This document shows positions 1 through 40,792 of a stretch of 40,792 bases of DNA, piece after piece. The notes beneath the pieces were generated by a model. It had not been told where the DNA came from and ran no database searches. It worked only from the letters and a program-made list of their open reading frames with translations. Within the stretch, counting starts at the first letter, position 1. Each line of letters opens with the position of its first letter. Source of the stretch: a virus; the IMG/VR virus record IMGVR_UViG_3300045141_000101, positions 1 to 40,792 of that record; one strand, 5' to 3'. The position numbers and the translations under genes were made by a program.

Positions 1-175
1 CACAATAAGAGCATTGCACGGTTAACAGGGAACGGTATGTCTCCTTGTCCTCGCAGTGCGGACATTCAACCGTCAGAGCGACAGGCGCGTCAGGGTTTGA
101 CCCGGCAACGATGTCGCGTAATGTAACAACGTCAGATTGAAAAACCGGACGGGGAGGACAAGAATGAAGGGACAT
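1..175 (-). CDS. Zinc-ribbon N-terminus of HNH protein, partial
   Basis: The minus strand is open from an ATG at 175-173 to the window edge (58 codons plus one base). The peptide starts MSLHSCPPRPVF and carries two Cys pairs, CPHC and CSYC, 15 residues apart, which is the layout of a zinc ribbon. The reading frame continues exactly into the frame leaving the other end of the window (40792 down to 40236) with no stop. On a circular molecule this would be one 243-residue protein: zinc ribbon, then Pro/Ala linker, then HNH endonuclease. It is the first gene downstream of promoter PL. The ribosome binding site is weak (GGGG about 12 bases upstream). Function of the ribbon alone is unknown; DNA binding is the usual role. 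Confidence 0.55.
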   Translation of the reverse strand, partial: MSLHSCPPRPVFQSDVVTLRDIVAGSNPDAPVALTVECPHCEDKETYRSLLTVQCSYC

Positions 176-205
176 GGAAAAAACCCCAGAAGAATTGTCT
201 GGAGC

Positions 206-234
206 ATTCTTTCACCAACGGTGAAGTTAGTCAA
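206..234 (-). promoter_or_regulatory. Leftward early promoter PL
   Basis: Read on the minus strand: TTGACT (234-229), 17 bases, AAGAAT (211-206). The perfect 15-bp operator at 211-225 fills the spacer, so repressor binding would block polymerase. Transcription would start near 199, just before the ATG at 175, and run into the leftward operon of small genes. Confidence 0.6.
211..225. promoter_or_regulatory. Repressor operator in PL
   Basis: Perfect dyad TTCAC-caacg-GTGAA, identical in both half-sites to the operator at 761-775 between the repressor and Cro-like genes. It lies between the -35 and -10 boxes of PL. Confidence 0.7.
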
Positions 235-262
235 CCGGCAAATCGGGCCAGAGCGTTATTTT

Positions 263-277
263 TTCACCTGTACTGAA
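263..277. promoter_or_regulatory. Second PL operator
   Basis: TTCAC-ctgta-CTGAA matches the operator dyad at 9 of 10 half-site positions. It lies 52 bp (centre to centre) from the operator at 211-225, upstream of the PL -35 box, where a second repressor dimer could bind cooperatively. Confidence 0.5.
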
Positions 278-401
278 ATCCGTTGGCGGCGGGCGGATGA
301 GGCCACACCACCCTCCGCGCCACGCTTTCCCCACAAGCCGCCGGCGAATAGCCCGCCGCGACGCAAGCCATCATATAAGGAAGCGGCGGCTATCCAGCGG
401 C

Positions 402-722
402 CTAACCGCGAGCTTCAAGCTCCCGTAGCCGATCGGCGAGAGCCTGATTCTGGAAGCCCGCGCGCGAGCCAAAATAGAACCAACTCGCCGTGAACCCGAA
501 CTCTCGCACGGCTTTCCATATCGCCGTGTGGCTCGGCGGGTTCCTGTAGTTCGATATGTTCGTGAACTGCGACGAGGTCAGTCCGACCATGCTCGCGAAC
601 TTGCCCTTTGCCAGTCCGGTTGCTTCCTGAGCAAGTACGAACCGGTCGCATAACGCCTCGATGAAGGCCGTGTCGCTGGGCGGCATGACCGGCAATGTAT
701 TGCACATCCGGTGAATAATCAT
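402..722 (-). CDS. Phage repressor, XRE-type HTH (CI-like)
   Basis: A 106-residue protein with a helix-turn-helix region around residues 38-75 (KFASMVGLTSSQFTNISNYR), typical of short phage repressors. It lacks a LexA/CI-type peptidase domain, so induction would have to work by another route, such as an antirepressor. It is divergent from the Cro-like gene and flanked by six copies of a 15-bp dyad that is probably its operator. Operators at 701-715 and 723-737 overlap its own start, which suggests autoregulation. No clear Shine-Dalgarno precedes the ATG at 722; an in-frame ATG at 707 is an alternative. The repressor call rests on position, HTH and operator layout. Confidence 0.75.
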   Translation of the reverse strand: MIIHRMCNTLPVMPPSDTAFIEALCDRFVLAQEATGLAKGKFASMVGLTSSQFTNISNYRNPPSHTAIWKAVREFGFTASWFYFGSRAGFQNQALADRLRELEARG

Positions 723-775
723 TTTACAACCCGTGAAATTGATCAGGCGCTTGACGTATATTCACGTTTGGTGAA
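701..775. promoter_or_regulatory. Immunity operator cluster (three sites)
   Basis: Three dyads with the plan TTCAC-N5-GTGAA: 701-715 (TGCAC-atccg-GTGAA), 723-737 (TTTAC-aaccc-GTGAA) and 761-775 (TTCAC-gtttg-GTGAA, perfect). Centres are 22 and 38 bp apart. The last lies in the spacer of the rightward promoter. It also lies in that of a possible leftward maintenance promoter (TTGGCA at 784-779, TATACG at 760-755 on the minus strand). The first two overlap the start of the repressor gene. This is the arrangement of a bistable lysogeny switch. Confidence 0.7.
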
Positions 776-780
776 ATATG
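751..780 (+). promoter_or_regulatory. Rightward early promoter PR
   Basis: TTGACG at 751-756 is a good -35 box. The perfect operator at 761-775 follows four bases later, the same geometry as at PL. The -10 is weak: AATATG at 775-780 with an 18-base spacer. It would place the start of transcription near 787, on the second ATG of the Cro-like gene, implying a leaderless message. The -10 assignment is tentative. Confidence 0.4.
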
Positions 781-786
781 CCAATC

Positions 787-1023
787 ATGAAGCGCTCCCT
801 CGATGAAATCCTCGATGTCCTGGGCGGCGAAAGCGCCGTTGCCAGTCTGTTGGGCTGCGGCCCGTCCTCCGTCTCCAACTGGAAGTCGCGCGGTCTCCCG
901 AAGGGGCGCTGGGTCGATCTGGTCATGTTGGGCGCGGAGAAGGGCGTCCGGCCGCCGATCACTCTGGACGAGGTGCGCCAGGCAGCCGCCGAGATCGATA
1001 ACGCGTGGAGCGAACCAGCGTGA
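787..1023 (+). CDS. Cro-like HTH protein (carph-isopro type)
   Basis: A 78-residue HTH protein beginning MKRSLDEILDVLGG. The segment SAVASLLGCGPSSVSNWKSR with following RGLPKGRW resembles the short carph-isopro HTH family of alphaproteobacterial phages, often found in the Cro position. It diverges from the repressor, and the operator at 761-775 lies just upstream. An in-frame ATG at 778 exists, but it overlaps the likely -10 box. I therefore prefer the ATG at 787, probably on a leaderless transcript, since no Shine-Dalgarno is visible for either. It likely competes with the repressor for the same operators (inference from position). Confidence 0.65.
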   Translation: MKRSLDEILDVLGGESAVASLLGCGPSSVSNWKSRGLPKGRWVDLVMLGAEKGVRPPITLDEVRQAAAEIDNAWSEPA

Positions 1024-1050
1024 CAACGCGACACTAACGGAGGCGGGGAG

Positions 1051-1290
1051 ATGTGGACAGTATCATGGCAGGACTTTCGCCGTCACGCGTTCGGCGACCC
1101 GATGCCACCGATTGCACGTGAAACATTCGAAACGAAGGAGGCGGCCGACCGGCGAAAGACCGAGTTGAAATCGTCTCATGTCGTGGCCTGCGTGACGCCG
1201 CTGGTGATCCGGCGCACGCGGCGGTTTCGCAACACCCCGATCGACGGTGAGGCTGCGCGCTTCAATAAGAACTGGACGCTGGCGAAATGA
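1051..1290 (+). CDS. Small early protein of unknown function
   Basis: A 79-residue basic protein (starts MWTVSWQDFRRHAF) with a strong ribosome binding site (GGAGGCGGGGAG directly before the ATG). It is rich in Arg, Lys and Thr, with no membrane segment or Cys motif. Its stop overlaps the start of the RusA gene (ATGA at 1287-1290), so the two are translationally coupled and likely serve early DNA metabolism. I recognise no family. Confidence 0.6.
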   Translation: MWTVSWQDFRRHAFGDPMPPIARETFETKEAADRRKTELKSSHVVACVTPLVIRRTRRFRNTPIDGEAARFNKNWTLAK

Positions 1291-1754
1291 GCGAACACTG
1301 GTCGGACAGTCCGCCAGATCGCATCATTACGATGCCGCGCTGTCCTTCGCTCAACGCATTGTGGGTCCGCGCTCCCGGCAAACCGCGCGTCCGTTCGGAG
1401 GCATACCGCGACTGGGCGCGCGCCGCCGGTTGGGACGTGAAGCGCCAGCTTGTCGGTGTGCCGCCCGTGGATTGCAGATTCAACGCGCTGATTGAGGTGC
1501 CCATCACCAGGCGCGACACGGGGAACTGGGAGAAAGCCGTTATGGATTTGTGCGAGTCCGTCGGCCTCGTAACGAATGATGGAAACGCCTGCGAAATAAC
1601 CATTCGCCCCGTCGCGCGCGAGGACGTGATGGTGGCGCTGTGGGTGCTGCCAGAGATGGGCGCGGTGCGTGCCCCGGCGGCCCCACGCGCGCGGCCGGTG
1701 ATGCGGCGGCATGCTCCGAAGCGGCGGGCGCTGACATGGAAAATGCCGGCATGA
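1287..1754 (+). CDS. rusA: RusA-family Holliday junction resolvase
   Basis: A 155-residue protein. RusA enzymes cut four-way DNA junctions as dimers using three or four acidic residues. The signature is at residues 75-105: RRDTGNWEKAVMDLCE followed by TNDGNACEI, giving candidate metal ligands D77, D87 and D98. The second Asp of the E. coli DxDN motif is Gly here (DTGN), a substitution I believe is common in phage members of the family. The last 45 residues are a basic Ala/Pro/Arg tail that may bind DNA. It sits in the early operon with ATGA overlaps on both sides. In phages this enzyme resolves branched replication and recombination intermediates before packaging. Confidence 0.8.
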   Translation: MSEHWSDSPPDRIITMPRCPSLNALWVRAPGKPRVRSEAYRDWARAAGWDVKRQLVGVPPVDCRFNALIEVPITRRDTGNWEKAVMDLCESVGLVTNDGNACEITIRPVAREDVMVALWVLPEMGAVRAPAAPRARPVMRRHAPKRRALTWKMPA

Positions 1755-1912
1755 TGCACCGTATACGGCATTGGCTGATGATGGCGCCGTGCGAGGTCGT
1801 CTCGACGGTCTCCGGTGACACTGTCTGGCTCGCCACGCGCTGCGTCATTTGCGGCCGTATCACCGATAAATTCCCGGCGCGGCCAATCCCCGCCGATCAC
1901 GAGTTCCGATGA
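1751..1912 (+). CDS. Small CxxC protein
   Basis: A 53-residue protein starting at the ATG that overlaps the RusA stop (ATGA, 1751-1754). An earlier in-frame ATG at 1736 would add five residues. It carries one CVIC motif near the middle (RCVICGRIT), which could bind zinc only as a dimer or with other ligands such as the nearby His. Its stop again overlaps the next start (ATGA, 1909-1912). Function unknown; expected to be made with RusA. Confidence 0.5.
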   Translation: MMHRIRHWLMMAPCEVVSTVSGDTVWLATRCVICGRITDKFPARPIPADHEFR

Positions 1913-2310
1913 TGAACGCGCGGGAGAAGATATGGGCGTGGATCGAGGTCAACCGGCGCGATTCCGTCTTGCACGCCTCGCCGCGCCGGATCGCCGCCGC
2001 GACCGGCATTGGGCTGGAGTGGGTCCGAACCATCTTCGAAGCGTGGTGCGACGAGGGGTGCCTGACGCGCATTGAGCGTGGACGATATCGGATCGTCGAA
2101 GCGCCGAAACTGGACGGTATCACGCGGCACCCGGAATGGTCGCCCGAGGCGCGCGGGAAGCTGGCGGAGCTGTCGGCACGCGGCTTGTCGCTGCGTGAGA
2201 TGGCGCGCGAGATGAAATCGACGGTCAACGCCATCGCCGGGCAACGTAGCCGCCTGGGGCTACCAAAACGGCCGTCACCGATCCGGCGCGCGGCGGAGGG
2301 GGCGCCATGA
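1909..2310 (+). CDS. Winged-helix plus GcrA-like DNA-binding protein
   Basis: A 133-residue protein with two DNA-binding parts. Residues about 1-65 look like a winged helix (SPRRIAAATGIGLEWVRTIF, then a basic wing GRYRIVEA). Residues 77-113 (WSPEARGKLAELSARGLSLR, then RSRLGLPKR) match the N-terminal GcrA-type helix-turn-helix. GcrA is an alphaproteobacterial cell-cycle regulator that works with sigma-70 at methylated promoters. A phage copy could redirect host transcription or time replication (inference). It is coupled to its neighbours by ATGA overlaps on both sides. Confidence 0.65.
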   Translation: MMNAREKIWAWIEVNRRDSVLHASPRRIAAATGIGLEWVRTIFEAWCDEGCLTRIERGRYRIVEAPKLDGITRHPEWSPEARGKLAELSARGLSLREMAREMKSTVNAIAGQRSRLGLPKRPSPIRRAAEGAP

Positions 2311-2516
2311 CCCGGCAACTGGAATTGTTCGCGCGACGGGGTAGCGGGCCAGCCCGGTCTGGCTCCCGACCGGCCCAGGCCCCGACGAAGATCAACGCAA
2401 GATCCCCTCCCGAGCCGTTCGATTTCGCCGCCGCGATCGCCCTCGACCCGCGCGCCGTGCCTCGGCCCGACGTGCCAGTGCCGGAGTGGCTCAGGCTGCC
2501 TGAGACCGATCCGTGA
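2307..2516 (+). CDS. Small Pro-rich early protein, unknown
   Basis: A 69-residue protein whose ATG overlaps the preceding stop (ATGA, 2307-2310). It begins MTRQLELFARRGSG and is rich in Pro, Ala and Arg, with an acidic C-terminus (PVPEWLRLPETDP). It looks largely disordered. The opening MTRQLELF resembles short peptide motifs that bind sliding clamps (QLxLF type), so binding to the host DNA polymerase clamp is possible but unproven. It is the last gene of the first early block and converges with the RHH gene, overlapping it by 26 bases. Confidence 0.5.
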   Translation: MTRQLELFARRGSGPARSGSRPAQAPTKINARSPPEPFDFAAAIALDPRAVPRPDVPVPEWLRLPETDP

Positions 2517-2688
2517 CGTGCTCCCGCCCCTTGCGTGACCGCCGCTGTTCCACGGCATCGAGGATCAGACCCTCGATCCAGGCCGACAGCGTACGGCGTT
2601 CAACGGCGGCGATTCGCTCCGCCTCGCTTTTCACGTTGGGCGTCGTCCGCATCAGGATATTTGCCGTTCGCCGCTCAGAAACCATCAT
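2491..2688 (-). CDS. Ribbon-helix-helix-type regulator
   Basis: A protein of about 65 residues. After a short tail it has a strand-helix-helix plan (ANILMRTTPNVKSEAERIAA, then RTLSAWIEGLILDAVEQRR) like Arc/CopG-type repressors. It is divergent from the replication block and its 5' end lies on the promoter at 2697-2725, so it may control that promoter and itself (inference). The ATG at 2688 has CAGGT five bases upstream and is preferred. An upstream ATG at 2703 in the same frame would lie inside the promoter. Confidence 0.55.
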   Translation of the reverse strand: MMVSERRTANILMRTTPNVKSEAERIAAVERRTLSAWIEGLILDAVEQRRSRKGREHVTDRSQAA

Positions 2689-2696
2689 ACACCTGA

Positions 2697-2725
2697 TTGA
2701 CATTGTATCTACTCACTTGTATAAA
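2697..2725 (+). promoter_or_regulatory. Sigma-70 promoter of replication block
   Basis: TTGACA at 2697-2702, 17-base spacer, TATAAA at 2720-2725: near-consensus and the best promoter in the window. The hexamer TTGTAT occurs twice here (2703-2708 and 2717-2722), 14 bp apart. It could be the target of the divergent RHH protein. Confidence 0.7.
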
Positions 2726-2757
2726 CAACCGCTATCGCAATGTCAAGGAACCCACAC

Positions 2758-3297
2758 ATGAACGAAATCCGCCCGCCATCTGGCATGAGGATAGAGCAGG
2801 CCATGGCAACGTGGATGTCCGCGCGCCAGCGACTGCTCGAAGACGATCCTTCCCTCGAACATGACGAGGCCGCTCTCAGCGAGATCCTCGGGCCGGTCGA
2901 GGGCGACGTGAACGACATCCTGGCCCGCGTGCTGCGCGCGAAAGTCCACGCCGAAGCGATGGCGAAAGCAGCCAGCGAACAGGCGGATCTGATCGTGGCC
3001 CGCAAACGCCGATACCTCGCGCGCGAGAACGCCATGAAGGGGCTCGCTTTCGCGCTGATGGAAACGCTCAACAAACGGAAGGTCGAACTCGGCGATCTTA
3101 CCGCGAGTATCGTCGCCGGCCGCGCGGGCGTGTTCATCACGGACCTCGCCAAAGTGCCTGATATCTACGTCGAAGTGATTCCCGAGGAACGCAAGCCCGA
3201 CAAACTGGTGATGCTGGCCGATCTCCAGGCAGGCAAGACCATCGAGGGCGCCGAACTCGGCAACGGTCTCGACTACCTGATGATCCGGAAGGGCTGA
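2758..3297 (+). CDS. Gp157-type phage protein
   Basis: A 179-residue protein that resembles the siphovirus Gp157 family, found next to single-strand annealing proteins in many phages. Residues about 20-110 are mostly helical with a coiled-coil look (DVNDILARVLRAKVHAEAMA). The C-terminal half is a compact beta region (DLAKVPDIYVEVIPEERKPD). The start at 2758 is chosen because AAGGA lies nine bases upstream; an in-frame ATG at 2740 lacks a site. It is the first gene behind the strong promoter at 2697-2725 and directly precedes the RecT-like gene. Family members are thought to act in DNA replication or protection, but the exact role is not established. Confidence 0.65.
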   Translation: MNEIRPPSGMRIEQAMATWMSARQRLLEDDPSLEHDEAALSEILGPVEGDVNDILARVLRAKVHAEAMAKAASEQADLIVARKRRYLARENAMKGLAFALMETLNKRKVELGDLTASIVAGRAGVFITDLAKVPDIYVEVIPEERKPDKLVMLADLQAGKTIEGAELGNGLDYLMIRKG

Positions 3298-3300
3298 CCC

Positions 3301-4221
3301 ATGAACGCCATCGCCAAAACCAATCCGGCCACCGCCGGCCTGCGCCCCCAGTCGTTCGCGGATCTCGTCCAGTTCGCCAATCTCGCGGCGAAGTCCTCCA
3401 TGGTCCCGCCAGCCTACAAAGGCCAACCGGAGTCCATCGTCCTCGCCGTCCAGATGGGCGACGAACTGGGCCTGGCGCCAATGCAGTCGCTCCAGAACAT
3501 CAGCGTCATCAACGGCCGCCCCGCCGTCTGGGGTGACGCCGTCCTCGGCCTCTGCCGCCAGTCCGCCGTGTGCAAGGATATCGTCGAGACCGTGACCGGC
3601 GAGGGCGAGCGCATGGTCGCCACATGCACCGCGATCCGGGTCGGATCCGAGCCTGTCGTGCGCTCGTTCTCCGTTGAGGATGCCAAGAAGGCCGGACTGT
3701 GGGGCAAGAGCGGGCCGTGGCAGCAATACCCGAAGCGGATGCTCCAGATGCGAGCGCGCGGCTTCGCGGTGCGGGATGCCTTCCCCGACGTGCTGCGCGG
3801 CCTGATCACCGCCGAGGAAGCTGCCGACATCCCCGCCCGCGACACCTTCGCCGGACCAACAATCGAACACACCGCCGCTCCTGTGGCGTCGACCATACCA
3901 AATCAGGTGGCCGAGCAGGGGGTAACCGGGGCAATCCCAACCATCGACCACCCCAGGAAAAAGACCGTGGCCGCATGGCTCGACGCGCTGGCGCTGGAAC
4001 TGGCCGCCTGCGAGGGGGGCGAGGAAGTGGACGCGATACTGGCGAGAGAGGATGTGCAGCAGGCACAGGACAGGCTCCGCAACGGCGCCGCCGACCGGCT
4101 CAACCACATGATCCAGACCGCCATCGCGCGCACCGCCGCCACCGAGACTTCCGCGCCGGAGGATGACGGACTGTATGCCGATCCGGCGAGCGATCCATTT
4201 CGTGAGACGGCGCCGGCGTGA
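3301..4221 (+). CDS. RecT-like single-strand annealing protein
   Basis: A 306-residue protein. The core at residues 15-185 (SFADLVQFANLAAKSSMVPP, VQMGDELGLAPMQSLQNISV, NGRPAVWGDAVLGL) matches the RecT-type annealing family. The C-terminal third is a variable acidic tail. These proteins coat single-stranded DNA and pair homologous strands, serving phage recombination and concatemer formation. It follows the Gp157-type gene by three bases, so the two are one unit. A partner exonuclease is not evident next door; the PD-(D/E)XK-like protein at 6283-7095 is a candidate. Confidence 0.7.
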   Translation: MNAIAKTNPATAGLRPQSFADLVQFANLAAKSSMVPPAYKGQPESIVLAVQMGDELGLAPMQSLQNISVINGRPAVWGDAVLGLCRQSAVCKDIVETVTGEGERMVATCTAIRVGSEPVVRSFSVEDAKKAGLWGKSGPWQQYPKRMLQMRARGFAVRDAFPDVLRGLITAEEAADIPARDTFAGPTIEHTAAPVASTIPNQVAEQGVTGAIPTIDHPRKKTVAAWLDALALELAACEGGEEVDAILAREDVQQAQDRLRNGAADRLNHMIQTAIARTAATETSAPEDDGLYADPASDPFRETAPA

Positions 4222-4250
4222 ACACACCACCAGACCCGGAGTGAGAGGCG

Positions 4251-4589
4251 GTGGATGGGGGCGGACCCCCAGGCCGCTTCGCCGCCGATTTCCGGCGTCT
4301 CGTCACCCCGATCCTGACGCGGGAGATCACCCGACTCGCGCCCGACGTGGCAGACGGCCGCCTGTCGTTCTCCGAGGCCATGGCCGAACTGATGCGCATG
4401 GCCTGGCGCCGAGGGGCCGGATACCTCCCAGAGCCGCTTCAGGAGGAGCTACAGGACTGGATCGCCTCGACCCTGCTGGATGAGGCGTGCCTGATCGAGG
4501 AGGCCGAGGCGCTACTCCAGAGTCTGCTACGCGAGCCGTCCCGCGACGTGATGCGATCCGCCATTCGGAAGTTCATCGATGATGGTTGA
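4251..4589 (+). CDS. Small early protein, unknown
   Basis: A 112-residue acidic, helical protein beginning at GTG 4251 behind GGAGTGAGAGGCG. Residues 15-100 form amphipathic helices (ITRLAPDVADGRLSFSEAMA, EELQDWIASTLLDEACLIEE). It overlaps the helicase gene by 11 bases, which suggests coupling and a role near replication. I recognise no family. Confidence 0.55.
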   Translation: MDGGGPPGRFAADFRRLVTPILTREITRLAPDVADGRLSFSEAMAELMRMAWRRGAGYLPEPLQEELQDWIASTLLDEACLIEEAEALLQSLLREPSRDVMRSAIRKFIDDG

Positions 4590-6054
4590 CGAGCCGCCGC
4601 CCAACTTCTTCGCCCGCGCTCCGAAGCCCCGGCGAAAAGCCAAGGCGCCGGCGCCAGAGGTCGTGCCCGTTCAATACGTAAACGGGGAGGACAAACTTGT
4701 CCTCATCATGCCGCCTGATTGCACCGACGATGCGATCGGGCTGCGCTTCAGCGCCGAGTTTGGCGGCGTCCTGCGATACGTCGCCGACTGGAACCGCTGG
4801 ATGCTCTGGGACGGCCGGGTCTGGCGCCGGGACAACACGCTCCGCGTCTATGACCTGATCCGCAAAACCATCCGCGCGATCGGCCCCGAGGCGCCCGACG
4901 AGCGGGTCCGCGCCAAATTGGCCGCCGCGTCCACCGTCGCCGCGATCGAGAAGCTCGTCCGCTCCGACCGCCGCCACGCGCTGGCCGCCGATGCCTGGGA
5001 CGCCGACCCTTGGCTGCTCAACACACCCGGCGGCGTCGTGAACCTCGAAACCGGCGAGACCGGGCCGCACGACCCGACATACCTGATGACGAAATGCACT
5101 GGCGTGGCCCCCGCCACAGTCGCCGACTGTCCGCGTTGGATGCGCTTCCTGGAACGCGTCACCGGCAACGATCCCCTGTTGGAAGCATACCTCAAACGGG
5201 TTGCCGGGTATTGGCTGACAGGCCTGACCCGCGAACACGCCATGTGGTTCCTCTATGGCACCGGGCGCAACGGCAAGGGCGTTTTCCTGAACACCATTAC
5301 GCGCATCATGGGCGACTATGCCCTGACCGCCTCACCCGACACGTTCACAGCGGACGGCCACGGCAAGCACCTTACCGTCCTCGCCCGCCTGCAAGGCGCA
5401 CGGCTCGTGGTGTCGCAGGAAACCGAGGAGGGCGTGCCATGGGCCGAGGCACGCATTAAAGCCGTGACCGGTGGTGACCCCATCACAGCCAACTTCATGC
5501 GGCAAGATCCGTTTACATACCTGCCCCAGTTCAAACTTGGCATGTCAGGCAATCACAAACCAACCCTGAAGTCCGTCGATGAGGCGATCCGCGCCCGCTT
5601 CAACCTCGTCCCCTTCCTGGTGACCATCCCTCTCGGCGAACGCGACCCGAAATTGCCGGAACTGCTGTGGGAGGAAGCGCCGGGGATTCTGGCGTGGATG
5701 CTGGAGGGGTGCTGGGACTGGCGGCATGCGCGGCTGCGCCCGCCAGCGATCGTGACCGACGCCACCAAGGTCTATTTCGATGAGGAAGACGCCACCTCGC
5801 TCTGGCTCGCGGACTGCTGCGATACCAGCGACCCACGGGCCAAAGCGTCCAGCTCGCTGATGTTCGAATGCTGGTCGTGGTGGGCGGTCGGACAAGGCGA
5901 AAGAGCCGGTACACAGAAAGCATTCAGCCGAACCATGGAACGCCATGGCTTTGAAAAGAAACGAGAACCTGATGGCGTGAAATTCCTGTGCATCAAGTTG
6001 GCCAAGGCAGCGTCCCCATTCTGGAATCATAAGGGAAATGAGCAGGAACAATGA
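4579..6054 (+). CDS. D5-type SF3 replicative helicase (primase-helicase)
   Basis: A 491-residue protein. Residues about 60-200 form a D5_N-like region, and 215-430 an SF3 helicase domain. The Walker A is GTGRNGKG at 227-234, and a Walker B-like stretch is RLVVSQETEEG from about 275. Motif C/sensor FKLGMSGNHKP is at 319-328 and Arg-rich residues lie around 338-340. The C-terminal part is winged-helix-like (WSWWAVGQGERAGTQKAFSR). The N-terminus is short and shows no archaeo-eukaryotic primase domain, so this is the helicase half. Related phage and plasmid proteins unwind DNA at the origin as ring hexamers. A large inverted repeat lies just downstream and could be its target. Confidence 0.85.
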   Translation: MMVDEPPPNFFARAPKPRRKAKAPAPEVVPVQYVNGEDKLVLIMPPDCTDDAIGLRFSAEFGGVLRYVADWNRWMLWDGRVWRRDNTLRVYDLIRKTIRAIGPEAPDERVRAKLAAASTVAAIEKLVRSDRRHALAADAWDADPWLLNTPGGVVNLETGETGPHDPTYLMTKCTGVAPATVADCPRWMRFLERVTGNDPLLEAYLKRVAGYWLTGLTREHAMWFLYGTGRNGKGVFLNTITRIMGDYALTASPDTFTADGHGKHLTVLARLQGARLVVSQETEEGVPWAEARIKAVTGGDPITANFMRQDPFTYLPQFKLGMSGNHKPTLKSVDEAIRARFNLVPFLVTIPLGERDPKLPELLWEEAPGILAWMLEGCWDWRHARLRPPAIVTDATKVYFDEEDATSLWLADCCDTSDPRAKASSSLMFECWSWWAVGQGERAGTQKAFSRTMERHGFEKKREPDGVKFLCIKLAKAASPFWNHKGNEQEQ

Positions 6055-6085
6055 GTTATCAAGAAATGCGGTCCGGTTATTATTT

Positions 6086-6268
6086 ATCAAAAGTCAACCA
6101 TGTAGGGTTGTGCAGGGTTTTGCATTTCACACGTAGGGCCGCGCGCGGAGGCGCGGGCGGGCGGGCGTGACCCCGCATCCCTTCATACCCTGCATTAAGT
6201 ATAATACGCGCGCGTGCGCGCAGACCCACGTGTGAAATGGGAAACCCTACACAACCCTACATTTTGAT
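6086..6268. repeat. Large imperfect inverted repeat, candidate origin
   Basis: Left arm 6086-6134 (ATCAAAA ... CATTTCACACGT) and right arm 6228-6268 (ACGTGTGAAATG ... TTTTGAT) are near-perfect reverse complements over about 40 bp. The left arm carries an extra 8 bases. The left arm also holds AGGGTT units at 6104-6109 and 6114-6119, one helical turn apart. The central 93 bp are very GC-rich with alternating CG (about 6204-6221). It lies between the helicase and a nuclease gene with no ORF inside. An origin with iterons or a replication terminus are the best guesses; a regulatory hairpin is the alternative. Confidence 0.55.
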
Positions 6269-6282
6269 AAAAGGAAAACGAG

Positions 6283-7095
6283 ATGGCCGACGTTAAAGAC
6301 CCCTCCGCGATCATCCTCCCGTTCGGTAAGCACAAGGGAAAGACAGTCGCGGAACTGCTCGTAACCGATCCCGCCTATGCCGACTGGGTGACCGCCCAGG
6401 CCTGGGTCGCGGAACGCTTCGCTGAACTCCACGCCGCGATCCTGACACGCGGTGCCGGCCTGGAAGACACGCCGGAACACAACGCCATCCAGGCTCGCTT
6501 CCTCGATGAGCGGTTTTGCCTCGCGCTGATCCAAATAACGTCCGCCGCGCAAATCACCGCCGCCCGCGCCCATTGCCTGAGATACGAAACGTACGACCTC
6601 CGGGCGGAAACAGGAAAAGCCCGGAGCAGACTTGAGCGCGTCCGCTTTAATATCGAATGGAAGACGGGACAGCCTCCGGGACATGGAAAATATCACACGA
6701 GCACGCTCGAAGAAGATGAAGCGGAGGCAAAGACGTTAACGAGCCGGATAGCCACGCTGGAACAGCAGATCCAGGATTGGCGGTTCGAGGAATGGCCCTC
6801 GAAAACCAGCGTGGATTTCGAATGCCGTGGCGTCGATGTGAGACTGGACGCCCGTTTCCAGAAAGGCGGAGAGCACTTCAATATCGATGTCCTGGGCGTG
6901 GAAATCAAACCGTCCGTCGGTGACGATTATCCCTCGGTCATGCGTCAGATGAAACGGCTCGGCGCCGGGACCCTGGTCGCCGGCACATGGACCGGGCGCG
7001 GCGTTTCCGAACCCCAGATGCGCGCCATGTTCGAGGCCAGCGGCATCAAGGTCGTCTTCATCCAGGAGATCGAGGAGCGGATGCGCCTGCCATGA
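6283..7095 (+). CDS. DUF3820-like plus PD-(D/E)XK-like nuclease
   Basis: A 270-residue protein with RBS AAGGA at 6271-6275. Residues 8-35 (ILPFGKHKGKTVAELLVTDP) match the short fold seen in DUF3820/exonuclease X C-terminal regions, known as a DNA-end binding module. The C-terminal half holds DARFQKGGEHFNIDVLGVEI followed by KPSVGDDYPSVMRQM. Here D...EIK plus a downstream Q resembles a PD-(D/E)XK nuclease core. A middle helical linker (about 125-165) joins them. The likely role is a recombination or repair exonuclease partnering the RecT-like protein (inference). The nuclease assignment is by motif only. Confidence 0.55.
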   Translation: MADVKDPSAIILPFGKHKGKTVAELLVTDPAYADWVTAQAWVAERFAELHAAILTRGAGLEDTPEHNAIQARFLDERFCLALIQITSAAQITAARAHCLRYETYDLRAETGKARSRLERVRFNIEWKTGQPPGHGKYHTSTLEEDEAEAKTLTSRIATLEQQIQDWRFEEWPSKTSVDFECRGVDVRLDARFQKGGEHFNIDVLGVEIKPSVGDDYPSVMRQMKRLGAGTLVAGTWTGRGVSEPQMRAMFEASGIKVVFIQEIEERMRLP

Positions 7096-7105
7096 GACAC
7101 AAAAA

Positions 7106-7137
7106 AACCGCCGCCTGTAGGGGGAAGGGCGGCGGTT
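7106..7137 (-). terminator. Leftward intrinsic terminator, copy 1
   Basis: AACCGCCGCC (7106-7115) pairs perfectly with GGCGGCGGTT (7128-7137). On the minus strand the hairpin is followed by seven U (the A-run at 7101-7107), giving a textbook rho-independent terminator. On the plus strand no U-run follows, so rightward transcripts should pass. Nearly identical to the hairpin at 8158-8191. Confidence 0.7.
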
Positions 7138-7174
7138 CAGTTGACGTGCCGGATTTCCGAGGGGAGGAACCACG

Positions 7175-8152
7175 ATGCGATCCACCGAGGCGCCAACGCC
7201 TGAAATCGACGCACACGATATCCAACCGTGGATAGGGGCCACGATGGGGGGCATACGTGATGCCGCCCTGGCCTGTAATGTCATTATCCCAGGTCTTCCT
7301 GATCAGGCGGACAAGATGCCAACGCACGGCGAGGTCGTGATAATCGCCGAAATGGCCCGCTCAGCCATCAGAACCGGGCGCGCGATCGACTTTGGGCACA
7401 TCCCAAACAACGTTATCGTCGATGGCGGTATGCGTGGCGCGTCACTCTACGACCAGGGAGCCTTTCCACAACCGTTCGAGGCGCCATGGCTGTTCGTTCA
7501 TACCTGGGACCACGGTGGTCATCGCATGTTATGCGCATATCTGGTCAATCCGCTACGCGACCAACGTGGCGCCGACGCGGGATGCGAGGTGGTCGAACTG
7601 CAACCCGCCATCCTCGGGCGGATGCGCGTGCTGGTGATCGCCGATCGCGCTTTGCTTTACCCACCCAGGGGCGAACCCCTGGCACCAAACGAGTACGCCG
7701 CCGAGATCGTGCCGAACGCCTACCGGCTCATGCCGGACTTCGCCGACATACTCAATGACGGTAAATCTCCCGAGGCGGCCGCCGCCGGAAATGTCCTCGA
7801 CCCCCTGATGTCAGCTTTGATGCTGCTCAATACCGATGGTGTTCCGAGGATCACGATCACCCCCTCCGAGAAACTGAACAAAGCTCGGGTGAAGTCCGGA
7901 AAGCCTCCAATACCCCCACATGAGATCGTGGATTCAAGGCTCTACGTGACCGTCATCTCAGACCGGAAGGAAGGGCGAACGGGAACCCACGGAGGCCACC
8001 ATGCTTCACCAACACCGCATATCCGCCGTGGGCATTTTCGCACCCTCGCCAGCGGCACCCGGTCGTTCATCCGTGAAACGCTCGTGCGCGCGACGCCCGA
8101 GGCGCGGGAGTCGTTCCTCTCTCGACGCTCGCATTACGAAGTACGGGCCTGA
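7175..8152 (+). CDS. Conserved phage protein, unknown function
   Basis: A 325-residue protein with a strong RBS (GAGGGGAGGAA). It shows no enzyme motif I recognise. The C-terminal 50 residues (HHASPTPHIRRGHFRTLASG, then a basic stretch) resemble a recurring C-terminal block of unknown phage proteins in early or DNA-metabolism regions. The middle is hydrophobic beta structure (RMRVLVIADRALLYPP). It is the last rightward early gene, lies between two copies of the same leftward terminator and ends exactly at the second. Confidence 0.6.
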   Translation: MRSTEAPTPEIDAHDIQPWIGATMGGIRDAALACNVIIPGLPDQADKMPTHGEVVIIAEMARSAIRTGRAIDFGHIPNNVIVDGGMRGASLYDQGAFPQPFEAPWLFVHTWDHGGHRMLCAYLVNPLRDQRGADAGCEVVELQPAILGRMRVLVIADRALLYPPRGEPLAPNEYAAEIVPNAYRLMPDFADILNDGKSPEAAAAGNVLDPLMSALMLLNTDGVPRITITPSEKLNKARVKSGKPPIPPHEIVDSRLYVTVISDRKEGRTGTHGGHHASPTPHIRRGHFRTLASGTRSFIRETLVRATPEARESFLSRRSHYEVRA

Positions 8153-8157
8153 AAAAA

Positions 8158-8191
8158 ACCGCCGCCTGTAGGGGGAAGGACGGCGGCGGTC
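8158..8191 (-). terminator. Leftward intrinsic terminator, copy 2
   Basis: ACCGCCGCC (8159-8167) pairs with GGCGGCGGT (8183-8191), and the minus-strand transcript ends in a U-run (A7 at 8153-8159). It closes the leftward operon 8984-8241. The hairpin and loop (TGTAGGGGGAAGG) match copy 1 at 7106-7137 almost base for base. Confidence 0.75.
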
Positions 8192-8240
8192 GGAGTGGAT
8201 CGTGGTGATAGTCGCGAGGCGTCCCCGCGACGGAGGCAGA

Positions 8241-8468
8241 TTAGCGCCGCATCTCCCCCGCCCGCCAGACCCGCCAGTCGTCCGGCGCCGGGTGCAGCTC
8301 GTGCCAGTCCCAGGCCGAGACCAGCCACCGCGCCAGCGGGAGAGGCACCGGAGCGGTTCCACGCGCCCACCGGGTGGGTAGCCCACTGTCACACCGCAGA
8401 CGCCGTGCGAGCTCTCGGTGGCTCCAGCCGAGGGCGGTCATGGCGGCGCTGAACTCGGCGGGGGTCAC
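8241..8468 (-). CDS. Small HTH protein
   Basis: A 75-residue protein starting at GTG 8468 behind GAGGGAG. Residues 3-35 (AEFSAAMTALGWSHRELARR, then WARGTAPVP) fit a XRE-like helix-turn-helix of the kind found in short phage regulators. The rest is Trp-rich (WHELHPAPDDWRVW). Its start overlaps the preceding stop (ATGA-type, 8465-8468). It may regulate the divergent late promoter or its own operon; the target is unknown. Confidence 0.6.
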   Translation of the reverse strand: MTPAEFSAAMTALGWSHRELARRLRCDSGLPTRWARGTAPVPLPLARWLVSAWDWHELHPAPDDWRVWRAGEMRR

Positions 8469-8683
8469 GGCCCGCTCCCTCGCTCCAGATCGTCCAGCCG
8501 ATCTTCCACCGAGCGCATTCGCCGACCCATCACCAGCGCATCCCCGATCAGGAATCCCTTGGTGTTCGCGAAGTCATTTTGTAACGCGGTGACCACATTG
8601 ATCAGGCGCTCATGCTGATTGTTCATCCGTGCCATCAACCGGGCTTCCATGGCCACCAGGAAGGCCTTGGTCTCGTCGTCCAT
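8465..8683 (-). CDS. Small coiled-coil protein
   Basis: A 72-residue, mostly helical protein (MDDETKAFLVAMEARLMARM ...) with heptad-like spacing in both halves and an acidic C-terminus (SVEDRLDDLERGSGP). RBS GGGAGAGA. It overlaps the HTH gene by four bases. No family recognised; a partner or dimerisation role is possible. Confidence 0.55.
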   Translation of the reverse strand: MDDETKAFLVAMEARLMARMNNQHERLINVVTALQNDFANTKGFLIGDALVMGRRMRSVEDRLDDLERGSGP

Positions 8684-8741
8684 CGTATGTCTCTCCCGCT
8701 GAAATGAAGGTGGGGGCGGGGCACGAGGCCCCGCCGGAGGG

Positions 8742-8984
8742 TCAGGCGGCCAGTAGCTGCCGGATGTAAGCCAGAGCGTAGGGGCGACTGGTGAAGTGGC
8801 CTTGAAGCGCGCCCGGTAGCGTATTCACCCGGCGCGTGTCGTTCCGGTGCCACATCCGCAGGCCAATCCCGAACGTGCCTTTCTGGGTTCTGAATGTGGT
8901 GAACTCGAAAGCGTGGCCGTTGGCGCGAAGCTTGCCGATGCGGTCGATGTTGGCGGCGTCCTGAATTTCGCTTTTGGTCTTCAT
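8742..8984 (-). CDS. Small protein, first gene of leftward operon
   Basis: An 80-residue protein with strong RBS AAGGAG. It has a beta-rich middle (AFEFTTFRTQKGTFGIGLRM) and a helical end. No known family. It is transcribed from the leftward promoter at 9011-9039 and diverges from the NusG-like late gene. Confidence 0.6.
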   Translation of the reverse strand: MKTKSEIQDAANIDRIGKLRANGHAFEFTTFRTQKGTFGIGLRMWHRNDTRRVNTLPGALQGHFTSRPYALAYIRQLLAA

Positions 8985-9010
8985 GTCCGTGTCTCCTTGT
9001 TGATAAAGAC

Positions 9011-9039
9011 ACCATACAGCGCGATATGCAGATAGTCAA
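9011..9039 (-). promoter_or_regulatory. Promoter of leftward operon 8984-8241
   Basis: On the minus strand: TTGACT (9039-9034), 17 bases, TATGGT (9016-9011). It places transcription start near 9004, just upstream of the RBS AAGGAG and ATG 8984. Confidence 0.5.
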
Positions 9040-9092
9040 CGACAAAATGCGGACAGATGCGATTTATTTTCCGGCAGCATTCCTGCCCCATC

Positions 9093-9107
9093 TTGACCAT
9101 CGGTGAA
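9093..9107. promoter_or_regulatory. Repressor operator before late antiterminator
   Basis: TTGAC-catcg-GTGAA matches the phage operator at 9 of 10 half-site positions. It shares the longer string CGGTGAATAATC with the operator at 701-715. It lies 22 bp upstream of the NusG-like gene. No clear -35/-10 pair could be fixed here, although AATAAT at 9106-9111 could be a -10. Confidence 0.55.
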
Positions 9108-9128
9108 TAATCTGGACACAACTCACGC

Positions 9129-9671
9129 GTGGAAACCGAGAGCGCATTGCTACTCGACTGCGGACGCGACACCGAAGCGATCCAATGGGCGGTGGTGCAT
9201 ACTCACCCCGGGGCCGAGGACTGGGCCTCAGTCTCGCTTAATCGTGCTGGCTACGAAACATATCTCCCGCTCTACGCGAAGTTGATCGGCACACCGCGCC
9301 GCATCGTCTACCGACCCCTGTTCCCCAGCTATCTCTTCCTCGCCCTGTCCTCATCGCGAGGCTGGGTCGCCGCTCGATATGCGGAGGGGGTCCATAAACT
9401 GTGCATGTCGGCCGGCCGCCCGAACCGCGTCCGTGGCGGGGCTGTCGAAGCGTTGCGGGCGACCGAGGAAGACCGCCGCTCGTTACCACCCGCCAGCGAC
9501 ACATGGCGCCCAGGAGCCCCGTGCAGGCTTGCCAATGGCAGTCCTTTGGACGGGATCAACGCCGTGGTGAAGTCCGTCTCCGGCGACAGCGCACGCGTGC
9601 ATGTCCTGATGTTCGGGGAACTGCGCGAGGTCGTTGTGAAGGCGGAATGCCTAACGGAACGCAAGGACTGA
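9129..9671 (+). CDS. NusG/RfaH-type antiterminator
   Basis: A 180-residue protein starting at GTG 9129. Residues about 18-105 form the NGN domain (WAVVHTHPGAEDWASVSLNR, then YRPLFPSYLFLAL). Residues 125-178 form a KOW domain (GAPCRLANGSPLDGINAVVK ... ELREVVVKAECL). NusG paralogues ride on RNA polymerase and make it resist pausing and termination. As the first gene of the 28-kb late operon, and with a repressor operator just upstream, it is well placed to be the late-gene activator. It would replace a lambda Q-type protein (inference from position and family). Confidence 0.8.
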   Translation: METESALLLDCGRDTEAIQWAVVHTHPGAEDWASVSLNRAGYETYLPLYAKLIGTPRRIVYRPLFPSYLFLALSSSRGWVAARYAEGVHKLCMSAGRPNRVRGGAVEALRATEEDRRSLPPASDTWRPGAPCRLANGSPLDGINAVVKSVSGDSARVHVLMFGELREVVVKAECLTERKD

Positions 9672-9675
9672 GCGC

Positions 9676-9966
9676 GTGGCGGCCCGGCTGTTGAAACGAA
9701 ATGACGATATGTCGCGAGCCGCGATACAAACTACCCAGCTCGTAAAACGCTTAAATACCTTCGCATTAGGCCAAAATGATCCCTGCTACCCGGACAAAAA
9801 GCTCGAAATGTCCTCTGATCAGGTGCGCGCTGCTCTCGGCCTGCTGCGGAAAACCATCCCGGATCTGGCCGTGACATCGCATACCGGCCCGGATGGCGGC
9901 CCCGTCCTCATAGTCACAGGCGTCGATCGCGGCGAAATCAGTGGCAACGAGACCATCAAAGATTGA
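9676..9966 (+). CDS. Probable terminase small subunit
   Basis: A 96-residue protein starting at GTG 9676 with AAGGA nine bases upstream; ATG 9709 is an alternative. Residues 18-66 (TTQLVKRLNTFALGQNDPCY, then MSSDQVRAALGLLRKTIPDL) form helices like those of small terminase-type proteins found just before TerL in related phages. It overlaps terL by 26 bases. Small terminases recognise packaging sites and regulate TerL. The call rests mainly on position and this short similarity. Confidence 0.6.
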   Translation: MAARLLKRNDDMSRAAIQTTQLVKRLNTFALGQNDPCYPDKKLEMSSDQVRAALGLLRKTIPDLAVTSHTGPDGGPVLIVTGVDRGEISGNETIKD

Positions 9967-11266
9967 GCTTGGCTATACTGCGCGTTCGCAGTTCGCCGCG
10001 TTCCATGCGCGTAAACAGCGTTGGGCCTGTCTCGTCGTCCATCGCCGCGCCGGCAAGACCGTCGCCTGTGTGATGGATCTCATCGACGCAGCCCTGCGCT
10101 GCAAGAAACCTGACGGACGCTTTGCTTATTTGGCGCCAACCTACGCGCAATCCAAGGACACGGCCTGGTCGTACCTGAAGCGTTTCACCGCTGACATCCC
10201 AGGTGTTGAGCAACGCGAGAGCGACCTTATGGTACTGTTCCCGAACGGCAGCCGCGTTCGTCTGTACGGCGCTGAGAACTACGACCGGCTGCGCGGCACC
10301 TTCGCTGACGGCGTCGTGCTCGATGAATACGGCGATATTGATCCTCGTGCGTGGCCCGAGGTCATCCGACCATCGCTCGCCGACCGTAATGGTTGGGCGG
10401 TGTTCATCGGCACGCCGAAGGGTCGCAACGACTTTTATGCCATCCACAAGGAAGCCCAGGATAATCCATTATGGTTCTCGATGGTATTGCGGGCATCCCA
10501 GAGCGGACTGTTGCCTCAGTCCGAACTGGACGACATGCGGCGTACTTTAACCGCTGATCAGTATGATCAAGAGCTGGAGGTAAGTTTCGACGCCGCAATC
10601 CGTGGCTCGATCTATCGTTCCGAGATGGCGGCGCTGGACGCTGACGGGCGGCTGTGCGGCGTGCCATACGATCCGGCGGTGCCAGTGTGGACCGCCTGGG
10701 ATCTCGGCATAGGCGATGCCACGGCGATCGTCTGCGCGCAGCTCGTGGGCCGTGAGGTGCATATCATCGACTATTACGAGGCCACCGGCGAACCGCTGAC
10801 GCATTACGTGCAATGGCTCGACAGCAAGCCGTATCGATACACTACCGATTTGTTGCCGCATGATGCTGGCGCGCGCGAGTTGGGCACCGGCAAGACGCGT
10901 GAGGAGTTGCTACGCGCCAACGGTCGCAAGGTGCGCGTGGTGCCCCGACAGGATGTGGATGACGGGATCAACGCAGTTAAAATGCTGTTGCCGCGATGCT
11001 GGATGGATCGTGTTCGTACGGAGCGATTGAGGGAGTGCATGGTTTACTACCATCGTGACTTCAACGACCGCCTCGGTGTGTTCAAGGACGCGCCGATCCA
11101 TGATTGGTCGTCACATTGTTGCGATGCCGTTCGGACCTTGGCGATGGGGTTGAAGGAAGCGCGGCCCGACACCGGCCTCGACATCGTCGCGGCGCAGCGC
11201 GCGTCGTTCTCGCGCGGTCAGTGGGTCGAGGGTGTCAGGACCAGCACGGGGTGGATGGGGATTTGA
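9941..11266 (+). CDS. terL: Terminase large subunit
   Basis: A 441-residue packaging motor. The ATPase domain has Walker A HRRAGKT (residues 34-40), Walker B VVLDEYGD (125-132) and coupling motif IGTPKGR (156-162). The RNase H-like nuclease domain starts with WDLGIGD (D254) and ends with the acidic set near DWSSHCCDA (about 405). The start is GTG 9941, inside the preceding gene. TerL pumps DNA into the prohead through the portal (17159-19372) and cuts the concatemer. With a P22-like head, headful packaging is expected (inference). Confidence 0.93.
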   Translation: MATRPSKIELGYTARSQFAAFHARKQRWACLVVHRRAGKTVACVMDLIDAALRCKKPDGRFAYLAPTYAQSKDTAWSYLKRFTADIPGVEQRESDLMVLFPNGSRVRLYGAENYDRLRGTFADGVVLDEYGDIDPRAWPEVIRPSLADRNGWAVFIGTPKGRNDFYAIHKEAQDNPLWFSMVLRASQSGLLPQSELDDMRRTLTADQYDQELEVSFDAAIRGSIYRSEMAALDADGRLCGVPYDPAVPVWTAWDLGIGDATAIVCAQLVGREVHIIDYYEATGEPLTHYVQWLDSKPYRYTTDLLPHDAGARELGTGKTREELLRANGRKVRVVPRQDVDDGINAVKMLLPRCWMDRVRTERLRECMVYYHRDFNDRLGVFKDAPIHDWSSHCCDAVRTLAMGLKEARPDTGLDIVAAQRASFSRGQWVEGVRTSTGWMGI

Positions 11267-11280
11267 CATGAGGATTTGAC

Positions 11281-11508
11281 ATGGGGAACACGGATTTTGG
11301 TTGGGCAATCGACCAGCTGCGCGCTGGCAATCGCGTGCGCCGCGCTGGTTGGAACGGCAAAGATATGTGGCTGGCTCTACAGGTTCCCGACGAACACTCA
11401 AATATGACGCTGCCCTACTTTTATATAAGCACGGCGCAGGGCTATCGTGTCCCATGGACCGCTTCTCAGGCGGATATGCTCGCGGATGATTGGACAATCG
11501 CGGACTGA
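11281..11508 (+). CDS. tad2: Tad2-like anti-Thoeris protein (DUF2829)
   Basis: A 75-residue protein matching the DUF2829/Tad2 family along its whole length. It has FGWAIDQLRAGNRVRRAGWN with GKDMWLAL, then a middle strand pair, and the hallmark C-terminus VPWTASQADMLADDW. Tad2 proteins are phage sponges that bind the cyclic ADP-ribose signal made by Thoeris TIR proteins and so block abortive infection. Some also bind other nucleotide signals. RBS AGGA lies nine bases upstream, within a short duplication of ATTTGACATG. It sits in the late operon directly behind terL and overlaps the next gene by one base. Confidence 0.8.
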   Translation: MGNTDFGWAIDQLRAGNRVRRAGWNGKDMWLALQVPDEHSNMTLPYFYISTAQGYRVPWTASQADMLADDWTIAD

Positions 11509-11801
11509 TGAGCCGGGGTGGATGGGGATATAACGTCGTGCCGAGACCGAAGGCGCCAGAAGTAACCGCCGCGATGGAACTGTTGCTGACGAGGCGGCAG
11601 ATCGAAGCGGTCAGCGATATGACGGCCGGTGGCCGGAGTAAGTTGGAAGCTATCCGTGAATTGATTAACTGGGGCATTGCCGTGCGGGAACGTGATAAGC
11701 GTACGCTTCAGGACAAAGTGCTGACTGTGTTGAAGACCGATCTGGATCGGCGGTCGAACCTCGGCGAGAGCATCGTCATCAAGACGACGCTTCAGCCGTG
11801 A
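11508..11801 (+). CDS. Small helical protein, unknown
   Basis: A 97-residue protein starting at the ATG that shares one base with the Tad2 stop (TGATG, 11506-11510). An in-frame TTG at 11490 is less likely. Residues 22-60 are helical (TRRQIEAVSDMTAGGRSKLE), and the C-terminus is basic and helical. The coupling to tad2 suggests either a packaging accessory or another host-interaction factor. No family recognised. Confidence 0.55.
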   Translation: MSRGGWGYNVVPRPKAPEVTAAMELLLTRRQIEAVSDMTAGGRSKLEAIRELINWGIAVRERDKRTLQDKVLTVLKTDLDRRSNLGESIVIKTTLQP

Positions 11802-11945
11802 TGTTAGCGCCGCGATGCCGCCGTTAGTCGCTCGTACAAACCTTGGATGCCTCCGCAAACCTCCGTTTGATCAGGTGGCCGGGGCGTTTCGTGGCGTGTT
11901 TCCGCCGTATTCCTGACTATGTCATGCGTTCTGCAATGTAACCTG

Positions 11946-12188
11946 ATGTTCGGCGACCTCGACGCATTCCTGAAGGGCGGCGATCGATGATCTTCCACGG
12001 ACGGCGGCAAACCCGCGCCGGCCAGTGGTACGGGTGATGGAAAGTCCGACGCGGGAAAGCCCGACCCAGGTCAAGCAGCGCACACGAATGCGGCCCCCGC
12101 GAAGCCAGCCGCCACGCCGGACCCGGACGACGACGCGGAGCCGGGAGATCCGGAACCGGGCCAGTCAGTAGGCCAACTTTCTACTTGA
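11946..12188 (+). pseudogene. Pro/Asp-rich ORF split by in-frame TGA
   Basis: This lies in the only stretch above 300 bases (11802-12228) without a clear gene. From ATG 11946 the frame reads MFGDLDAFLKGGDR, stops at TGA 11988-11990, then stays open for 65 codons. Those codons form a low-complexity Pro/Ala/Asp-rich tail (for example AATPDPDDDAEPGDPEPGQS) to TGA 12186. The second part has no start codon or RBS. It may be a decayed gene, a product made by stop readthrough, or chance. Upstream of 11946 I see nothing coding. Confidence 0.35.
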
Positions 12189-12228
12189 AGCATAACCAAG
12201 TATAACAAAGTCACATGGAGTAACCACC

Positions 12229-12690
12229 ATGGCCAACGCACCGCACGCCGACACCAAAGAAAAAGAGCCGGACAAGAAGCCGGCGCCGACCACGACCGGC
12301 ACGCCCGCGCCGAAGGACACGGCTGCCCTCGCCCAGGAGATGCTGCTGCTGCTCACGGCGGACTGGCTCAACAACGACAGGACGCACCAGGCCCGCATCG
12401 CCTCGCTGCTGGCCGACGTCACCGCGACCTTGGCGCCCCCGGTCAACCGCGATGTTCCCTATGTCTCGCAATCAGGCGCCACCCTCAACTGCACAATGGG
12501 CAACTGGGACGGCGAGCCGACCGGCTACGCCTACGCCTGGCACAATGATGGCGTGGCAAATGGCGCTACAGGCGCGACCTACACGACCAAAGCCGAGGAC
12601 AGTGGCCACGGGTTGGCTTGCGTCGTGACCGCCACCAACGCTCTCGGCTCGACCGTGGCGCCGATGAGCAACACGGTCGTGGTGGCGTAA
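12229..12690 (+). CDS. Virion surface protein with Ig-like domain
   Basis: A 153-residue protein. Residues 1-35 are a Lys/Pro-rich linker (EKEPDKKPAPTTTGTPAPKD), 36-70 a helix, and 75-153 an Ig-like fold. The Ig-like part shows WDGEPTGYAYAWHNDG, then a run ending LACVVTATNALGSTVAP, the common W ... YxCxVTATN pattern. Such domains decorate phage capsids and tails and may bind cell surfaces. RBS GGAG lies upstream. It precedes the fibre gene and probably belongs to the same adhesion module. Confidence 0.65.
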   Translation: MANAPHADTKEKEPDKKPAPTTTGTPAPKDTAALAQEMLLLLTADWLNNDRTHQARIASLLADVTATLAPPVNRDVPYVSQSGATLNCTMGNWDGEPTGYAYAWHNDGVANGATGATYTTKAEDSGHGLACVVTATNALGSTVAPMSNTVVVA

Positions 12691-12693
12691 TAC

Positions 12694-12727
12694 GTAATGC
12701 GTAACTGCGTAATATGTAAGTCGTAAT
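12694..12727. repeat. Degenerate GCGTAAT tandem repeat
   Basis: The 39-base gap between two genes consists of four to five imperfect copies of a 7-9 bp unit (CGTAATGCGTAACTGCGTAA, then TGTAAGTCGTAAT). It holds several TAA codons in different frames. Slippage-derived spacer is likely. Confidence 0.5.
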
Positions 12728-12729
12728 CA

Positions 12730-14406
12730 GTGGCCATCTCTGATCCGACCATGAGCGTGCCGACCCCCACGGGCGTCCTGCAGGGCGTGGCTGCGTTCAA
12801 CTGGGACGGGGCCGCGTGGCAGCCCGCTGGCTGTGCTGCCCCGTCCGTACCGACGCCAACAGGCAATCTCCAGGGTGTCGCGGCGTTTACCGGCGGTCCG
12901 TCATGGGCGCCGTCAGGTCGATCTGGTCCGGGTGTGGCCACCCCCACCGGCGTGCTGGACGGCGTGGCGGTCTACACCTGGTCTGGGGGCCAATGGACGC
13001 CGCCGGGCGGCTCGCCGTCCCCATCGACGCCGTCTGGTGCCTTGCGCGGGGTAGCCGCCTTCGATTGGGATGGGGCCGTGTGGCAGCCAGCCGGGCAGGC
13101 TGGCCCCGACGTCGCGACACCGTTCGGCGTGCTTCAGGGCGTGGCCCGGTTCGGCTGGACGGGGACCGCCTGGGCGGCGACCGGCGCGCCGTCGCTCTCG
13201 CTCGATTTTATGACGCCCGGCGCGCTCGACAGCCGCATCACGGTCACGCGCGCCTCGACCGCGACATACACCGACGCGGGCGGAACGATACGAACGGCGG
13301 CCGCCAACGCGCCGCGTTGGGATTATGCCGGCGGGACGCTGAACGGCCTGTTGATCGAGGAGGCGCGGACCAACCTGTTGGCCCCGAGCATTCCCGACGC
13401 TGTCGGCTGGGGGCCGGGAGACGCCACGCTCACGCTGAACGCGGGCACGGCACCGGATGGCGCCAATACGATGACGCGGATGGTCGAGGCGGCGACGACG
13501 GCGATCCATCTGCTCTCCAAGAACGTCGCGGTAACGGCGTCCGTGACGAACACATTCTCGGTTTACGCGAAGGCCGCGCAGATCCGTTATCTTCAGATCT
13601 TCATGGATAACGGCGCCAATGTCGGGTCGTGGGTGACGTTCGACCTGCAGGCCGGCGTGATCTCCGGTCCGCTCACGGCGAGCGGTGTGGCGATTGGAAC
13701 CGCCTCGATCCTGCCCGCCGGTAACGGTGTGTGGCGGTGTATCCTGTCTGGTCAGATCGGCGCGGCCACGACGGCGCGTGTGTTGCTGATGACTTCGAAC
13801 GTCGCCAATCCTGGCGTGTTTCCGAGTTATCCCGGCAATACCGCGAATGGCTTGTTGCTGTGGGGCGCGCAGTTGGAGCAGTCCACCGGGGCGTCGTCTT
13901 ATATCCCCACGACCGGCGCGACGGTGACACGGGCCGCCGATGTGGCGGCGATGCCGACAGCCGCGTGGTTCTCTCCGGCCGCTGGTTCCCTGGCCGTCGA
14001 GTTCCTGACGGCGAACATGCCGACGCCCGGTACGCACAGCGGCATTCTGCAGATGAACGACGGCACGGGGGTCAACCAGGTCAATCTCTATCTGCAATTG
14101 AACAGCGGCAACGAGACGTTTGACGTGTCGATCGGGTCGGTCTCGCAGATGTCGGTCAATGGCGCGTTTGGTGCCACCGGCACGCCTCAGAAGGTCGCCC
14201 TCGCTTACGGCGGTGGCTCGTGGCGGTATGCTTACGCGGGGACGGTGAACAGCGGCGCCGGCAGCGCGGTGCCGTTCCCGGCGACGACCATCAACCTCGG
14301 GACAATCAATCCGCCCACGCAATGGAAATTGAACGGCTATATGCGCCGGTTGCAATACTGGCCGCGCGCCTTGTCCAACGCGGAAATGCAGGCGGTGACG
14401 ACATGA
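12730..14406 (+). CDS. Tail fibre-like protein with five N-terminal repeats
   Basis: A 558-residue protein from GTG 12730. Residues 8-155 hold five tandem copies of a 30-residue unit (consensus TPTGVLQGVAAFxWDGAxWQ, then PAG). Each looks like a small beta-hairpin with conserved Trp. The remainder is beta-rich with two lectin-like (concanavalin-like) regions: around 190-380 (ITVTRASTATYTDAGGTIRT) and 390-545 (SLAVEFLTANMPTPGTHSGI). The very C-terminus (MRRLQYWPRALSNAEMQAVT) is typical of laminin-G/concanavalin domains. It likely binds host polysaccharide. It is coupled to the next gene by ATGA at 14403-14406. Confidence 0.7.
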   Translation: MAISDPTMSVPTPTGVLQGVAAFNWDGAAWQPAGCAAPSVPTPTGNLQGVAAFTGGPSWAPSGRSGPGVATPTGVLDGVAVYTWSGGQWTPPGGSPSPSTPSGALRGVAAFDWDGAVWQPAGQAGPDVATPFGVLQGVARFGWTGTAWAATGAPSLSLDFMTPGALDSRITVTRASTATYTDAGGTIRTAAANAPRWDYAGGTLNGLLIEEARTNLLAPSIPDAVGWGPGDATLTLNAGTAPDGANTMTRMVEAATTAIHLLSKNVAVTASVTNTFSVYAKAAQIRYLQIFMDNGANVGSWVTFDLQAGVISGPLTASGVAIGTASILPAGNGVWRCILSGQIGAATTARVLLMTSNVANPGVFPSYPGNTANGLLLWGAQLEQSTGASSYIPTTGATVTRAADVAAMPTAAWFSPAAGSLAVEFLTANMPTPGTHSGILQMNDGTGVNQVNLYLQLNSGNETFDVSIGSVSQMSVNGAFGATGTPQKVALAYGGGSWRYAYAGTVNSGAGSAVPFPATTINLGTINPPTQWKLNGYMRRLQYWPRALSNAEMQAVTT

Positions 14407-16412
14407 ACGACCGACCGAGTTATCCGTGGTCGGAGGGAGACGCGCTATTCGCCAGTGAGTTGAACGCGGCGATCGCCAACGCGGCGAACACGAGCCGCGC
14501 GTCGGGTGTGGTGAACGTACTTGATTATGGTGCCGATCCGACCGGCGTGGCCGACAGTTCGGCCGCGATCAACGCGGCGGCATCCCAGGCATCGCCGAAC
14601 GGACGGGGTAAGTCCGTCTATCTGCCGTCCGGCACTTATCATGTGCGTCATCAGATAACGCTCACGGACGGCCAGGCGCTGTTCGGTGATGGCCGAGGTA
14701 ATACCCTGATCACGGTGAGTGACGACTTCGATCATACGCCGACGAGTGTCTTTCTGCTGACACCGGGCACGATTGCCCTGGTGCCGGGAGGTGACGCGCC
14801 GGGTCCGTTGCTGATGGACTTCCAGATCAGCTTCCAACAGCCGCTTGATCAAACATCGCGCGCCAACTTCAAAACATTGTCGGCGGGTGGCACATCGCAC
14901 CCTGGCGGAACCGGCGTGAAGTATCCATGGGCGATCTCAACCGGAGGCAACTGCCGCCCGATCCTCGCGCGGTTACGGGTCAGCGGCGCGTGGGATGGCA
15001 TCACGACCGGCGGGTTCAACTCCCCGATGTGGCTGGACGACATCGAGATGGGCGCTCTCGATTGCGGCCTGTCGTTGGGAGAAGGTGGTGGTGTTTATGA
15101 CTGGTGCCATATCAATGGTTATCACTTTTGGCCGTTCGGCATGGACAAAGACCCGATCCTGTCGAGTGTGTTCTCCGACTGGACGACCATCGCGATGCGT
15201 GTTGGCGCGCAGAACGGGTTCGAGGCGCGTGGCATCACCAGTTACGACGGGCGGGTTATCTTCACCGCCGAGGCGAACGATTGTTGGGCATCCATATCGA
15301 CTCTGAGCCTGGACAACGATGGCGCGACGCTTGAGATAGCGACCTGTCGGTTCATGCAGATCACGAACCTCTACGCGGTGTCGGACAACAACCTGATACC
15401 GGGAACCGTCATGATTGGCGGTGGCATCGTCAGTGTCGCGAACTGGTATTCTCAGAACTTCTATAAGTTCCATCTGGTCGTGACGGGCGGCGATGTCACC
15501 GTGAGTGGTGGCTACATGGAAGCCAATAGCCACACCATGGGCATTGTCCAGCTGACCGGCGGCAGGCTGCGGATGCAGGGCGTGCGGTTGGCGCCGAAAG
15601 AGGCGGCGGCCTGGGATCTGTCGCTGATATCGCAGAACAGTCCTGGCGTGTTGCAGGTTTCCGAGATCGACGTGAGCGGTGTCAGTGGTTCGTCGGGCGT
15701 CGCGGTTTCGTTCAATCAGGATCTCAGTGGGAACAGTCTTGGTGGCGTCACGCTGGCGCCCGGCTGGCGGAATACGTGGCCGTTTGGGCCGTTGGGTGAT
15801 TACGGCGACGTGCAGGTGTCGCCCAACGACAAAACCAGCATGCAATCTGGCTCCACGGTGTTCAGCCAGTTTCAGGCGACCCAGCACCTCAGCACGTCGT
15901 TTGGCTACCTCGCGCTCAATCAGCATTCCGACAGCGCGGTGCAAAACGCGGCGTTTGGCGGTCTCGCGGGTTACGGTGTGACAACCGGCTCCCACAACGC
16001 CTTTCTAGGCGCGGCCTCGGGTTTCAGCTCTGGCGGCGCGGTGATAACCGGCGACAACAATGTCGCCGTGGGTGCTGACACCGCGAAAGCACTTACCAGT
16101 GGCAGCGGAAATGTTCTTGTCGGTCAGAACGCGGGCGCGACGCTGACCAGCGGCTCCAACAATACCTTGATCGGCCATGGCGCGGATGTCCCGACCGGTG
16201 TCACGAGTAACTTCATCAGTGTGGGGGGTGTCTTCACGGTGTCCGGCATCGACGTGCCGCCAACGTCGGTCACCTCCATCATCGGGAAGTTGGCGTTGGC
16301 GGCGTTGGCGGCGTCACCCTCCTACGCCAACGACGCGGCGGCGGCGGCGGGCGGCGTGGCGGCTGGACTGTTGTATCGCAACGGGTCCGCCGTGATGATT
16401 CGGGTCGCATGA
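14403..16412 (+). CDS. Tailspike with beta-helix and head-repeat C-terminus
   Basis: A 669-residue protein whose ATG overlaps the previous stop. Residues 1-25 (SYPWSEGDALFASELNAAIA) are a virion-anchor motif shared with the 26277 gene. Residues 38-470 look like a right-handed parallel beta-helix of pectate-lyase type, opening VVNVLDYGADPTGVADSSAA. Residues about 545-630 carry GxNNxxxG repeats (GSGNVLVGQNAGATLTSGSN), as in trimeric adhesin heads. The end (YANDAAAAAGGVAAGLLYRN) is a common fibre C-terminus. Its function would be host surface recognition and possibly glycan cleavage; catalytic residues cannot be assigned from sequence alone. Confidence 0.8.
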   Translation: MNDRPSYPWSEGDALFASELNAAIANAANTSRASGVVNVLDYGADPTGVADSSAAINAAASQASPNGRGKSVYLPSGTYHVRHQITLTDGQALFGDGRGNTLITVSDDFDHTPTSVFLLTPGTIALVPGGDAPGPLLMDFQISFQQPLDQTSRANFKTLSAGGTSHPGGTGVKYPWAISTGGNCRPILARLRVSGAWDGITTGGFNSPMWLDDIEMGALDCGLSLGEGGGVYDWCHINGYHFWPFGMDKDPILSSVFSDWTTIAMRVGAQNGFEARGITSYDGRVIFTAEANDCWASISTLSLDNDGATLEIATCRFMQITNLYAVSDNNLIPGTVMIGGGIVSVANWYSQNFYKFHLVVTGGDVTVSGGYMEANSHTMGIVQLTGGRLRMQGVRLAPKEAAAWDLSLISQNSPGVLQVSEIDVSGVSGSSGVAVSFNQDLSGNSLGGVTLAPGWRNTWPFGPLGDYGDVQVSPNDKTSMQSGSTVFSQFQATQHLSTSFGYLALNQHSDSAVQNAAFGGLAGYGVTTGSHNAFLGAASGFSSGGAVITGDNNVAVGADTAKALTSGSGNVLVGQNAGATLTSGSNNTLIGHGADVPTGVTSNFISVGGVFTVSGIDVPPTSVTSIIGKLALAALAASPSYANDAAAAAGGVAAGLLYRNGSAVMIRVA

Positions 16413-16430
16413 CATGCGAGGGAGCGACCC

Positions 16431-16622
16431 ATGACTGACGACGTGAAAGACTTTCTTGCCAACCTGAAGCCGGATGAGATGCTGGTGATCGCTCGGCGGC
16501 GTGGTGACGGGCATCTGATCCTTCTGTCGCATCATCTGACAGCTGAAGACGCCAAGGAGGTCATTGGCCTGGTCCAATCAGCGGGGCGCCCAGAGACCGG
16601 CGGCACGAACCGGGATGAGTGA
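16431..16622 (+). CDS. Small helical protein, unknown
   Basis: A 63-residue protein behind GGGAGCGACC. It is acidic and helical at both ends (MTDDVKDFLANLKPDEMLVI, LTAEDAKEVIGLVQSAG) with a short beta centre. Between the tailspike and the membrane-protein pair. No family recognised. Confidence 0.5.
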   Translation: MTDDVKDFLANLKPDEMLVIARRRGDGHLILLSHHLTAEDAKEVIGLVQSAGRPETGGTNRDE

Positions 16623-16637
16623 ACAGGAAACAGCCTG

Positions 16638-16868
16638 ATGTGCTTCAGCGCCGCGTGGTTCGTCAACCTTCTCGTCTGGCTCATCGTCATCTGCGCGGTT
16701 GTGGCGATTTTCCGCCTCGTGCTGCCGACCGTGCTGGGTTGGTTGGGTGTAGCCGGAACGCTTGTGATGCAGGTGCTCAACATCATCCTGATCGCGTTCG
16801 TGCTGATCGTTTTGGTGTGGTTTTGTTACGATATCCTGACGTGCGCCAGCATCCCGAGAATGCGCTGA
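16638..16868 (+). CDS. Two-helix membrane protein, holin candidate
   Basis: A 76-residue, strongly hydrophobic protein with two transmembrane helices, at about 8-30 (VNLLVWLIVICAVVAIFRLV) and 38-62 (VAGTLVMQVLNIILIAFVLI). It has a short charged tail. Size and topology suit a class II holin. The neighbouring gene encodes a membrane-anchored coiled coil. No endolysin is adjacent, which weakens the lysis call. The next gene starts one base after this stop. Confidence 0.55.
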   Translation: MCFSAAWFVNLLVWLIVICAVVAIFRLVLPTVLGWLGVAGTLVMQVLNIILIAFVLIVLVWFCYDILTCASIPRMR

Positions 16869-16869
16869 T

Positions 16870-17172
16870 GTGGTCGAGGTCGCGACCAGTTGGGTCAGGC
16901 AAAACCTCGGTATCGCGGCAACGCTCGTCGCCCTCGCCGGCACGATCCTCGGTGGCGTCGCGGCGGCCAGCACATGGCTTGCCTCGGTGCATCACCTGGA
17001 GCGGCGCGTTGACGTGCTGCGGGCTGAGGTGAACGCCATGCGGGCGACGATGGACCAGAACCGCGTGCTGGTCGGTGATGTCAGACGCGGCCTGGAGGCG
17101 ACGGACGCGACGGTCAAGGAAGGCATCGCGCGGCTGGAAGAGCGGATCAGGGCGAGAGATGCCACGCGCTAA
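16870..17172 (+). CDS. Membrane-anchored coiled-coil protein
   Basis: A 100-residue protein from GTG 16870. One transmembrane helix lies at 12-36 (LGIAATLVALAGTILGGVAA), followed by a 60-residue coiled coil (HLERRVDVLRAEVNAMRATM ... GIARLEERI). The layout suits a holin or spanin accessory protein, or an inner-membrane factor. It overlaps the portal gene by 14 bases. Confidence 0.55.
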   Translation: MVEVATSWVRQNLGIAATLVALAGTILGGVAAASTWLASVHHLERRVDVLRAEVNAMRATMDQNRVLVGDVRRGLEATDATVKEGIARLEERIRARDATR

Positions 17173-19372
17173 AGACAGCGACGAGGAAATCCTGAAGGAG
17201 GCCAAGGCCCGCTTCGAGCGGTGCGTTGGTTGGGAGAGCGCGTGGCGCACCCGCGCCTTGTTCGATACCCGTTTCGCCAACGGCGACAGTCAGAACGGTT
17301 GGCAATGGTATTCCAACGCCGGCACCATGACGGATCGCGGCGAGCGGCCGACGCTCACGTACAATCAAGTTAGACAGCATAATTTGCAAGTCATTAACGA
17401 TGCGAGACAAAACAAAGCACAAATTAAGTGTACTCCGGTCGGCGGTCACGCATCGTATGAAGCCGCCCAGGTGTTCAGCGGCATCATCCGCCGCATCGAG
17501 TATGTCAGCAAGGCGGTCGATGCTTACAGCACCGCGACATACCATCAGGTCGAGAGTGGTATTGGGTATGTCCGCGTCGAGACGGATTACGTGGACGAGA
17601 ACAGTTTCGACCTCGATCTGTTCATCCGCCGCGTGCCAGATCCTCGCAGCGTCTACATGGACCCGGATTGTAAGGCGTATGACAAGTCGGACGCCAATTT
17701 CGCGTTCGTGTTCGAGGACATCCCGCGCGATCGTTACGAGGAGGAATATGGGAAAGAGGACAACGTCGCGCCGGCCACGCTGGAGCACAGCGACGGCTGG
17801 AACGATAAGGATCATGTGCGGATCGCGGAGTATTGGAGGCGGAACCTCAACAACGAGACGCTGCACCGGCTCCAGGATGGGACCGTGGTGCGCGACAGCG
17901 ATATCCCGGCGGAGTTTCGCGATCAGGTCAAGGCGATGATCGTCCAGAGCCGCGACGTGGCGGAGCCGGAGATCGAGTGGTTCAAACTGGCGGGCAACAA
18001 GATCATCGACCGCGAGCAATGGCTGGGCAAGTACATCCCGATTGTGCCGTTCATCGGCGAAGAGACGGTGATCGAGGGCGAGATGGACCGCAAGGGCCAC
18101 ACCCGCGCCCAGATCGATGCGCAAAGGATATATAATTACTGGGCCTCGGCCGCCGTTGAACAGGTCGCGTTGCAGACCAAGACGCCCTATGTGGCGCGTG
18201 CCGACGCGATCGAGGGCCGAACGGAGCAGTGGGCGACGGCGAATGTCAAAAACTGGTCGGTATTGGTCTATAACGGCATTGACGAGGCGGGAAATCCGAT
18301 CCCGCCGCCGTCGCGGGTCGAGCCGCCTACGATGGCCCAGGCCTACATCCAAGGCATGACCATCGCGCGGCAGGATCTGATGAGCGTGACCGGTCAATAT
18401 CAGGCTGAACTGGGCATGCCGAGCAACGAGCGGTCGGGAATCGCCATCCAGCAGCGGCAGCGCCAGGGCGACACGGCGACTTATCACTACATCGACAATC
18501 AGGCGAAGGGCATACGGCAAATCGGTCGCATTTTGCTCGATCTGATACCGAAAATATACGACACGCGGCGCGTGGCGATGACGTTGGCCGAGGATGGCAC
18601 CGAAAACAAGGTGATGATCGCGCCGGACATGCCCGACGCGCATCAATACATCGGCCAGCAGCCGAACGGGGCGCCTCCGGGTCCGATTTCACCCGCCGAG
18701 GCGCAGAAACAGCAGGAAGATCCGGCACAGCCTGACCCAGCGATCATATTCAACCCAAATGTCGGGACTTATGACGTCGAGGCGGATGTCGGGCCGAGTT
18801 ATGGGACGCAGCGGCAGGAGGCGGCCAACGCTTTCAGTCAGATCATGCAACAAAACCCGGCCGCGTTTCAGATCGTCGGCGATTTCTGGGCCGCGAACTC
18901 GGATTTCCCCGGTGCGGACGAATTGGCCGAGCGATTGAAGCGGGGATTGCCCCCGAACTACAAGGCGGGGCCGGACCCGCAGGTCATGGCTATCAGCCAG
19001 CAGGCCCAGCAGGCCCAGCAGCAGGCGAAGGACATGCTGGGCAAGGCTGACGCGGAGATCGCATCGCTAAAGGCCCAGTTGGTTCACGCACAAGAGCAGG
19101 CCAAGGACAAATCGGCCGAGATCGAGATCAAGGACTATCAGGCTGAGACGGATCGATTGAAGGCGGTCGGCGCGATCGATCCGTTGGCGCTTCAGGCGAT
19201 CGTGCGTCAGATGGTGTCCGACATGCTTCAAACCGAGATCCATCCGGTGCTACAGCGGCACGCGGCGGACGAGAGCGAGCTACAGGCCACGCTGGCGCCG
19301 CCCGTGCCCGTGAACGGGGCGGACGGTCAGGCGCCGCCTGGACCGGCTCCAGGGGGCGGCGTTGGCCCATAG
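17159..19372 (+). CDS. P22-type portal protein
   Basis: A 737-residue protein. The region to about residue 480 matches P22-like portals (WYSNAGTMTDRGERPTLTYN, QVESGIGYVRVETDY, FIRRVPDPRSVYMDPDCKAY). The C-terminal part is a long Gln/Ala-rich helix (QQAQQAQQQAKDMLGKADAE) like the barrel of P22 portal, followed by a Pro/Gly tail. The start ATG 17159 is preferred over upstream in-frame codons because of GGGCGAGAG directly before it. The portal is the dodecameric DNA channel, docking site for TerL and for the tail accessory factors encoded at 24302 and 28359. Confidence 0.9.
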   Translation: MPRAKDSDEEILKEAKARFERCVGWESAWRTRALFDTRFANGDSQNGWQWYSNAGTMTDRGERPTLTYNQVRQHNLQVINDARQNKAQIKCTPVGGHASYEAAQVFSGIIRRIEYVSKAVDAYSTATYHQVESGIGYVRVETDYVDENSFDLDLFIRRVPDPRSVYMDPDCKAYDKSDANFAFVFEDIPRDRYEEEYGKEDNVAPATLEHSDGWNDKDHVRIAEYWRRNLNNETLHRLQDGTVVRDSDIPAEFRDQVKAMIVQSRDVAEPEIEWFKLAGNKIIDREQWLGKYIPIVPFIGEETVIEGEMDRKGHTRAQIDAQRIYNYWASAAVEQVALQTKTPYVARADAIEGRTEQWATANVKNWSVLVYNGIDEAGNPIPPPSRVEPPTMAQAYIQGMTIARQDLMSVTGQYQAELGMPSNERSGIAIQQRQRQGDTATYHYIDNQAKGIRQIGRILLDLIPKIYDTRRVAMTLAEDGTENKVMIAPDMPDAHQYIGQQPNGAPPGPISPAEAQKQQEDPAQPDPAIIFNPNVGTYDVEADVGPSYGTQRQEAANAFSQIMQQNPAAFQIVGDFWAANSDFPGADELAERLKRGLPPNYKAGPDPQVMAISQQAQQAQQQAKDMLGKADAEIASLKAQLVHAQEQAKDKSAEIEIKDYQAETDRLKAVGAIDPLALQAIVRQMVSDMLQTEIHPVLQRHAADESELQATLAPPVPVNGADGQAPPGPAPGGGVGP

Positions 19373-19547
19373 CGCGGTGAAAGCATGGCCGGTCACCATG
19401 GCTGAAGCTGTCCGTATCGCACGTACCCCGTATCCAGATTGGACCGATGCGGAGATCGCCGCTGAGTATCGGATTGAGGAGGCCCTCGTCCGGGAAATCC
19501 GAACGACACGGGGATATAACGGGGTGAATCTTGGCGGCCCGGGGTAA
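19362..19547 (+). CDS. Small HTH-like protein
   Basis: A 61-residue protein, probably from TTG 19362 behind AGGGGG; ATG 19398 is an alternative. Residues 20-55 (TPYPDWTDAEIAAEYRIEEA, then LVREIRTTRGY) look like a small helix-turn-helix. It is flanked by overlaps with the portal gene and the next gene, so it belongs to the head operon. Role unknown. Confidence 0.45.
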   Translation: MAHSAVKAWPVTMAEAVRIARTPYPDWTDAEIAAEYRIEEALVREIRTTRGYNGVNLGGPG

Positions 19548-20007
19548 TCCGCTCCAGATCGGCGACGACGGCGGCAACGCGCTGTCCCTGGCGCCGTGGC
19601 AGGTCGGCGATCCGACCGACCCGATGGCCGTGGCGGGCGCTCAGACGGGTGTGGCCGATCCTTTGAGTCAATGGTTGGCTGCGATGCGGGCTAAGAGCGC
19701 GGCGCGTAGCGGGATGCGACAAGCCACCGCGCCCCCGCTCACTGAGGAGGATCTTTATAATCTCCCGGTGCCGACGATGCCCGGCCAGCGGCGTGGCTAC
19801 CAACGACTATTGGCCCCGTTGCCCGAAGGCAGAAGCTTTATCGATCGCCTGCCGCCCGCCGTCCCCTCGGCTGACCCGCGCATGGTCGCTCCGCCGCTTG
19901 AGCCGGATCAACCCATGCCATCGCGCGGTCGTATGCCACCCGGCGAGGTGGATGGCTGGTTGGAGGCGCTGTCGCGCCAGCGTCAGCAGCGTGGAGGCCT
20001 CGGCTGA
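19531..20007 (+). CDS. Pro-rich head-region protein, unknown
   Basis: A 158-residue protein from TTG 19531, overlapping the preceding gene. It is rich in Pro, Arg and Gln and looks largely disordered (LPPAVPSADPRMVAPPLEPD). It lies between portal and scaffold, where accessory head proteins usually sit. Its stop overlaps the next start by one base. No family recognised. Confidence 0.5.
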   Translation: MAARGNPLQIGDDGGNALSLAPWQVGDPTDPMAVAGAQTGVADPLSQWLAAMRAKSAARSGMRQATAPPLTEEDLYNLPVPTMPGQRRGYQRLLAPLPEGRSFIDRLPPAVPSADPRMVAPPLEPDQPMPSRGRMPPGEVDGWLEALSRQRQQRGGLG

Positions 20008-20216
20008 TGACCGCCACCGGCACCGAACTGCTCACCGAACTGGTTGACGAGCGCACCCGGCTGCTGGCCGAGATCGAGCGGTTACGCGGTCGCGTGCTCG
20101 ACCTTGAGGCCAAGGTGGCGATCCTCTGCGGCTCGCTGGCGAAACGGGCCGTCATGCCCGAGGACGAGCAGCCCGCCGTCATCCACCACGACGTTGAACC
20201 CAACGCGCCAAGGTAA
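20007..20216 (+). CDS. Small coiled-coil protein
   Basis: A 69-residue protein whose first 45 residues form a clean coiled coil (LLTELVDERTRLLAEIERLR, GRVLDLEAKVAI). A charged tail follows. It starts on the last base of the preceding stop (TGATG). A scaffold or head-assembly helper is possible; no family recognised. Confidence 0.5.
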   Translation: MTATGTELLTELVDERTRLLAEIERLRGRVLDLEAKVAILCGSLAKRAVMPEDEQPAVIHHDVEPNAPR

Positions 20217-20231
20217 CCGAGTAATCTCCAA

Positions 20232-21002
20232 ATGAGCGAAACCAACACCAACGCCGACGGCGTTACCATCACCAGCCAGCCGCCATCGCCCGAAGCGCCG
20301 CCAGAGTCCACGCCAGCGCCCGCCGAGGCCACGGAGCAGACCGAGGAAGAGGGCCAACGCCCCGATCGCGACACCGAGGGCCGCCGTGTCGCCCAGGTCC
20401 GCGCCAGGCTGGCGGCCGCCGAGCGGGAGCGGGACGCGCTGCGCGCCGAGGCGGAGTTCTATCGGCAACGCGCGCAACCAGTGGCGCCGGAGGACGAGAC
20501 GCCGGAGCAACGCTACCAGCGGGAGCGCGGCGCCATGCGTCAGGAGGTCGAGGCGCAGATCCGCACCGAAACATTCCACCAGCAGGGCGCCACGCAATAC
20601 GGCGACTGGAAACAGCGGTGCGACGACCTCGTGGCGATGGGTGCCGATGCCGGGTTCGCGCAACTCCTCGTCGAGATGCCGGGTGGCGAGGGGGTCAGGG
20701 TCGCCGCCGCGCTGGCCGCCGATCCCGACGCGGTCGAGCGCATCGCGAACCTCCGCTCCGAGCGGGCGCGGGCGGTGGCTCTGGGTAAGTATGCCGCCAC
20801 CATCGAGGACACGACACATGATCGATCCCGGCCGAACGGCGTCAACGGAGCGGCCGCCGCGCCAGCCGTGACCAGGGCACCGGCTCCGGTGCGCCCGGTG
20901 ACGGGTCGCGCATCGCCGCAATTCAACGAATACACGGCGACGGCGCAGCAACTTGCCGATTTCTATATGAAACAATCGATGGATCGGCAGACGAGGCGCT
21001 GA
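20232..21002 (+). CDS. Scaffolding protein
   Basis: A 256-residue acidic, helical protein. The N-terminal 55 residues are a Pro/Glu/Thr-rich disordered tail, followed by a coiled coil (AQVRARLAAAERERDALRAE, AEFYRQRAQ) and further helices. A short basic C-terminus ends MKQSMDRQTRR. P22-type scaffolds bind coat protein with a basic C-terminal helix-turn-helix and are released before packaging. Position between portal and coat, length and composition all agree. There is no sequence motif that proves it. Confidence 0.7.
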   Translation: MSETNTNADGVTITSQPPSPEAPPESTPAPAEATEQTEEEGQRPDRDTEGRRVAQVRARLAAAERERDALRAEAEFYRQRAQPVAPEDETPEQRYQRERGAMRQEVEAQIRTETFHQQGATQYGDWKQRCDDLVAMGADAGFAQLLVEMPGGEGVRVAAALAADPDAVERIANLRSERARAVALGKYAATIEDTTHDRSRPNGVNGAAAAPAVTRAPAPVRPVTGRASPQFNEYTATAQQLADFYMKQSMDRQTRR

Positions 21003-21032
21003 CGCCTACCGGGTAGCGGAACCGGACCAATA

Positions 21033-21169
21033 CCGCGTGGCGTGACGTGCCGACAGGGCAGCGGAGCCTGAAACCACCGCGTGGCGTGCGTATCCCGGCT
21101 GATCGCGTGGCTTTCTTCAAGGCGACGGCGGGCGAACGAGGTTCCAAGAACCGCTTGCGGTGAGGAACC
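21033..21169 (+). promoter_or_regulatory. Structured leader upstream of coat gene
   Basis: The 201-base gap between scaffold and coat holds two identical 12-mers (CCGCGTGGCGTG at 21033-21044 and 21077-21088) and a partial third near 21102. It also holds a strong hairpin at 21140-21169: GGTTCC pairs with GGAACC outside and ACCGC with GCGGT inside. No U-run follows, so it is more likely an mRNA-stabilising or processing hairpin for the highly expressed coat message than a terminator. Confidence 0.5.
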
Positions 21170-21203
21170 CTTTCCCGTAGTATTCGCCTAAGGATATCCT
21201 CCC

Positions 21204-21299
21204 ATGCCCGCCACAAATACTCTGTTGACTATCAACATGATTACCGCGAAGGCTCTGGCTATACTCCATCAAAAATGTAATTTCATTGGCTCCATCAAT
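21204..21299 (+). CDS. Major coat protein, exon 1
   Basis: The first 32 codons of a P22-type coat protein (MPATNTLLTINMITAKALAI ... FIGSIN), with RBS AAGGA at 21190-21194. The frame meets TAA at 21300, inside the intron. Joining codon 32 (AAT, 21297-21299) to CGA at 22061 restores the run GSIN-RQYDDSFAQSGAKIG, which matches the usual start of this coat family. The exon end CATCAAT pairs with the intron guide GTTGATG at 21309-21315, leaving the conserved U-G wobble at the splice site. Confidence 0.8.
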
Positions 21300-22060
21300 T
21301 AATACTTGGTTGATGTAAAACCCCGTTAACTGCTGGAACACCCTTAGAGCCATGTTCGCCACAGCGCAGCCGGAAACAGCCAACGCGACGGCCGAAAAGC
21401 AATATGGATTGGGCAATCAGCATCCAAGCCGCTTGCATATGCTTGCAACTTTAAGCATGATGGTGCGGAAGGATCAACGACTAGCCGAAAGGCGTAGGGC
21501 CAAGCGGCCCGAAATGCGGGGGCTATACGTGTCACGACCGACTGGGCCATTGGCTCCGCGCTTCGCGGAGAAGGTCAGGCCGCACAAAAGCGGTTGCCAT
21601 ACCTGGATCGGCACCATCAAGTCCAACGGGTATGGTGTGATCAATGTCAATGGTCGCATCACCAACGCCTATCGTGTTGCCTGGGAATTGGCCAAAGGCC
21701 CGATCCCTGATGGCATGTGGGTGCTCCACACTTGTGACAACCGGCGTTGTGTCAATCCTGATCATCTTTGGTTGGGAACGCAGCAGGACAACATTGGCGA
21801 CATGGTCGGAAAACTTCGACACAACCATGGCGCCAGGAATGCCCGCTCGAAATTGACGGCGAAGCAAGTGCGGTTAATTCGACTAATGAGTGGAACACAA
21901 GCTGAAATCGCCGCGTGCTTCGGTGTTTCAGACGCCACGATTTGTCGAGTTCTCTCTGGTCGGTTTTGGAAACACGTACAGTAAGATATAGTCTGCTCTA
22001 CCGGGAAACCGGTAGCCGCGAAAGCGGGCCAGGGCATAGCTCCCCTGGTCGAACATATGG
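21300..22060 (+). ncRNA. Group I intron in coat gene (IA2-like)
   Basis: A 761-nt self-splicing intron. P1 forms between exon bases 21293-21299 and guide 21309-21315, with the splice after U21299. Core signatures are GGGCAATCAGCATCCAAGCC (21411-21430, P4-P6 side), TCAACGACTAGCCGAAAGG (21474-21492, P3/P7 side) and GATATAGTCTGCTCT (21985-21999, P7/P3 3' side). The last is a string I recall from the T4 nrdD (sunY) intron. P9-type hairpins follow: CTACCGG-GAAA-CCGGTAG at 21998-22015, and CCAGGG/CCCTGG near 22029-22048. The intron ends in G22060. An HNH gene is looped out between the core halves. Confidence 0.85.
21514..21984 (+). CDS. Intron-encoded HNH homing endonuclease
   Basis: A 156-residue protein (ATG 21514). 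Residues 28-100 are an HNH_3-type domain: CHTWIGTIKSNGYGVINVNG, then VLHTCDNRRCVNPDHLWLGT with the His and Cys residues of the metal site. Residues 110-156 hold a helix-turn-helix ending ATICRVLSGRFWKHV for DNA recognition. The frame is open from 21352, but that stretch lies in the intron core, so the start after the P3/P7 element is preferred. The stop TAA (21982-21984) touches GATATAGTC, so the gene fits exactly into a peripheral loop. It would cut intronless coat genes of co-infecting phages and drive intron homing. Confidence 0.8.
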   Translation: MRGLYVSRPTGPLAPRFAEKVRPHKSGCHTWIGTIKSNGYGVINVNGRITNAYRVAWELAKGPIPDGMWVLHTCDNRRCVNPDHLWLGTQQDNIGDMVGKLRHNHGARNARSKLTAKQVRLIRLMSGTQAEIAACFGVSDATICRVLSGRFWKHVQ

Positions 22061-23170
22061 CGACAATACGACGACAGCTTCGCGCAAAGCGGTGCCAAGA
22101 TCGGCAGCACGCTCCGCATCCGCCTGCCGGTGCAATACACCGTCAGCACGACGCCCGCGCTGTCGTTGCAGAACACGGTTGAAACCCAGATCAGCCTACC
22201 GATCACCAATCAGTATCACGTGGACTTCAGCTTCTCCTCGGCTGAACTCACGCTGTCGATTGACGACTTCACAGCGCGCTACATCGAGCCAGCCATCGCG
22301 GTTCTCGCGGCCCAGATCGAGGCGGCGGTCATCGGCATGATGTGGCCGACCGTATGGAACCAGGTCGGCACGCCGGGTGTCGCGCAGTCGTTCAAGAACG
22401 TCCTCGTCGCCCGCAAGATGCTGCTCGACAACCTGACGCCGCAAAGCAAGCAGTGGCAGCTTCGCATCAACACACAGGACAACGTGGACCTCGTGGACAG
22501 CCTCAAGGGCCTGTTCCAACAGAGCACGCAAATCGCGCGGCAATACACCGATGGCGTCATGGGCCTCGCGGGCGGCTTCGAATGGGCCGAGAACACCCAC
22601 CTGACCACGCAAACGCGCGGCGCCGAGAACGCGGCTTACACGACGGCGATCGTGCTCAATCAGAACACGGGCGCCACCCTCGCCGTGATCACCGGAGCCG
22701 GCGCGGGCAACGCGGGCGACGTGTTCACCATCGCCGGCGTCTACCGCGTGCATCCCGAAACCAAAGCCAACTCGGGTGTGCTCCAGCAGTTCGTTCTGAC
22801 CGGCGCTTACGCGGGCGGCGGCGGCAACATGGCGATCGCGCCGGCCATCAACGCCGTGGTTGGCAGCCCGCAACAGAACGTCGCCATCCCCGTGGCCAAC
22901 GCGACGGCGGGGTTGACGTTCATGGGAACGGCGAGCGCGGCGACCGGGCTGAGCCTCGCGTACAATCCAGACGCTTTTACGTTCGCCACAGCCGATCTTG
23001 TCATGCCCGGCGGGGTCGATATGGCTTCACGCGTGGTAAAGGACGGTATCTCGATGAGGGCAGTGCGTCAATATAGTATATCAGACGATACAATGCCAAT
23101 AAGGATTGATGTGTTGTGGGGAGCCGTGGCCTTAAGGCCACAACTCGCAGTCAGGCTCGCTGCGAATTAG
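22061..23170 (+). CDS. Major coat protein, exon 2 (P22 gp5-like)
   Basis: Encodes residues 33-401 of the coat protein after splicing. It contains the typical P22 coat-family blocks RQYDDSFAQSGAKIGSTLRI, ELTLSIDDFTARYIEPAIAV and VDSLKGLFQQSTQIARQYTD. It ends with a beta-rich C-terminal region (ISMRAVRQYSISDDTMPIRI). The protein would have the HK97 fold with an inserted domain and form the icosahedral shell with the scaffold (20232-21002). Without the intron one would call a truncated gene from GTG 22130; the 23 codons before that are clearly coding. Confidence 0.88.
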   Translation, partial: RQYDDSFAQSGAKIGSTLRIRLPVQYTVSTTPALSLQNTVETQISLPITNQYHVDFSFSSAELTLSIDDFTARYIEPAIAVLAAQIEAAVIGMMWPTVWNQVGTPGVAQSFKNVLVARKMLLDNLTPQSKQWQLRINTQDNVDLVDSLKGLFQQSTQIARQYTDGVMGLAGGFEWAENTHLTTQTRGAENAAYTTAIVLNQNTGATLAVITGAGAGNAGDVFTIAGVYRVHPETKANSGVLQQFVLTGAYAGGGGNMAIAPAINAVVGSPQQNVAIPVANATAGLTFMGTASAATGLSLAYNPDAFTFATADLVMPGGVDMASRVVKDGISMRAVRQYSISDDTMPIRIDVLWGAVALRPQLAVRLAAN

Positions 23171-23220
23171 CAACGAATAAACCGACATGGTTGCTGTTTG
23201 CTACGAGGTCAGTTATCATA

Positions 23221-23243
23221 CCCCCGCCTTTAACAGGAGGGGG
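23221..23243 (+). promoter_or_regulatory. Hairpin sequestering RBS of HNH gene
   Basis: CCCCC-G-CCT, loop TTAAC, AGG-A-GGGGG: an eight-pair stem with one G-A mismatch. Its 3' arm AGGAGGGGG is the ribosome binding site of the HNH gene at 23250, so in the folded mRNA translation should be low. Similar hairpins restrain free-standing endonuclease genes in T4-type phages. Confidence 0.65.
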
Positions 23244-23249
23244 ATTGAT

Positions 23250-23834
23250 ATGATTTGCACGATCGAAGGGTGCGCCGAAACCGCGCGAGGGCACGGCTAT
23301 TGCTCGCGGCACTACACGCAATGGCGTCGGCATGGTGATCCGCTACTGATGAAGCGGCTTTATCATAAGGGGATGCCGGCGGAAGAGCGTTTCAAGGCTT
23401 TTGTTCAGAAAGGATCTGGGCCGAAAGCCTGCTGGGAATGGATCGGAGGAAAAATCTCCACTGGCTACGGGATGTTTCACCCCGCGCCCAAACAATCGAT
23501 ACTCGCGCACCGCTATGCCTATGAACAACAGCGCGGGCCAATACCGACAGGCCAGTTCTGCTTACATCATTGCGATAACAGATCATGTGTCAATCCCAGA
23601 CACTTGTTCTGCGGCACCCAGCAAGCGAACGTCGATGACATGATCAACAAAGGCCGTGATCACAAACGCGGCCTGGCGGGGGCTGAAAACCATCAGGCGA
23701 AAATCACCGAGGAAATCGTGCGAGAAATACGCGCATCTCCAACGACAGCCAAGATCCTCGCAAAACGGTATGGCGTGTCGGCGGGTCAGATTTACGCCAT
23801 CAAACAGCGCCGCACCTGGAAACACATCGAGTAA
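23250..23834 (+). CDS. Free-standing HNH homing endonuclease
   Basis: A 194-residue protein. Residues 3-30 carry a zinc-type N-terminal motif (CTIEGCAETARGHGYCSRHY) common in phage HNH proteins. The HNH_3 domain is at about 60-130 (CWEWIGGKISTGYGMF, CLHHCDNRSCVNPRHLFCGT). A helix-turn-helix with AAKRYG-like recognition helix ends in RRTWKHIE. It lies between the intact coat gene and the next head gene and is not inside an intron or intein. Its RBS is very strong but lies in a hairpin (23221-23243). It is of the same family as the intron enzyme and the minus-strand HNH genes. Confidence 0.8.
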   Translation: MICTIEGCAETARGHGYCSRHYTQWRRHGDPLLMKRLYHKGMPAEERFKAFVQKGSGPKACWEWIGGKISTGYGMFHPAPKQSILAHRYAYEQQRGPIPTGQFCLHHCDNRSCVNPRHLFCGTQQANVDDMINKGRDHKRGLAGAENHQAKITEEIVREIRASPTTAKILAKRYGVSAGQIYAIKQRRTWKHIE

Positions 23835-23846
23835 GGAGCGCCACCC

Positions 23847-24206
23847 ATGGCATACACCCCCGGCCCGCAACTCTACGATCCCACCGGCATCGCGTCGTTT
23901 CAGAACAACATCACGGCGCGAGCGGGAGGCACGCGGGCCGCCGCCGTGCCACTCCTGGCGGCGTTCAACAGGATCAGCGTCTGCGCGACGGCGGCCGACA
24001 GTGTCGCCCTGCCGCCCGCCACCGGCGGCCAGGAGGTGACGGTGATCAACAGTGGCGCGGCGGCCGCCCAGGTGTTCGCGGCGCCTGGCACAAATGACCT
24101 GATCAACAACGTGGCGGCGGCGACGGGCATCTCACTGGCGGCCGCCGGTAAAGCCCAGTTCGTCTCGCCCGATGTCGGGTTGTGGTTCTCGATCCTGTCG
24201 GCCTGA
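23847..24206 (+). CDS. Small Ala-rich virion protein
   Basis: A 119-residue protein with RBS AAGGAG. After a 30-residue lead it is one compact beta domain rich in Ala and Val (DSVALPPATGGQEVTVINSG, AAAAQVFAAPGTNDLINNVA). Short beta proteins of this type next to coat genes are often head decoration or fibre-like proteins. The call is structural inference only. Confidence 0.55.
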   Translation: MAYTPGPQLYDPTGIASFQNNITARAGGTRAAAVPLLAAFNRISVCATAADSVALPPATGGQEVTVINSGAAAAQVFAAPGTNDLINNVAAATGISLAAAGKAQFVSPDVGLWFSILSA

Positions 24207-24295
24207 TCGGATGGGCGTGGGTAGCCAACGCGGTGGTGGCGGTGATCATCATCGTGGTGGCTCTCGTGCTGTTCGCCGCTCTCTGGCGTTGGTGA
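24182..24295 (+). CDS. Possible 37-residue membrane peptide
   Basis: A short frame from GTG 24182 reads one uninterrupted hydrophobic helix (VANAVVAVIIIVVALVLFAA) ending LWRW. It overlaps the end of the preceding gene and fills the gap before 24302. Without a clear RBS, it is a candidate only. Confidence 0.3.
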   Translation: MVLDPVGLIGWAWVANAVVAVIIIVVALVLFAALWRW

Positions 24296-24301
24296 CGTAA
24301 C

Positions 24302-26263
24302 ATGACGATAGCGAACGATATAATATTCTTGTCACTTCGTAACGGATCGATTAATGGGGTGGGCCAGACCCCGATGCCGGATGATGTCAACGACAGCTTC
24401 AGGGTTCTTAACGCGATGATCGCGGAGTGGAACCTGGAACGGTTGGTCCAGGTCAATCGGGAGCCGGTGCCGCCATTCCCCGATCTGACGACCGACGTGC
24501 CGTACTGGACGCCGTTCGAGCATGTGCTTCTGACGACGATGGCGGTGCGGCTGCGGCAGATCTACTCGCTACCGCCGGTTCAATTGGACGTGCAACTGGC
24601 CGTCTCGGCGCTGGCGGCGTGGAGCGCGATCAATCTGCAAAAGACGCCACCCCCAACCGTCGCGGCCGATGACGGCACGGGCTTTGGCGTCATCTTCCTG
24701 GCACTGCGCGCGGCCGGGCGCGTGGCCGACAAACAAGGCGTGCTGGAAACCTCACAGGATGTCACCGACGCCCACAGCATCCTGAACGAGATGCTGGACG
24801 AGTGGAACCGGGAGCGGTCGGTCAAGGTCATCCCAGGCACGTTGCCGACTGTCACCGATCTGTCGGCCGCCTTGTCTTTGTCGGCCGGCCAGAAGAACGC
24901 CGTCGTGCTCGGCCTCGCGGTTCGCCTGCGGGATTGGTTCAGCGCCGAGATCCCAAAACCGTTGCTGGACCGGGCGGAACGCGCGCTCGCCCTCATCCAG
25001 GCCATCAATCTGCAACAAAACCCGGCACCGTCGATCGCGCATGACGACGGCACCGGCTACGGCATCCTGTTCCTGGCGCTGCGGGCGGCGGGCCGGGTCA
25101 ATGACGGCCAGGGCATCACGGTCGGTTCGCAGGACGTTTCCGACGCCGCGTCGCTGATGAACGAGATGCTGGACGAATGGCGGCGGGCGCGGACGGTGCG
25201 GGTCATCCCCGGCACCATACCCACCATTTCCAATCTTTCGGCTCCGGTGACGCTCGACCCCGGCATGCGTAACGCCATCGTGCTGAACCTCGCGGTCAGG
25301 CTGCGGGATGCGTTCGGCGCCGAGGTGCCGAAACAACTGCTCGACCGCGCCGCCCTGGCCTTGGAGTTGGTGCAGGCGATCAACCAGCAGCAGACGCCCA
25401 AGGTGTGGACCGGTGCGGCCGAGACGGTGGGCGAGGCGCTGTTCCTGGCGCTGCGGATGGCGGGGCGGATAAACGATCAGCAGAGCGTGTCGGAGGCGTC
25501 CAAGGACGTTTCGGATGCGTTCACCTTGCTCATGGCCATGATGGCGCAATGGCAGCGCAAGCGGTGGTTGGTCTGGTCGGAGCAGGAAATCGCACTGATC
25601 TCCACCGGGGACGTTTCCTACACGATCGGCCGGCATCAGCAATTCAACACGGCGCGGCCGGACAAGATCCACGCGGCCTTCGTGCGGCTCAAGGGTCATG
25701 GGGGCTTCGGCACGGGCGGCGCCACTCTGGCTGAGCAATTGCCGTTTCCGTTGGGCGCGCAACCAACGAGCGGAAGCGGCGGCGGCAACATGGTGGACAT
25801 CCCGCTGGCCATCATCGAGAGCCGCGAGGACTGGTCGCTGGTTTCCATCAAAGACCTCAAATCGATCCCCTCGGCGGTGTTCTATGACAGCGCGTTTCCG
25901 GTTGGTCTGGTGTATTTCTGGCCGGTGCCGATCGCCAACGATTACGAACTGCACCTCGTGCTCAAGATCACGCTGCCAGCCTACGAAGGCCTGGACGATC
26001 CGCTGAACATGCCGCCGGAATACACCGCCGCGATCATCGACAATCTCGCCTGCCGCGTCATCGTGGCCTCGGGTGGCCAGATATCCCGCGAACTCGCCGG
26101 GCAGGCCAGGGCGTCCCTGGAGGTCATCAAGATGACCAACGCCCAGATACCCCTCCTGGGCATGCCGGCGGCCCTCACGCACCACCGGGGCGACGTCTCG
26201 TCGTGGGTTGGGCGTGGCCTGAACCAGGCGTGGACGACCGGTGGCGGCAGCGTCCTGAGTTAA
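24302..26263 (+). CDS. P22 gp4-like tail accessory factor, four domain copies
   Basis: A 653-residue protein. Residues about 376-653 form a normal P22 tail accessory factor (gp4-like): FLALRMAGRINDQQSVSEAS, then VSYTIGRHQQFNTARPDKIH, and a C-terminal helix. In front are three more copies of the N-terminal helical part at about 3-119, 125-243 and 249-367. Each reads IFLALRAAGRV ... LNEMLDEWxRxR ... VIPGTxPT ... AVRLRDxF ... LxxIQAINLQQ. Copies 2 and 3 are most alike. Usual family length is about 160-240 residues. gp4 binds the portal after packaging and keeps DNA in. Extra copies could enlarge the adaptor ring or recruit spikes (inference). Confidence 0.8.
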   Translation: MTIANDIIFLSLRNGSINGVGQTPMPDDVNDSFRVLNAMIAEWNLERLVQVNREPVPPFPDLTTDVPYWTPFEHVLLTTMAVRLRQIYSLPPVQLDVQLAVSALAAWSAINLQKTPPPTVAADDGTGFGVIFLALRAAGRVADKQGVLETSQDVTDAHSILNEMLDEWNRERSVKVIPGTLPTVTDLSAALSLSAGQKNAVVLGLAVRLRDWFSAEIPKPLLDRAERALALIQAINLQQNPAPSIAHDDGTGYGILFLALRAAGRVNDGQGITVGSQDVSDAASLMNEMLDEWRRARTVRVIPGTIPTISNLSAPVTLDPGMRNAIVLNLAVRLRDAFGAEVPKQLLDRAALALELVQAINQQQTPKVWTGAAETVGEALFLALRMAGRINDQQSVSEASKDVSDAFTLLMAMMAQWQRKRWLVWSEQEIALISTGDVSYTIGRHQQFNTARPDKIHAAFVRLKGHGGFGTGGATLAEQLPFPLGAQPTSGSGGGNMVDIPLAIIESREDWSLVSIKDLKSIPSAVFYDSAFPVGLVYFWPVPIANDYELHLVLKITLPAYEGLDDPLNMPPEYTAAIIDNLACRVIVASGGQISRELAGQARASLEVIKMTNAQIPLLGMPAALTHHRGDVSSWVGRGLNQAWTTGGGSVLS

Positions 26264-26276
26264 TGGAGATCCGATC

Positions 26277-26507
26277 ATGAGCGCATCACACGGCGGCCTC
26301 GCGCGGCTGCCCATTCGTCCGCTGCCGACAATGGACACGATGTCCACGGACACCGGCTACCCGTGGGTCGATGGCGACATTCTCTACGCCGCCGACCTCA
26401 ACGCGGCGTTCCTGCCGGCGGACGGGCGGCTGTTGCCGACCAGCGATGCGGGCCTGGCCTCGGGCGCTTACTGGAACAATGGAACCTTCGTATGCATCGT
26501 CCCCTGA
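26277..26507 (+). CDS. Short spike adaptor with YPW anchor motif
   Basis: A 76-residue protein with RBS TGGAG. Residues 28-44 (YPWVDGDILYAADLNAAF) match the N-terminus of the tailspike at 14403 (YPWSEGDALFASELNAAI). The end (LASGAYWNNGTFVCIVP) is a common closing block of short fibre proteins. It overlaps the following spike gene by 16 bases. It probably attaches that spike, or itself, to the tail hub (inference). Confidence 0.6.
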   Translation: MSASHGGLARLPIRPLPTMDTMSTDTGYPWVDGDILYAADLNAAFLPADGRLLPTSDAGLASGAYWNNGTFVCIVP

Positions 26508-28285
26508 TCCTCGGCCTCCTGTTCTCGCTGCTGGCGGGCACGGCCAACGCCGCCTGCCCCGGCAATCCGACGAGTTGCGGCAACCCGATGCAGGCCCAGA
26601 CGTCCAACTCGGTGATGTATGCCGCTGCGTATGGCGTGAAGGCGGACGGCACGACGTCGGATGACGTGGCGCTCCATGCCGCCGTGGCCGCCTGCTCGGC
26701 CGAGGGCACCACGCTGATCCTGCCGCCGGGGATGATCCGTCTGACCGGCGCCGGCCCGTCGAGCCAGTTGTTCAACTGCCGGCTACAAGGCGCGGGGCCG
26801 CAGGCGTGGGCCGGCAACAACGGTCAACCCGTCGGCGGAACCACGTTTCAGGTCGAAAGCCGCACGGTCTCTCCCTTCATCGTCGGCAACAGCGCGACCA
26901 TCGCCGGAGTGAATTTCTGGTGGCCGAACCAGGACGGCACGACGACCTACGCGCCGGCGATCACCGACGGTGGCGCGAACACGGTCGTCGCCGGTTTTCG
27001 CATGGAGGACGTGACCGCGATCAATGCTTACGACTTCCTGGCGCAGGACGCGCACAGCATCGGCTGGGGCAACGCGCACTTCGTAAACGTGGCCTGTTTC
27101 GCGGTCAGGGACTGCATGCGGTTCAGCAACATCGGCGACGGGTTCGTGTTCTCGAATTACCGCAGCAGCGCGGGGCCGTGGCTGATGAGTTGCAATTATG
27201 GCGACACGTGCAAGACCTCGCTCGGCAAGGCGATGCTCACCGCCGTGGCGTTTCATTTCGTCGCCAAGATCAACAACGACAGCAGCACGGGTGGCGGGTT
27301 CATCAACATCGCCATTGGCTGCGGATCACAACTTGGCGCCGGAACCGGCATCCTGGTCGATGCCGGGGCGACCGTGTCCGAGAGCATGTTCTGCGCCACC
27401 TGGGACGGGCTCGCCACGATCCTCGACGCCAGCGCATCCGGCGCCAACTGGCTTGAGGGAAACGTGTTCATGGGCAACAACGCCGGGTGCTACCGGGCAT
27501 TTCAGCAGCCCGACGACGCGGCGCACCGGGAGAACAAGCCCTGTTTCAGGATGGGCGCCACGGGCGAGTTGGCGCTGACCAACTTCAGCAGCTCCGGCAG
27601 CCAGGGCGACTTCATCACCACGGCTGGCGCGGCCGTGAAGGTCATCGGCGGCAAGTCGGTGAACATCGGCCAACGGCGGGATGGCGGTGACTATTATCAG
27701 ATCCACGTCACGGGCGGCACGCCCTACATCATGGTGCAGAACGTGCTGTTCGGCGGCATGGATTGCGGCGCGGAGCCAGTGAACTGCCATCATGTGCACG
27801 GGATCACGGTGGCCCCAGGGGCCACGCCCTACGCCATCAAGATCGAGAATAACTGGTTCAGTGCTCTGGAAGACGCGATCGTCTTTCCTTCGATTTCGGG
27901 TATCACGACGGTGCTTGGCAACAGTGGCGACACGACGCATGGCACCAGCGCGGTGAGCATCACCGGCGCATTCGGTGTGATGTACAACAATAACATCTGG
28001 GACAAGCCGCCAAAGGCGGTCTGTGCATCGTGTGGTGCCGGGGGTACCGCTCTGGGGACGATCAAGGGCGCCATCAGCATGGGAACCGGCGCCGGAACGA
28101 GTGCCACGGTCACATTGCCATTCGCGCCTGAAGCCAGTTCGACCGGATATCAGTATTGCGCGGCGATGGTCGTCAATTCAGCCGCCAACGCGGGATGCTC
28201 CGTCAGCGGCAAGACAATGAGCCTGAACTTTACCACCGACGTGTCCAGCAACGCCGTCACGTTCGATGCCACGGCGATGCAGTAG
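26492..28285 (+). CDS. Beta-helix spike-like protein with signal peptide
   Basis: A 597-residue protein from ATG 26492. Residues 1-21 are a classical Sec signal (HR, then PLILGLLFSLLAG, cleavage after ANA). The mature part opens with a pectate-lyase-type start (AAAYGVKADGTTSDDVALHA) and continues as right-handed beta-helix. It contains more than a dozen Cys residues (for example NCRLQG, CFAVRDCM, CNYGDTC, CASCGAGG), consistent with folding outside the cytoplasm. Export is odd for a virion spike assembled in the cytoplasm. The alternatives are a secreted glycan-modifying enzyme or a spike gene captured from a secreted lyase. Confidence 0.7.
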   Translation: MHRPLILGLLFSLLAGTANAACPGNPTSCGNPMQAQTSNSVMYAAAYGVKADGTTSDDVALHAAVAACSAEGTTLILPPGMIRLTGAGPSSQLFNCRLQGAGPQAWAGNNGQPVGGTTFQVESRTVSPFIVGNSATIAGVNFWWPNQDGTTTYAPAITDGGANTVVAGFRMEDVTAINAYDFLAQDAHSIGWGNAHFVNVACFAVRDCMRFSNIGDGFVFSNYRSSAGPWLMSCNYGDTCKTSLGKAMLTAVAFHFVAKINNDSSTGGGFINIAIGCGSQLGAGTGILVDAGATVSESMFCATWDGLATILDASASGANWLEGNVFMGNNAGCYRAFQQPDDAAHRENKPCFRMGATGELALTNFSSSGSQGDFITTAGAAVKVIGGKSVNIGQRRDGGDYYQIHVTGGTPYIMVQNVLFGGMDCGAEPVNCHHVHGITVAPGATPYAIKIENNWFSALEDAIVFPSISGITTVLGNSGDTTHGTSAVSITGAFGVMYNNNIWDKPPKAVCASCGAGGTALGTIKGAISMGTGAGTSATVTLPFAPEASSTGYQYCAAMVVNSAANAGCSVSGKTMSLNFTTDVSSNAVTFDATAMQ

Positions 28286-28299
28286 GGGAGCGGGCAACA

Positions 28300-28362
28300 A
28301 TGAGCACGACCACAGGCACATTCCCCGGCATCCGCATCTTGCCGAGGTTCGGACTGATATGA
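28300..28362 (+). CDS. 20-residue leader ORF before gp10-like gene
   Basis: ATG 28300 follows a good RBS (GGGGAGCGGGCAACA) and encodes MSTTTGTFPGIRILPRFGLI. The stop overlaps the start of the gp10-like gene (ATATGA, 28359-28362), so it could serve to deliver ribosomes to that gene. It may be expressed as a peptide or only as a coupling element. Confidence 0.4.
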   Translation: MSTTTGTFPGIRILPRFGLI

Positions 28363-29882
28363 AAGTCGCGCTCACTGGTGGGGCCTATGAAGCCCGTAGC
28401 GTCGTCGCTTCAGCTCAGCGCTGCGTGAATTTATACGTGGAACCCCTCCCCCAGGAGCAGGGCGAGCCGATGCCCGACGGTCACTACCCGACACCCGGCA
28501 GCCGCATCCTCTGGTCGGTCGGCACCGGCCCGGTCAGGGCGATCCACGAGTGCGCCAACGGTGCGATCATCATGGTCGAGGCCTCCATCGTCTACGCGAT
28601 CGAGCCGGGCAGTTGGGTGCCGACACTGCTCGGCAATATCACGGCGGGACTGACGACGCCGGTCAGCATCGCCGACAACGGCTTCATCGCGGTGATCGTC
28701 GATGGCTCGGCCAACGGCTGGACGGTTGGCCTCGATTTCCTGACGTTCCAGCCGGTTTCCAGTCCACAGTTCTATGGCGGAGACCGGGTGGACTACGTCG
28801 ATACTTTCTTCGTGTTCAATCAGCCGAACACGATCTATTGGTACATCTCCGATCCGTTCGACCCGGCCAATCCTTACGATCTCAACTTCACCCTGGACTG
28901 GCTGGCCGGCAAGGCGGGTCACAGCGACCGGATACAAACCCTGATCGTCGCCAAGCGTGACGTCTGGCTGCTGGGCGCCAAAACAACGGAGATATGGGCC
29001 AACACCGGAGGTGATGGGACGGCGGGCGCGTTCCCATTCACCGCGCAGTCGGAGGTCATCATCGATCACGGCTGCGTCGCGAAATACAGCGCCGCGACCT
29101 ACGACAACAGCGTCTTCTGGCTGGGCGCCAACCGCGCCGGCCAGGGTATCGTGCTCATGGGATCACTTTATTCCGCGAAACGGATCTCAACCTACGCCAT
29201 CGAGGCGGAGATCGCGAAATACGCGACGACCGCCGAGGAGCGCATCTCGGACGCCATCGGCTTTTGCTACAGCCTCGCCGGCCACGCGTTCTATGTCCTG
29301 GTATTTCCCACGGCGGATAAGACCTGGGTCTATGACATCACCACCGGCCATTGGCATCAGTGGATGTGGCTCGACACCAACGGTGACGAGCACCGGCACC
29401 GGGCGAATTGTTACGCTCTCGTGGCTGGCGTGCCGGTGGTCGGCGACTGGCAGAACGGCCACGTCCTCGCGCTCGACCTGACGGTCTACACAGACGTTGC
29501 CGGTGGACCGATCAAACGGGTGCGCTCGTTCCCGCACATGGTCGCCGACGCGGACAGGCTCTTCTTCCGCCAGTTCATCGCCGACTTCGAGACCGGCACC
29601 TCACCAAACCCCGGTGTGATGCCGGGACCGGCAAACACGATTTCGCTGCGGTGGAGCAACGATCGCGGACATACCTGGGGCAACCCGGTCACCCAGTCGA
29701 TCGGCGAGACCGGCGAATACCTGACATCGCTCCAGTGGCAGCGCTTAGGACTTTCCAGAGACAGGGTCTGGGAATTGTCGTGGTCGGTACCGATGCCGAC
29801 CATACTGCAAGGCTGCTTTGTCGATGCGACGCGCGGGGACGAGGCGCCCCCGCCATCGGCGCAACAGGAGCAGGCCGCGTGA
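28359..29882 (+). CDS. P22 gp10-like packaged DNA stabilisation protein
   Basis: A 507-residue protein starting MKVALTGGAYEARSVVASAQ, followed by CVNLYVEPLP, the usual opening of the gp10/tail-hub family. The rest is repeated beta blades (VDTFFVFNQPNTIYWYISDP, VYDITTGHWHQWMW). In P22, gp10 forms a ring below gp4 and carries the tailspikes and needle. Its position after the gp4-like gene and before the needle-like gene agrees. The start at 28359 is supported by the coupled leader ORF; an upstream in-frame start at 28266 lies in the previous gene. Confidence 0.85.
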   Translation: MKVALTGGAYEARSVVASAQRCVNLYVEPLPQEQGEPMPDGHYPTPGSRILWSVGTGPVRAIHECANGAIIMVEASIVYAIEPGSWVPTLLGNITAGLTTPVSIADNGFIAVIVDGSANGWTVGLDFLTFQPVSSPQFYGGDRVDYVDTFFVFNQPNTIYWYISDPFDPANPYDLNFTLDWLAGKAGHSDRIQTLIVAKRDVWLLGAKTTEIWANTGGDGTAGAFPFTAQSEVIIDHGCVAKYSAATYDNSVFWLGANRAGQGIVLMGSLYSAKRISTYAIEAEIAKYATTAEERISDAIGFCYSLAGHAFYVLVFPTADKTWVYDITTGHWHQWMWLDTNGDEHRHRANCYALVAGVPVVGDWQNGHVLALDLTVYTDVAGGPIKRVRSFPHMVADADRLFFRQFIADFETGTSPNPGVMPGPANTISLRWSNDRGHTWGNPVTQSIGETGEYLTSLQWQRLGLSRDRVWELSWSVPMPTILQGCFVDATRGDEAPPPSAQQEQAA

Positions 29883-30697
29883 CCATCCCTCCCGTCATCA
29901 CGCCGTTACTGCAATGGGCCGATGCCAACGGCACTCCTTATGCAAACGGAACAATCACGACCTACATCGTCGGCACGGGCACGCCGAAGACGACCTGGGC
30001 CGATCCCGATCAGTCGTTCGCCAATCAGAACCCGCTGCGGCTCGACGCAGCCGGGCGCTCACAAATGTGGGGTGACGGCGACTACCGACTCATACTGCAC
30101 GACGCCGCCGGCAACCTGATCGCCGACTTCCCGGCCACCACGCTCGTTTCGGCGGCGATGTATCCGGTGATCAACGCGCCCACCATTCCCGACGCGGTCA
30201 ACATGCTCGGTATCAACACGCTGATTTCCGACGAGGCGACAGCGCGGGCGGCGGCCGACGCGGCGGAGCAGAACGCGCGCATCGCCGCTGACAACAATCT
30301 CACCGCCTCGGTCGTGGCGCTTCAGAACGGTCTGGCCGCCACCAATAACAATGTCACCGCCGAGACAACGCGTGCGACCAACGCCGAGAACAATCTACAG
30401 ACCCAGGTCGACAACCTGAACGCGACGGTCGCCTCTGGCCCGGCGGGCGGGGGCGCTCTCACCATCCAGAGCGGCCACGCGGCTACCGACCTCTCGGGCC
30501 ATACCAGGGTTCTGTTTTCCGGCGGCGGGTTTCCGACGGCCGTGACCTCGTTCGTGTGCTCGGTGAACGGCGTGGGAACCGTGGACTCCACGTTGCAGGC
30601 GGTGGCCGATGCGTTCGGGGCCGATGTCTACGCATTGGACTCCGGCGTGCTGGCCACCACGGCGGTGAATTTCTCATGGTTTGCCACCGGTAACTAG
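29879..30697 (+). CDS. Fibre or tail-needle-like coiled-coil protein
   Basis: A 272-residue protein from GTG 29879, overlapping the gp10-like stop (GTGA). Residues 1-85 are a beta head common in phage fibres (PVITPLLQWADANGTPYANG, RLDAAGRSQMWGDGDYRLIL). Residues 115-190 form a coiled coil (EATARAAADAAEQNARIAAD, NNVTAETTRATNAENNLQTQ). A short beta tip ends it. Position right after the gp10-like gene is that of the P22 needle gp26, but the head domain is fibre-like. So it is either the needle or a side fibre. Confidence 0.65.
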   Translation: MTIPPVITPLLQWADANGTPYANGTITTYIVGTGTPKTTWADPDQSFANQNPLRLDAAGRSQMWGDGDYRLILHDAAGNLIADFPATTLVSAAMYPVINAPTIPDAVNMLGINTLISDEATARAAADAAEQNARIAADNNLTASVVALQNGLAATNNNVTAETTRATNAENNLQTQVDNLNATVASGPAGGGALTIQSGHAATDLSGHTRVLFSGGGFPTAVTSFVCSVNGVGTVDSTLQAVADAFGADVYALDSGVLATTAVNFSWFATGN

Positions 30698-30700
30698 CGC

Positions 30701-31423
30701 ATGACCATCGATTGTCCCCTGCCGCACCCCTCGGCGCTGCTCGACAACAACGGATACATGGGCTCGGCGTGGTGGGCCTGCATCAAGGCCGTCCACGAGC
30801 GCACGGGTGGCGCCCAGGGCGTCTCCAGCAAAGACATGGAAGCGGCCATCGGTAATGAGGCGGCGACCCGCGCGGCGGCTGACACAGCCCTCCAGGCGGC
30901 GCTGAACGCCGAGGCGACGGCCAGGGCCAACGGCGACAGCGCGGAGGCGGCGGCACGGGCGGCGGCTGACACCTTCATTCTGACTTATGCCCAGCAGACC
31001 AACGCGCTGCTGCATGAGACGATCACGCGTGGCGCGGCGCCGCTGGATAGTCCTCACTTCACCGGCACACCCACCGCGCCGACGCCGCCTTACGGGGACA
31101 ATGACACGTCGATCGCCACGACCCAGTTCGTCCATACTGAGTTCGCGCCGCTCGTTTCCCCGTTTTTCGGGGGCGCCCCGGCGGCGCCGAACCCCCTGGC
31201 GGGCGACAACGACAACTCGCTGGCGACCACGGCGTGGGTGCAAGGCGAAGTCGCGCGGTTCCTGCCCTATCCCGGCTCCGGCGTGACCTGGGCCGCCGGA
31301 ACCGGTGCGCCGACCGCCAACCTGGCCCGAGGCTCGCTCTGGTCCCAGGTGGACGGCGGAATTGGGTCCACACTTTGGGTGAGTGCTGGGGGAGGCGTCT
31401 GGAATGCAATTGCCGGAGTTTAG
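30701..31423 (+). CDS. Tail fibre-like protein with replaced C-terminus
   Basis: A 240-residue protein. Residues 45-100 are a coiled coil (NEAATRAAADTALQAALNAE). Residues 115-185 hold two fibre repeats of the TGTPTAPTPPYGDNDTSIAT-TQFV type, and the end is LWVSAGGGVWNAIAGV. A second, similar ending (LWVSQGGGSWLVVGGV) lies 750 bases downstream behind an inverted HNH gene. The present last codons (from about 31366) have more A/T at third positions than the rest of the gene. They may have arrived with the HNH element, substituting the original 3' end. Confidence 0.7.
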   Translation: MTIDCPLPHPSALLDNNGYMGSAWWACIKAVHERTGGAQGVSSKDMEAAIGNEAATRAAADTALQAALNAEATARANGDSAEAAARAAADTFILTYAQQTNALLHETITRGAAPLDSPHFTGTPTAPTPPYGDNDTSIATTQFVHTEFAPLVSPFFGGAPAAPNPLAGDNDNSLATTAWVQGEVARFLPYPGSGVTWAAGTGAPTANLARGSLWSQVDGGIGSTLWVSAGGGVWNAIAGV

Positions 31424-32070
31424 GCCACGTGCCGCCATCGTTTCCCAGTGAGAATGCGTCTTATGGTTTCTTTGGCAACGCCGAACTCACGGGCGATGAT
31501 CGAGACAGGGATGCCTTTTTGCCCATGATCCCGAATTACCGGGATAACTGCTTCCGTCAGTTTCGCCATGGGGTGTCCGCTGCCGTGGGTCGCCTGAAAG
31601 GGCGATCGGTTGGGTATATGCTTCCAATCCTCACCGCTCGTAATTCTGGTTATGCTGGTAAGTGACAGATTAAACATCTTGACGAACACCTCGCGAGGGA
31701 CGCCATTGGACCGTTCTGATCTTATCATCTCTATATCGGAGTTGGTCAGCTTTGTTTTGTAGTGCGCTTCCCCTCTGGACTGTCTTCCTTTTGAATCACG
31801 GTCGCGGACATTATCCAAAGATGTACCGAGGACAAGATGACCAGGATTGACACATTTCTTTATATCGCATGTATGCATTACAAACATGGTTCTGGGCGGT
31901 GTTGTTCCATGTTTCAATTCATATGCGATACGATGCGTCGAATACATTCTTCCACCAATCTTGATGGCTCCGTACCCGTTACGTCTACCCCCACCTTGCC
32001 AAAGCCAGCATTCAGCTTGTCCAGCGATTGCCACGCGGCTCCAAAATCTCGCGATGTCATTGCCATTCAT
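31420..32070 (-). CDS. HNH homing endonuclease on opposite strand
   Basis: A 216-residue protein encoded against the late operon. The HNH_3 domain is at about 18-90 (CWLWQGGGRRNGYGAIKIGG, VMHTCDIKKCVNPGHLVLGT). It is followed by two tandem helix-turn-helix units, each ending in the family signature: LTSITRITSGEDWKHI and KETIRRILTGKRWRHV. The other three HNH proteins here have one such unit. The gene is less GC-rich than its surroundings. Its stop overlaps the end of the fibre gene by four bases. It lies exactly between the present fibre 3' end and the remnant of the older one. Confidence 0.8.
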   Translation of the reverse strand: MNGNDIARFWSRVAIAGQAECWLWQGGGRRNGYGAIKIGGRMYSTHRIAYELKHGTTPPRTMFVMHTCDIKKCVNPGHLVLGTSLDNVRDRDSKGRQSRGEAHYKTKLTNSDIEMIRSERSNGVPREVFVKMFNLSLTSITRITSGEDWKHIPNRSPFQATHGSGHPMAKLTEAVIPVIRDHGQKGIPVSIIAREFGVAKETIRRILTGKRWRHVA

Positions 32071-32103
32071 TACACCTATACCCTTCGATGGAACCTGAGT
32101 TTA

Positions 32104-32178
32104 CCCCATATGGTTCAGGATGTCTCCCTCTGGGTCAGCCAGGGCGGCGGATCGTGGCTGGTCGTGGGCGGCGTGTGA
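32104..32178 (+). pseudogene. Remnant 3' end of fibre gene
   Basis: An open stretch of 24 codons with strongly GC-rich third positions ends VSLWVSQGGGSWLVVGGV and a TGA that overlaps the start of the next gene (TGATG). It is homologous to the present end of the 30701 gene (LWVSAGGGVWNAIAGV). It has no start of its own. It looks like the original 3' end cut off by insertion of the HNH element. Confidence 0.6.
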
Positions 32179-32645
32179 TGCGGACCCAGGTCGAGCCCTA
32201 CATGGACGCGGTCGGCGAGCTCGCCCCGCTCTGGCCGTTGCAGTGGGCCGAAGTGTCCACCCACGGCGGCCGGTTCCCCCTCGCGCCACGCTACGAGATC
32301 TACGAAACCCTGGCGAAACACGATGAGTTGGCGCTCGTCACGTTGCGCGACGACGGCAACGTGCTGATGGGCTACTGCCTCTGCTTCTTCGGGCCGGATA
32401 TCCACGCGAAGCACTGCATACAGGCCGCCACCGACGGGATCTTCGTCCACCCGCTGGCGCGCGGCAGGCTCGGCGGCTTTCGCCTGTTGCGCGCGATGCG
32501 GCGAGAGTTGCGAGCGCGCGGGGTGCATCGCTGGGTCGGCGGCGACATCGTGGGCAACGGCCATCGCGTGGGTCGGCTGCTGGAACTGTCCGGGTTCACG
32601 GTCTCTGAAATCGGCTACGCACAATGGCTGGGTGAACCAACATGA
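32178..32645 (+). CDS. GNAT-like acetyltransferase
   Basis: A 155-residue protein. It shows a GNAT-type plan: a central strand pair (LALVTLRDDGNVLMGYCLCF), strand 4 with ATDGIFVHP, then the acetyl-CoA loop LARGRLGGFRLLRAM (R-x-x-G-x-G/A-like). It ends with SGFTVSEIGYAQWLGE. Such genes occur before the ejection-protein genes in several podoviruses, but the substrate is unknown. The ATG at 32178 shares a base with the remnant fibre stop and is preferred over upstream frames. It overlaps the next gene by four bases. Confidence 0.6.
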   Translation: MRTQVEPYMDAVGELAPLWPLQWAEVSTHGGRFPLAPRYEIYETLAKHDELALVTLRDDGNVLMGYCLCFFGPDIHAKHCIQAATDGIFVHPLARGRLGGFRLLRAMRRELRARGVHRWVGGDIVGNGHRVGRLLELSGFTVSEIGYAQWLGEPT

Positions 32646-33433
32646 GCGACATTTTCGGCGTCGGCAGCGCGGTCAGTGGCATCGCCGGCGCGGCGTCTTC
32701 GATCTACGGCGCCAATCTGGCGGCCAGCACCGCGCGCGAAGCCGCCAATCAGGTGCAGAAGCGTTACGAAACCACGCGCGGCGACCTTTCGCCCTTCTTC
32801 ACGACCGGGCAGAGCGTGCTGCCCGACCTCACCAAGGTGGCCCAGAGCGGGCCGACCGGCGGCGGCCCCGACTTCAACGCGCTGGCCTACGCGAACCTCC
32901 CGGGCACGATGACCCAGGCACAGCTGGAGGCGACCCCTGGCTACCAGTTCACCCGCGACCAGGGCCTCGCCTCGGTGCGGGCGCGCAACGCGTCCAGGGG
33001 CCTCGGCATGTCGTCGGCGGCGCTCAAAGGGGCCGCTGAGTATGCCACCGGGTTAGCCGACAAAACTTACCTCGACCAGTTCAATGTGCAACAGCAACGA
33101 TTTGCCGATTATCTCAATCTGAACACCGGCCAGCAAAATCAACTCTCCGGTCAGTTCAACCGGCTGAAGGACGTCGCGACCCTCGGCGAGAACGCGGCGG
33201 CGCAAACCGGCACGATCGGCCAAAGCGCCGCGAACACGGCGGCGGGGTATCTCAACGCGGCCGGCCTCAATCAGGCGGCGGGGTTCCAGAACGCCACCAA
33301 CGCGCTGACCAACGCGGGGAACAATTACGCGGCATACAATGCCTATACGCAACGGACGGGCGGCTATCCGACCTCACAACCCAATCCTGGCGGCGGCGGA
33401 GCGAGCGGCCAGAATTACGGAGAGGCGGCATGA
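32642..33433 (+). CDS. Probable DNA ejection (internal virion) protein
   Basis: A 263-residue protein. The hydrophobic Gly/Ala-rich N-terminus (SAVSGIAGAASSIYGANLAA) is followed by Gln/Asn-rich helices (YLDQFNVQQQRFADYLNLNT) and a Gly-rich tail. This is typical of P22 gp7-like proteins, which leave the virion with the DNA and form a membrane channel. It is coupled to both neighbours by ATGA overlaps in an ejection-protein cluster. Confidence 0.65.
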   Translation: MSDIFGVGSAVSGIAGAASSIYGANLAASTAREAANQVQKRYETTRGDLSPFFTTGQSVLPDLTKVAQSGPTGGGPDFNALAYANLPGTMTQAQLEATPGYQFTRDQGLASVRARNASRGLGMSSAALKGAAEYATGLADKTYLDQFNVQQQRFADYLNLNTGQQNQLSGQFNRLKDVATLGENAAAQTGTIGQSAANTAAGYLNAAGLNQAAGFQNATNALTNAGNNYAAYNAYTQRTGGYPTSQPNPGGGGASGQNYGEAA

Positions 33434-34908
33434 GCGAATCTCTGAACGCACTTCTGAACGCCGGCCACGTGCCAACGGTGCCGGTCGGCGGCCAGGTTCA
33501 GTTCAACCCCCTGGCCGCGATCAATGCCGGCAATCAGGCCGCCGAGCAGAGTTTCAGGACCGATCAGGCGCAGATGCAAACCGGCGCGATGCGATCAGCG
33601 ATGGTCGCGTCCCAGGCCATGACGGTCGCGCGAGACGGTTCCGACGCCAATCTGGCGGCCTCGTTCGCCAATCTGAGGGCGTCGGGCGCGTTCCCCCCGC
33701 AATTGGTCGACCAGGAATACGCACGCTGGAAGGCCATGTCGCCGGAGGAGCGGCAGGACAACGCCCATCGTGTGGGACTGCTGCATCTCGATCAACTGAA
33801 CCGCGTCCTCGGCTCGACAACAATGCAGGACATCGGGGGCCGCCAGGTGGCGGCCACGTTAACTCCAGCCACACCCCGTTCTCCTGGGGGAAATCTCACG
33901 ATAGGCGGTGGCGGCTTTGATACCGGAATGTCGCCAGCACAACGCGGCCAGATCGTTACCTGGAACGACCCGGATGGCACTCCGCACGTGGGCACGGTCG
34001 AGGAGGCCCATAAGGCAATGGGCATCTCGACACCATCGGGTCCGGCGGTGAGCGGTAGCGGCGGCGGGGGTGCGGGTGGTGGTGGAGGCGCGCCGTCAGT
34101 GACACCGCCGCCCCCGCCAGCCGGGAGCAAAGCGCGGACTTCGTCCAACACCACGGTGCCGCCGCCCCCGCCTGACATTCTGAAAGGCCCGATCACCCCT
34201 GATGCGGCCGGAGATGCCGCGCCGCCGAAGAAGGGAGGCGCCAGCATTACCGGTGCGGCTCCCGGCGTAACCGAGGCGGCGAAGCTGAGCGCAGAGGACA
34301 GCGCGAAGGCGGGGACCGCCTTGATGACCCGCGCCGATCAGGTTCCGCAAAACAAGGCCAACTACGCCAATATGTTGAGTGACCTGGACCGGATTAAAAA
34401 CATGCCGCCAGGGAGCGACAAGCAACTTGCTCTTGAAACAATCATCAAAAAAGCGACAGGCTTCAATGTCACCATGACGCCTGATGAAATCGCGGCTGGG
34501 AACAGCTTCACCAAATTGGCCAATCAGACCATAGGTCAGCAACTCACGGCCATGGGAGGTACCGACGCCCGCCAGCAACTCCTCATGGGATCAAATCCGC
34601 ATCTGGATTTGTCCAAACTCTCAAATCAGCAATTATTGCAGATGATGCAAGGCAACGAGGACGCGGTTAACGCCAAATCGCGCGCGTGGCGGGATTGGCA
34701 GCAGCAACCCGGAAAAGGTCCGCATACGTTCTATGAATTTCAGAATGAGTTCAATAAACACTACGATCCTCGCGTCTTTCAACAACAGTACATGGGGTCA
34801 TCCGAGATAGCGCAGTTGCGCGCCCGCCTGGAGAAGGAAGGCGCTCACGCGGTTCAGAAGTTTAAGGAAGATACACAATACGCGCGCGATCATAAGATGA
34901 TTGAGTGA
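33430..34908 (+). CDS. Large ejection (internal virion) protein
   Basis: A 492-residue protein. Residues 1-150 are helical (QAAEQSFRTDQAQMQTGAMR). Residues 195-270 are a Gly- and Pro-rich linker (SGSGGGGAGGGGGAPSV, then two Pro5 runs). The C-terminal half is helical (SFTKLANQTIGQQLTAMGG) and ends basic. Likely co-ejected with its neighbours. The C-terminal half is less GC-rich than the linker. No enzymatic motif is visible. Confidence 0.6.
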   Translation: MSESLNALLNAGHVPTVPVGGQVQFNPLAAINAGNQAAEQSFRTDQAQMQTGAMRSAMVASQAMTVARDGSDANLAASFANLRASGAFPPQLVDQEYARWKAMSPEERQDNAHRVGLLHLDQLNRVLGSTTMQDIGGRQVAATLTPATPRSPGGNLTIGGGGFDTGMSPAQRGQIVTWNDPDGTPHVGTVEEAHKAMGISTPSGPAVSGSGGGGAGGGGGAPSVTPPPPPAGSKARTSSNTTVPPPPPDILKGPITPDAAGDAAPPKKGGASITGAAPGVTEAAKLSAEDSAKAGTALMTRADQVPQNKANYANMLSDLDRIKNMPPGSDKQLALETIIKKATGFNVTMTPDEIAAGNSFTKLANQTIGQQLTAMGGTDARQQLLMGSNPHLDLSKLSNQQLLQMMQGNEDAVNAKSRAWRDWQQQPGKGPHTFYEFQNEFNKHYDPRVFQQQYMGSSEIAQLRARLEKEGAHAVQKFKEDTQYARDHKMIE

Positions 34909-34914
34909 CAACTC

Positions 34915-35544
34915 ATGCCGGATCAACCGATTCCTGATGATCCCTGGGAGGCCGCTCGCGTCGCCGATCCCGCCACTCAACTCGCCGATCCATGGGAGGC
35001 GGCCAGGAATGCTGATCCGGCCACACAACTCGTGGCGCCAACCGCCGCCCCTGTTCCCGACGCCGCGTTGAAAAACCCACCTCGATCCTCTATCGGTGAC
35101 GGCATCGTGGCCACGGCAGCCAAACTAGGCGGGGCCGACAGTTCCTCGATCCGGTCATTCTTCAAACAGACCGGCCAGTCACTTGATCCACGTCAGTCCA
35201 ACTGGTGCGCGGCTTATGTAAACGGTGTGCTGAGTGCGAATGGCGTTCAGGGCGTCACCGGGCCGGGTAAGAACATCGCCACATCGTTCATGAAGTGGGG
35301 CGCTCCGGTTCAGGGTGAGCCGTTGCCCGGCGATGTCATGGTGCTACCACATGGACGTTCTCCTGGCGCGTTGGGTGGTCACGTTGGTATCGCCATGGGC
35401 CAGGTCGCGGACGGCAAGAGCGGCACGTTCTATCTCATGCAGTCCGGTAACGAGAGCGACCGCGTGCAATACACCTGGGAGCCGGCGCGCGGTGTCGTGA
35501 TACGGCGCGCGCCGACGCCTCAAGGGGGTGGGGATGCCCGATAA
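34915..35544 (+). CDS. NlpC/CHAP-like virion peptidase
   Basis: A 209-residue protein. Residues 8-42 contain two tandem copies of DPWEAARxADPATQLA. Residues 85-205 resemble a small Cys-His peptidase of the TIGR02594 type: NWCAAYVNGVLSANGVQG with the catalytic Cys, then GDVMVLPHGRSPGALGGHVG with the His, and a later Asn/Glu pair (MQSGNESD). It lies among ejection proteins, so it may open the cell wall during DNA entry. Since no other lysin is evident in the genome, it could also be the lysis enzyme. Confidence 0.65.
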   Translation: MPDQPIPDDPWEAARVADPATQLADPWEAARNADPATQLVAPTAAPVPDAALKNPPRSSIGDGIVATAAKLGGADSSSIRSFFKQTGQSLDPRQSNWCAAYVNGVLSANGVQGVTGPGKNIATSFMKWGAPVQGEPLPGDVMVLPHGRSPGALGGHVGIAMGQVADGKSGTFYLMQSGNESDRVQYTWEPARGVVIRRAPTPQGGGDAR

Positions 35545-37264
35545 GCCGGATGATGATTTCTGGTCCACGCTGGGGACGAAGAATCCTGAGGCTGCCGCCG
35601 CACCTGAAAATGGCACCAGATCGACTACGGTTCCTCCTGCTTCCGGTGATGATTTCTGGTCAACGCTGGGCAGGCCGCAAGGAGAGTCATCGGCTACTGG
35701 TTCCAAGACGGCCGGAGGGACTTCCGTTGACCCCGAAACCGGCGCTGACGCATCGACGCTCGGCAACGTCGCCAAATCAATTTACCGGGGCATTCATCAG
35801 GGATTTGACGTTCCCGCCGAGTGGCTTGCCGGAGGTGCCGATTGGCTCGCCCGTCAAGCCGGCTACAACACCAATCAATTACAGGTGGCGAGAGACGCGG
35901 CCGCATCGTTCAACCAACCCTATGACGCCGATCCGGCCAATCAGGGTTTGTTGGGGGCCGGAGGGCGCCTGGCCGGAAATGCACTCGCCACGTTACCGCT
36001 TGCCGTGACGGCGGGCGGCCTGGTGGGAACCGGTGCCAGATTAGGCATGGAAGCACTGCCAGCGGCATCAGGATGGGTCGCGCCCATCATAAGCGCGGCT
36101 TCTCGATACATACCGTCGATCGCTGGAGGCGCCGGAGCTGGAGCGGCGGTATCAGGTCAGACGGGAGAACCGGTTGGGGAGGGTGCGCTTACCGGCGCGG
36201 TTTTGGGGGCGGCCGGTCCTGTTTTGAAAGATACTGGCAACGCCCTCCTCGCCAACCGAACCCCCGCCGTGGTCCAGGCGGTCGAGGGTCATGGTATTCC
36301 GCTGCGGCTTGGTCAGGTATCGGGCAACAAGACCATTAGGTATCTGGACGACATCACGGCGCCGGAGGCGTCCAATGCGGCGCAGCGGACAGCAGTGACG
36401 ACGGACGCCGCGCGCTCCATGGGTGTCACGCCTGAATTGGCCGCCGCCAATAATCTGCCACCCGGGCAGATAACACCCGAGATCATGTCCTTCGCACGGA
36501 AACTGAACGGCGGCGTCATGAATGACGTGGAAGGCAAGACGATCATCCAGGGTACGCCTGCCGTCGATTTGGTGACAAACCTTCAGACCATATCGACCGA
36601 CGCGGCGAAAACTCCCAGCGCGTTCGCTGATGTCAAAGGGCACATAAAGGATGTCGTTGAAACGATAGCCAGGAATGGCGGCACGCTGCCCGGTGGCGCG
36701 TATGGTGATCTTATCGCGCACGGCACGCCGTTGGATGTCGCCACCAGAGCGGACAACTCCGTCGTGAGAGAATACGCGGGACGTATCAAGGAAGCGTTGC
36801 AGGATGCTATGCAGGCATCCGCCGCGCCCGAGGATATCGCACGTTATGCCGAAGCGAGGCTGCGCTACAAAAACATGATGACGCTGGCGCCTCTGGTCAA
36901 CAAGGGCGTGCCGGGAGAGATCAGTCCATTGTTGTTACAGGGCGCGGCTAATCGATCATTCAAGAACAACGCTTTTCGTGGTGCCGGGCAACTCGGTGAC
37001 CTGGGTGACGTGGCACAACAATTTTTGAAACCCCCTCCACAGAGCGGCACTGAACCAAGAGAGTTCGTGCGTTCCCTGCTTCAAGGTCATCCGCTCGACA
37101 CGCTCCGCGCCATGTATTCAAAAGGCGTGGCCAGCGGTGTCCAATCAGTGCTTGGTCGTAGTCCGTTGACGCCGCTGGGGGCCGTCCAACCTGGCGCGGT
37201 CAGTCCACTCGTGCCGCTTGCGGTCGAGAACCGGAACCAGTTGCGGCTTCCACCTCCGCCGTAG
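35534..37264 (+). CDS. Large ejection protein (gp16/gp20-like position)
   Basis: A 576-residue protein from ATG 35534 (RBS AAGGGGGTGGGG; GTG 35528 possible). Residues 6-50 hold two copies of DDFWSTLG in an acidic linker. Residues 110-230 are Gly/Ala-rich hydrophobic stretches (NALATLPLAVTAGGLVGTGA, IAGGAGAGAAVSGQTGEPVG) that could enter membranes. The rest is helical. It overlaps the peptidase gene and closes the rightward late operon. Function as a co-ejected channel protein is inferred from composition and place. Confidence 0.6.
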   Translation: MPDKPDDDFWSTLGTKNPEAAAAPENGTRSTTVPPASGDDFWSTLGRPQGESSATGSKTAGGTSVDPETGADASTLGNVAKSIYRGIHQGFDVPAEWLAGGADWLARQAGYNTNQLQVARDAAASFNQPYDADPANQGLLGAGGRLAGNALATLPLAVTAGGLVGTGARLGMEALPAASGWVAPIISAASRYIPSIAGGAGAGAAVSGQTGEPVGEGALTGAVLGAAGPVLKDTGNALLANRTPAVVQAVEGHGIPLRLGQVSGNKTIRYLDDITAPEASNAAQRTAVTTDAARSMGVTPELAAANNLPPGQITPEIMSFARKLNGGVMNDVEGKTIIQGTPAVDLVTNLQTISTDAAKTPSAFADVKGHIKDVVETIARNGGTLPGGAYGDLIAHGTPLDVATRADNSVVREYAGRIKEALQDAMQASAAPEDIARYAEARLRYKNMMTLAPLVNKGVPGEISPLLLQGAANRSFKNNAFRGAGQLGDLGDVAQQFLKPPPQSGTEPREFVRSLLQGHPLDTLRAMYSKGVASGVQSVLGRSPLTPLGAVQPGAVSPLVPLAVENRNQLRLPPPP

Positions 37265-37490
37265 ACCGGGGTGTGATTAGCGCGCCTATGGTCATCATGA
37301 TCAACAGAACGGATACCGTGCTGAGGTAAACAGCCGAAACCAAAAATCGGGTTCTGATTGATCCTCTTGGCAGACGTGCCAGGATTTCGGTGCATGCGGT
37401 GTAGATAAGCATCAGAACGGTCGCCGCGAAAGCGGTCGCCATCACGGCCAGCCACGCGCCGATTAACCAACCCAGGATCGTGGTCACCAC
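37200..37490 (-). CDS. Two-helix membrane protein
   Basis: A 96-residue protein from GTG 37490. Transmembrane helices are at about 4-26 (ILGWLIGAWLAVMATAFAAT) and 47-70 (FLVSAVYLSTVSVLLIMMTI). A polar tail overlaps the 3' end of the convergent ejection gene by 65 bases. As the last gene of the leftward operon it may be a superinfection-exclusion or lysis protein; unproven. An upstream start at 37586 would add a non-homologous-looking basic stretch. Confidence 0.5.
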   Translation of the reverse strand: MVTTILGWLIGAWLAVMATAFAATVLMLIYTACTEILARLPRGSIRTRFLVSAVYLSTVSVLLIMMTIGALITPRSTAEVEAATGSGSRPQAARVD

Positions 37491-37539
37491 GTCCCCAGCA
37501 TCCCCAGTATCCGAGCGAGGCGCTGTCGCTCGGCGGCGG

Positions 37540-37782
37540 TCATGGCCCAACTCCGAACGCACGCAGGATCTCCGGCAGACGGGCAACCATGCCCGCGATG
37601 ATGAGACCGAGGATGGACAGCGGGACCAGCCACCGGTCGCGGTTATACTTCCCGCCTTCCGCCATCAGCTTGTGCTGCTCCGCGACGAACTTCTGAGTTT
37701 CCGCTTGTTGCCTTTCGATACGGGACGTCATTTCGTCAATCCGTACGATCTGCTCGCGCAGGTCGAGTGATGCGTCGCTCAT
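37540..37782 (-). CDS. Coiled-coil protein with C-terminal membrane helix
   Basis: An 80-residue protein (ATG 37782, RBS GAGG seven bases upstream). Residues 8-48 form a coiled coil (IVRIDEMTSRIERQQAETQK), and 53-75 a transmembrane helix (WLVPLSILGLIIAGMVARLP). This tail-anchored plan resembles holin-associated or spanin-like phage proteins. It overlaps its upstream neighbour by four bases. Confidence 0.6.
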   Translation of the reverse strand: MSDASLDLREQIVRIDEMTSRIERQQAETQKFVAEQHKLMAEGGKYNRDRWLVPLSILGLIIAGMVARLPEILRAFGVGP

Positions 37783-38024
37783 GAGAAGCCTCGCGGCTCG
37801 ACCGCTTCCCAGTATTTTCCGTCCGGGCCGCATGGATCGTTGCTCCAGTTATCCTTTCTGTGATCCTTACAGAACTGATGGAGCGACTCACCGCGCGGTT
37901 GCCCTGTGACGAGATTGGGCAGTTGGGTCACCGCGGCGGATGGGTGGCGACACTGAGCATACTCCAGGCCCATGTCGCTGGTGCCCATTCTCCGAAACCA
38001 TCGGCAGTCAATGCAAAGCTTCAT
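37779..38024 (-). CDS. Small Cys-rich protein
   Basis: An 81-residue protein with CIDC (residues 4-7), a later CRH, CKDH and a final Cys. The plan is a single zinc site: C-x2-C ... C ... C-x2-H (MKLCIDCRWFRR, YAQCRHPS, QFCKDHRKD). Compact Cys-rich proteins of this type are common in phage early operons, but I know no assigned role. Confidence 0.55.
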   Translation of the reverse strand: MKLCIDCRWFRRMGTSDMGLEYAQCRHPSAAVTQLPNLVTGQPRGESLHQFCKDHRKDNWSNDPCGPDGKYWEAVEPRGFS

Positions 38025-38147
38025 CGCTCAAATCCTGTTTGCTGGATGAGCGGCATGCGGGGTAAACCCATGACCAGGGTCCCCGAAACCGCGCATCCGG
38101 TTTCCGCGCGGGTCAGGTTCGCAGCCTGATCCGCGCACCCGCTTTTC

Positions 38148-38237
38148 TCACATCGCCGGGGCGGCGACAATATCTTCCGATTCGGTTGCCGCCGCGTCGG
38201 CCTCCGCCAACCGGCTCGTTGTGCGAAGCCACATCAT
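38148..38237 (-). CDS. 29-residue coupled peptide
   Basis: ATG 38237 overlaps the preceding stop (ATGA, 38234-38237) and encodes a short acidic helix (RLAEADAAATESEDIVAAPA). A 19-bp segment coding for part of it recurs in the 38601 gene. The remaining gap 38025-38147 shows only a small GAAACC/GGTTTC dyad and no convincing gene. Confidence 0.35.
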   Translation of the reverse strand: MMWLRTTSRLAEADAAATESEDIVAAPAM

Positions 38238-38416
38238 ACTGATGTCGCGATTGAGTGATGTTCCTCGATCTGCCGATACAGCAGTGTCGTCCGGCCCTCC
38301 CTGAAGGCCCGCACCAATACTGGATGCCGAGCGCATTTCCGGCATAGCACGACCTCGATGTCTGGTGGCACGTTGGTGATGAGCGTCTCGCAGATGCCGC
38401 AGTATCGCGTGCTCAC
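38234..38416 (-). CDS. Small zinc-finger protein
   Basis: A 60-residue protein from GTG 38416 with CGIC (6-9) and CRKC (25-28), a four-Cys zinc knuckle (RYCGICETLITNVPPDIEVV, LCRKCARHPVL). A basic helix follows. It starts within the stop of its upstream neighbour (38413-38416). Confidence 0.55.
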   Translation of the reverse strand: MSTRYCGICETLITNVPPDIEVVLCRKCARHPVLVRAFREGRTTLLYRQIEEHHSIATSV

Positions 38417-38601
38417 GAGCCTTCGTCTCCTGTTGCCGTGCCCGTCTTAAGCGCTCGCCCTCGCGCGGCATCAGCGGCGGCCAGGGCGCGGGACATCTTT
38501 TCATACCAGAGACGATCGGTCGGGGTTCCATTCGCCCAACCTCGGTCGCCGTGATCAGGCCACCATGAATTAAGCGCCGCCTCGACCACGTCGTCCGCCA
38601 T
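38413..38601 (-). CDS. Small Trp-rich protein
   Basis: A 62-residue protein (MADDVVEAALNSWWPDHGDR ...) from ATG 38601, with RBS GGAGAAGG. It contains a helical Ala-rich end. A hydrophobic acidic start resembles small phage proteins of unknown role. It shares one base with the stop of its upstream neighbour. Confidence 0.5.
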   Translation of the reverse strand: MADDVVEAALNSWWPDHGDRGWANGTPTDRLWYEKMSRALAAADAARGRALKTGTATGDEGS

Positions 38602-38753
38602 CACCTTCTCCCCACGACAACAAACTTAGTCGCCGCGTCGGCCTCCGCCAGCATCGCGCGGGGGATGGCGTCTGCCGCCCACCAGTAAACACCTACCAAC
38701 AGCATACCAATCAGAAGCGAGACGAACAGACGCTGGAGCGGCGGGCCGGTCAT
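38601..38753 (-). CDS. 50-residue single-helix membrane protein
   Basis: A short gene between two coupled neighbours: its ATG overlaps the 38750 gene stop (ATGA) and its TGA overlaps the next ATG (TGATG). One transmembrane helix covers residues 9-26 (LFVSLLIGMLLVGVYWWAAD). The end is MLAEADAATKFVVVGRR. Confidence 0.5.
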   Translation of the reverse strand: MTGPPLQRLFVSLLIGMLLVGVYWWAADAIPRAMLAEADAATKFVVVGRR

Positions 38754-38968
38754 CGTCTCAAACCCTCGACCGCGATCCGCTCGGCTACCTCGGCACCGCT
38801 CATCAACCGCGTGCCAGCCTCCAGTCGCTCCGCTTGCTCGGCCAGTTCCTCCAGTCGCTCGGTCGCCAGTTTCTCGCCATACACGTCACACGGCATGTCC
38901 CGGAGCGCGCGGCGCATGTGCCGCGTCCGCATCCAGAGTGCCAGATTGCGTAGTTCCTCACTCAGCAT
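38750..38968 (-). CDS. Small helical protein
   Basis: A 72-residue protein, all helix (MLSEELRNLALWMRTRHMRR, LATERLEELAEQAERLEAGT). The ATG at 38968 is chosen for its RBS GGAGG six bases upstream; a GTG three bases earlier is in frame. Possibly a small DNA- or protein-binding coiled coil. Confidence 0.55.
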   Translation of the reverse strand: MLSEELRNLALWMRTRHMRRALRDMPCDVYGEKLATERLEELAEQAERLEAGTRLMSGAEVAERIAVEGLRR

Positions 38969-39140
38969 CACGCGCCTCCAGAGCCATCCGCCAGGTATTG
39001 ATTTCCTCGTCGATCTGGTCGGCGCGCACCGTCAGAATTTGGGCGTCTCGCCGCAATTGACTGCTCGCGTATTTGCGCTGCTCAACGAAGTCATCGAGAT
39101 CGATATTCGACCATTTGAATTTGTAGTATTCTTCACCCAT
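38958..39140 (-). CDS. Small charged protein
   Basis: A 60-residue protein with a strong RBS (GGAGGAGG). Aromatic start (MGEEYYKFKWSNIDLDDFVE) then a helix (ILTVRADQIDEEINTWRMAL). It overlaps both neighbours. No family. Confidence 0.5.
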   Translation of the reverse strand: MGEEYYKFKWSNIDLDDFVEQRKYASSQLRRDAQILTVRADQIDEEINTWRMALEARDAE

Positions 39141-39318
39141 CGCGCGCCTCCTCCTTCGCCCAACGCGCCTCGCATTCGCTGCACGCCCATGCGCGGCCTT
39201 CCTCGGGAACGGGATATCGTGCCTTGGTGAACGGTTGCTTGCAGAAGTCGCACGTTACCGGTTTGGCGCGATTGGCGGCGAGCATGTCGAACGCGGCGCG
39301 GTCGTAATCAGTGCTCAT
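39133..39318 (-). CDS. Small zinc-ribbon protein
   Basis: A 61-residue protein with CDFC (23-26) and CSEC (46-49), a zinc-ribbon layout (VTCDFCKQPFTKARYPVPEE, WACSECEARW). RBS GGAGG. One of several Cys-pair proteins in this operon. Confidence 0.55.
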   Translation of the reverse strand: MSTDYDRAAFDMLAANRAKPVTCDFCKQPFTKARYPVPEEGRAWACSECEARWAKEEARDG

Positions 39319-39484
39319 CCCGCGCCTCCTGCTTCAGCCGCTCGATCGCGTTGACCGCCCCGTAGAGGATGTCAGCGGGCGGCGGTTCGATGTGTCGCCG
39401 GCACCACGACGTAAGCCTCTCGACGCGCAGGATGTCGTCGGCGCGGCGGTCCCAGGGGTCGACGGTGTCGTGATGCGCGCTCAT
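39308..39484 (-). CDS. 58-residue coupled protein
   Basis: ATG 39484 overlaps the preceding stop (ATGA, 39481-39484). The product starts MSAHHDTVDPWDRRADDILR and is helical and charged. It overlaps the next start by 11 bases. Unknown function. Confidence 0.5.
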   Translation of the reverse strand: MSAHHDTVDPWDRRADDILRVERLTSWCRRHIEPPPADILYGAVNAIERLKQEARDEH

Positions 39485-39678
39485 TGTTCCAGATCCGCTT
39501 CCTCATGTTTCGCCAGCGTCGCCAACCGCATCTGGATTGAACTCTTCCGACGTTGGAGATGCTGGGCAATCGCTTTCAGGCTTTCCCCGGCGATCCGCCG
39601 GCGAGTGAGTTCAACGTCCTCATCATCCGTGAAATGGCGAATTGGTCGTCTGGTTTGGAGCGGCCAACCGTAAGTCAT
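39481..39678 (-). CDS. Small HTH/SANT-like protein
   Basis: A 65-residue protein. FTDDEDVELTRRRIAGESLK, then AIAQHLQRRKSSIQMRLATL, is a helix-turn-helix of the SANT/GcrA-like type with W/F-x-DxE start. RBS GGAGAAGG. It may regulate transcription of host or phage genes (inference). Confidence 0.6.
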   Translation of the reverse strand: MTYGWPLQTRRPIRHFTDDEDVELTRRRIAGESLKAIAQHLQRRKSSIQMRLATLAKHEEADLEQ

Positions 39679-39785
39679 GCGACCTTCTCCAGCACGCGAT
39701 GCATGTCGGCCAACACCTCCTCCCGCGCGATCGTGCCATGGCAGAGCAACGCGATAATGGTCATTTCCTTGATTGCTTCGAGCAT
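39675..39785 (-). CDS. 36-residue coupled peptide
   Basis: Starts on the last base of the preceding stop (TGATG at 39785) and ends in the next start (ATGA at 39678). Encodes MLEAIKEMTIIALLCHGTIA, then a short helix. Overlap on both sides supports it as a real gene despite its size. Confidence 0.45.
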   Translation of the reverse strand: MLEAIKEMTIIALLCHGTIAREEVLADMHRVLEKVA

Positions 39786-39979
39786 CAGATGCTGTCCTTC
39801 ACCGATAGAATGAATTCATCTTTTGCCTGCCGAAAACTTGCCTCGCGCCGCTTGTTCAACCGCGATCTGAGCGGAAACATCCATGCGACCTCATCTATCT
39901 CGGCCGCACGGTTAAGGATTGCTTCCGTATTGCTAATGATCATCTTTTCGACGGCTGGACCTGGGGCGAGGGTGTTCAC
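39785..39979 (-). CDS. Small helical protein
   Basis: A 64-residue protein from GTG 39979 with RBS GGAGG. Helical (VEKMIISNTEAILNRAAEID, SRLNKRREASFRQAKDEFIL). Coupled on both sides. Unknown role. Confidence 0.55.
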   Translation of the reverse strand: MNTLAPGPAVEKMIISNTEAILNRAAEIDEVAWMFPLRSRLNKRREASFRQAKDEFILSVKDSI

Positions 39980-40236
39980 GGGCGATCCTCCGCCATGCTC
40001 AGCGCGTCCGCCTTCTGCTCAGCCGCGCACGTCGCGCACAGAGCGAGGCTCTGGAACCACTCAGTCGCCTCGGGGTTCGGGCAGCAGTCGCAGCATAGGA
40101 AGGTGTGGCCGGTGGCGTCACAAAGCTCGCACGGGCCGGCATCCCACACGTCGGGATCGTTGCCGCCGTAACGCGAAATAAAAATCGAACCCTCTCCAGC
40201 ACACGATGTGCAAATGATTGTCAGCGGCTTGCTCAT
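39976..40236 (-). CDS. DnaJ-like Cys-rich zinc protein
   Basis: An 86-residue protein from ATG 40236 (RBS GGAGG nine bases upstream; an in-frame ATG at 40251 lies in the HNH gene). It has CTSCAGEG and CELCDATGH, the CxxCxGxG plan of DnaJ zinc modules, then CCDCC and CATC. Up to two zinc sites. It may act as a chaperone mimic or nucleic-acid binder. Its ATG uses the last base of the HNH stop (TAATG). Confidence 0.6.
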   Translation of the reverse strand: MSKPLTIICTSCAGEGSIFISRYGGNDPDVWDAGPCELCDATGHTFLCCDCCPNPEATEWFQSLALCATCAAEQKADALSMAEDRP

Positions 40237-40754
40237 TAGATGTGCCTCCAAGTCTTTCTGGTCTTGATGGAGCGAATGGTTCGTCGCGCCACGCCATATT
40301 CTTTTGCGAGTACACTTTGGCTGCGGTGATCTAATCTGATCGCCATCACGTTTTCTTCAGTAAGTTTGGCGTTGGGCTGCTTCGTGCCAACGAGGCTACG
40401 GCCACGGGTTACCATGTCCATGGAGTTGTCGGCTTTGGAGCCCGCCAGTAAATGTTCTGGGTTGCAGCATGGAGGGTTATCGCAAGAGTGACGAACGACT
40501 TGCTTGTTAATAAGGACGCCGCTGGATAGGACAAACGCGACCTGATGCGCTTGAGCCTTTTTCCCACGAACGGAAGTCACGCCATATCCGTTACCATCCA
40601 GTGGCCCTACCCACGGCCAACATTCATCTTCGTGCCCCCGATTTTCCACTGAACTCCAAAAGGCATCGATCCTCTCCGGATGAAGAGTGGGAGCCAGAGG
40701 AACAAGACGATGGTTCTGCCCGGACGGCGGCAAAGCTGGTGCTTTAGCAACCAA
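40236..40754 (-). CDS. HNH homing endonuclease, 5' end open
   Basis: At least 172 residues. The HNH_3 domain is at about 42-115 (CWPWVGPLDGNGYGVTSVRG, VVRHSCDNPPCCNPEHLLAG), with the helix-turn-helix and family end KEYGVARRTIRSIKTRKTWR-HI. The first possible start in the window is TTG 40754, but the frame stays open to 40792. It then matches the frame entering at base 1 (RQYCCQSHKSA upstream joining ...CSYC). On a circle the protein would be 243 residues with an N-terminal zinc ribbon. It heads the leftward operon behind PL. Confidence 0.75.
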   Translation of the reverse strand: MVAKAPALPPSGQNHRLVPLAPTLHPERIDAFWSSVENRGHEDECWPWVGPLDGNGYGVTSVRGKKAQAHQVAFVLSSGVLINKQVVRHSCDNPPCCNPEHLLAGSKADNSMDMVTRGRSLVGTKQPNAKLTEENVMAIRLDHRSQSVLAKEYGVARRTIRSIKTRKTWRHI

Positions 40755-40792
40755 GGCCGCGCTCTTATGCGACTGGCAGCAATATTGTCTGG

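Follow-up and report, generated by a model that had tools for sequence, protein, structure and literature searches.

In lambdoid phages and P22, as at the locus described here, the immunity region comprises divergent repressor and Cro genes with palindromic operators located inside the PL and PR spacers and close to the promoter of the repressor. Operator exchange between relatives is textbook heteroimmunity, brought about by exchange of the immunity region. Cluster A mycobacteriophages, such as L5 and Bxb1, share other traits with this locus, namely one repressor with many sites, and heteroimmune relatives with a different operator consensus. They have up to ~30 dispersed operators and stoperators, which are spread genome-wide, lie mainly in one orientation, and halt elongation (PMC6550527). 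Specialised antiterminators of the NusG/RfaH type (phrog_6386, RfaH, UpxY, and LoaP) resemble a gene of this locus in domain content and in occupying the first place of an operon.

The DNA analysed here, referred to below as the window, is an IMG/VR virus record of 40,792 bases that is classed as linear. A first-pass annotation had listed six TTCAC-N5-GTGAA sites, beginning at 211, 263, 701, 723, 761, and 9093, and all six were confirmed (Table 1). The copies at 211 and 761 are perfect palindromes, and those at 263, 701, 723, and 9093 carry one mismatch each. Altogether, eight matches with at most one mismatch occur in the window (two perfect and six with one mismatch), compared with a mean of 0.9 (sd 1.0, maximum 4) in 300 order-1 Markov sequences; the two that had not been listed, at 23026 and 32595, both lie within long ORFs. 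Five sites are packed into 570 bp, and the largest cluster in the 300 simulations contained two. When two mismatches were allowed, 13 matches were found vs. 12.3 by chance, indicating that the operator signal is confined to the strong sites.

The sites were also scored with a position matrix over 17-mers, which was derived solely from immunity sites in four relatives (L015, L016, L018, and L019), with the window excluded, and was made symmetric. This matrix ranked the six sites first to sixth in the window, at 761 (23.2 bits), 211 (21.6), 9093 (18.7), 263 (17.8), 701 (14.4), and 723 (14.0), and the best scores below them were 12.4 and 12.2 bits. Scores as good as that of 9093 are expected 0.03 times per window by chance. 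Equal-scoring sites inside genes, which would have spoken against the operator proposal, were absent from the whole-window scan, and the matrix ranking together with the simulations ruled out pure chance as the origin of the six sites.

Table 1. Positions of the operators, promoters, and genes discussed in the text, in window coordinates.
Feature	Position	Strand	Details
PL	206..234	-	-35 TTGACT 234-229, 17 bp, -10 AAGAAT 211-206; 9 of 12 matches
OL1 TTCACCAACGGTGAA	211..225		in the spacer of leftward PL; homologous site in L015-L019
OL2 TTCACCTGTACTGAA	263..277		upstream of PL; homologous second site in L015, L017, L018
Short repressor, 94 aa HTH protein	402..686	-	start by comparison with L015/L019; ~62% identity to repressors of relatives
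Operator TGCACATCCGGTGAA (OR3-like)	701..715		15 bp upstream of repressor start; homologous in L015, L016, L018, L019
Operator TTTACAACCCGTGAA (OR2-like)	723..737		relatives keep only the right half GTGAAATT
PR	751..779	+	-35 TTGACG 751-756, 17 bp, -10 AAATAT 774-779; same layout in relatives
OR1 TTCACGTTTGGTGAA	761..775		in PR spacer; homologous site in relatives
Cro-like protein (carph-isopro / P22_Cro-like HTH)	787..1023	+	start ATG 787; predicted leaderless from PR by geometry
Leftward promoter of small ORF 8742-8984	9011..9039	-	TTGACT-17-TATGGT; promoter scan
Second palindrome GGCAG-CATTC-CTGCC	9073..9087		just upstream of late -35; alignment
Late/antiterminator promoter (proposed)	9093..9121	+	-35 TTGACC 9093-9098, 17 bp, weak -10 ACACAA 9116-9121, 7 nt to GTG 9129
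Sixth site TTGACCATCGGTGAA	9093..9107		left arm = -35 of antiterminator promoter
NusG/RfaH-family antiterminator	9129..9671	+	first gene before terminase; phrog_6386 E 4e-17, Pfam NusG 1.7e-9, TIGR01955 2.5e-15
Large terminase subunit	9941..11266	+	phrog_2 E 3e-35

The left end of the window has divergent repressor and Cro-like HTH genes and repeated palindromic operators within the PL and PR promoters, both as in lambda and P22. Perfect copies had been placed between the -35 and -10 elements of PL and PR, and this held at both promoters, with 211-225 in the PL spacer and 761-775 in the PR spacer. The repressor had been taken to be a 106-residue protein (ORF 402-722), a start that proved too far upstream. 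Because L019 has an in-frame stop ahead of the Met that matches codon 13 of this ORF, and L015 has no ATG earlier than the one matching ATG 686 of the window, ATG 686 is almost certainly the start codon of the repressor, giving a protein of 94 aa. Sites 701-715 and 723-737 are non-coding, since the repressor starts at 686. The AlphaFold model of the repressor (pLDDT 90) is all-helical; Foldseek E-values were weak, with none below 0.001, and the DNA-binding core of the model aligned to P22 c2 (target TM 0.80, rmsd 1.8) and to the 434 repressor. The Cro-like protein scored 35.4 bits against carph-isopro, just under the 38-bit cut-off, and matched P22_Cro with an E-value of 0.00014.

Five phage contigs (L015-L019) encode counterparts of these proteins, with Cro 76-85% and the repressor ~62% identical to those of the window. 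Palindromes occur at homologous places in these contigs: PL has one or two, and single copies precede the repressor gene and occupy the PR spacer; at the middle site (723) just the GTGAAATT half is retained, and the PR of L015-L018 carries a TTGAC operator variant. The presence of homologous sites in relatives with the same repressor and Cro supported the proposal that PL and PR share a single short HTH repressor and a single type of operator. Judged from sequence, the first five sites are the putative operators of an immunity region of the lambda/P22 kind, with the repressor as their presumed binder. In addition, a small rightward ORF at 137-493 (ATG 163) extends from the PL leader across the OL operators towards the repressor gene; its ribosome-binding site is good, and its start motifs (MKGHGKN or HDxLRVxGG) recur in the homologous leaders of L007, L012, L015, and L189. 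A candidate intrinsic terminator directly after PL (205-183) was set aside, as its 5' arm starts upstream of the likely transcription start.

Among the relatives, the operator sequence was found to switch together with the repressor. GTCGT-N5-ACGAC palindromes occur at four places in G003/L007 in a layout similar to that of the window, ATGGC-N5-GCCAT palindromes were found in G006, G013, G016, G017, L186, and L193, and TGCAG-N5-CTGCA palindromes in G014 and G015. The TTCAC type is common outside this group, with at least 120 viral stretches containing TTGAC-N3-6-TTCAC-N5-GTGAA; among the matches listed, about 20 loci hold clusters of at least three TTCAC sites. In this uncultured phage family, similar layouts thus carry interchangeable operators of at least four types (TTCAC, GTCGT, ATGGC, and TGCAG), which can be read from sequence and would predict mutual exclusion between phages. 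Both ends of the G006 record (1-1000 and 40400-41376) carry the immunity region, in versions that differ slightly, suggesting a circle left unresolved or a mixture of strains.

The sixth site lies far from this cluster, immediately before the antiterminator gene. The N-terminal NusG domain of the encoded protein was recognised by Pfam (38.5 bits vs. a cut-off of 22.2), and its score against TIGR01955, the family of RfaH proper, was 56.8 bits vs. a curated cut-off of 144.5; its structure model had a pLDDT of 40 and was set aside. A NusG search in isolate genomes returned only distant paralogues with 24-40% identity, mostly from Alphaproteobacteria. The left arm of 9093-9107 falls on the proposed -35, and its register to the promoter is 10 bp off vs. 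the PR operator. The proposed -10 is poor, and a consensus scan misses this promoter. The path from PR to the Cro start, in the window and in relatives, and that from the late promoter to GTG 9129 have the same spacing (TTGAC, 17 bp, hexamer, 7 nt, and start codon), a geometry that suggests leaderless transcripts at both promoters.

When the window was aligned with ten relatives, the stretch between TTGAC and the start codon proved nearly invariant except in L013. In that relative, whose antiterminator is 66% identical, CTTGAC and the start region are kept and GTGAA is lost, with GGGTGTCAAAA replacing ATCGGTGAAAA; the element is absent from the homologues L104-L106 (52-56%). The palindrome just upstream of the late -35 reads GGCGG/CCGCT in L011, with one compensating (covarying) pair. 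The leftward promoter near 9035 resembles PL in its upstream part (9026-9070 vs. 221-262), with a local alignment score above all 500 shuffles. We also considered whether the late upstream region is homologous to the leader next to PL in ATGGC-type phages; local alignment p values ran from ~0.002 to 0.4 depending on the pair, which was unconvincing, and the strongest match in that comparison joined the regions upstream of the leftward promoter near 9035 and of PL.

The sequence TTGACCATCGGTGAA is found, letter for letter, before the antiterminator gene of G003, which has GTCGT operators, and of G006 and G017, which have ATGGC operators. The motif common to the GTCGT- and ATGGC-type relatives is TTGACC-AWC-GGTGAA. 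An operator of their own type was not found at the late promoters of these three relatives, where the best matches within ~360 bp had 3, 3, and 2 mismatches, respectively. Because G003, G006, and G017 share the site and have no own-type operator there, the late site does not track the immunity type. Direct control of the late operon would have the late site change with the immunity operator, and this was not observed.

Other TTCAC-type phages were also surveyed. In four of them (G031, G032, G040, and G027; 32-50 kb), TTCAC sites occur only in the immunity cluster, whereas G025, G026, G028, G029, G034, G035, and G036 also have sites outside it. Extra sites were present in G030 and G038 as well; in this partial survey, extra sites were read individually in these two records, and those inspected overlap ORFs, with none at a late promoter. 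In the closer relatives G009, G011, and G012, sites lie in the immunity region only. Many sites dispersed outside the immunity region, as in stoperator-like repressor systems, were not seen, as the window has one such site and G031, G032, G040, and G027 have none. Among the phages compared, the window phage alone has both TTCAC immunity and this late module, and a test restricted to its immunity type is therefore limited to one genome.

The first-pass annotation had proposed that the repressor controls the late operon directly. Under that design, the repressor would occupy all six operators, including the one over the antiterminator -35, and shut the early and late operons directly, and heteroimmune relatives would have kept the late sequence only as a promoter after losing the TTCAC repressor through immunity exchange. 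The six sites are the top six matrix matches with the late one third, TTGAC-type operators exist at the PR of relatives, and a protein positioned over the -35 would block RNA polymerase, all of which favour such control. However, the identity of the site in the three heteroimmune relatives does not support it; moreover, four TTCAC-type records lack any site outside the immunity region, and the distant L013 loses GTGAA and retains the -35. We therefore regard direct late control as unlikely, if still a serious competitor. Occupancy of 9093-9107 by the repressor in the window phage itself is plausible because of the third-ranked matrix score and the TTGAC variant at the PR of L015-L018; since the site is constant across immunity types, repressor binding is probably not what maintains it.

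A different explanation starts from TTCAC palindromes found beside PL in heteroimmune phages. Perfect copies of TTCAC-N5-GTGAA adjoin PL in the ATGGC-type G006, G013, G016, and G017 and in the TGCAG-type G014 and G015, and no perfect copies across types were found for the other three operator types. The loci recorded for such PL-adjacent perfect palindromes in ATGGC- or TGCAG-type phages are L012:128, L187:8616, L191:9058, L112:4780, and L193:1080, and L189:7700, L192:8886, and L188:1601. A separate factor, be it a protein of host or phage or an RNA element in the leader, might recognise TTCACC-like palindromes at the late promoter and beside PL regardless of immunity type, with TTCAC immunity overlapping by happenstance. 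In the ATGGC set, the palindrome lies within an invariant leader block of ~35 nt, which fits such a factor. The contexts differ, however: the palindrome of the ATGGC type belongs to the leader of the small rightward ORF, at a distance of ~95 bp from the first operator, whereas in the TGCAG type it adjoins the second operator inside that ORF. Moreover, no candidate binder was found, the palindrome is absent from the G003 PL and from L186, and conservation among the TGCAG sequences says little, because those compared hardly differ around the site. A separate factor is thus improbable. A relic of former TTCAC immunity, a second regulator, or a coding constraint (peptide FFT..E) could each explain part of the PL-adjacent palindromes. 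We give very little credence to the idea that TTCAC-N5-GTGAA is a cross-phage signal through which an outside factor, such as a host protein or the repressor encoded by a TTCAC-type prophage in the same cell, holds the early leader and late operon of a heteroimmune phage.

The reading that we prefer, with a probability of about 60%, is that the first five sites are immunity operators and the sixth is a part of the late promoter that resembles them, with no maintained link from repressor to late operon. Counting against it are the third rank of the late site in a matrix built without it, the TTGAC variant at the PR of L015-L018, the single genome available within the same immunity type, the poor -10 and the missed consensus scan, and the PL-adjacent TTCAC palindromes, which it leaves unaccounted for. 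The positions of the sites, their statistics, the exchange of operator type among relatives, and the constancy of the late site are observed, and from them we infer the binders, the transcription starts, and the direction of regulation. The 94-residue repressor and the Cro-like protein would bind TTCAC-N5-GTGAA within both promoter spacers (PL and PR) and also ahead of PL and of the repressor gene. The repressor at OL1/OL2 and at the OR sites would close PL and PR and with them both early operons, operator binding may also tune expression of the repressor itself, and Cro would compete with the repressor for the same sites. In a lysogen, the late genes would be off mainly by relay, since late transcription depends on earlier events (early lytic functions) that are themselves shut off. 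The NusG/RfaH-like gene at the start of the late operon would have a leaderless promoter whose -35 and adjoining spacer make up the sixth site. The site resembles a TTCAC operator and would owe its conservation to something other than immunity type (the promoter or another factor). This promoter would be recognised via its conserved -35 and probably set by something else, for which GGCAG-N5-CTGCC (9073-9087) is a candidate. A single outlying operator match can thus mimic a regulatory link until relatives of another immunity type are compared.

Several other features of the window were recorded. The early gene at 1909-2310 has a GcrA-like C-terminal match of 26.6 bits (cut-off 26.9) behind a RepL/winged-helix-like region, and an HNH endonuclease gene lies at 40236-40754 in the leftward operon (phrog_1872, E 1.6e-29). 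Tyrosine integrase and serine recombinase families had no match in the whole window; the close relative G003 has a tyrosine integrase (C1:29826-30251). A DNA search of a phage database with window positions 1-10000 gave no match, and Rfam and tRNA scans returned nothing.

Compared with the described systems, the antiterminator differs from RfaH, UpxY, and NusG in being phage-encoded and in scoring under the curated cut-offs for all three. In contrast to Cluster A phages, five of the six sites in the window are clustered and one lies outside. Unlike the lambdoid phages and P22, the window encodes a bare HTH repressor of 94 aa that lacks a LexA-like cleavage domain, and it has two OL sites rather than three and a different operator sequence. 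The likeness to P22 extends to the regulators, as the Cro of the window is related to the P22_Cro/carph-isopro HTH families and the predicted repressor structure aligns to the DNA-binding domains of P22 c2 and 434.

Follow-up and report, generated by a model that had tools for sequence, protein, structure and literature searches.

Positions 21300 to 22060 of the window, by which we mean the whole 40,792-nt stretch of viral DNA analyzed here (IMG/VR record IMGVR_UViG_3300045141_000101), are best explained as a group I intron of the IA2 type found in phages, both mobile and self-splicing. It separates codon 32 from codon 33 in a major coat gene of the P22 type, and its lineage appears to have moved site; we give this reading a probability of about 0.92. 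That the coat gene is interrupted by an HNH-encoding group I intron is supported by a covariance model, core covariation, empty sites in relatives, and the protein family. The anatomy, exact boundaries, empty alleles, distribution, and a co-conversion-like chimerism of exon 1 can all be read from the DNA, and self-splicing of the segment is predicted.

The coat gene and its exon junction

Coat exon 1 (21204..21299, plus strand) encodes codons 1 to 32, MPATNTLLTINMITAKALAILHQKCNFIGSIN, and ends in GGC TCC ATC AAT, after which the next in-frame codon is TAA. Exon 2 (22061..23170, plus strand) opens with RQYDDSF and supplies codons 33 to 401 and a stop codon at 23168-23170. Both codon ranges, as originally predicted, are borne out by translation and by uninterrupted relatives. 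Exon 2 alone matches the Pfam P22_CoatProtein profile (PF11651) with an E value of 2.4e-25 and 89.6 bits. When the exons are joined, these values become 7.3e-27 and 94.6 bits, against a cutoff of 24, and the alignment spans essentially the whole profile (positions 2-421 of 423), as expected for a member of the P22 coat family. The coat protein also matches phrog_283, a major head protein, and a PDB sequence search with it returned a weak match to a coat-protein domain and nothing else. Phage isolate records hold no close coat relative, all being below 60% identity.

Uninterrupted coat genes of near relatives in IMG/VR, with up to 98.5% amino acid identity, run continuously through the position of the window's junction. 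Among the 80 nearest IMG/VR coat relatives, the 76 uninterrupted genes readable there carry G[SA][IV]N-R[QE]Y[DE][DE]SF unbroken, a pattern that takes in GSIN-RQYDDSF, the motif that joining the exons had been proposed to restore, and close variants of it. An automatic splice search, which asked for a U-ending exon 1, a G-ending intron, a preserved frame, and fit to an uninterrupted homologue, gave 21299/22061 as its single solution in the window. With slashes marking the splice sites, the boundaries read CATCAAT/TAATA..TATGG/CGACAATAC, and the ligated exons are predicted to form the 24-nt junction GGCTCCATCAAT followed by CGACAATACGAC. A 5' splice site after T21300, which gains one P1 pair, was rejected; it leaves either a stop codon at the junction or an intron without a final G.

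Group I intron anatomy

The intron (761 nt, 21300..22060, plus strand) matches the Rfam group I model RF00028 at 21290-22015 on the plus strand with 48.7 bits, corresponding to E values of 4.4e-11 on 1.1 kb and 1.6e-9 on the whole window. Up to an E value of 0.5, this is the only RF00028 match in the window. At the Rfam gathering cutoff of 50 bits the window has no RF00028 match, the shortfall being 1.3 bits, and a default Rfam scan therefore misses the intron. The covariance-model check proposed with the original prediction thus succeeds by E value and falls just short by the curated score. Homologous introns on other contigs score 61 to 79 bits, which places the window intron in the RF00028 family, and the missing match at the gathering threshold is no evidence against an intron.

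The core elements lie on the plus strand. P1 (21293..21315) pairs exon sequence CAUCAAU (21293-21299) with the internal guide GUUGAUG (21309-21315) and places a U.G pair at the 5' splice site. The strands of P3 are 21321..21326 and 21516-21521, paired in 100% of cells, with C-G replaced by U-A in L128. P4 (21331..21336 with 21417-21422) is invariant in 13 introns, and P7 (21479..21483 with 21989-21993, GATATAGTC) is likewise invariant. P6 (21423..21424 with 21472-21473) reads UC/GA in the window versus GC/GU in relatives, so that the window has U-A/C-G where most relatives have G-U/C-G, a change compensated on both sides. Two covarying hairpins, P7.1 (21484-21493) and P7.2 (21497-21510), lie between P7 and P3, and the intron is labeled IA2-like for this reason. 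The 3' end carries P9 (21998-22015), P9.1 (22016-22027), P9.2 (22029-22048), and the terminal G at 22060. The P1 wobble, P9 hairpins, and terminal G named in the original prediction are thus all present in the sequence; its IA2-type core agrees with the covarying P7.1 and P7.2, the hairpins from which the subgroup is inferred.

The structure was examined in 13 homologous cores with the open reading frame removed, using the pairing scheme read from the window. Overall, 96.3% of cells were paired, and two-sided changes occurred at 21 pairs. The covariation score was 0.348, versus 0.105 in shuffled alignments (0 of 500 reached the observed value) and at most 0.072 with slid partners. Covariation was found in six of seven P9 pairs and two of four P9.1 pairs; P9.2 also appears in the free fold. 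P8 was paired in just 77% of cells, and P4 and P7 never vary. P1 covaries over seven guide variants and matches its own exon in every lineage; the variants in relatives are GUCAGU/GCUGAC, GAGAGU/GCUCUC, GUGAGU/GCUCAC, UUCAAU/GUUGAA, and AUCGGU/GCCGAU. Free folding of the core yields P1, P3, P4, P5, P7.1, P7.2, and P9 (z -2.3). By inspection, P10 has only three base pairs, one of them G.U. The window core also carries substitutions that are rare among relatives, namely, C in J3/4 and AAC in J4/5.

An HNH gene in loop L8

The endonuclease gene lies in L8, between the two halves of the core where it had been predicted to fit. The open frame extends over 21352-21984 from ATG 21352, overlapping the 5' core. 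Because relatives such as L102 place an ATG in P8 at the position of GTG 21529, we take the gene as 21529..21984 (plus strand, 151 codons plus stop), with GTG 21529 as the probable start. Its product matches PF13392 (HNH_3; E 1.3e-13, 50.8 bits) and phrog_1872 (E 1.6e-30), and its TAA stop codon directly adjoins J8/7. As bait in IMG/VR, the intron HNH sequence retrieved only six relatives and was uninformative. Coat introns without an open reading frame also occur (L085, 320 nt; L130-L133, about 322 nt; L161, 248 nt), as expected, since the endonuclease of such an element comes and goes.

The window contains other HNH genes. A free-standing one at 23187-23834, 17 nt past the coat stop codon, encodes HNH_3 and an N-terminal CxxC-like segment, is 43% identical to the intron HNH protein over 134 amino acids, and is also found behind the coat gene in many intron-less relatives. 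Further relatives lie on the minus strand at 40236-40754 and 31420-32070 (38% and 34% identity, respectively).

Distribution in environmental phages

Two subfamilies of related introns were collected from IMG/VR with exact DNA patterns. The subfamily 1 pattern, a stretch of 5' core common to the window and L037, was found in 37 stretches on 36 contigs, and P22-type coat exons surround the intron in 36 of the 37 (L107 is truncated after exon 1). This location holds even where the coat protein is only 28 to 42% identical to that of the window. The remaining stretch, L097, lies in another major head protein gene (phrog_267, E 3.7e-38), immediately ahead of GAGDKVVIRKIP, a stretch similar to GAKIGSTLRIRLP of the coat. 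Subfamily 2 was first met in L067, L161, and the Phenylobacterium MAG contigs L130-L133. Its pattern occurs in 99 IMG/VR stretches, and in 82 of these exon 2 of a P22-type coat gene lies no more than 460 nt downstream; because both patterns derive from coat introns, these counts reflect the fidelity of two lineages to the coat gene and not a general preference of phage introns. Most other subfamily 2 stretches are too short or lie in a DNA polymerase gene, a tail sheath gene, or an N4-like head protein gene. In two of the contigs, L265 and L283, the DNA polymerase gene carries an apparent intein just downstream of the intron.

An intron in a P22-type coat gene had been called unusual, a description that does not hold, as about 120 other contigs have one. 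Intron carriage is nonetheless patchy: two unfiltered searches, taken as an approximate measure of frequency, found an intron in 6 of the 160 closest coat genes and none in 154. P22-type coat genes give more than 593 hits in IMG/VR. Phage isolate records yielded intron DNA matches only as core fragments in unrelated genes. As a separate observation, partial second coat-like segments (33 to 59% identity) lie directly upstream of the intact coat gene in L053, L054, L056, L057, L071-L075, L077, and L013, as if a coat duplication were decaying.

The nearest cellular coat genes are 50 to 51% identical, in Phenylobacterium and Alphaproteobacteria MAG contigs; one in a Hydrogenedentes MAG is 53% identical. 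The alphaproteobacterial host given in the original prediction is plausible, the grounds for it being those 50-51% identical genes.

Insertion sites and site change

Introns occupy at least five positions between codons 19 and 48 (window codon numbering). Subfamily 2 introns are found at codon 20 phase 2 in about 70 contigs, after codon 29 in L067, L216, and L275, and at codon 35 phase 1 in L229, L239, and L263. Of subfamily 1, 31 introns share the codon 35 phase 1 site; those after codon 32 are in the window, L082 with L098, and L083. Single introns lie after codon 47 (L091) and after codon 19 (L295). L292 and L306, with clearly wrong automatic solutions, and L130 and L224, with numbers shifted by the anchor, were not counted as extra sites. 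Four coat genes (L237, L261, L266, and L267) apparently contain two group I introns each, with a mini-exon of about 35 nt left between them. Mobile introns appear to have landed in this stretch of the gene repeatedly, since more than 100 related environmental phages have similar introns there.

The window intron clusters with those of L093 and L095, which are inserted at codon 35 phase 1; support is 100/99 when the 5' core is used and 87/85 with the whole core. The whole introns, HNH gene included, share about 73% DNA identity. This grouping with introns inserted 7 nt downstream suggests that an intron lineage changed site. A single clade of all codon-32 introns was disfavored, marginally (AU p 0.048 and 0.028), and a separate origin of the codon-32 introns is accordingly given marginal support by the trees. 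RTCAAT and GTCAGT, the two P1 targets, nearly repeat each other at a distance of 7 nt within the codons for (I/V)-N-R-Q-Y, so a switch between the sites would need one or two guide changes. We judge it somewhat probable that the first 50 codons of P22-type coat genes are a standing niche for mobile group I introns in environmental phages, used by two subfamilies at five or more sites, in which lineages re-target by a few nucleotides with the guide re-tuned. Here, the move would have been from codon 35 phase 1 (CGTCAGT) to codon 32/33 (RTCAAT) through the near-repeat P1 target 7 nt upstream.

Chimerism of exon 1

Exon 1 of the window is unusually far from the corresponding sequence in nine empty relatives with at least 95.5% protein identity, from which it differs at 21 to 31 of 96 nt. 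It differs from that of the intron-bearing L095 at 15 of 96 nt, 6 of them in the last 48, while L095 is the more distant elsewhere. At sites informative between L095 and the empty L003, exon 1 agrees with the two in a ratio of 11 to 4 and exon 2 in a ratio of 38 to 189 (Fisher p 6e-6); over the nine empty relatives, p ranges from 2e-7 to 0.006. This chimerism could be the expected trace of upstream-flank co-conversion during homing, or it could have come from ordinary mosaic-gene recombination. The patchy distribution and the chimerism of exon 1 both fit intron homing.

A proposed pathway and its alternatives

In the pathway we propose, the last bases of exon 1 would pair with the internal guide in the transcript to form P1. 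P7 would bind guanosine, and two transesterifications, as the anatomy suggests, would join N32 to R33. The HNH protein made from L8 may act on coat genes that lack the intron, nicking or cutting them close to the junction, and repair would then copy both the intron and the exon DNA beside it. The intron's lineage is found mainly in major coat genes, where its commonest position is 7 nt downstream, inside codon 35, and it may have moved to its present site in the window with a matching guide change.

The sub-threshold RF00028 score, several substitutions at positions nearly invariant among relatives, and a possible 346-codon open reading frame from GTG 22130 could also describe a decayed, nonsplicing relic, in which case the genome would be defective or coat protein would be made from exon 2 alone. 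We regard this as very unlikely: every core helix of the window is paired, P6 having changed on both strands in a way that preserves it; P1, J8/7, and the final G are all undamaged; the HNH reading frame remains open and contains a well-scoring domain; and exons 1 and 2 are in frame and conserved. Still less credible is the reading that the insertion is no intron at all, and is either an HNH gene standing on its own or a chimera made in assembly. Free-standing HNH genes are common here, and the one at 23187-23834 sits directly behind the coat gene in the window and several relatives; this reading is already contradicted by the group I covariance-model match on both sides of the open reading frame, by the core covariation, and by homologous introns, on dozens of independent contigs, in which P1 has been adjusted to fit the intron's own exon.

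With a splicing-competent intron as the preferred reading, a further question is whether coat introns are more than selfish passengers, being kept to regulate coat synthesis or as a weapon against coinfecting phages. The HNH protein of the PhiPA3 intron hinders a competitor by cutting its intron-less allele (PMC11620839). The coat gene is essential, and because the intron opens with an in-frame stop, unspliced RNA gives no coat protein. We consider such a role improbable, although less so than either alternative above; 154 of the 160 nearest coat genes lack the intron, which fits a sporadic selfish element, and versions without an open reading frame exist (L085, L130-L133, and L161).

Relation to known phage introns

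Phage IA2 introns, such as those of T4 td, nrdB, and nrdD and of the SPO1 DNA polymerase gene, have P7.1 and P7.2 between P7 and P3, an endonuclease open reading frame in a loop, and a 5' stop codon at the exon boundary. The window intron shares these traits and differs in its host gene and in the HNH_3-type reading frame in L8. Like PhiPA3 gp210, it places an HNH protein within a group I intron of a conserved essential phage gene; the PhiPA3 intron is in an RNA polymerase gene and its endonuclease activity has been shown, whereas activity in the window is suggested by sequence (PMC11620839).

The original prediction had listed terminase, polymerase, ribonucleotide reductase, and lysin genes as known locations of phage introns. 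That list is incomplete, as capsid genes are known as well (PMC3706429). The capsid-gene intron of mycobacteriophage LittleE has been shown to splice by reverse transcription-PCR and protein sequence (PMC3706429), and the same paper cites one in lactococcal phage Tuc2009, so a capsid-gene intron as a kind is not new. LittleE resembles the present case in that an endonuclease-bearing intron interrupts a major capsid gene, sister phages have the empty allele, and the intron follows a U and ends in G. It differs in its HK97-like capsid with a delta domain and its LAGLIDADG-like endonuclease gene on the opposite strand, and no recurrence at several neighboring positions, as seen for the coat introns here, is shown for its intron (PMC3706429). 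In Vibrio phage 1.232.O (MG592596; L127, 2441-2711), an RF00028 match of 83.1 bits directly behind the annotated major capsid coding sequence and before an HNH gene probably marks a capsid-gene intron that the annotation of this isolate missed, in another capsid family and at the other end of the gene. In MW202674.1 (L125), a P22 coat gene is annotated as two coding sequences separated near codon 90 by about 220 nt; this insert looks group-I-like by eye and has no Rfam match. The text of a survey of Bastillevirinae introns makes no mention of capsid genes (PMC11878797). A literature search whose reach excluded subscription papers and outside preprints found no report of an intron in a P22-type coat gene, and within that reach the intron pattern around this gene is unreported.

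The present family also carries a warning for annotation, in that intron-split coat genes look truncated or missing, as with the two coat proteins of MW202674.1. Because a virion needs hundreds of copies of the coat protein, the intron has to be spliced out efficiently when infection peaks. With many intron-bearing and intron-less alleles and several sites within 30 codons, the choice and change of site by group I introns become directly testable, as does the effect of an intron-borne endonuclease on a coinfecting phage.

Follow-up and report, generated by a model that had tools for sequence, protein, structure and literature searches.

A head-to-tail adaptor with four tandem cores in a P22-like phage neck, with relatives of one to five units

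RESULTS

A large adaptor gene in a P22-like neck module

The window, by which we mean the whole stretch of DNA that was analyzed, is a 40.8-kb IMG/VR virus record. The open reading frame (ORF) at positions 24302-26263, from an uncultivated virus of bacteria, is open throughout and encodes a protein of 653 amino acids. It lies between the gene for a P22-type coat protein and that for the head closure protein Hc3, a homologue of P22 gp10, in a genome that also has a P22-like portal gene, which is the gene order of an Ad3 adaptor. The window contains only one adaptor gene, and ejection-type proteins are also encoded. By the classification of Lopes et al. (2014; PMC4362835), the neck is of type 3 (P22-like). 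The features of the neck module and of the adaptor are as follows.

17075..19372, + strand: P22-like portal protein, the expected partner of the adaptor (PF16510, 2.5e-160)
20232-21002: scaffold protein
21204-23170: P22-type coat protein
24302..26263, + strand: four-unit head-to-tail adaptor (Ad3, P22 gp4-like), 653 amino acids
24317..24652, + strand: unit R1 ("first" class), residues 6-117
24341..24385, + strand: α1-α2 loop of R1 (NGSINGVGQTPMPDD), also present in single-unit adaptors but missing from the other units
24668..25027, + strand: unit R2 ("middle" class), residues 123-242
25040..25399, + strand: unit R3 ("pre-last" class), residues 247-366
25436..25603, + strand: unit R4 (last), helices 1 and 2, residues 379-434
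25604..25957, + strand: insert of R4, about 118 residues
25958..26146, + strand: unit R4, helices 3 and 4, residues 553-615
26147..26260, + strand: C-terminal tail (RGDVSSWxGRGLxxAW), restricted to the last unit and to single-unit adaptors
28266..29882, + strand: head closure protein Hc3 (P22 gp10-like), the expected nozzle partner (phrog_578, 2.2e-88)

The genes next to the adaptor have peculiarities of their own. A stretch that resembles a group I intron (RF00028 at 21290-22015; 48.7 bits versus a gathering threshold of 50, E value of 5.5e-11) splits the coat gene after codon 32, and inside this stretch lies an HNH endonuclease ORF (21352-21984). Wherever both coat parts were found in a relative, its coat gene is uninterrupted. 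Another HNH endonuclease ORF (23187-23834) comes directly after the coat gene. The large ORF between the adaptor and Hc3 genes (26363-28285) matched nothing in PHROG or Pfam; in the related contig L003, its homologue is only 43% identical, while the neighbors of that homologue are over 90% identical. This pattern suggests that the ORF may be a fast-changing spike or fiber module.

The adaptor consists of four homologous units

The 653-residue protein is made of four homologous units, R1 to R4. A search profile built from R1 to R3 of the window protein scored these three units at 179 to 213 bits and found R4 in two pieces, corresponding to its helices 1-2 and 3-4. Smith-Waterman comparisons against shuffled sequences gave z-scores of 24 for R1-R2, 21.5 for R1-R3, 72 for R2-R3 (which are 66% identical), 18 for R3-R4, and 7 for the distant pair R1-R4; R3 compared with the C-terminal part of R4 gave 9.8. 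The repeat period is 122 to 124 residues, and the units are joined by linkers of about 10 to 14 residues whose sequence (QQ.PAP.IA.DDGTGYG) is conserved, not variable. R1 to R3 are whole helical adaptor cores, each without the insert and without the C-terminal tail, and in R4 each of them matches the N-terminal as well as the C-terminal helices. R4 has the same helical core plus the insert and the tail, and measures about 283 residues, compared to roughly 240 to 290 residues for single-unit relatives. In a profile-profile alignment, the unit matched the last unit over 116 columns, with the insert skipped (98.98%, E value of 6e-18). We propose that the insert of R4 is the counterpart of the fiber-dock domain of the T7 gp11 and SU10 adaptors. 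Together, these comparisons show that the adaptor gene grew as its helical core was duplicated in tandem within the gene.

The PHROG family phrog_637 ("head-tail adaptor Ad3") matches the whole protein (9.5e-22) and 14 of 16 units taken alone, and PF11650 scored 20.7 bits against the protein, just under its cut-off of 21. P22 gp4 and Sf6 gp7 were the only PDB sequences matched by the unit profile, each weakly (E values of 0.5 to 0.9). By hhalign, the unit aligned with these two proteins at 90% over 97 columns, which is the whole gp4 core; at the level of profiles, the repeats appear to share the gp4 core. The match to PF24175, the family of the T7 gp11 and SU10 adaptors with a fiber dock, was weak (19.3 bits versus a cut-off of 27) and spanned residues 498-586. 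Since the protein belongs to the Ad3 profile and lies in the Ad3 gene order but has four four-helix cores in one chain instead of one, three of them without the insert, it is a variant of the Ad3 adaptor and not a plain member. The conserved C-terminal tail is present only after the last unit.

An earlier first-pass annotation of this DNA had described a tandem gp4-like adaptor of four copies and 653 residues, with a period of about 122 residues. The unit profile, the phrog_637 match, the shuffle z-scores, and the measured period all agree with that description. The same annotation had taken the three extra copies for N-terminal helical domains; their number stands, but they are complete cores.

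The tandem architecture is not an assembly error

Because the window is an uncultivated metagenome contig, an artefact of assembly or annotation had to be considered, and the first-pass annotation had itself raised an assembly error. However, the units of the window protein differ from one another at saturated synonymous sites (dS of 1.0 to 1.3). The same architecture, with the same unit order, was found in independent IMG/VR contigs from several metagenomes, and L005, L006, and L007, which come from three datasets, encode an adaptor that is nearly identical across the protein. The recurrence in several metagenomes, together with the saturated synonymous sites, therefore excludes an assembly error independently of read coverage, and an artefact of either kind has next to no probability. 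Between orthologous units of relatives, dN/dS ranges from 0.02 to 0.27, and each unit is under purifying selection.

The adaptors of L005 and L007 are nearly identical except in the first 35 or so residues, as if an N-terminal segment had been exchanged by recombination.

Unit number ranges from one to five among relatives

We scanned IMG/VR with the last-unit profile and the unit profile and, among proteins whose 5′ end was intact, counted 67 distinct ones. One unit was present in 34 proteins, two in 13, three in 11, four in 6, and five in 3 (L004, L008, and L010). The search for other multi-copy gp4 proteins that had been recommended thus returned relatives with two, three, four, and five units. 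The accompanying remark that no such multi-copy version was known holds for the named phages searched, among which we found only single-unit relatives and no tandem multi-core adaptor, but it fails for uncultivated relatives, in which the multi-unit form is common: of the proteins whose 5′ end is intact, 33 distinct ones have two or more units. Near-complete contigs with a one-unit adaptor had a single adaptor gene, and separate unit genes were not found in them. Cellular genomes searched with the unit profile gave no match; with the last-unit profile, they gave only prophage adaptors, none with extra units.

Unit number changes while the neighboring genes barely do. Coats 95 to 99% identical to that of the window accompany adaptors of two units (L021, L024, L026, and L074), three units (L025), four units (L002 and L003), and five units (L004). 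L024, with two units, has a portal 95% identical to that of the window, and the gp10-like protein of L004, with five units, is 96% identical over the stretch present. On the tree of last units, unit number changed at least 12 times, and grouping all multi-unit proteins in one clade is compatible with the data (AU p of 0.69). Independent origins of the multi-unit form were considered and set aside: the free tree separates L107/L109, yet the test did not reject a single clade, which scored better. A recent duplication was likewise rejected as the source of the five-unit protein of L004, whose units 2 and 3 differ at saturated synonymous sites (dS of 1.45, dN of 0.10).

Some relatives show further particularities. 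In L009 (1385-3322), the third unit resembles a last unit but has no insert. It is an apparent intermediate between a last and an internal unit, as expected if units arise by copying of the adaptor and loss of the insert. In the L002 contig (L134), a stretch of about 0.9 kb splits the portal gene after about codon 28; in the L026 contig (L135), one of about 1 kb splits it near codons 357-370. Both are possibly introns or insertions. Hc3 frames with large insertions, at query residues of about 165 and 455 and with open frames of up to 1206 amino acids, were found in the contigs of L062, L063, L060, L071, L068, L020, L024, and L025.

First and last units share out the features of single-unit adaptors

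In a tree of 66 units, the groups corresponded to first, middle, and pre-last units across proteins, not to the individual proteins, and the lone extra unit of two-unit proteins fell in the first class. The clustering of units by position implies that the positions have distinct roles. Judged from these classes, growth appears to take place between first and last units that stay fixed.

The α1-α2 loop of single-unit relatives reads G(I/V)NGVGQTP. Of the units in multi-unit proteins, the first retains this motif, whereas all others, the last included, have GRxxDxQ. The mean identity of this loop to single-unit adaptors was 58% for first units and 18% for last units, the first being higher in 33 of 33 proteins. 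Conversely, the end of helix 2 with the entry to the insert was 19% identical in first units and 54% in last units, with the last higher in all 33. The α2-α3 junction (11% versus 57%) and the end of helix 4 with the tail (21% versus 57%) also favored the last unit, while the α3-α4 loop favored the first only modestly (27% versus 17%). In an up-down four-helix bundle, the α1-α2 and α3-α4 loops lie on one face, and the N terminus, the α2-α3 junction, and the C terminus lie on the opposite face. The profile of the first-versus-last difference correlated with height along the bundle (r = -0.54; 4 of 118 rotations were as low), and height explained it better than a single breakpoint did (R2 of 0.30 versus 0.16), which we take as supporting evidence and not as a blind test, since heights were assigned after part of the pattern had been seen. 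The ancestral surfaces look as if they had been divided between the first and the last copy, a subfunctionalization within one polypeptide.

DISCUSSION

A model for the neck

The α1-α2 loop of T7 gp11 contacts the nozzle, and its fiber dock and C-terminal helix contact the portal (PMC6702177). The SU10 adaptor follows the same plan, with its helix bundles meeting the nozzle platform (PMC9509320). About 12 copies of P22 gp4 bind per portal (12:12), and the C-terminal tail of gp4 lies between subunits of the portal (PMC5290284). In the window protein, R1 keeps the nozzle-type loop and the last unit keeps the insert and the tail, which therefore fits a serial stacking of the units. The occurrence of one to five copies in relatives suggests that the neck is lengthened by adding domains to one protein.

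On this basis, we lean toward a neck in which 12 chains form stacked coaxial layers, with R4 facing the portal and R1 facing the nozzle. As with single-unit adaptors, each of the 12 chains would pair with one of the 12 portal subunits, and the last unit would occupy the canonical portal site via its insert and C-terminal tail. Beneath it, R1 to R3 would add coaxial 12-fold layers, and the docking surface for the gp10-like nozzle would belong to the first unit. Gain or loss of middle units would then step the length of the neck and leave the portal-facing and nozzle-facing surfaces untouched, and this would account for the observed drift of unit number from one to five among close relatives. 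Between the two roles that the first-pass annotation had offered for the extra copies, extension of the neck would be the better fit. The broader proposal is a podovirus neck whose length depends on how many adaptor cores one polypeptide contains, with up to five stacked 12-fold layers (60 domains), a nozzle-facing first, interchangeable middle, and portal-facing last unit, and gain and loss between close relatives. To this we give an even chance.

The T7 fiber sits between a dock on the adaptor and a dock on the nozzle. By analogy, a stack would pull these two docks apart, which may speak against stacking, as may the adaptor of phage R4C, whose N-terminal domain lies by the capsid and not along the tail (PMC10276861).

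Alternative arrangements

The contact between the N-terminal domain of the R4C adaptor and the capsid (PMC10276861) also provides a precedent for a collar or skirt. Here, 12 chains would sit on the portal via the last unit, which would still contact the nozzle, and the N-terminal units would project outward, either as a string of beads or as another concentric ring that abuts the capsid or the fibers. The length of the linkers permits outward units, and outward decorations would easily tolerate drift in copy number. However, the linker sequence is conserved rather than variable, and the nozzle-type loop is lost in the last unit and kept in the first, which is unexpected if the last unit met the nozzle. 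We consider a collar unlikely, although it deserves to be kept in mind. Duplication could also have added no layers at all, the upstream units serving as spacers, amplifying the cell-wall hydrolase activity proposed for gp4, or being cut off. PDB records do label P22 gp4 a "peptidoglycan hydrolase," but every unit is under strong purifying selection and the units fall into position-specific classes, which makes this reading improbable.

The presence of a whole gp4-type core in each unit is what would allow one chain to fill several of the 12 portal sites, so that three four-unit chains would complete the ring, as the first-pass annotation had suggested. That idea is contradicted by the data: five-unit versions exist (L004, L008, and L010), and 12 is not divisible by 5; the portal-type features, namely the insert and the C-terminal tail, are restricted to the last unit; the units are specialized by position; and portals up to 95% identical pair with both two-unit and four-unit adaptors. 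We regard such a pseudo-dodecamer as very improbable.

Comparison with known adaptors

The structurally studied short-tailed phages (P22, T7, and SU10 among them) have one adaptor ring, leading from the 12-fold portal to the 6-fold nozzle. As in P22 gp4 and Sf6 gp7 (PF11650, phrog_637), each unit of the window protein matches the whole gp4 core, and the genes follow the order coat, adaptor, and gp10-like protein. Whereas P22 gp4 has one core and no insert, the window protein has three insert-less cores and then one with an insert in the same chain. The last unit, with its core split by an insert and followed by a tail, is like the T7 gp11 and SU10 adaptors, which combine a helix bundle, a fiber dock, and an embracing C terminus; those adaptors, however, have one core per chain instead of four, and the PF24175 match is below the cut-off. 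The single-unit adaptors of Pseudomonas phage PAE2 (gp7), Acetobacter phage phiAX1, IMG/VR contigs, and prophages of Gluconobacter, Asaia, Paraburkholderia, and Achromobacter are homologous to the last unit and have the same neighbors.

With capsids and portals that are similar, and sometimes almost identical, across the natural series of one to five cores, the specification of the portal-adaptor-nozzle interfaces becomes directly testable, as does the question whether rings stack at will. The series also offers a test case for the lengthening of a short tail by domain duplication, not by new genes or a tape measure. No published tandem adaptor was found in searches of the open-access PMC literature. 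The closest precedent is a set of eight phages with two separate Ad3 genes and one Hc3 (Lopes et al. 2014; PMC4362835). Like the window, these phages have more than one Ad3 core per virus; theirs are two copies in separate genes, whereas those of the window group are fused in one chain of up to five cores.
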